Of a DNA stretch of 20,854 nucleotides, positions 1 through 20,854 are shown piece after piece. Made by a program: the position numbers and the translations under genes. Below the pieces are notes generated by a model. That model saw nothing but the letters and a program-made list of their open reading frames with translations, was not told the DNA's origin and made no database searches. Position 1 is the stretch's first letter; each line of letters begins with the position of its first letter. This DNA is from a virus. The stretch spans positions 1-20,854 of the IMG/VR virus record IMGVR_UViG_3300030108_001368, one strand, 5' to 3'.

Positions 1-4
1 AATC

Positions 5-535
5 GTGGCAGCTACCATAAATGCAACTATAAAAAGTGAAACAGCTAATAGTTATGTCACTTTATCTGAGTCTAATGATTACTTCGATACCTCCCCAGAC
101 TCTTCGACTTGGACTAACAAAACAGATGACCAGAAAAAAAGAGCATTAATATCAGCTACAAGATGGATTGATACTTTAGTTTTTTATGGGGATAGATGTG
201 ATGAAAGTCAGGCACTAAAGTTTCCAAGAACAAATTATCAAGTAGATGGTGTTGAACTAGCTTGTACGACTATTCCAAATAATATTAAATATGCACAATA
301 TGAATTAGCTAGAGCTTTAGCAAATGATACCGATGCTATTACAGGAACTACTGGTAAAGATGGTAATTTTTCTGAAGTACAACTAGGAGATTTGCAAGTC
401 AAATATAATACTGATAGTCAGGGAACAGGATCTATAAATAATATTCTTGATGTTTACCCGTGGCTACAAAGTTATCTCGGAGCATATATGCTTGGCGGTG
501 CTGGTAGTTTCCAACTTAGAGTGGTTAGAGGATAA
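5..535 (+). CDS. Head-tail adaptor, DnaT-like ssDNA-binding family
   Basis: Probable head-tail connector (adaptor) protein that sits on the portal ring and forms the upper neck. The N-terminal pattern ANSYVTLSESNDYF, then a helical stretch with ALISATRWIDTL and the QALKFPR segment, is typical of the phage family annotated 'putative DnaT-like ssDNA binding protein', whose members lie beside neck genes. The 176-aa length fits. The start used is GTG at position 5. Because it lies at the window edge, an earlier start outside the window cannot be excluded. The stop overlaps the start of the next gene by one base, as expected in a tightly coupled structural operon. The family name reflects old homology; a DNA-binding role here is not implied. 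The family call is fairly sure, the exact neck role is inferred from position. Confidence 0.72.
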   Translation: MAATINATIKSETANSYVTLSESNDYFDTSPDSSTWTNKTDDQKKRALISATRWIDTLVFYGDRCDESQALKFPRTNYQVDGVELACTTIPNNIKYAQYELARALANDTDAITGTTGKDGNFSEVQLGDLQVKYNTDSQGTGSINNILDVYPWLQSYLGAYMLGGAGSFQLRVVRG

Positions 536-918
536 TGGCAGGTCAATTAGATTCATTATTTAAAAACGCAGCTAAAAGTGTTGTATCTCAACTAGGTACA
601 TCACAGGATTACAGTATTACTTATACAAAAAAAGCATCTCCTTCTTACAACACTTCTACGGGAGCTTTGACTACAACAGATACTAGCTATAGTATTAAAG
701 TTCCAATATCATTTATCAGATCAGAAGAAGAAACTGGTCAAGAAATGAGACAGGCAAGGCTGTACATCACACCAGATCAGATTGGGGATAATCAGGCAGA
801 TTTAGATGATGAGATTACATTAAGTTATGCTGGTTCAAATAGAGTCACGCAGATAGTTGATATTGATACAAAAAGAGGTGGACAAGTTTATCTCTTTATT
901 ATTTTGGTGCGATTCTAA
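535..918 (+). CDS. Putative head closure / neck protein
   Basis: A 127-aa protein between the adaptor and a gp10/Z-like protein, which is where head-closure (stopper) proteins are encoded in siphoviruses. The sequence is rich in short beta-type segments (YSITYTKKASPSY, YSIKVPISFI, DEITLSYAG, TQIVDIDTKRGGQVYLFIILVRF), in keeping with the small beta-barrel fold of stopper proteins. I recognise no diagnostic motif, so the role rests on size, composition and position. The ATG overlaps the previous stop by one base (TAATG) and its own stop overlaps the next ATG the same way. Confidence 0.55.
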   Translation: MAGQLDSLFKNAAKSVVSQLGTSQDYSITYTKKASPSYNTSTGALTTTDTSYSIKVPISFIRSEEETGQEMRQARLYITPDQIGDNQADLDDEITLSYAGSNRVTQIVDIDTKRGGQVYLFIILVRF

Positions 919-1448
919 TGGCAACAAGATTTTTAAAAGACTTACCTAGAGATTTAGATAGAAAGATTAGTAGGGATTTTAATAATCTTATAAAAGATGT
1001 TCATTTTGAATTATCTAACCGAAATCAAACCCAGCCAACAACAATGCCTGTTTTTACAGGATTTTTTGCTTCTAGCTGGAAGGCATCAAATAGTCCAGTA
1101 ACAGCTAACCATAAGGTAGAAAATTATGAACCCTGGGCAACTCAAAGAAAAATAGTATGGCAAGCCTTTTCTAAAGGGCAAAAGATTAGACCTCCAAAAC
1201 CAGTTGTTCAGCCAAGATTTCCTGTAGGCTCAGGTAGTCGAGTATTTAATTACAAAAAATCAGTTTTTATTGGAAATAAAGCAGAATATTCTCAATATGT
1301 TCTAGAGGGTGGAGAGATTCAAAGATTTGTTCAAGGTCAATTAGGTCGTTTGATAAAAGAAAATATGTCAGATAAAGGTAAGATATTTATAGGAGGAGCT
1401 ACATCTGAGAAGTTCTCAGGTACTACATATACAAGTTTTGAAGCATGA
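918..1448 (+). CDS. HK97 gp10 / lambda Z-like tail completion protein
   Basis: A 176-aa basic protein opening with an amphipathic helix (ATRFLKDLPRDLDRKISRDF) and containing FTGFFASSWKAS and AEYSQYVLEGG. An N-terminal helix followed by a 'tG.f..sW.....' strand and a late 'nn..YA..lE.G' motif is the hallmark of the HK97 gp10 / minor tail protein Z family, which completes the tail end that docks to the head. Position between the head-closure candidate and the tail terminator supports this. The final residues overlap the next ATG in an ATGA junction. Confidence 0.62.
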   Translation: MATRFLKDLPRDLDRKISRDFNNLIKDVHFELSNRNQTQPTTMPVFTGFFASSWKASNSPVTANHKVENYEPWATQRKIVWQAFSKGQKIRPPKPVVQPRFPVGSGSRVFNYKKSVFIGNKAEYSQYVLEGGEIQRFVQGQLGRLIKENMSDKGKIFIGGATSEKFSGTTYTSFEA

Positions 1449-1873
1449 CCTTAGTAAACGCAAGAGCAGCTTTTGAAAAAGCAGTAACAGATGCAGTTGC
1501 AGCAGCAGATAATACTGTTGAGATGGTTTATGACAATGTTCATTACACTACACCTGGAAAAAGTACAAAGTATATTTTGATGAGTTTGAACTTTACTCAA
1601 TCAACACAGCAAAATCAAGGAGCAGCATCAGATTATTATGCTGGTGTCATTCAATGTAATGTTTACGTTCCAAAATCAAAAGGTACTTCTGTTTTATCTT
1701 CTATTTCTGAGGCTGTAATTGATGGACTTACTTCTGTAAATGCTTCTAATTACACCGATACTTTTAGTTGTAAACCTAGAGTATTAGATATAAATGGCCC
1801 AACTCCATTGGAAATAGAGGATAGAAGTCATTTCATTGGAATAATATCTTGTCAATTTTCAGCAAACGCCTAG
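1445..1873 (+). CDS. Tail terminator protein (DUF4128-like, lambda U role)
   Basis: A 142-aa protein that probably caps the finished tail tube and allows joining to the head. The helix-rich start (ARAAFEKAVTDAVAA), central ILMSLNFTQSTQQ, a strand with GVIQCNVYVPKSKG, and an end that repeats a beta pattern (HFIGIISCQFSANA) match the alpha/beta layout of DUF4128/lambda gpU-type terminators. It follows the Z-like protein, the usual order. In lambda-like modules the next gene is the major tail protein; here it is the chaperone instead. The start is the ATG of an ATGA overlap. The TAG stop is shared with a TATAAT-containing element upstream of the next gene. Confidence 0.6.
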   Translation: MTLVNARAAFEKAVTDAVAAADNTVEMVYDNVHYTTPGKSTKYILMSLNFTQSTQQNQGAASDYYAGVIQCNVYVPKSKGTSVLSSISEAVIDGLTSVNASNYTDTFSCKPRVLDINGPTPLEIEDRSHFIGIISCQFSANA

Positions 1874-1879
1874 TATAAT
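1874..1879 (+). promoter_or_regulatory. Candidate -10 element upstream of the tail chaperone
   Basis: TATAAT inside TAGTATAATAG, ending 22 bases before the ATG at 1902. The same 11-mer occurs at 9788-9798, again overlapping a TAG stop and close to a start. A possible TTGTCA -35 box lies about 19 bases upstream, which is longer than ideal. The short leader implied would leave little room for a ribosome binding site, and none is obvious. Confidence 0.42.
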
Positions 1880-1901
1880 AGAATAGCAATCTAATAAATT
1901 T

Positions 1902-2261
1902 ATGGAAGCAATAGAACTTCTCAAAAACAAATTTGGTGTACAACAAAAATACCTTTACGAATTAAAAGACGGAGATGAAACTGTTCTAGAAATTTACTGG
2001 CATCCTTTAACTCTTGCTGAAAGAGAATCAATTATTGGATTAGCAAAAGATGGGATAAGTTCTTCTAATGATGAGTTTGCTTTAAATCTTTTAATACAGA
2101 AAGCACTTGATAAGAATGGTAAAAGACTATTCCAAAACGGTCATAAAGCTTCATTAAGAAGAGAAGTAAACGCATCTACGTTACAAGATATTCAACTTGC
2201 AATGTTAAATTCTGGTAGTGAATATAAATTGGAGGAAGCGAAGGCAGATTTAAAAAGCTAA
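1902..2261 (+). CDS. Tail assembly chaperone, short form (lambda G role)
   Basis: A 119-aa protein with the features of siphovirus tail assembly chaperones: an N-terminal segment followed by YWHPLTLAERESI and a run of helices with DEFALNLLIQKALDKNGKRLF, resembling the 'v.v.pLt..e....' pattern of phage tail chaperone families. It sits directly upstream of the tape measure. Such proteins bind the tape measure before tube polymerisation. The gene ends in an A-rich stretch (TTA AAA AGC TAA), and an ORF in another frame begins inside it and continues for 61 codons, as expected for a G/GT frameshift pair. No strong Shine-Dalgarno precedes the ATG. Confidence 0.66.
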   Translation: MEAIELLKNKFGVQQKYLYELKDGDETVLEIYWHPLTLAERESIIGLAKDGISSSNDEFALNLLIQKALDKNGKRLFQNGHKASLRREVNASTLQDIQLAMLNSGSEYKLEEAKADLKS

Positions 2262-2442
2262 AAATGATTGGTTTTTTCTTTTCTTTTTAGCTACAGAATT
2301 AAAGATGACTCTTAAAGAATTAACAGACAAATTAACACAGGAAGAGTTTGTTAATTGGATCGCTTATTACGAGTTAAAAAGAGATTATGAAGAAAAAGCA
2401 ATACAAAATGCAAAGGATAAATCACGAGCAAGAAAACTATAA
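2254..2442 (+). CDS. Tail assembly chaperone frameshift extension (lambda T-like)
   Basis: An ORF in the +1 frame relative to the upstream chaperone. The segment FLATELKMTLKELTDKL, then TQEEFVNWIAYYELKRDYEE, resembles the T-domain pattern 'LA.el..tl.eL...ms..Ef..w.AYy.l'. That similarity begins upstream of the only ATG in the frame (2305), so independent translation from that ATG would lose conserved residues. A +1 slip of the P-site tRNA from AAA (2253-2255) to AAA (2254-2256), followed by GCT at 2257, would give a 179-residue fusion of 118 chaperone residues and 61 T residues. A -1 shift runs quickly into a stop. A -2 shift gives the same frame but with poor re-pairing. Coordinates mark the open frame, not a separate start. 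Confidence 0.6.
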   Translation, partial: KAKNDWFFLFFLATELKMTLKELTDKLTQEEFVNWIAYYELKRDYEEKAIQNAKDKSRARKL

Positions 2443-2448
2443 AAGCGG

Positions 2449-2454
2449 TACACT
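2449..2454 (+). promoter_or_regulatory. Candidate -10 element (TACACTAA class) before the tape measure
   Basis: TACACT followed by AAGATAAAGTTTTG, ending 22 bases before the TTG start of the tape measure. The same TACACTAA plus an A-rich tract recurs at 14729 and 15367, at nearly the same distance from a start. No convincing -35 is visible. Confidence 0.38.
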
Positions 2455-2476
2455 AAGATAAAGTTTTGTATTTGCT

Positions 2477-4213
2477 TTGGCTAATTACGGTGTAAATATA
2501 AATTTTAAAGTTATTGGTCAATCCAAGTTGGATAGGGCTTTAAAGAAAACAGAGCAGTTAGATAAAAAAGTTGACATTTTAAATAAAAGAGGGATTAAAG
2601 GAATTTCTAGTGCTGTAAAAATTCTGAATCAAGAATTAGCAATAAAAAACAAAATCTTAAAAGCAGATCAAGCGATTTTAAGTGTTAGAAATAAACAGAT
2701 AAAAGCAAATAAAACAAATGCTGCTACACAAGTCGTTCCAAAGACAGGTGGTGGTGGTGGAAGTGGTGGTGGTGGCGGTGCTTTGTCTAGTGCAATTATT
2801 TCTGGTGCATTTCCATTGTTATTTGGACAAGGCCCATTAGCTGCTGCTGGAGGTTTTACTGGAGGATTAGTAGGTAGCAAAGTGGGTGGTCAGATGGGAG
2901 GTTTTGCAGGAGGTCTTGTAGGAACTGCTGCGGTAACCATGATTCAGAGTGGAGTTACTTCTATCGGTGAATTAGGTCAGGCTATGAATAAGTTAAATCC
3001 TGATATAACAAGATTAACTGAAAAGATGGGGATACTAGGAACAATAGAAGAAAAGCGTTTACAGATTATTGAACAAACTCAAGGTAAACAAGCTGCTTTA
3101 AATGAAGCTTTAGAAATGATGGGAGATAAAATAGGTGATCAAAATGTAGAAGAACTTAAAAAATTTGGTGAAACTTTTAAATTTTTAACAGATAGCACTG
3201 TCTTATTCTTTACAAAAGTTCAAGCGCAAGTTGCTAAGTTAATAAATCTTACGATAGGTGATCCAAAAGAAAGATCTGTTCGGGATAGGACAAATAAATT
3301 ATTACAACAAAATTCAGGTAATCCTGCTTTTAGAGATATTGATAAACAAATTGCTGATCTTGAAGCTCAAAGAGGTGGTGGAGGTAGACAACGTACTAAA
3401 GATATTCAAGATCAAATAAATGCCTTACAAGCACAAAAAAGAGAAATTGCTGAAACTTTAGTTTTAGAAAAAGACAAAGATCAAATACGAATAAATACAA
3501 ATAAATTAATTACGGCTGGATTAGGCGATTTACAAAAAGAAAATGAATTGAATAAAGCAATTATCGCTGGTAGAGAAGAGGAATTTCTATTAAATCAAGC
3601 TGTTGAAGAAAGAGTTACAAATATGGGTTTATCAATGGAAGAGTTAAATACATTACAACTCGAAAGGATTAAAAATGATGTTACTATTAATGAAGGATTA
3701 AGAAAACAAGCAGAGGCCGTAGAAAAAGTAAACGAAAAATTTGACAAAATTGGTGAAAGTATAGAAAAAGATATTGTTGGTAATCTTACTAGCGCAGTAA
3801 TGGGTACTCAAACTTTTGGACAGGCAGCAGCTAATGTTTTAAACAATATAAAAAGTAAACTTATTGAGGTTGCTATTGAAAGTGCTGTTTCTGGTATTGG
3901 AGGTCAAATTGGAGGATTCTTTAAAGGTATATTTGGAGGTAGAAAAGAAAAAGGTGGACCAGTAGCTGCTGGAGGTGCATATTTAGTTGGTGAAAAAGGC
4001 CCAGAAATTTTGCAAATGGGTTCAAGAAGTGGCAATATTATTCCAAATGATGAAATTCGTGGTGGCAACTCAACAAACATTGTAGTAAATGTGGATGCTT
4101 CTGGTTCGTCTGTGCAAAGCGAAGGAGATGGGCAACAATTTGGTCAAGCTCTTGCAAATGCAATACAAGCAGAACTTGTTAAACAAAAACGTAGTGGAGG
4201 ATTATTAAGGTAA
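2477..4213 (+). CDS. Tape measure protein (lambda H role)
   Basis: A 578-aa protein that sets tail length and is ejected with DNA. The N-terminal VNINFKVIGQSKLDRALKK followed by a coiled coil is a common tape measure opening. A glycine tract (about residues 91-101) leads into a long Gly/Ala hydrophobic region (about 103-165) that could span the host membrane. Charged coiled-coil helices follow (about 270-430). The C-terminal segment GGPVAAGGAYLVGEKGPEIL is the typical closing motif. By the usual rule of about 0.15 nm per residue the tail would be near 87 nm. The only usable start after an in-frame stop at 2459 is TTG, and it has no clear Shine-Dalgarno. The stop overlaps the next ATG by one base. 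Confidence 0.88.
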   Translation: MANYGVNINFKVIGQSKLDRALKKTEQLDKKVDILNKRGIKGISSAVKILNQELAIKNKILKADQAILSVRNKQIKANKTNAATQVVPKTGGGGGSGGGGGALSSAIISGAFPLLFGQGPLAAAGGFTGGLVGSKVGGQMGGFAGGLVGTAAVTMIQSGVTSIGELGQAMNKLNPDITRLTEKMGILGTIEEKRLQIIEQTQGKQAALNEALEMMGDKIGDQNVEELKKFGETFKFLTDSTVLFFTKVQAQVAKLINLTIGDPKERSVRDRTNKLLQQNSGNPAFRDIDKQIADLEAQRGGGGRQRTKDIQDQINALQAQKREIAETLVLEKDKDQIRINTNKLITAGLGDLQKENELNKAIIAGREEEFLLNQAVEERVTNMGLSMEELNTLQLERIKNDVTINEGLRKQAEAVEKVNEKFDKIGESIEKDIVGNLTSAVMGTQTFGQAAANVLNNIKSKLIEVAIESAVSGIGGQIGGFFKGIFGGRKEKGGPVAAGGAYLVGEKGPEILQMGSRSGNIIPNDEIRGGNSTNIVVNVDASGSSVQSEGDGQQFGQALANAIQAELVKQKRSGGLLR

Positions 4214-4581
4214 TGGCTACATTTGACGATTCAACACTTGGAACTACCGCAGGTGCAACAACACCTACTTATGACTCTACTGAAAATGCTGCGCCAAAAA
4301 TTATTACGGTACAATTTGGAGATGGCTATAAGTCACGCAACACCTTTGGCCTAAACCAAAACCCTAAATCTTACCGTTTTACTTTTCCTGTTTCTGTTGC
4401 TGATGGCGATAAAATTTTAGCTTTTTTTGATGAAAGAGCTAAATTAAGTCAGAGTTTTACATTCACCCCACCAGCTACAAGTACAGCAAGAACATTTATT
4501 TGCGATCAATACTCTAGAACAAATACATATTTAAATAGGGTTACTATTTCAGCAACTTTTGAGGAGGTATTTCAGCCATGA
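4213..4581 (+). CDS. Minor tail protein M-like
   Basis: A 122-aa protein of the phage minor tail protein M family, part of the distal tail initiator complex. Recognisable family features are FGDGYKSRNTFGLN, the beta strand SYRFTFPVSVADGDKILAFF, and the terminal VTISATFEEVFQP. Lambda M is of similar length. Its place between the tape measure and the L-like gene follows lambda gene order. The start overlaps the tape measure stop. The last bases contain GAGGAGG, which serves as the ribosome binding site of the next gene. Confidence 0.8.
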   Translation: MATFDDSTLGTTAGATTPTYDSTENAAPKIITVQFGDGYKSRNTFGLNQNPKSYRFTFPVSVADGDKILAFFDERAKLSQSFTFTPPATSTARTFICDQYSRTNTYLNRVTISATFEEVFQP

Positions 4582-5183
4582 GTATTGAAACTACTATTCC
4601 CGTTACGGAATTACAAAATTTAGAAAATATATCAATTATTGAATTATTTGAATTAAAACTTGTATCTGGATTGCATTATAGTGAAACCAATGCAAACCCA
4701 ACTATTAGTTATAAATTTCACAACGGAACAAATGGTATTAGTACTGATATAAGATGGCAAGGAGAAACTTATACTGCTGTTGCTTGCCAAATAGAGGGTT
4801 TTGAAACTGGTGATAATACAGTCATGGCAAGACCTACAATTACTTTTGCAAATGCTATAAGTAATTTTTCAACAATTTTAGAATTAGTAAACCAAATAAC
4901 ACCTTTTAATGATTTACAAAAAGCAGAAGTAATAAGAAAAAGAACCATGGCTCGGTTTTTAGATGCTGATAATTTTGCAAATAGTACAAATCCATTTGGC
5001 TCACCAGATCCTACTAAAGAATTAGAACCACATCATTATCAAATTAATAAAAAGTTGGTTGAAAATAATGAAATTTGTAGTTTTGAATTAGTAAATACTA
5101 TTGATTTTGAGGATTTATTCTTACCTAGAAAGCAAATTACTAAAAATAGATTTCCAGCTTGCGGTACTTTTGTTTTTGTATGA
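4578..5183 (+). CDS. Minor tail protein L-like, with shortened C-terminus
   Basis: A 201-aa relative of lambda L, which joins the distal tail protein to the tip complex. Recognisable parts are LENISIIELFELKLVSGLHY, the segment with WQGETYTAVACQIEGFETG, and PRPTITFANA-like strands (ARPTITFANAISNF). In lambda L the C-terminal domain holds cysteines that bind an iron-sulfur cluster. Here the protein stops at RFPACGTFVFV, just where that domain would be expected to begin, so the full cysteine set is absent. A strong GAGGAGG lies 10 bases upstream of the ATG. The gene overlaps the K-like gene through ATGA. Confidence 0.75.
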   Translation: MSIETTIPVTELQNLENISIIELFELKLVSGLHYSETNANPTISYKFHNGTNGISTDIRWQGETYTAVACQIEGFETGDNTVMARPTITFANAISNFSTILELVNQITPFNDLQKAEVIRKRTMARFLDADNFANSTNPFGSPDPTKELEPHHYQINKKLVENNEICSFELVNTIDFEDLFLPRKQITKNRFPACGTFVFV

Positions 5184-5512
5184 CCTGGAAAGAAGACGCT
5201 AAAAAACATTTTATAGAATGTCAACCAGCAGAAGGCTGTGGCTTTTTAGTTGAAAAAGGTGGTAATGAATTTTTTTATCCTTGTAAAAATCTTGCATCTC
5301 ATGTAGAAGAAGAAGTTACCTTTGCTATAGATCCTTTAGATTATGCAGCCTGTGAAGATAGTGGTGCGGACATACTTGCTATTATTCATTCTCATGTAGA
5401 AGGCAATGCCGATCCATCTGAAGCTGATATAAAAAATTGTAAGCTGTACATGACAGATTGGTATATTTATTCTATACAAGATGATAACTGGTGTTTTTTG
5501 GAGGCAGATTAA
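5180..5512 (+). CDS. Tail tip K-like protein, JAMM (Mov34/MPN) domain only
   Basis: A 110-aa JAB/MPN-type zinc metalloprotease-like domain. The motif is complete: Glu18 in AEGCGFLV, then His70, His72, Ser80 and Asp83 in IIHSHVEGNADPSEAD, matching HxHx7Sx2D. Lambda K has this domain plus a C-terminal NlpC/P60 peptidase. Only the first half is present here, and no NlpC/P60 domain follows in any nearby frame. The role is presumably in tail tip assembly. The ATG at 5180 (ATGA overlap with the L-like stop) is preferred over a TTG at 5159 that would add seven residues read through the L-like C-terminus. Confidence 0.82.
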   Translation: MTWKEDAKKHFIECQPAEGCGFLVEKGGNEFFYPCKNLASHVEEEVTFAIDPLDYAACEDSGADILAIIHSHVEGNADPSEADIKNCKLYMTDWYIYSIQDDNWCFLEAD

Positions 5513-6066
5513 TGATTAGAAAAATCAAACTTTATGGTCCTTTAAGAAAATTATCAGGAGTAAAAGAATTTAATGCAGACGTAGCAAATGTTGATCAAGT
5601 TTTAAGTTTTATAAAGGTTAATTATCCTAATTGCAAACAGCATTTATATGAAGCTTGTTATAGCGTTGTTATGGATGATGTTGATATAAGTTGTGCAAAT
5701 TTAGTAATCAAGGGTGAAGGTGATATAAAAGTAATACCTTTTGTAAGTGGAAATTTCTTTTTACCTTTTTTAGGAACTTTGTTTTCTGGTTTTTTAAGTA
5801 CAAGTGTTACAGCAGCAGCAGCTTTTAAGTCTGCTCTTATTGTTGGTGGATTAAGTTTTTTATCTGATCTGCTTGCCCCAACTCCACCTTCAAGTAATGA
5901 GATAACAAGTGATCCAGAGGTTAATTCATTTATAAGTGGTGCGACTGCAAATACTACAAAATCTGGTGGTGCGGCTCCTTTGGTTTTTGGTGAATATTTA
6001 GTTGGCTCAGTGGTTATTAGTGCTGGTGCTGATACAGTAGAAGTATTCAATAATACCGACGCATAA
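5512..6066 (+). CDS. Tail assembly protein I-like
   Basis: A 184-aa protein of the lambda I family. The first ~75 residues (IRKIKLYGPLRKLSGVKEF ... KVIPFVSG) form a ubiquitin/ThiS-like beta-grasp. Next is a strongly hydrophobic Gly/Ala region (about 77-128) that may insert into a membrane or line the tail tip. A C-terminal GGAAPLVFGEYLVGSVVISAG segment closes the protein and is typical of the family. K-like and I-like genes are adjacent in most lambda-type tails. GGAGG at 5500-5504 lies 7 bases before the ATG at 5512, which makes this a better start than the in-frame GTG at 5491. The ATG overlaps the K-like stop by one base. Confidence 0.8.
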   Translation: MIRKIKLYGPLRKLSGVKEFNADVANVDQVLSFIKVNYPNCKQHLYEACYSVVMDDVDISCANLVIKGEGDIKVIPFVSGNFFLPFLGTLFSGFLSTSVTAAAAFKSALIVGGLSFLSDLLAPTPPSSNEITSDPEVNSFISGATANTTKSGGAAPLVFGEYLVGSVVISAGADTVEVFNNTDA

Positions 6067-6070
6067 AGAT

Positions 6071-9000
6071 ATGGCTAGAGAAATAACCGCTTACAATCGA
6101 CTAATAGATCAAGACAATCTAAGGGAAGATTTACCTAGTAATTATATAAGGGCAGTACAATATTTTACTTTTCTTGATTTGATTTGTGATGGTGCTGAGA
6201 TTGAAGGTTTTGCTACGCCTTCAGCAAACGGGGTAGCGATTCCAACTTCACTTTTTTCGCCTCTTCAAGCTGATGTTCAAAATCAAACTCCTGAAGAAAT
6301 TCAATATTTAGAATTAGCTGAACAAGATGTTTTTTTAAATGGTAGAGCGGTTAGAAATACTTCTAATAAAAAAGTAATCATAAAAACTTCTATGGCAATA
6401 AGAACAGGAAAAGAAAATCAAGACAGAATGGGAGGAGTTGTAACCGTAAGAAGGTCTGAAACTTTAACACCAGCCATTGTAAAAAATAATAAAAATATGG
6501 AAGCCAATAAAGTAACTGGTACAGTTGCAGCAGGTCTTACCGTTGAAGATACTCCAGAAGTTATACTTGTAACTTTAAGTTGGGCGAGTTTAAGACAACT
6601 ACACCCATTTGATGGAAGTTCTCAGGGTTTAATAGTAACTGAAGGTCCGTTTGCTCCCGCAGCTAACATTCCTAATCCTGTAGAAAGTTTTGAGGCAGGT
6701 GCGGTTCATCCATTGATAAGAGTTTTTCTTAAAGATGGTGTTACTGAAATAGGACGGCATGAAGAGGGTTTAGCTGCAATTTCAGTCGGACCTTATGCTC
6801 GTGATTATCAAATTCGAATACCAGAAAGTTATCGAGATACGCCCCAAAAGTTAATTGATAATTTTCCTTTGGAAGTTCAAGTTTTTAGAAAAGATATTGA
6901 ATTTAGAGCAAATGATTCATTAGGAAGAGATCCTTTTGCAAATGTAATGGCAGGGCGAGAAAGAAAAAGAATGAACGTATATGAAGAAGGCTCTAGAAGA
7001 TTCACTGAATTTTCTTTTGCAAGACTTCAAAGTTTGGTTTCTACAGGCCACGAATTTGCAAAATTTCCCGGATCTGCCTACATAGGTTTGCGTTATTGTG
7101 CAGAACAATTTTCAAGCATCCCACAAAGGATGTATAGAATTAGAGGAATAAAAGTAAAAGTTCCTATTGGTACAAATGACGGTACAGTACCTATAGACAA
7201 TGCAAATGGAAGAATACTTTATCCAACAGGCTTTTCTTTTGAAGGTTTAAATAATAATACAAAACGCTGGACAAGTGATCCAGCTTGGATTCTATATGCA
7301 CTGTTAACAGAGGATTATGGTCTTCAAATAGATGAAGATAAGATTGATAAAGCATCTTTTTTTGAAGCAAGTAAACATTGTTCAACACCAATTACAGGTG
7401 AAGATACTCCAAGATATTCATTTAATGGCGTAATTAATCGAAGACGCAAAGCATTAGATTTAATAAAACAGATAGCAGGTTTAATGAGGGCTACTGTTTA
7501 CTATAGAAATGGCAATATAAAAATTGCTTTAGATAAGCTCGAAACAACAACAAATTATTTATTTACTAATGCAAATGTAGTAGATGGCAAATTTAATTAC
7601 GCGGGAATAGATAAAGATAAAAAATATACCCAAGTAAATGTTTCTTATTTTAATAATAATATTCAAGAACTAGATCAAATTTCTGTTAGCAGTAATGATT
7701 TAGACCCTGATTTTGAAACGAAATATGGCTTAAATCAAACAAACATTCAAGCTTTATATACAACTGATAGAAAACAAGCAGTAAGACTTGGAAGGTCAGT
7801 TTTATTTACAAATTTACTTGAAGGTGAAATTGTTAGTTTTGATTGTGGTTTGGAAGCTGCGGCCATGTTAGAACCTTTTCATATAATAAAAATTGCTGAT
7901 AGGTTAAAAGAAAGATTTAGAGCAAGTGGAAGAGTTAAGACAGTTACAAGCGGAACAGTATTAGTACTAGATGACAGCACCAATACAACAGTTGGCGTTG
8001 TTGGCGATAATTTTTTAATTGTTGATAAAGATGGAGGGTTACAAGAAAGAACAATACAATCAGTAAGTGGTAGTACGGTGACATTATCGTCAGCATTAGA
8101 TCCTTTACCTCAAGCTGGTACTATTTGGGCAACAAAAACTGGAAACATACAACATAGAAAATTTAGAGTTTCAAATATAAAACAAAGTTCAAATTTTACT
8201 TTTTCCATTACAGCAATTGCTTATGACGATACTAAATATACTTTTATTGACAGACTTGATCTTGGAAATGGTATTGGTAGAGATCCGACAACCTTATTAG
8301 ATGAATTACAACCACCACCAATAATTGATATTAAAGAAGAATTAATTGTGGTAAATGGTAGGTCAACAAGTCGTATTGTTTTAGATTTTGGATATGTTGA
8401 CGGAGCAGTAAAATATCAAATTAGTTATAGCCAAAGCGGAAACGGACCTTTTGTAAGTTTTCAATCTAACAACCAATTTATTATTTTAGATAATCCAGCA
8501 GGTCTTTATGAATTTACACTTAGATCCGTTGATGCACTTGGAAATTTAAGTCCTAATGCCTCTGAACGTAATTTCACCGCTCTTGGTATTGTAAACCCTG
8601 CGGTTGGTGATGTACAAAATCTAAGGGCTGTAGAAAGCGGTAAAAATTTAATTTTAACTTTTGATCCATCTGAAGATTTTGATGTTTTAAATGGTGGCCT
8701 AGTAAGAGTTAAATTTATACCAAATACAACTGGTGGTGGTTTATATGAAAATGCAGCCTTTGTTAAAGATGTAGATGGAAGTTCAACTGAAATCCCTATA
8801 TTTGATTATGAAAATGGTGAATATCTTTTAAAATTTATTGATGTAAATGGAAATGAATCTGTAAATGCAACACAAGTTGTTGTTAATAGAGTTGTATCTT
8901 CAGACAGATTATTAGCTCTAGCAATAAGAGAAGACCCAGCTTTTGCTGGTACGTCTGACCCTGGAACCGTGAACATGGTCAAAGATAATTCACTTAATGC

Positions 9001-9790
9001 TTTAGTTTTAACAACAGGTACTAACTTTGACTCTTTAACAAACTTAGATAATCTAACAACTGCTACAGAAACTTTTGCAACTTTAGATGATGTCTCTGGT
9101 GGTATAGCAGATAGTGGTACTTATGTTTTTGACGCAAATGACATAGATTTTGGTGAGGCAATTAGATTTACTGTTGAACCTCATATAGTTAAATCTGGTT
9201 TCACCACAGTAAATTTATGGGATGATTATACCGATCTGATGGATACTTGGCCTATAACAAACTTTACTGGTGGTGGTGATCCTACAGATAGTGCAGATGT
9301 GATATTTAAAATTGCCAAAAGTCAAACAGCAACAGCAAGCACAAGTTTTGAAACTTTTACAACAACAGATATGACTGCAAGAACGTTATCTTTCAAAATT
9401 GATGTTGTTAATGATAGTGGCTATAAAAATGTCAAGATTACAGAACTAGGGGTAAATATATTTGTTGAACCAAGAACAGAGAGAAGTATTGATAATTCAA
9501 GTGCGACAAATGGTATTTTGACAAGTTCAAGCAGTGGACCGACTACAGTGACTTTTGCTACGCCATTTTTCGCAGGATCAGCTAATGTTGGTGGCAGCAC
9601 CACAGCTTTCAAACCAGTTATAGGATTAAATGTAAATAATATGCAAGACAATGATTTCTATACAATTGACAGCGTTACTTCTTCAGGATTTGTAGTAAGT
9701 ATTAAAAATGATCCTACATTATTTGGTTCAGCAGGTGATTTTGTCGCAAGAGAATTTACATATAGTGCTTTCGGATATGGTTCGGGCTAG
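6071..9790 (+). CDS. Tail tip attachment protein J-like (central fibre/hub)
   Basis: A 1239-aa tail tip protein, close in length to lambda J, which forms the hub at the tail end and carries host-binding parts. Recognisable are the early QYFTFLDLICDGAEIEGF region, EIGRHEEGLAAISVGPYARDY, the hub segment with ARLQSLVSTGHEFAKFPGSAYIGL (reduced to key parts), and DPAWILYALLTEDYGLQI, which is typical of J. Two fibronectin type III-like beta modules follow (from about residue 750, with KYQISYSQSGNGPF and LYEFTLRSVDALGNLSP). The last ~300 residues are divergent and probably display the receptor-contacting surface. The gene starts 5 bases after the I-like stop. Confidence 0.88.
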   Translation: MAREITAYNRLIDQDNLREDLPSNYIRAVQYFTFLDLICDGAEIEGFATPSANGVAIPTSLFSPLQADVQNQTPEEIQYLELAEQDVFLNGRAVRNTSNKKVIIKTSMAIRTGKENQDRMGGVVTVRRSETLTPAIVKNNKNMEANKVTGTVAAGLTVEDTPEVILVTLSWASLRQLHPFDGSSQGLIVTEGPFAPAANIPNPVESFEAGAVHPLIRVFLKDGVTEIGRHEEGLAAISVGPYARDYQIRIPESYRDTPQKLIDNFPLEVQVFRKDIEFRANDSLGRDPFANVMAGRERKRMNVYEEGSRRFTEFSFARLQSLVSTGHEFAKFPGSAYIGLRYCAEQFSSIPQRMYRIRGIKVKVPIGTNDGTVPIDNANGRILYPTGFSFEGLNNNTKRWTSDPAWILYALLTEDYGLQIDEDKIDKASFFEASKHCSTPITGEDTPRYSFNGVINRRRKALDLIKQIAGLMRATVYYRNGNIKIALDKLETTTNYLFTNANVVDGKFNYAGIDKDKKYTQVNVSYFNNNIQELDQISVSSNDLDPDFETKYGLNQTNIQALYTTDRKQAVRLGRSVLFTNLLEGEIVSFDCGLEAAAMLEPFHIIKIADRLKERFRASGRVKTVTSGTVLVLDDSTNTTVGVVGDNFLIVDKDGGLQERTIQSVSGSTVTLSSALDPLPQAGTIWATKTGNIQHRKFRVSNIKQSSNFTFSITAIAYDDTKYTFIDRLDLGNGIGRDPTTLLDELQPPPIIDIKEELIVVNGRSTSRIVLDFGYVDGAVKYQISYSQSGNGPFVSFQSNNQFIILDNPAGLYEFTLRSVDALGNLSPNASERNFTALGIVNPAVGDVQNLRAVESGKNLILTFDPSEDFDVLNGGLVRVKFIPNTTGGGLYENAAFVKDVDGSSTEIPIFDYENGEYLLKFIDVNGNESVNATQVVVNRVVSSDRLLALAIREDPAFAGTSDPGTVNMVKDNSLNALVLTTGTNFDSLTNLDNLTTATETFATLDDVSGGIADSGTYVFDANDIDFGEAIRFTVEPHIVKSGFTTVNLWDDYTDLMDTWPITNFTGGGDPTDSADVIFKIAKSQTATASTSFETFTTTDMTARTLSFKIDVVNDSGYKNVKITELGVNIFVEPRTERSIDNSSATNGILTSSSSGPTTVTFATPFFAGSANVGGSTTAFKPVIGLNVNNMQDNDFYTIDSVTSSGFVVSIKNDPTLFGSAGDFVAREFTYSAFGYGSG

Positions 9791-9796
9791 TATAAT
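9791..9796 (+). promoter_or_regulatory. Candidate -10 element upstream of the first S74 fibre
   Basis: TATAAT within TAGTATAATAG, directly after the J-like stop codon and ending 19 bases before the ATG at 9816. It is identical over 11 bases to the element at 1871-1881. No clear -35 box is present. Confidence 0.42.
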
Positions 9797-9815
9797 AGGA
9801 AAAACATAAAATAAA

Positions 9816-11081
9816 ATGCCAAGTAAACCAAGCGATTTTGAAATTGATAACGATACAGGAGCCGCCGTACGTACTGATTTAAATAATGTTTTTGGTGCAT
9901 TGAGATCAAATAACGGAGAATATTCTGGCGCACCAACTACGAAGTATCCCTATATGTGGTATGCCGATATCGGCACAGGCAAGATGAGTTTTTATTTGGC
10001 AACTCCTGGCAATGGAAAAATAGATTTTATAAGTTTGACTGATGGTAGTTTCTTTGGTCCTAATGGTTCAGCGTCAAATCCATCTTATACTTTTACAAAC
10101 TCAGCTAGTACTGGTTTTTATAGAAGTGCATCTAACCAAATAGGCGTATCCAATAACTCAGTAAATACAGCATTATTTAAAACAACTGGAACGGAAATAA
10201 AAGGCAAACTTGAAGTTATACCTGCTGCTGGTGGTGCAACGCTTGATGTTAAAACTAATAGTTTAAATAATCAAGATGCTTCAATTAATCTTGTCGCTGA
10301 TACAACCCACACTACTGGCGGTCTAACAATAACTAGAAAACAATCAGCCAGTGGTAATTCAGAAATATTACATAAAGGTGCAGGTGATCTTGTTCTTGAT
10401 ACTGATGACAAAGGTGAAATAAGATTTAAAACAGACAGTACCGAAAGATGGCATATAAGCGGAGATAATAATGATACAACTGGAACAGTCGCCCTTGATA
10501 CTAGAGGTTCATTAGTTTCCCATGGTAGAACAGCAGGTAGCTATCTTACTACGGCTGGTGCTTCATTTTTCTCTAGAGATACTATATTTGAGGGACTAAG
10601 TTTAGTAAAAAGCGGTGACATTTGGGGAACAGTTTTACATATTAATAGACTTGCTTCTGCTACGTTACCTGACCCTGGTGGTGTAGGAAGATTAATTGAA
10701 TTTCACTATAATAATAATGGTGTAGGTACGATAACTACCGATGGAAGCAACACAGCTTTTAACACTGGTTCTGATTATAGGTTAAAAGAAAATATTGTTG
10801 ATTTGACTGATGGTATTACTAGGTTAAAAACCTTAAAACCATGTAGATTCAATTTCAAAGTTAATACAACAAAAACAGTTGATGGATTTTTAGCACATGA
10901 AGTAACGGCAGTCCCCGAAGCTATAACAGGAGTTAAAGATGACGTTGATAGTGAAGGCAAACCTATTTATCAACAAATAGATCAATCAAAATTAGTTCCA
11001 TTATTAACTGCTGCACTTCAAGAAGCAATTGTTAAAATAGAAACATTAGAAACTAAAGTTGCTGCATTGGAGGGTGGTTAA
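9816..11081 (+). CDS. Tail fibre with C-terminal S74 intramolecular chaperone
   Basis: A 421-aa fibre. The N-terminal ~80 residues resemble a fibre attachment region. The middle is beta-rich with short repeats typical of fibre shafts (NPSYTFTNSASTGFYRSASN, GAGDLVLDTDDKGEIRFKTD, TERWHISGDN). The C-terminus carries the peptidase S74 intramolecular chaperone: SDYRLKENI with Ser319 and Lys324 at the five-residue spacing of the known catalytic dyad, then a helical trimeric coil ending IETLETKVAALEGG. The family trimerises the fibre and then cleaves itself off at the serine. The coiled-coil end closely resembles that of the collagen-like fibre (12841-14697), suggesting shared ancestry or recombination. 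Confidence 0.82.
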   Translation: MPSKPSDFEIDNDTGAAVRTDLNNVFGALRSNNGEYSGAPTTKYPYMWYADIGTGKMSFYLATPGNGKIDFISLTDGSFFGPNGSASNPSYTFTNSASTGFYRSASNQIGVSNNSVNTALFKTTGTEIKGKLEVIPAAGGATLDVKTNSLNNQDASINLVADTTHTTGGLTITRKQSASGNSEILHKGAGDLVLDTDDKGEIRFKTDSTERWHISGDNNDTTGTVALDTRGSLVSHGRTAGSYLTTAGASFFSRDTIFEGLSLVKSGDIWGTVLHINRLASATLPDPGGVGRLIEFHYNNNGVGTITTDGSNTAFNTGSDYRLKENIVDLTDGITRLKTLKPCRFNFKVNTTKTVDGFLAHEVTAVPEAITGVKDDVDSEGKPIYQQIDQSKLVPLLTAALQEAIVKIETLETKVAALEGG

Positions 11082-11422
11082 TGGCTGTTATACCTGGTAA
11101 AAAAAATTTTACAGTTCAACGTAGGGCAGATTTTCCTCTACGTTTAGCATTTAAAGACTCAAATGGATCGGCAATAAATCTAACAGGTTTTACAGTTTCA
11201 GCACAGGTATATGACACTCCACGTACCACAAAATATGCTGACTTTATAGTTACTTATACAAACAGAGGAGGTGGGATTGTTGATATTTCTTTGACTGATA
11301 CTGAAACTACAAATTTTACTCCAGATATTTTAAAGTATGATGTATTACTAACAGATTCCTCTGGCAACAAAGAATATTATTTAGAGGGTACACTATTTAT
11401 AAGTGAAGGTTACACAGCATGA
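11081..11422 (+). CDS. BppU N-terminal-like baseplate/tail domain protein
   Basis: A 113-aa single-domain protein. FTVQRRADFPLRLAFKDSNG, INLTGFTVSAQVYD, and DILKYDVLLTDSSGNKEYYL followed by EGTLFISEG match the N-terminal domain of phage baseplate upper proteins (BppU) and similar domains in other tail proteins. In those, it plugs fibres into the tail tip. It stands alone here without a long C-terminal fibre, so it may act as an adaptor for neighbouring fibres. The start overlaps the previous TAA by one base, and its end overlaps the next gene by four. Confidence 0.66.
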   Translation: MAVIPGKKNFTVQRRADFPLRLAFKDSNGSAINLTGFTVSAQVYDTPRTTKYADFIVTYTNRGGGIVDISLTDTETTNFTPDILKYDVLLTDSSGNKEYYLEGTLFISEGYTA

Positions 11423-11628
11423 GCAATCCTAATCAAATTGTTGTTAGTCAGGTAGACAGTGTTACAACTGTTGAAATAACAACAGCAGGGCCTCAAGGAC
11501 CCTCATCTGTTATAGACTCAAGTAGTGCAGTTGATGATTCTATAGTGTATTATCACCAATCTAGTGGTACATTTAAAGCAGATGCAACAACTACTAAACT
11601 TACTCTCGTAGATGGAGGAAACTTTTAA
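11419..11628 (+). CDS. Short structural peptide with collagen-like GPQGPS motif
   Basis: A 69-aa protein with VSQVDSVTTVEITTAGPQGPS, a motif found in small virion or fibre-associated proteins of marine phages as I recall them, followed by a segment with VYYHQSSGTFKADATTT. It has a minimal Gly-X-Y stretch, and comparable motifs become long repeats in the gene at 12841. The start overlaps the BppU-like gene through ATGA. A TACACT at 11389-11394, inside the upstream gene, is 24 bases before the ATG. Function unknown; structural by context. Confidence 0.55.
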   Translation: MSNPNQIVVSQVDSVTTVEITTAGPQGPSSVIDSSSAVDDSIVYYHQSSGTFKADATTTKLTLVDGGNF

Positions 11629-11630
11629 CA

Positions 11631-12815
11631 ATGGCTAACACAGTACGCATAAAAAGATCTACAGGATCTTCAGCACCAACAAGCCTTGCAAATGCTGAGT
11701 TAGCTTTTGCTGAAGGCAGTAAAAAACTCTTTATCGGTATTGGAACGGGAGGAGCGGGAGGATCTGCTACAACTATTGAAGCAATAGCTGGAACTGGTAG
11801 CTTTTTTGATAAAGATACAGTAAGAAGTGCTAATGCTGTTTTATCTGGGCCTACAACAGGAAGTGATGCTGCACCTACATTTAGAGCTTTAGTAGCTGCT
11901 GATATTCCTTCATTAGCTCATACAAAAATAAGTGATTTTGATACTGGCGTACAGGCAAATAGATTAGACCAGATGGCTGCACCAACAGGTTCAGTTTCAT
12001 TAAACAGTCAAACAATTACAAACTTAGCTGACCCCGTAAATAGCTCTGATGCAGCTACAAAGTCTTTTGTTGAGGCTACTGCACAAGGTTTAGATGTTAA
12101 AGATTCTTGCGTAGCAGCTACTACAGCAAACATAACAATATCTACTGCACTAAATAATGGAGATACCTTAGATGGTGTATCTCTCTCTACTAATGATCGT
12201 GTTCTTGTTAAAGACCAATCTACTGCTTCAGAAAATGGTATTTATGTTGTAGGTGCAAGTCCAGCTAGAGCAGACGATTTAGCTACTGGTGCTGACGCTG
12301 CTGGATTTTTCACTTTTGTTGAGCAGGGAACTGTAAACGCTGACAATGGCTTTGTCTGTACGAGTAATAAAGGATCAGCGGTTGTGGGGAGTAATAACCT
12401 TACTATTGCTCAGTTTTCTGGTGCTGGTCAAATTACGGCTGGAGATGGCCTAGATAAATCAGGTAATACACTTTCACTTGATTTAAAATCCAACGGTGGA
12501 CTTGTTATTGAATCTACTGAATTAGCTATAGATCTTGCTGCTAGTTCTATTACAGGAACATTGCCTGTTACTAAACTTACAAGTTTGACATCTACTGTGA
12601 GTGAGTTGAACGTCTTAGACGGAATAACAGCTACCACTACAGAACTAAACCTGATGGATGGTGATACTTCAGCTACATCAACGACTTTAGCAGCAGCAGA
12701 TAGATTTGTTTGTAATGACGCTGGTACTATGAAACAAGTGGCTTTAAGCGATCTAGTTACATTTTTAGAAGATGAAAGTGCATCCAGCTTCAATATAGAT
12801 GGTGGATCATATTAA
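11631..12815 (+). CDS. Repeat-rich tail fibre protein
   Basis: A 394-aa fibre. The N-terminal ~36 residues (VRIKRSTGSSAPTSLANAEL ... KKLFIG) resemble those of the next gene ([16 protein letters not shown]...GELAI), suggesting a common attachment domain. The middle has LAHTKISDFDTGVQANRLDQ and the segment AATKSFVEATAQGLDVKDSC, which is very common in marine phage fibres. A ~70-residue bead with NDRVLVKDQSTASENGIYVV follows. Near the C-terminus, tandem SELNVLDGITATT and TELNLMDGDTSATS repeats occur. No S74 domain or enzyme motif is visible. GGAGG at 11614-11618 is the probable, slightly distant, ribosome binding site. Confidence 0.74.
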   Translation: MANTVRIKRSTGSSAPTSLANAELAFAEGSKKLFIGIGTGGAGGSATTIEAIAGTGSFFDKDTVRSANAVLSGPTTGSDAAPTFRALVAADIPSLAHTKISDFDTGVQANRLDQMAAPTGSVSLNSQTITNLADPVNSSDAATKSFVEATAQGLDVKDSCVAATTANITISTALNNGDTLDGVSLSTNDRVLVKDQSTASENGIYVVGASPARADDLATGADAAGFFTFVEQGTVNADNGFVCTSNKGSAVVGSNNLTIAQFSGAGQITAGDGLDKSGNTLSLDLKSNGGLVIESTELAIDLAASSITGTLPVTKLTSLTSTVSELNVLDGITATTTELNLMDGDTSATSTTLAAADRFVCNDAGTMKQVALSDLVTFLEDESASSFNIDGGSY

Positions 12816-12826
12816 ATCTAGCTATT

Positions 12827-12832
12827 AGGAGG
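12827..12832 (+). promoter_or_regulatory. Strong Shine-Dalgarno of the collagen-like fibre
   Basis: AGGAGG eight bases upstream of the ATG at 12841. This is one of the few full-consensus ribosome binding sites in the window, where many genes have weak or no visible sites. It suggests high translation of the collagen-like fibre. Confidence 0.6.
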
Positions 12833-12840
12833 CAAGGCCA

Positions 12841-14697
12841 ATGGCTAACGAAATTCGACTTAAAAGAGGATCTGGTAGCGACCCAGGAGCTAGTGATTTA
12901 GTTACTGGTGAATTAGCAATAAGAACAGATAATGGTAAATTATTTACAAAAAAAGATGATGGTTCTGTAGCTGAAATATCAGGAGAAATAAATATTGTAG
13001 AAGATACAACTCCTCAACTTGGAGGGGACTTAGATATGAACTCCAAGTTTATATCTAGTGGTATTTTAGGTGTAAAAAATACAGGTTCACAATCTGAATT
13101 ACGTCTTTATTGTGAAGTTAACAATGCTCATTATGCAGGTATAAAAGCACCAGCCCATGCAAATTATTCAGGTAATTTAGTATTTACCTTGCCCTCTGGT
13201 TATGGGTCAAGTGGTCAATTTTTAAAATCTGACGGATCTGGTGGTACATCTTGGGATACTGCTAGTGGACCAACAGGACCAACAGGACCTACTGGCCCCA
13301 CAGGTCCAACTGGCCCAACTGGTCCTACTGGACCTGGTGGCCCTGCTGCAACTATAGCTGTAGGAAACACTACTACTGGCAACGCTGGAACCAGTGCTTC
13401 AGTAAGTAATTCTGGATCGTCAAGTGCTGCTACATTCGATTTTACAATTCCGCAAGGTGCAACTGGACCTACTGGCCCAACTGGTCCTACAGGACCTACT
13501 GGTCCAACAGGAAGTCAAGGCCCCACAGGTAATACAGGTACAGCAGCAACGATAGCTGTTGGTAGTACAAGTACAGGTAATGCAGGTACAAACGCCTCTG
13601 TTTCTAATTCTGGATCGTCCAGTGCAGCGACATTTGACTTTACTATTCCAAGAGGTGATACAGGCTCTACTGGTCCAACTGGCCCGACAGGTCCCACAGG
13701 TCCAGATGGCCCGACAGGTCCAGAGGGTCCCCCCGGTCCAGCAGGTGGTCCTACAGGACCGACAGGTTCGCCGGGTCCTATTGGTCCAGAGGGGCCTCCG
13801 GGTCCTTCGGGTGGTCCGCCGGGTCCAACAGGTCCAGCAGGTCAAAATGGTCCAGCAGGTAGTGATGGTGCTGCTGCCACAATTGCAGTAGGTTCTACAA
13901 CAACTGGTAATGCTGGTACAAATGCTAGCGTTAGCAACTCTGGGTCTTCTTCTGCTGCTACTTTTGATTTCACAATCCCAAGAGGTGCAACTGGTCAAAC
14001 AGGACCTACAGGTCCTACGGGACCTACGGGACCTACTGGTCCAACCGGATCGACGGGACCGACGGGACCTCAAGGACCTCAAGGGCCTGTAGGATCACAA
14101 GGTAGTCAAGGGCCGCAAGGGCCGCAAGGGCCACAAGGTCCACAAGGAGATGACGGACCTCCCGGTCCTTCTGGTCCACCCGGGCCATCAGGTCCTCCCG
14201 GGTCAAGTGCTACCCATGTTACAAGTGCTACCTATGCCAATAAATATGGTGGTAGTGGTTTTAGCTATAATTTCAGATTAATATATTCAGGAAGTAGTAA
14301 TGTTTATGACTTAGTTCACGTTGGTTCTTATTTACACCTTGGAACCTCTGGTGGAAGTAGAAGTATTACTTATAATACATCTGATGAAATTCTTAAAGAA
14401 AATATAGTTGATTCTACTTATAACGCTGGTTCGTTTATAAAAAATTTAAAATTTAGAGATTATGATTGGAAAGAATCAGAAGGGGGCGCTCATGTATCGT
14501 GCGGTATTGTTGCGCAAGAAGTGGAAGCTCTTGATAGTGAATTGGTTTATCAAACTACTGATTCAATAACAGGAGAGTTAAGTCCAAGAAATTTAAACAC
14601 TATGAATTTTGCAACTATATCAGCTAAAGCCATACAAGAGTTAATTACAAAAGTAGAAACTTTAGAAGCAAAAGTAGCAACTTTAGAAGGAAGTTAA
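12841..14697 (+). CDS. Collagen-like tail fibre with S74 C-terminal chaperone
   Basis: A 618-aa fibre in five parts. Residues 1-60 form an attachment domain like that of the preceding gene. Residues ~60-140 are a beta-rich shoulder. Residues 143-455 hold four Gly-X-Y blocks (about 143-168, 206-234, 272-342, 382-455), mostly Gly-Pro-Thr early and Gly-Pro-Gln/Gly-Pro-Pro late, separated by three near-identical 37-residue modules (169-205, 235-271, 345-381) with AATIAVG...[10 protein letters not shown]. Residues ~456-510 look like a small tip. The C-terminal S74 chaperone begins at TSDEILKEN with Ser514 and Lys519, then a coiled coil ending KVATLEGS. The collagen blocks should form a triple helix nucleated by the C-terminal trimer. 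Gly-Pro-Pro triplets offer proline in the Y position, the classical hydroxylation site. The hydroxylase-like gene follows 57 bases later. Confidence 0.9.
13345..13983 (+). repeat. Three interspersed 37-residue repeat modules in the collagen fibre
   Basis: Three copies of about 111 bases each, encoding residues 169-205, 235-271 and 345-381. The protein copies differ at only a few positions, but the DNA copies differ at many synonymous sites (compare GGATCGTCAAGT, GGATCGTCCAGT and GGGTCTTCTTCT). Either duplication is old with protein-level selection, or the modules were acquired separately. The flanking Gly-X-Y tracts are themselves repetitive, so this is a likely site of length variation between related phages. 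Similar 'VG.t.TG.ag..a.V.NsG....a..dFtIP.G' modules are known between collagen repeats in other phage and bacterial surface proteins. Confidence 0.8.
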
Positions 14698-14728
14698 ATT
14701 AAAACTTTACGACTTTAGATGATGTTGT

Positions 14729-14734
14729 TACACT
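14729..14734 (+). promoter_or_regulatory. Candidate -10 element before the hydroxylase-like gene
   Basis: TTGTTACACTAA followed by an A-rich tract, ending 20 bases before the TTG start at 14755. A weak TTTACG -35 lies 17 bases upstream. The 12-mer TTGTTACACTAA is repeated exactly before the next gene at about 15364. Confidence 0.42.
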
Positions 14735-14754
14735 AAAAGAAACAAAAATATCTA

Positions 14755-15360
14755 TTGAAGCAATTTATTCAAAATCTACCAGTTTTAAATGCAACTGAAC
14801 TAAAAATAATTAATAATTACATTGATGATTTGAATTTTGTACCAAATACTGTGTTCAACGGAAATGGAACTGCAAGAGAAGACAGTAGGATTCGCACAAG
14901 CACTGGTAGTTCTATGGATGAAAATATGGCAGCCACAATAATGCTCCATGAAAAATTAAATGCTGCTTTATTGGTTTACAGAGATAAACTTCTTGAACAT
15001 GATCTTGTCTTAGATAGATACCCTCTTATAGGAGGTTGTGGTACTGAATCTTATAGAGAAGCAATACAAATATTAGAATATACAAAAGAGCAAAAATATA
15101 ACTGGCATTATGATGCTTGTACAGAGCAAAATAGTCCGTTTTACCATCGTCAAATTTCTATTGTTTTGTATTTAAAAGATGATTTCGAGGGTGGTGAAAC
15201 TGCATTTAAAATGCTGCCAAAACAAAAATTTAGACCAAAAGCAGGTCGTGGTTTATTTTTTCCATCAAATTGGTGCTTTACACATTGCTCACAGCCTGTT
15301 ATGTCAGGGAAAAAACGTGTGGCGGTTACTTGGTATTATTGTGTAGATAATTTTGCCTGA
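14755..15360 (+). CDS. 2-oxoglutarate/Fe(II) oxygenase, prolyl 4-hydroxylase-like
   Basis: A 201-aa oxygenase of the prolyl 4-hydroxylase branch, which uses 2-oxoglutarate, O2 and Fe(II) to hydroxylate a side chain. All cofactor residues are visible: the iron triad His118 and Asp120 (WHYDA) plus His177 (FTHCSQPV), and Lys187 ten residues after the distal histidine, the position that binds the 2-oxoglutarate carboxylate in animal collagen hydroxylases. The core VLYLKDDFEGGETAF and PKAGRGLFF also match. Translation probably starts at TTG 14755 with no obvious Shine-Dalgarno, behind a TACACTAA element. Its neighbour is the collagen-like fibre, making that fibre the obvious candidate substrate. 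Another virion or host protein cannot be excluded, since such enzymes occur in cyanophages without collagen fibres. Confidence 0.85.
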   Translation: MKQFIQNLPVLNATELKIINNYIDDLNFVPNTVFNGNGTAREDSRIRTSTGSSMDENMAATIMLHEKLNAALLVYRDKLLEHDLVLDRYPLIGGCGTESYREAIQILEYTKEQKYNWHYDACTEQNSPFYHRQISIVLYLKDDFEGGETAFKMLPKQKFRPKAGRGLFFPSNWCFTHCSQPVMSGKKRVAVTWYYCVDNFA

Positions 15361-15366
15361 TATTGT

Positions 15367-15372
15367 TACACT
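15367..15372 (+). promoter_or_regulatory. Candidate -10 element before the coiled-coil/zinc-ribbon gene
   Basis: TACACT in TTGTTACACTAAGAAAAAC, ending 20 bases before the ATG at 15393. It is the best-conserved match to the element at 14729 and also resembles that at 2449. No -35 box is evident. Confidence 0.42.
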
Positions 15373-15392
15373 AAGAAAAACAAACAAAAATT

Positions 15393-15563
15393 ATGGCACG
15401 AAAAACTAACGAGGAGCTAAATCAAGAACTTCTAGCAATCGAAAATAAATTCAATGAAAATGTACAAGAAAATAGACAATTACAAGATAGAGCTATAGCC
15501 ATAAATGCAATTTTACAAGAAAGAGCAGAGGCAGAAAACGAAAAAAAGTCTTCTGCGAAATAA
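15393..15563 (+). CDS. Small coiled-coil protein, zero-frame product
   Basis: A 56-aa protein with a regular helical, highly charged sequence (NEELNQELLAIENKFNENVQ, then LQDRAIAINAILQERAEAEN) that should form a coiled coil. It ends at TAA 15561. Function unknown. The last codons are GAA AAA AAG TCT TCT GCG AAA TAA, containing A AAA AAG in the correct phase for -1 slippage. An AGAGG lies 10 bases upstream of the heptamer. Slippage would replace the last four residues by a 42-residue zinc-ribbon tail. A coiled coil plus metal-binding tail could serve in protein or nucleic acid binding; this is inference only. Confidence 0.6.
   Translation: MARKTNEELNQELLAIENKFNENVQENRQLQDRAIAINAILQERAEAENEKKSSAK
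15542..15548 (+). promoter_or_regulatory. Candidate -1 ribosomal frameshift site A AAA AAG
   Basis: The slippery heptamer is in phase with the ATG at 15393. An AGAGG (15527-15531) is spaced 10 bases upstream, matching the stimulatory Shine-Dalgarno spacing of the bacterial dnaX frameshift site. A downstream structure is weak: GCAG...CTGC about 23 bases downstream is the best seen. Confidence 0.5.
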
Positions 15564-15676
15564 TAGAAAAGCAGTGTAGATGCTGCGGTAAAGTGTTTTC
15601 TACCACAGAACAAAGAAGAAAGTATTGTTCTAACGCTTGTAAAACAAGGTTTTATCGTAGAAAGCTGGCTACTTAG
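15548..15676 (+). CDS. Zinc-ribbon ORF, probable -1 frameshift extension
   Basis: An open frame lacking any ATG, GTG or TTG after its upstream stop, encoding a compact zinc ribbon: CRCCGKVF followed by RRKYCSNACKTRFYRRK. The cysteines form CX2C and CX3C pairs 13 residues apart, and the basic tail suits nucleic acid binding. It is in the -1 frame relative to the coiled-coil ORF and is entered exactly by slippage at A AAA AAG (15542-15548), giving a 94-residue fusion. The only alternative initiation would be at ATA codons (15560 or 15563), which is rare. The metal-binding motif is clear; how it is translated is inference. Confidence 0.55.
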   Translation, partial: VFCEIIEKQCRCCGKVFSTTEQRRKYCSNACKTRFYRRKLAT

Positions 15677-15738
15677 TTTCGGTAGTCATTTGCCTTGTCA
15701 TTAAACTCATAGTGACGTATAAAGGTGACAAGGCTACA

Positions 15739-16029
15739 ATGAGTAGTAACACAAGCACACTTGTAAATGAAAGTGCTTTAATTATTGCAAATTTAATCAT
15801 GTTTCAAAAGATTGCTAATGTTTTAAGTATTGTTTCTTTTATCATGGTAGCTTCCATGAGCGGTGGAGCGTACTTCGGTTACAAGTATGTAACGAGTGAG
15901 AATTTTAAGTCTCAGGTAATGAAAGAAATAATGGGTAACGTATCTGGGCTGATGCCGAAGGTATTAGATAAAGGTCTACCTGACGTAACGGGGCCATCTA
16001 TTCCTACTAAATCTCTCCCTAAACTCTAA
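15739..16029 (+). CDS. Small membrane protein, function unknown
   Basis: A 96-aa protein with one clear transmembrane helix (about residues 26-50, covering IANVLSIVSFIMVASMSGGA), a short polar N-terminus and a C-terminal tail with GLPDVTGPSIPTKSLPKL. It is the first of four tightly packed genes, three of them apparently membrane proteins. The ATG at 15739 with AAGG upstream is preferred; a GTG at 15712 would add nine residues. Small membrane proteins near phage tail modules include holins, but no endolysin lies nearby and there is no holin signature, so function is open. Confidence 0.55.
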   Translation: MSSNTSTLVNESALIIANLIMFQKIANVLSIVSFIMVASMSGGAYFGYKYVTSENFKSQVMKEIMGNVSGLMPKVLDKGLPDVTGPSIPTKSLPKL

Positions 16030-16035
16030 GCCTAT

Positions 16036-16578
16036 ATGAATAGCAATATCATCAAAGGAGTATCAATAGGACTTGGAACTGTCTTTGTTGCCTCCAACTT
16101 TTATACAATCAACCTTTTAAGTAAGAAGCCAAACTTACCAATTTTTGATTTGCCTGTTAGCAAATATTCTACCTACGAGATTGAAGCTGATAAAGATAGC
16201 TATAAGATAAGACACAGGATGCACGACCCAAGAATTATTGCTTCTATAGAAAATACAAGAAAGCCAGCAGGATTCTTAGGTGCTAGTAAGTCATACGTTA
16301 CTAAAGAAACTCAAAGGATAGCTGGTGAAAAGGATGTAACTATTGTCAATAATGGTGAGCTTACAGCAAAACAAATAGCTTGCATAAAAGAAAGAGCAAA
16401 AGGAGAATCTACGGGACAGCTTATTGGAACGTCAGTAGCCACTGGAACAGGTTTATCTAGCTCATTAGCTAATGTTCCTATCGTTGGTTGGTTTTTATCT
16501 GGCTTTGCTACAAATCAAGCAAGGAGAGAAGGTGGTAAGATCGGGGCAGATATGGCATCTGATTTTAACGACTGTTAA
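16036..16578 (+). CDS. Membrane-anchored protein with glycine-rich C-terminal segment
   Basis: A 180-aa protein with an N-terminal membrane helix (IIKGVSIGLGTVFVASNFY), a polar middle (about 25-125), and a second hydrophobic Gly/Ala/Ser stretch (about 126-165, with GQLIGTSVATGTGLSSSLA and PIVGWFLSGFA). That stretch resembles glycine-zipper membrane segments. Cys115 and Cys180 are the only cysteines. It begins six bases after the previous stop and precedes the zinc-ribbon gene by two bases, so the four genes are probably one transcript. I do not recognise a named family; I have an impression of similar proteins in marine cyanophages. Confidence 0.55.
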   Translation: MNSNIIKGVSIGLGTVFVASNFYTINLLSKKPNLPIFDLPVSKYSTYEIEADKDSYKIRHRMHDPRIIASIENTRKPAGFLGASKSYVTKETQRIAGEKDVTIVNNGELTAKQIACIKERAKGESTGQLIGTSVATGTGLSSSLANVPIVGWFLSGFATNQARREGGKIGADMASDFNDC

Positions 16579-16580
16579 TT

Positions 16581-16742
16581 ATGAAATGTTATTGGTGCGA
16601 TACCGAATTAATAATAGGTGGCGATATTGATATTGAAGATGGAATGAATGGCTATCCTGAGTTTTCAGTGATGACTAATTTATCCTGCCCTAAATGCTTT
16701 TCTGAAGTGGAAGTATTAAAGAAAAGAGATGCCTACGATTAA
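16581..16742 (+). CDS. 53-aa zinc-ribbon protein (MKCYWCDTEL type)
   Basis: A very small protein with two cysteine pairs: CYWC at residues 3-6 and CPKC at 36-39. The order is MKCYWCDTELIIGGD, an acidic middle, then VMTNLSCPKCFSEVEVL. Proteins with this opening and size are, as I recall, common in marine cyanophages, which supports the host guess. Function unknown; zinc binding is likely from the CX2C pairs. It starts two bases after the upstream stop and overlaps the next gene by 14 bases. Too short for standard length cut-offs, but composition and motif make it convincing. Confidence 0.7.
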   Translation: MKCYWCDTELIIGGDIDIEDGMNGYPEFSVMTNLSCPKCFSEVEVLKKRDAYD

Positions 16743-17382
16743 AGTTCCTGAGATAAAAATACCAAAAATAAATATACCAGAAACACCTTTTATACCTGAG
16801 ACTGTATTGGTAGGAGAGAACCCTGCGTGTGATTTAACTAATAGAGATATAGAAGTATCAGAAAATCCAACTATAATTTTTCATGGCAGAAAGGCTTATG
16901 CTACTTGTCCAAATGGTCAGGCAATCGCTGGCACACAACCAATAAAAGTACAACCAGAGGCTAAAACATTTAGACCTATTGTTTATGATGCACAAGACAC
17001 TATAGAAACAGAAGGTACATATAATTTTCAACCAAAAGCAAGTGGAGTAAATATTAATTTAGGACAGAAAGAAGAGGAAGAAGAGATTGAGTTAGTACCC
17101 TGTCCACCTAAAAATGCACCATATAGACCTGGGGATTGGCGTAATGAGCTTAGATTAGAAAGGCTGGTAAAATATGAACGTGGGCTTTTGGAGGGTTCCT
17201 GTGATGCAATCTGGGAAGAAGTACCGTTTGTTGACCAGTACATACCGACAGCTAGTGTTGTTGTATCTACTGCTGTTATTGCTTCTGTTGCTGCCACTAC
17301 TCCATTACTACTTAATATTGTCAAACCCTTAGTTAAAAATATTATAAAAAAACTTACAAAAAAGAAAAAAGATGTAAAATGA
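16729..17382 (+). CDS. Tail-anchored membrane protein with IxIP repeats
   Basis: A 217-aa protein. The N-terminus has short repeats of IxxP type (IKVPEIKIPKINIPETPFIP). The middle is polar with four cysteines (NPACD, YATCPNG, LVPCPPK, EGSCDAIW) and an acidic EEEEE run. The C-terminus is one membrane helix (about 175-195, ASVVVSTAVIASVAATTPLL) followed by a strongly basic tail (KNIIKKLTKKKKDVK). A C-terminal anchor with a basic cytoplasmic tail suggests the bulk faces out of the cytoplasm, where cysteines could pair. Its start lies within the zinc-ribbon gene, and it is the last gene before the convergent hairpin at 17455. Function unknown. Confidence 0.58.
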   Translation: MPTIKVPEIKIPKINIPETPFIPETVLVGENPACDLTNRDIEVSENPTIIFHGRKAYATCPNGQAIAGTQPIKVQPEAKTFRPIVYDAQDTIETEGTYNFQPKASGVNINLGQKEEEEEIELVPCPPKNAPYRPGDWRNELRLERLVKYERGLLEGSCDAIWEEVPFVDQYIPTASVVVSTAVIASVAATTPLLLNIVKPLVKNIIKKLTKKKKDVK

Positions 17383-17444
17383 TATTAGGCAACCAGACTC
17401 ATTACCAAGTTGTTAACTCAACCTCTGCTCTGTTGAAGCGTCAG

Positions 17445-17490
17445 TTGTCTTTTTAGACAAGTGGATACCCGTAGCTTGTCTATTTTAATT
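17445..17490 (+). terminator. Hairpin/terminator between convergent blocks
   Basis: AGACAAG (17455-17461) pairs with CTTGTCT (17475-17481) across a 13-base loop, followed by ATTTTAATTT, a weak intrinsic terminator for the + strand. A second TTGTCT at 17445-17450 can pair with the same AGACAA across a TTTT loop, so two hairpins compete. The second arm overlaps the stop of the minus-strand gene. Confidence 0.5.
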
Positions 17491-18088
17491 TGTGAGTATG
17501 TGGGATAACTTGATTTGGAACGCTGGTCAGTACAACATTTCTACAACTAACAGCATCATCTCCTACGAATTTAACACCTAGTTTAAGTTGTTCGGCACAT
17601 ATTTTTAGACGGTTAAGATTGACTTCTAGTTTTTTAGCATCAAGCATAAACTCCTGATACTTTCTATATGTTTGGGCTGCCTTTATGCACTCATCATCAA
17701 ATCGTTTTCCTAATGGTACTTGAATACTAATAGTCGCTCCATAAGAAAAGTTATGGTTTATCTGATCTAACCTTTCCTGTTCTGCTATATAAAGTATTTC
17801 ACCAGGATTTGTTAGCTGACCAGTTTCACTATCTTTTGCTTGGTTATATATATTTGTTCTTTGTACTGTGCTTCTTGGGGTGTTGTAATATTCTCCTTTT
17901 GTTATAAAGGGATTAAAACTAAGAGTAGGTGTTTGGCATTGAATACCATTGCTATACCTATGAGTTGGGAAAGATCCACTTATACTTTGAAAGCCTTGAT
18001 TAACTATTGTGGACTGTGTACTGGATTGAGGGTTACTGATAGTGGTCTCTGCATAAACAGGACTAGCAAACAGTAGTCCTATTGAAAT
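17480..18088 (-). CDS. Putative exported protein, unusual start
   Basis: Last gene of a four-gene minus-strand block. The recognisable product starts with a signal-peptide-like NLISIGLLFASPVYA, probably cleaved before ETTIS. Then comes a Ser/Thr/Gln-rich part (ISNPQSSTQSTIVNQGFQS) and a helical C-terminal half with YGATISIQVPLGKRFDDECI and KKLEVNLNRLKICAEQLKLG. The frame stays open upstream to an ATG at 18247, but that part is read through the preceding gene and looks like an out-of-frame shadow rich in Arg, Asn and Cys. No ATG, GTG or TTG lies near the signal peptide. ATT at 18088-18086, overlapping the previous stop by 10 bases, is the most plausible start, probably by coupling. Function unknown. 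Confidence 0.5.
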   Translation of the reverse strand: MSIGLLFASPVYAETTISNPQSSTQSTIVNQGFQSISGSFPTHRYSNGIQCQTPTLSFNPFITKGEYYNTPRSTVQRTNIYNQAKDSETGQLTNPGEILYIAEQERLDQINHNFSYGATISIQVPLGKRFDDECIKAAQTYRKYQEFMLDAKKLEVNLNRLKICAEQLKLGVKFVGDDAVSCRNVVLTSVPNQVIPHTHKLK

Positions 18089-18510
18089 AAGGTTGTAGAA
18101 GTTTGTGTTGTTTCTATTGTTTGTGTTCGATTTATTATGCTTACTGCATCTAAACCAGGAGCCATAAAGTTTTCCGTTAGAGAAAAGGCATCTCCTTCTG
18201 AAACGATCTCCCACTGTGGTTTGCTTGTTAAGTTTGGTGTTATCCATTCAAAATTAACTGCACCTGCATTACCTGTATTCTGACTTGTTGTATAAGTGGC
18301 TTCAGGAGAGATAACAGTACCATCTTTAATTTTGATATTAGATCCTGTAACTGAGTACGCATAACCTGAGTTATAGTTTTCAGTAATAATAACTTCATCT
18401 ATTTTTGAAATACTCCTTGAGTTGCTTTGAATCTGGTTCGCACCAAATCTAGGAGTCTCAGCAAAAGCATTAGGAATAAAAACAACAAGTAGACATAGCC
18501 ACCATTTCAT
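18079..18510 (-). CDS. Exported protein, paralogue of the upstream gene
   Basis: A 143-aa protein with a clear signal peptide (MKWWLCLLVVFIPNAFA, cleavage before ETP). The mature part is Ser/Thr/Asn-rich with predicted beta strands. Its segment GDAFSLTENFMAP aligns with GDAFSVSESYIAA in the gene upstream, and each is followed by a short hydrophobic or Thr/Ser-rich region, so the two look like distant paralogues. The ATG overlaps the previous TAA by one base. No enzyme motif or anchor is visible. It may be released or displayed on the host envelope. Confidence 0.6.
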   Translation of the reverse strand: MKWWLCLLVVFIPNAFAETPRFGANQIQSNSRSISKIDEVIITENYNSGYAYSVTGSNIKIKDGTVISPEATYTTSQNTGNAGAVNFEWITPNLTSKPQWEIVSEGDAFSLTENFMAPGLDAVSIINRTQTIETTQTSTTLFQ

Positions 18511-19037
18511 TAATCGAGGCCAAGAGTAATAGTTGATTGGAGCGTTGCAGTAGTACCAGCACCCATATCAGCAAGGTTGACTGTTAGTGCTTGTCCGCTA
18601 TCCATTGTAATTGCTACAGAACCAGGATCACCGCCAGACACTACTGTGTTTTTACCAAGGAGAGGCAGTGATGGAACTGCCCCATTTGTTACTGTGGCAG
18701 ATAGTAAGCTAGGTACTGCGTCTGCTGCAATGTATGATTCACTAACTGAGAAGGCATCACCTGTATTTACAATATTGAAGCTAGTGTCGTAATCAATAGT
18801 TGGAACACCACTAGCAATACCATTATCAGATAAATCAAGAGAACCTATTTGACCTGCTACTGTATTAGCTTTTGGTGTTACGTTCGTACCAGCAACACTT
18901 ATAGCCCCTGCAATACGCTCGCTAGTGGCTGATGCTCCCAGAGTAGATACTGAGGCTACCGATTGGATTGAATGTGTTACGTCTGCAAAACTAGCTGTTG
19001 GAAATGCTAGTAAAAGCAAAGGAAGAAATTTTTTCAT
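18510..19037 (-). CDS. Exported beta-rich protein
   Basis: A 175-aa protein with a textbook signal peptide (MKKFLPLLLLAFPTASFA, cleavage before DVTHS). The mature region is poor in charged residues and rich in Ser, Thr, Ala, Val and Gly, with repeated short strands (SVASVSTLGAS, IAGAISVAGTNV, GSVAITMDSGQALTVNL), as expected of an extracellular beta-structured protein. It shares the GDAFSVSESYIAA motif with the next gene. The start overlaps the upstream gene's stop through ATGA. I do not recognise a named family. Several fibre- or adhesin-like proteins have similar composition, but no function is proposed. Confidence 0.62.
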   Translation of the reverse strand: MKKFLPLLLLAFPTASFADVTHSIQSVASVSTLGASATSERIAGAISVAGTNVTPKANTVAGQIGSLDLSDNGIASGVPTIDYDTSFNIVNTGDAFSVSESYIAADAVPSLLSATVTNGAVPSLPLLGKNTVVSGGDPGSVAITMDSGQALTVNLADMGAGTTATLQSTITLGLD

Positions 19038-19462
19038 TTTTTGGATGAATTAGGGTCAACTTTGATAACGTCAGGTTTAGATGTGACGATCTCAAGTGGT
19101 TGCTTTATTATTATAGTCGAAACGCTACCAGAAGAGTTACCATTACTACTATTTCCATCTTCTTTCTTTTTCTTCTTAGCTCCTTGTGCTGCGTTAACCG
19201 AAATGCCTAAACCTCCAAGAATGTTACCGAGAAGTCCAGCAGCGAATGTACTATCCACTCTGGGTTGATCTGGAATATCCAAGCCAAATAATCTGTTAGG
19301 TAGTTTTATGTATCCTAAAGAAAGCACTAATAGACACCAAGCCAGAATAAACGCTTGGGCAATAGTAGAAATTAAAAAGGTAATTTTTTCTTGATAATCA
19401 GGCTTTTCATCTTCGATTGGATCTTTTGTTAATACAGGTTCTTTTTTTTCTTGTTCTGCCAT
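19034..19462 (-). CDS. Single-pass membrane protein heading the exported-protein block
   Basis: A 142-aa protein, first of the minus-strand block. A charged N-terminus (AEQEKKEPVLTKDPIEDEKP) precedes one membrane helix (about residues 29-51, FLISTIAQAFILAWCLLVLS). Next are YIKLPNRLFGLDIPDQPRV, a short glycine-rich segment (AAGLLGNILGGLGIS), a KKKKK run and a Ser/Asn-rich tail ending in KVDPNSSKK. Coupling (ATGA) to two signal-peptide proteins suggests it works with them at the membrane, perhaps in their placement. A holin-like role is possible but unsupported. Function unknown. Confidence 0.55.
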   Translation of the reverse strand: MAEQEKKEPVLTKDPIEDEKPDYQEKITFLISTIAQAFILAWCLLVLSLGYIKLPNRLFGLDIPDQPRVDSTFAAGLLGNILGGLGISVNAAQGAKKKKKEDGNSSNGNSSGSVSTIIIKQPLEIVTSKPDVIKVDPNSSKK

Positions 19463-19476
19463 AGAAGCGTAGTATC

Positions 19477-19505
19477 TTGTCTAATACTAGCAATTTAGCT
19501 ATGTT
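19477..19505 (+). promoter_or_regulatory. Candidate promoter for the lipoprotein-like gene
   Basis: TTGTCT at 19477-19482 and TATGTT at 19500-19505, separated by 17 bases, 24 bases before the ATG at 19530. It lies in the only divergent intergenic stretch of the window, so both flanking blocks probably start transcription here. The minus-strand promoter is not clear. Confidence 0.4.
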
Positions 19506-19529
19506 TGGAAAGTAACACATAATTATGTC

Positions 19530-19691
19530 ATGTATAAAATTTTAAAACCTATATTATTAACGTTTTTGACCACGACTGCCTGTAAAAGATTAATTGTTGA
19601 TCTGTTACGAGCGATTTGTAAACAGACATCTAACAACCTTGATGATAGAGCAGTTGATGTTCTTGAAAAACAACTCTTTCCTACACCATGA
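19530..19691 (+). CDS. Small putative lipoprotein
   Basis: A 53-aa protein: MYKILKPILLTFLTTTACKR, then VDLLRAICKQTSNNLDDRAV and a short end. The hydrophobic N-terminus ends at a cysteine (Cys18) in a lipobox-like setting (TTAC), although the -3 residue is Thr and so non-ideal. A short lipoprotein of this size could be an outer-membrane anchor such as an o-spanin, but no matching inner-membrane partner is adjacent, so that is speculation. The stop overlaps the next ATG (ATGA). It is missed by common length cut-offs. Confidence 0.5.
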   Translation: MYKILKPILLTFLTTTACKRLIVDLLRAICKQTSNNLDDRAVDVLEKQLFPTP

Positions 19692-19978
19692 AAATCACTA
19701 AATTCCTTAACATTGATATAGAACCAGCACCACCAGAGTTGGAACTAGAAGTTGAAATGCAATGTAGAGAACTTATGAAGTCCAATGATTTAAATGGACT
19801 AAAAAGATATTGCACACACCTTGTAAGAAAAAAATTTGACCAAGATATTTTTATGGCTTCATTGTTAAATAGATTGATTGAATTAGAAGCTAATCGTGTT
19901 GTAACAGAGATGAGAAAAAATAAACCAACTAATCCTTTAAAAAAGTTTTTTCGTATTGGTCAAGCTCGTAATCAGTAA
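19688..19978 (+). CDS. Hypothetical 96-aa helical protein
   Basis: Opens MKITKFLNIDIEPAPPELEL and continues with amphipathic helices (MQCRELMKSNDLNGLKRYC, FMASLLNRLIELEANRVV), ending in a basic tail (NPLKKFFRIGQARNQ). No known motif; a similar type of small protein seems familiar from cyanophages, without assigned function. Translationally coupled to the lipoprotein-like gene. Its last 50 bases overlap the convergent gene on the other strand, which is unusual; codon content looks natural in both. Confidence 0.52.
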   Translation: MKITKFLNIDIEPAPPELELEVEMQCRELMKSNDLNGLKRYCTHLVRKKFDQDIFMASLLNRLIELEANRVVTEMRKNKPTNPLKKFFRIGQARNQ

Positions 19979-20207
19979 AATCAGCCACAAATAATTTATC
20001 AATTTTATCAACTTCATAATTAAATTTAAGAACAGCAGTTCTTATGTGTTCTTTAACCCAATCACCTTTAGAAACGACTTGAGCTTTACCTCTCTCATTA
20101 ATAAAAATGTAATGGTCATATCCTTTCAATTGAACTTCCAATAAATTTTTTTCTAAATTATCACGTCTAATTTTTTTCAATCTTGCTAGTTTTTGACGAT
20201 CTTTCAT
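19929..20207 (-). CDS. Hypothetical basic 92-aa protein
   Basis: Starts MKDRQKLARLKKIRRDNLEK, a very basic helix that suggests nucleic acid contact, then YDHYIFINERGKAQVVSKGD and an acidic C-terminus (DKLFVADFTDYELDQYEKTF). It follows the 20204-20488 gene with an ATGA overlap. I recognise no family. The pair may be regulators, but this is inferred only from size and charge. Its 3' end overlaps the plus-strand gene by 50 bases. Confidence 0.5.
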   Translation of the reverse strand: MKDRQKLARLKKIRRDNLEKNLLEVQLKGYDHYIFINERGKAQVVSKGDWVKEHIRTAVLKFNYEVDKIDKLFVADFTDYELDQYEKTFLKD

Positions 20208-20488
20208 TTTTTTTTAATTGAATTAAGAATTTTAGATAAGGCTCGACCTTGTAATCGGTTTTGAATTGCTTTTTTCCAATTTTCCTGGTCTTTTTTTAAT
20301 GCTTCATCATACACTTCTTTATCAATCTTGTCTTCTAAAAATCTATAAACAACATCTCTTATCCAAGAAGTAGGCTTAACTTTTAATTTATTACGAATAT
20401 AGTCATCAAATAATTCACCTCTATGTATATCTATAAGAACATGGTAATATTTTTTGTTTCCATGAGGTTTTTTGCCAGATTCAGCCAT
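20204..20488 (-). CDS. Hypothetical 94-aa protein, possible ribbon-helix-helix fold
   Basis: After a basic N-terminus comes YYHVLIDIHRGELFDDYIRN, then a helix-turn-helix-like part with KPTSWIRDVVYRFLEDKIDK, and a basic helical tail. A beta strand followed by two helices with 'tswIRdvvyrfLe' resembles ribbon-helix-helix DNA-binding proteins, which are about this size, but the match is weak. If correct, the eight-copy octamer cluster about 180 bases upstream would be a candidate target. It is coupled to the downstream 92-aa gene. Confidence 0.5.
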   Translation of the reverse strand: MAESGKKPHGNKKYYHVLIDIHRGELFDDYIRNKLKVKPTSWIRDVVYRFLEDKIDKEVYDEALKKDQENWKKAIQNRLQGRALSKILNSIKKK

Positions 20489-20527
20489 TAATATCTTTTT
20501 AATTTATAGTATCACATTATCATTGTA

Positions 20528-20614
20528 TTAACTTTTTGTTTTCCAAGCTTTAATTAATCGTTCCAATTCAGCAATTCGTTGTTTTGCAGCCTCGATTCTT
20601 TGTTGTTTTGTCAT
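20528..20614 (-). CDS. 28-aa helical peptide
   Basis: A tiny ORF, MTKQQRIEAAKQRIAELERL followed by IKAWKTKS, with a regular amphipathic helix pattern. Peptides of this type (MTKQQRIEAA.QRI.ELE.LI..W) are familiar to me from marine cyanobacteria and their phages, which makes it more likely real than its length suggests. It stands alone between the minus-strand pair and the octamer cluster. Function unknown. Confidence 0.42.
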   Translation of the reverse strand: MTKQQRIEAAKQRIAELERLIKAWKTKS

Positions 20615-20669
20615 AGATTCTGATTGTATTGATGTTAATTAGTGTTTTCTCTGGGGAGAGTGGCTGAAA

Positions 20670-20839
20670 TTGTCCCATTCTTTATAATCACGCTCCACAA
20701 CATTGATTTGGTATGGGACAAAGGTATGGGACAAGTAAAGTTGTCCTACGCTCCAAAATCAATGGGACAATCTATCTTGTCTCACACAGTTGTCCCACTG
20801 AAATCTATTGGTACGACTACGATTCCTCCAATGGGACAA
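20670..20839. repeat. Dyad-symmetric cluster of eight TGGGACAA octamers
   Basis: Six perfect copies (20670 -, 20714 +, 20727 +, 20763 +, 20790 -, 20832 +) and two single-mismatch copies (20741 -, 20777 -). Orientation order (-,+,+,-,+,-,-,+) is its own mirror image. Three of the four pairs share the exact centre 20755.5; the outer pair is off by one base. The sequence between copies is not palindromic. It may be a multi-protein binding site such as an operator, replication origin or recombination/partition site. Confidence 0.72.
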
Positions 20840-20854
20840 GATATGCACCCTCTC
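20713..20854 (+). CDS. Partial ORF running off the window end
   Basis: An open frame of 47 codons from ATG 20713 (after a stop at 20704) to the window end, reading MGQRYGTSKVVLRSKINGTI, then YLVSHSCPTEIYWYDYDSSN and GTRYAPS. Base composition looks less AT-rich than the region to its left. It overlaps seven of the eight octamers, three of which are read in the same frame as Gly-Thr. Either the octamers are embedded in a gene start or the frame is fortuitous. A DNA-processing protein such as an integrase starting here would fit the context, but I see no catalytic motif in this short piece. Start has no clear Shine-Dalgarno. Confidence 0.35.
   Translation, partial: MGQRYGTSKVVLRSKINGTIYLVSHSCPTEIYWYDYDSSNGTRYAPS

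Follow-up and report, generated by a model that had tools for sequence, protein, structure and literature searches.

A probable programmed -1 ribosomal frameshift joining a putative coiled coil to a zinc finger in a family of viral genes

How can a complete zinc finger be translated from a reading frame that has no usual start codon? This question is raised by a locus in a window of 20,854 nucleotides (the whole stretch of DNA analysed here, positions 1 to 20,854 of the 25,681-base virus record IMGVR_UViG_3300030108_001368), in which the zinc-finger frame overlaps the end of a small coiled-coil-like open reading frame. The elements of the locus are the following:

15393 to 15563, plus strand: zero-frame open reading frame of 56 residues, helical and coiled-coil-like by its sequence (MARKTNEELNQELL...EKKSSAK, stop)
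15527 to 15531, plus strand: internal Shine-Dalgarno-like AGAGG, with its core GAGG (15528-15531) exactly 10 nt before the heptamer
15542 to 15548, plus strand: slippery heptamer A_AAA_AAG, in phase, with codon boundaries GA(A AAA AAG)
15548 to 15676, plus strand: -1 frame of 42 codons with a CX2C-X13-CX3C zinc finger, ending at the stop TAG 15674-15676
15561 to 15563, plus strand: zero-frame stop TAA, followed by an in-frame TAG, four codons past the heptamer

Seven consecutive A, at 15541-15547, include most of the heptamer. From 15548 the -1 frame reads VFCEIIEKQCRCCGKVFSTTEQRRKYCSNACKTRFYRRKLAT, with the zinc-ligand cysteine codons at 15575, 15584, 15626 and 15638, and the joined product has 94 residues, with the predicted junction peptide ENEKKVFCEIIEK spanning the slip site. 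No ATG, GTG or TTG is present in this frame 5' of the zinc motif, the sole GTG lying inside the motif, past the first two cysteines. The coordinates, phase, spacing and product lengths (56 and 94 residues) proposed in an earlier sequence-only reading of this DNA all proved exact when checked against the sequence. In-phase A_AAA_AAG is found twice in the 5,215 codons of the 18 main window genes. Because the heptamer is rare in these genes and is kept together with the zinc-finger frame in 64 distinct homologues, the co-occurrence of the two is, judged from sequence comparison, not due to chance.

The homologues were collected by searching viral contigs with the joined protein, which returned 80 loci, and the set was enlarged by separate searches with each half. 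In most of the 80 loci the match covers 94 residues but 281 bases, one fewer than an uninterrupted frame would take. The coiled-coil ORF, the in-phase heptamer and the -1-frame zinc finger are shared by 64 distinct viral sequences, corresponding to 35 groups below 90% DNA identity. Relatives of the coiled coil extend down to about 37-42% identity, the zinc-finger parts of the most distant members are 33-50% identical to that of the window, and the zinc cysteines are invariant in 54 sequences.

Conservation of the heptamer and of the upstream AGAGG among homologues had been suggested as a check on the frameshift, and both elements are retained. The heptamer is in phase in all 64 distinct homologues with a -1-frame zinc finger (62 AAAAAAG and 2 AAAAAAA), while the codon that provides the GAGG, codon 46, reads GAG in 31 of 32 non-redundant homologues, compared with 12% GAG in codons 2-45 (Fisher P 6e-22, a value that overstates independence, since the sequences are related). 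The second frame cannot constrain codon 46, as this codon precedes the slip, and the four changes of its third base on the tree fall in lineages that lost GAGG. In the heptamer itself, the opening A stays unchanged while codon 50 varies among GAA, GCA, GTA and ACA, and parsimony assigns zero changes to the A of codon 50 and to codon 51, versus a median of 7 at third positions. Codon 52 is AAG in 31 of the 32 non-redundant homologues, versus a background of 20%. At the seventh base of the heptamer, G is retained whether the -1 frame encodes Val, Ala or Glu there; since the next -1 codon opens with this very base, its conservation is weaker, non-independent evidence. An SD-like element lying no more than 20 nt from the gene's own start codon was found in 0 of 35 genes, and the internal GAGG is not a background feature, given that the start codons lack such an element in 35 of 35. 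The comparison indicates that the slip site is conserved beyond amino-acid needs. GAGG is absent in L059, L117, L112, L119, L132 and the divergent L183. Among these, L112, L119 and L132 show A_AAA_AAG twice in tandem, both copies in phase and spaced by 12 nt, as if the stimulator had been swapped for a second slip site.

The distribution of differences among homologues reveals which frame is read on each side of the heptamer. Before the slip, differences number 12040, 8040 and 16335 at zero-frame positions 1 to 3, with the peak at the third position, and past the zero-frame stop they number 2694, 9091 and 2619, the peak now coinciding with the third position of the -1 frame. Amino-acid identity past the zero-frame stop reaches 0.86 in the -1 frame versus 0.64 and 0.67 in the other two. 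As judged from these substitution patterns, both frames are under purifying selection. The frameshift homologues have a zero-frame stop shortly 3' of the heptamer and, in many of them, the -1 frame is itself interrupted by a stop two codons 5' of the slip. The absence of ATG, GTG and TTG upstream of the zinc motif, noticed originally in the window, also holds in 53 of 53 homologues checked. Since the -1 frame is often closed by a stop and lacks a usual start codon, the heptamer would be its near-sole entry, and the zinc-finger frame appears hardly reachable except at this point.

The comparative evidence, which shows joined frames, a conserved signal and selection on both frames, points to a gene that is very probably expressed via programmed -1 ribosomal frameshifting. 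According to this model, most ribosomes would finish the coiled-coil ORF at the zero-frame stop and release the 56-residue protein, while a fraction would pause as the 3' end of the 16S rRNA pairs with the internal GAGG. The two lysyl-tRNAs positioned on A_AAA_AAG would then slip back by one base and pair with AAA AAA, after which translation would proceed through the zinc-finger frame to yield the 94-residue coiled-coil/zinc-finger protein. That the slip occurs in this way, and that the long form is the minor product, is inferred by analogy with dnaX and IS elements. In E. coli few heptamers shift as readily as A_AAA_AAG, the dnaX site, which is aided there by a single lysine tRNA (PMC5009743).

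The likeness to E. coli dnaX (tau/gamma), on which the sequence-only reading drew, extends to the in-phase A_AAA_AAG, to the SD-like element about 10 nt upstream and to the production of two products per gene, but not to a conserved downstream hairpin. Moreover, the slip gives the shorter product in dnaX, whereas here it adds a zinc finger. In the folding test, the 60 nt beginning 3 nt past the heptamer were compared with dinucleotide shuffles and folded no better than these in most of 35 sequences; the z-scores scatter around zero and no conserved downstream hairpin was found in this set. A CTGC...GCAG stem present in the window was considered as a stimulator and rejected, as it is missing in many homologues, which have GGAG instead. 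An Rfam search of 15300-16100 returned nothing. In other bacterial frameshifts SD-like stimulators occur and hairpins are sometimes absent (PMC4066793).

Several other explanations could account for a zinc-finger frame at this position. RNA polymerase might stutter on the A run and produce mRNAs in the zinc-finger frame with no ribosomal slip, and the length of the run, A7 in most sequences, A8 in L073 and L188 and A9 in L196, lends some support to such transcriptional slippage. However, the run is just A6 in L045, L059 and L063-L065, AAG rather than AAA at codon 52 shortens it and is kept nonetheless, and the polymerase needs neither a GAGG 10 nt upstream nor a fixed codon phase, all of which makes this explanation very unlikely. 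Alternatively, the zinc finger might be started independently at an AUA (or AUU) just past the slip site. OrfB of IS911 starts at AUU, AUA codons are located 12-15 nt past the slip in most homologues, and relatives L189-L195 have stand-alone zinc-finger genes with an ATG. Yet no SD is found at a usable distance from the AUA, as the GAGG ends 28 nt upstream, the AUA lies elsewhere in the L063 group and is missing from L073, and an internal start would leave the heptamer, its phase and the GAGG unexplained; we regard it as extremely improbable.

Finally, the shift could be an artefact of sequencing or assembly, or the trace of a frameshift mutation in what was an ordinary fused gene, and one in-frame fusion does exist, in L001. 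The sequence-only reading had named a run-length error in the seven A residues as an outcome that would overturn the frameshift, and dozens of independent contigs rule it out: the shift falls at one position in 64 distinct sequences from many contigs, purifying selection acts on both frames, and L001 is in frame through a 53-nt deletion in the coiled coil with its run length unchanged. The comparative data refute this explanation, to which we give almost no credence.

Several relatives depart from the common layout. The L001 fusion, known from this single contig, may be genuine or may have arisen in assembly; the 53-nt deletion that creates it is evident by comparison with L032, which comes from the same sample. 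The coiled coil alone is represented by 14 distinct relatives, all of them without the heptamer and 9 of the 14 with GAA at codon 46, and the zinc finger was not found on 12 scanned contigs of such relatives, which are fragments. Conversely, the zinc finger alone is present with its own ATG at the seven loci L189-L195. Separate zinc-finger genes of this kind had been proposed as a possible refutation, but the coiled-coil gene was not found on these contigs, also fragments, and the frameshift stands; by sequence, the stand-alone zinc fingers show modularity rather than refute it. In L183 the cassette is joined to a much diverged coiled coil. On a weakly resolved 156-nt tree, the switch between the frameshifted and the coiled-coil-only states requires two changes. 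As relatives joined by slipping, fused, separated or deprived of the zinc finger coexist, they constitute a natural experiment on why a frameshift is kept where a fusion would suffice.

What the two products might do can be approached through their domains. The N-terminal half is a putative coiled coil, a designation that draws on its sequence pattern and on the single-sequence model of the L001 fusion, in which this half forms one long helix (pLDDT 75). The zinc finger had been described as a zinc ribbon; the CX2C...CX3C motif is indeed present, but its AlphaFold model (pLDDT 88) displays a short zinc finger, made up of a knuckle and two helices after it, with no clear ribbon. Its profile matches, to treble-clef and HNH-associated knuckles, are weak; the HNH catalytic motif is absent and the PHROG profile is matched in its zinc-knuckle part alone (positions 211-245 of 361). 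Foldseek gave no significant fold match. The function we favour, with far less confidence than we place in the frameshift, is that the helical N-terminus common to both products would form mixed oligomers, that the frameshift rate would set the number of zinc fingers per oligomer and that the basic finger would bind nucleic acid or a host protein.

It has also been considered that the zinc finger, rather than binding nucleic acid, is a host-directed inhibitor like YacG, a DNA gyrase inhibitor, which would be compatible with the frameshift. Among solved structures, the model is matched best by YacG bound to gyrase (4tma), over nearly the whole domain. Nevertheless, this similarity is weak (Foldseek E 1.4; VIA Z 2.8, rmsd 3.0 over 35 residues, 26% identity) and generic C2H2 fingers score almost equally; the Pfam YacG profile, with a best E of 0.02, is matched weakly in 12 of 54 members at E up to 1. 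A YacG-like inhibitor is, in our view, improbable. As to the gene as a whole, we tentatively propose an undescribed phage family in which the frameshift meters the zinc-finger-bearing subunits of a coiled-coil oligomer, as a device for host takeover or gene control, with the two halves being interchangeable modules, found apart, in an in-frame fusion or linked through the slip.

Most cases of frameshifting reported for phage genes concern tail chaperones, capsid or tail proteins with added domains, or mobile elements. Like the window gene, the phage tail chaperone gpG/gpGT is a small gene in which a frameshift (-1, -2 or +1) provides a fraction of the product molecules with an extra domain (PMC5009743). 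Unlike it, the window gene has no T domain and is not beside the tape measure, lying instead after tail-fibre and 2OG-oxygenase genes; furthermore, the window phage has its own G/GT-like pair (1902-2442), with a different junction and direction. OrfA/OrfAB of the IS3 family (IS911 and relatives), whose OrfA has a coiled-coil region, is similar in that a -1 slip on A-rich heptamers fuses a small protein to a second domain, but here the -1 frame encodes just a 42-residue zinc finger, with no transposase (DDE) domain and no IS features. The helical N-terminal half resembles phrog_20003, matched by coiled-coil residues 1-51 (E 1.1e-4), and the 59-residue hypothetical proteins of cyanophages P-SSP2 and P-SSP3, encoded directly after a long tail-fibre-like gene; these have neither heptamer nor zinc finger, and the BLAST match is by itself weak (E 3). 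YacG, DUF2116 and HNH-associated knuckles share the CX2C...CX3C knuckle followed by a helix, with matches that are weak or below curated cut-offs.

Window DNA from 12000 to 20854 had no match in annotated phage records, in which the joined protein retrieved just unrelated zinc knuckles at E 0.06 or worse. Among bacterial and archaeal genomes the scan produced a single zinc knuckle, on a Lachnospiraceae contig, which is no relative of the whole protein, and a search of open-access full text produced no paper on a zinc-ribbon/coiled-coil frameshift gene in phages or cyanophages. Thus, the recoding device is known and the gene family using it appears undescribed in the collections and papers searched. 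This frameshift gene recurs across many ocean virus contigs and is absent from the annotated phage records searched; gene callers would report its coiled-coil half at most and miss the zinc-finger half, because the latter has no start codon of its own. A recent frameshift predictor, PRFect, was trained on tail-chaperone genes (PMC10885494).

The window genes include a lambda-like tail module with tape measure, JAB-domain minor tail protein and J-type tail fibre. The best matches of this fibre are in Prochlorococcus phages P-HS2, MED4-184 and MED4-117 (31% identity), and relatives of the neighbour gene 16036-16578 are found in 364 phage records, every one of which bears the name of a Synechococcus or Prochlorococcus phage, a cyanophage or a marine virus. 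On account of these two sets of matches, which also suggest the host, the source is probably an uncultured marine siphovirus of picocyanobacteria. The frameshift gene sits downstream of collagen-like fibre genes and a 2OG-Fe(II) oxygenase. A 2OG-Fe(II) oxygenase is also found beside the frameshift gene in L201 (6893-7501, on the contig of L041), with the strand reversed relative to the window. On its 3' side, the frameshift gene faces a further open reading frame:

15669 to 15800, minus strand: 43-residue open reading frame with one hydrophobic stretch (MIKFAIIKALSFTSVLVLLLIVALSPLYVTMSLMTRQMTTETK), convergent with the frameshift gene

Most homologues have a comparable ORF at this position. An inverted repeat 3' of the frameshift gene was considered as an operator and dropped, since this stretch is the end of the conserved minus-strand ORF. 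The plus-strand gene listed from 15712 may have its true start at an ATG near 15799, its family match beginning at residue 31. In the tail module, a second probable frameshift would lead from a tail-chaperone G-like ORF (1902-2261) into a T-like frame, open from 2254 (KAKNDWFFLFFLATELKMTLKELTDKLTQEEFVNWIAYYELKRD...) and in the +1 (equivalent to -2) frame relative to the G-like ORF. The junction, TTTAAAAAG followed by C or T, was found in 18 of 18 sampled relatives, with GGAGG upstream of it.
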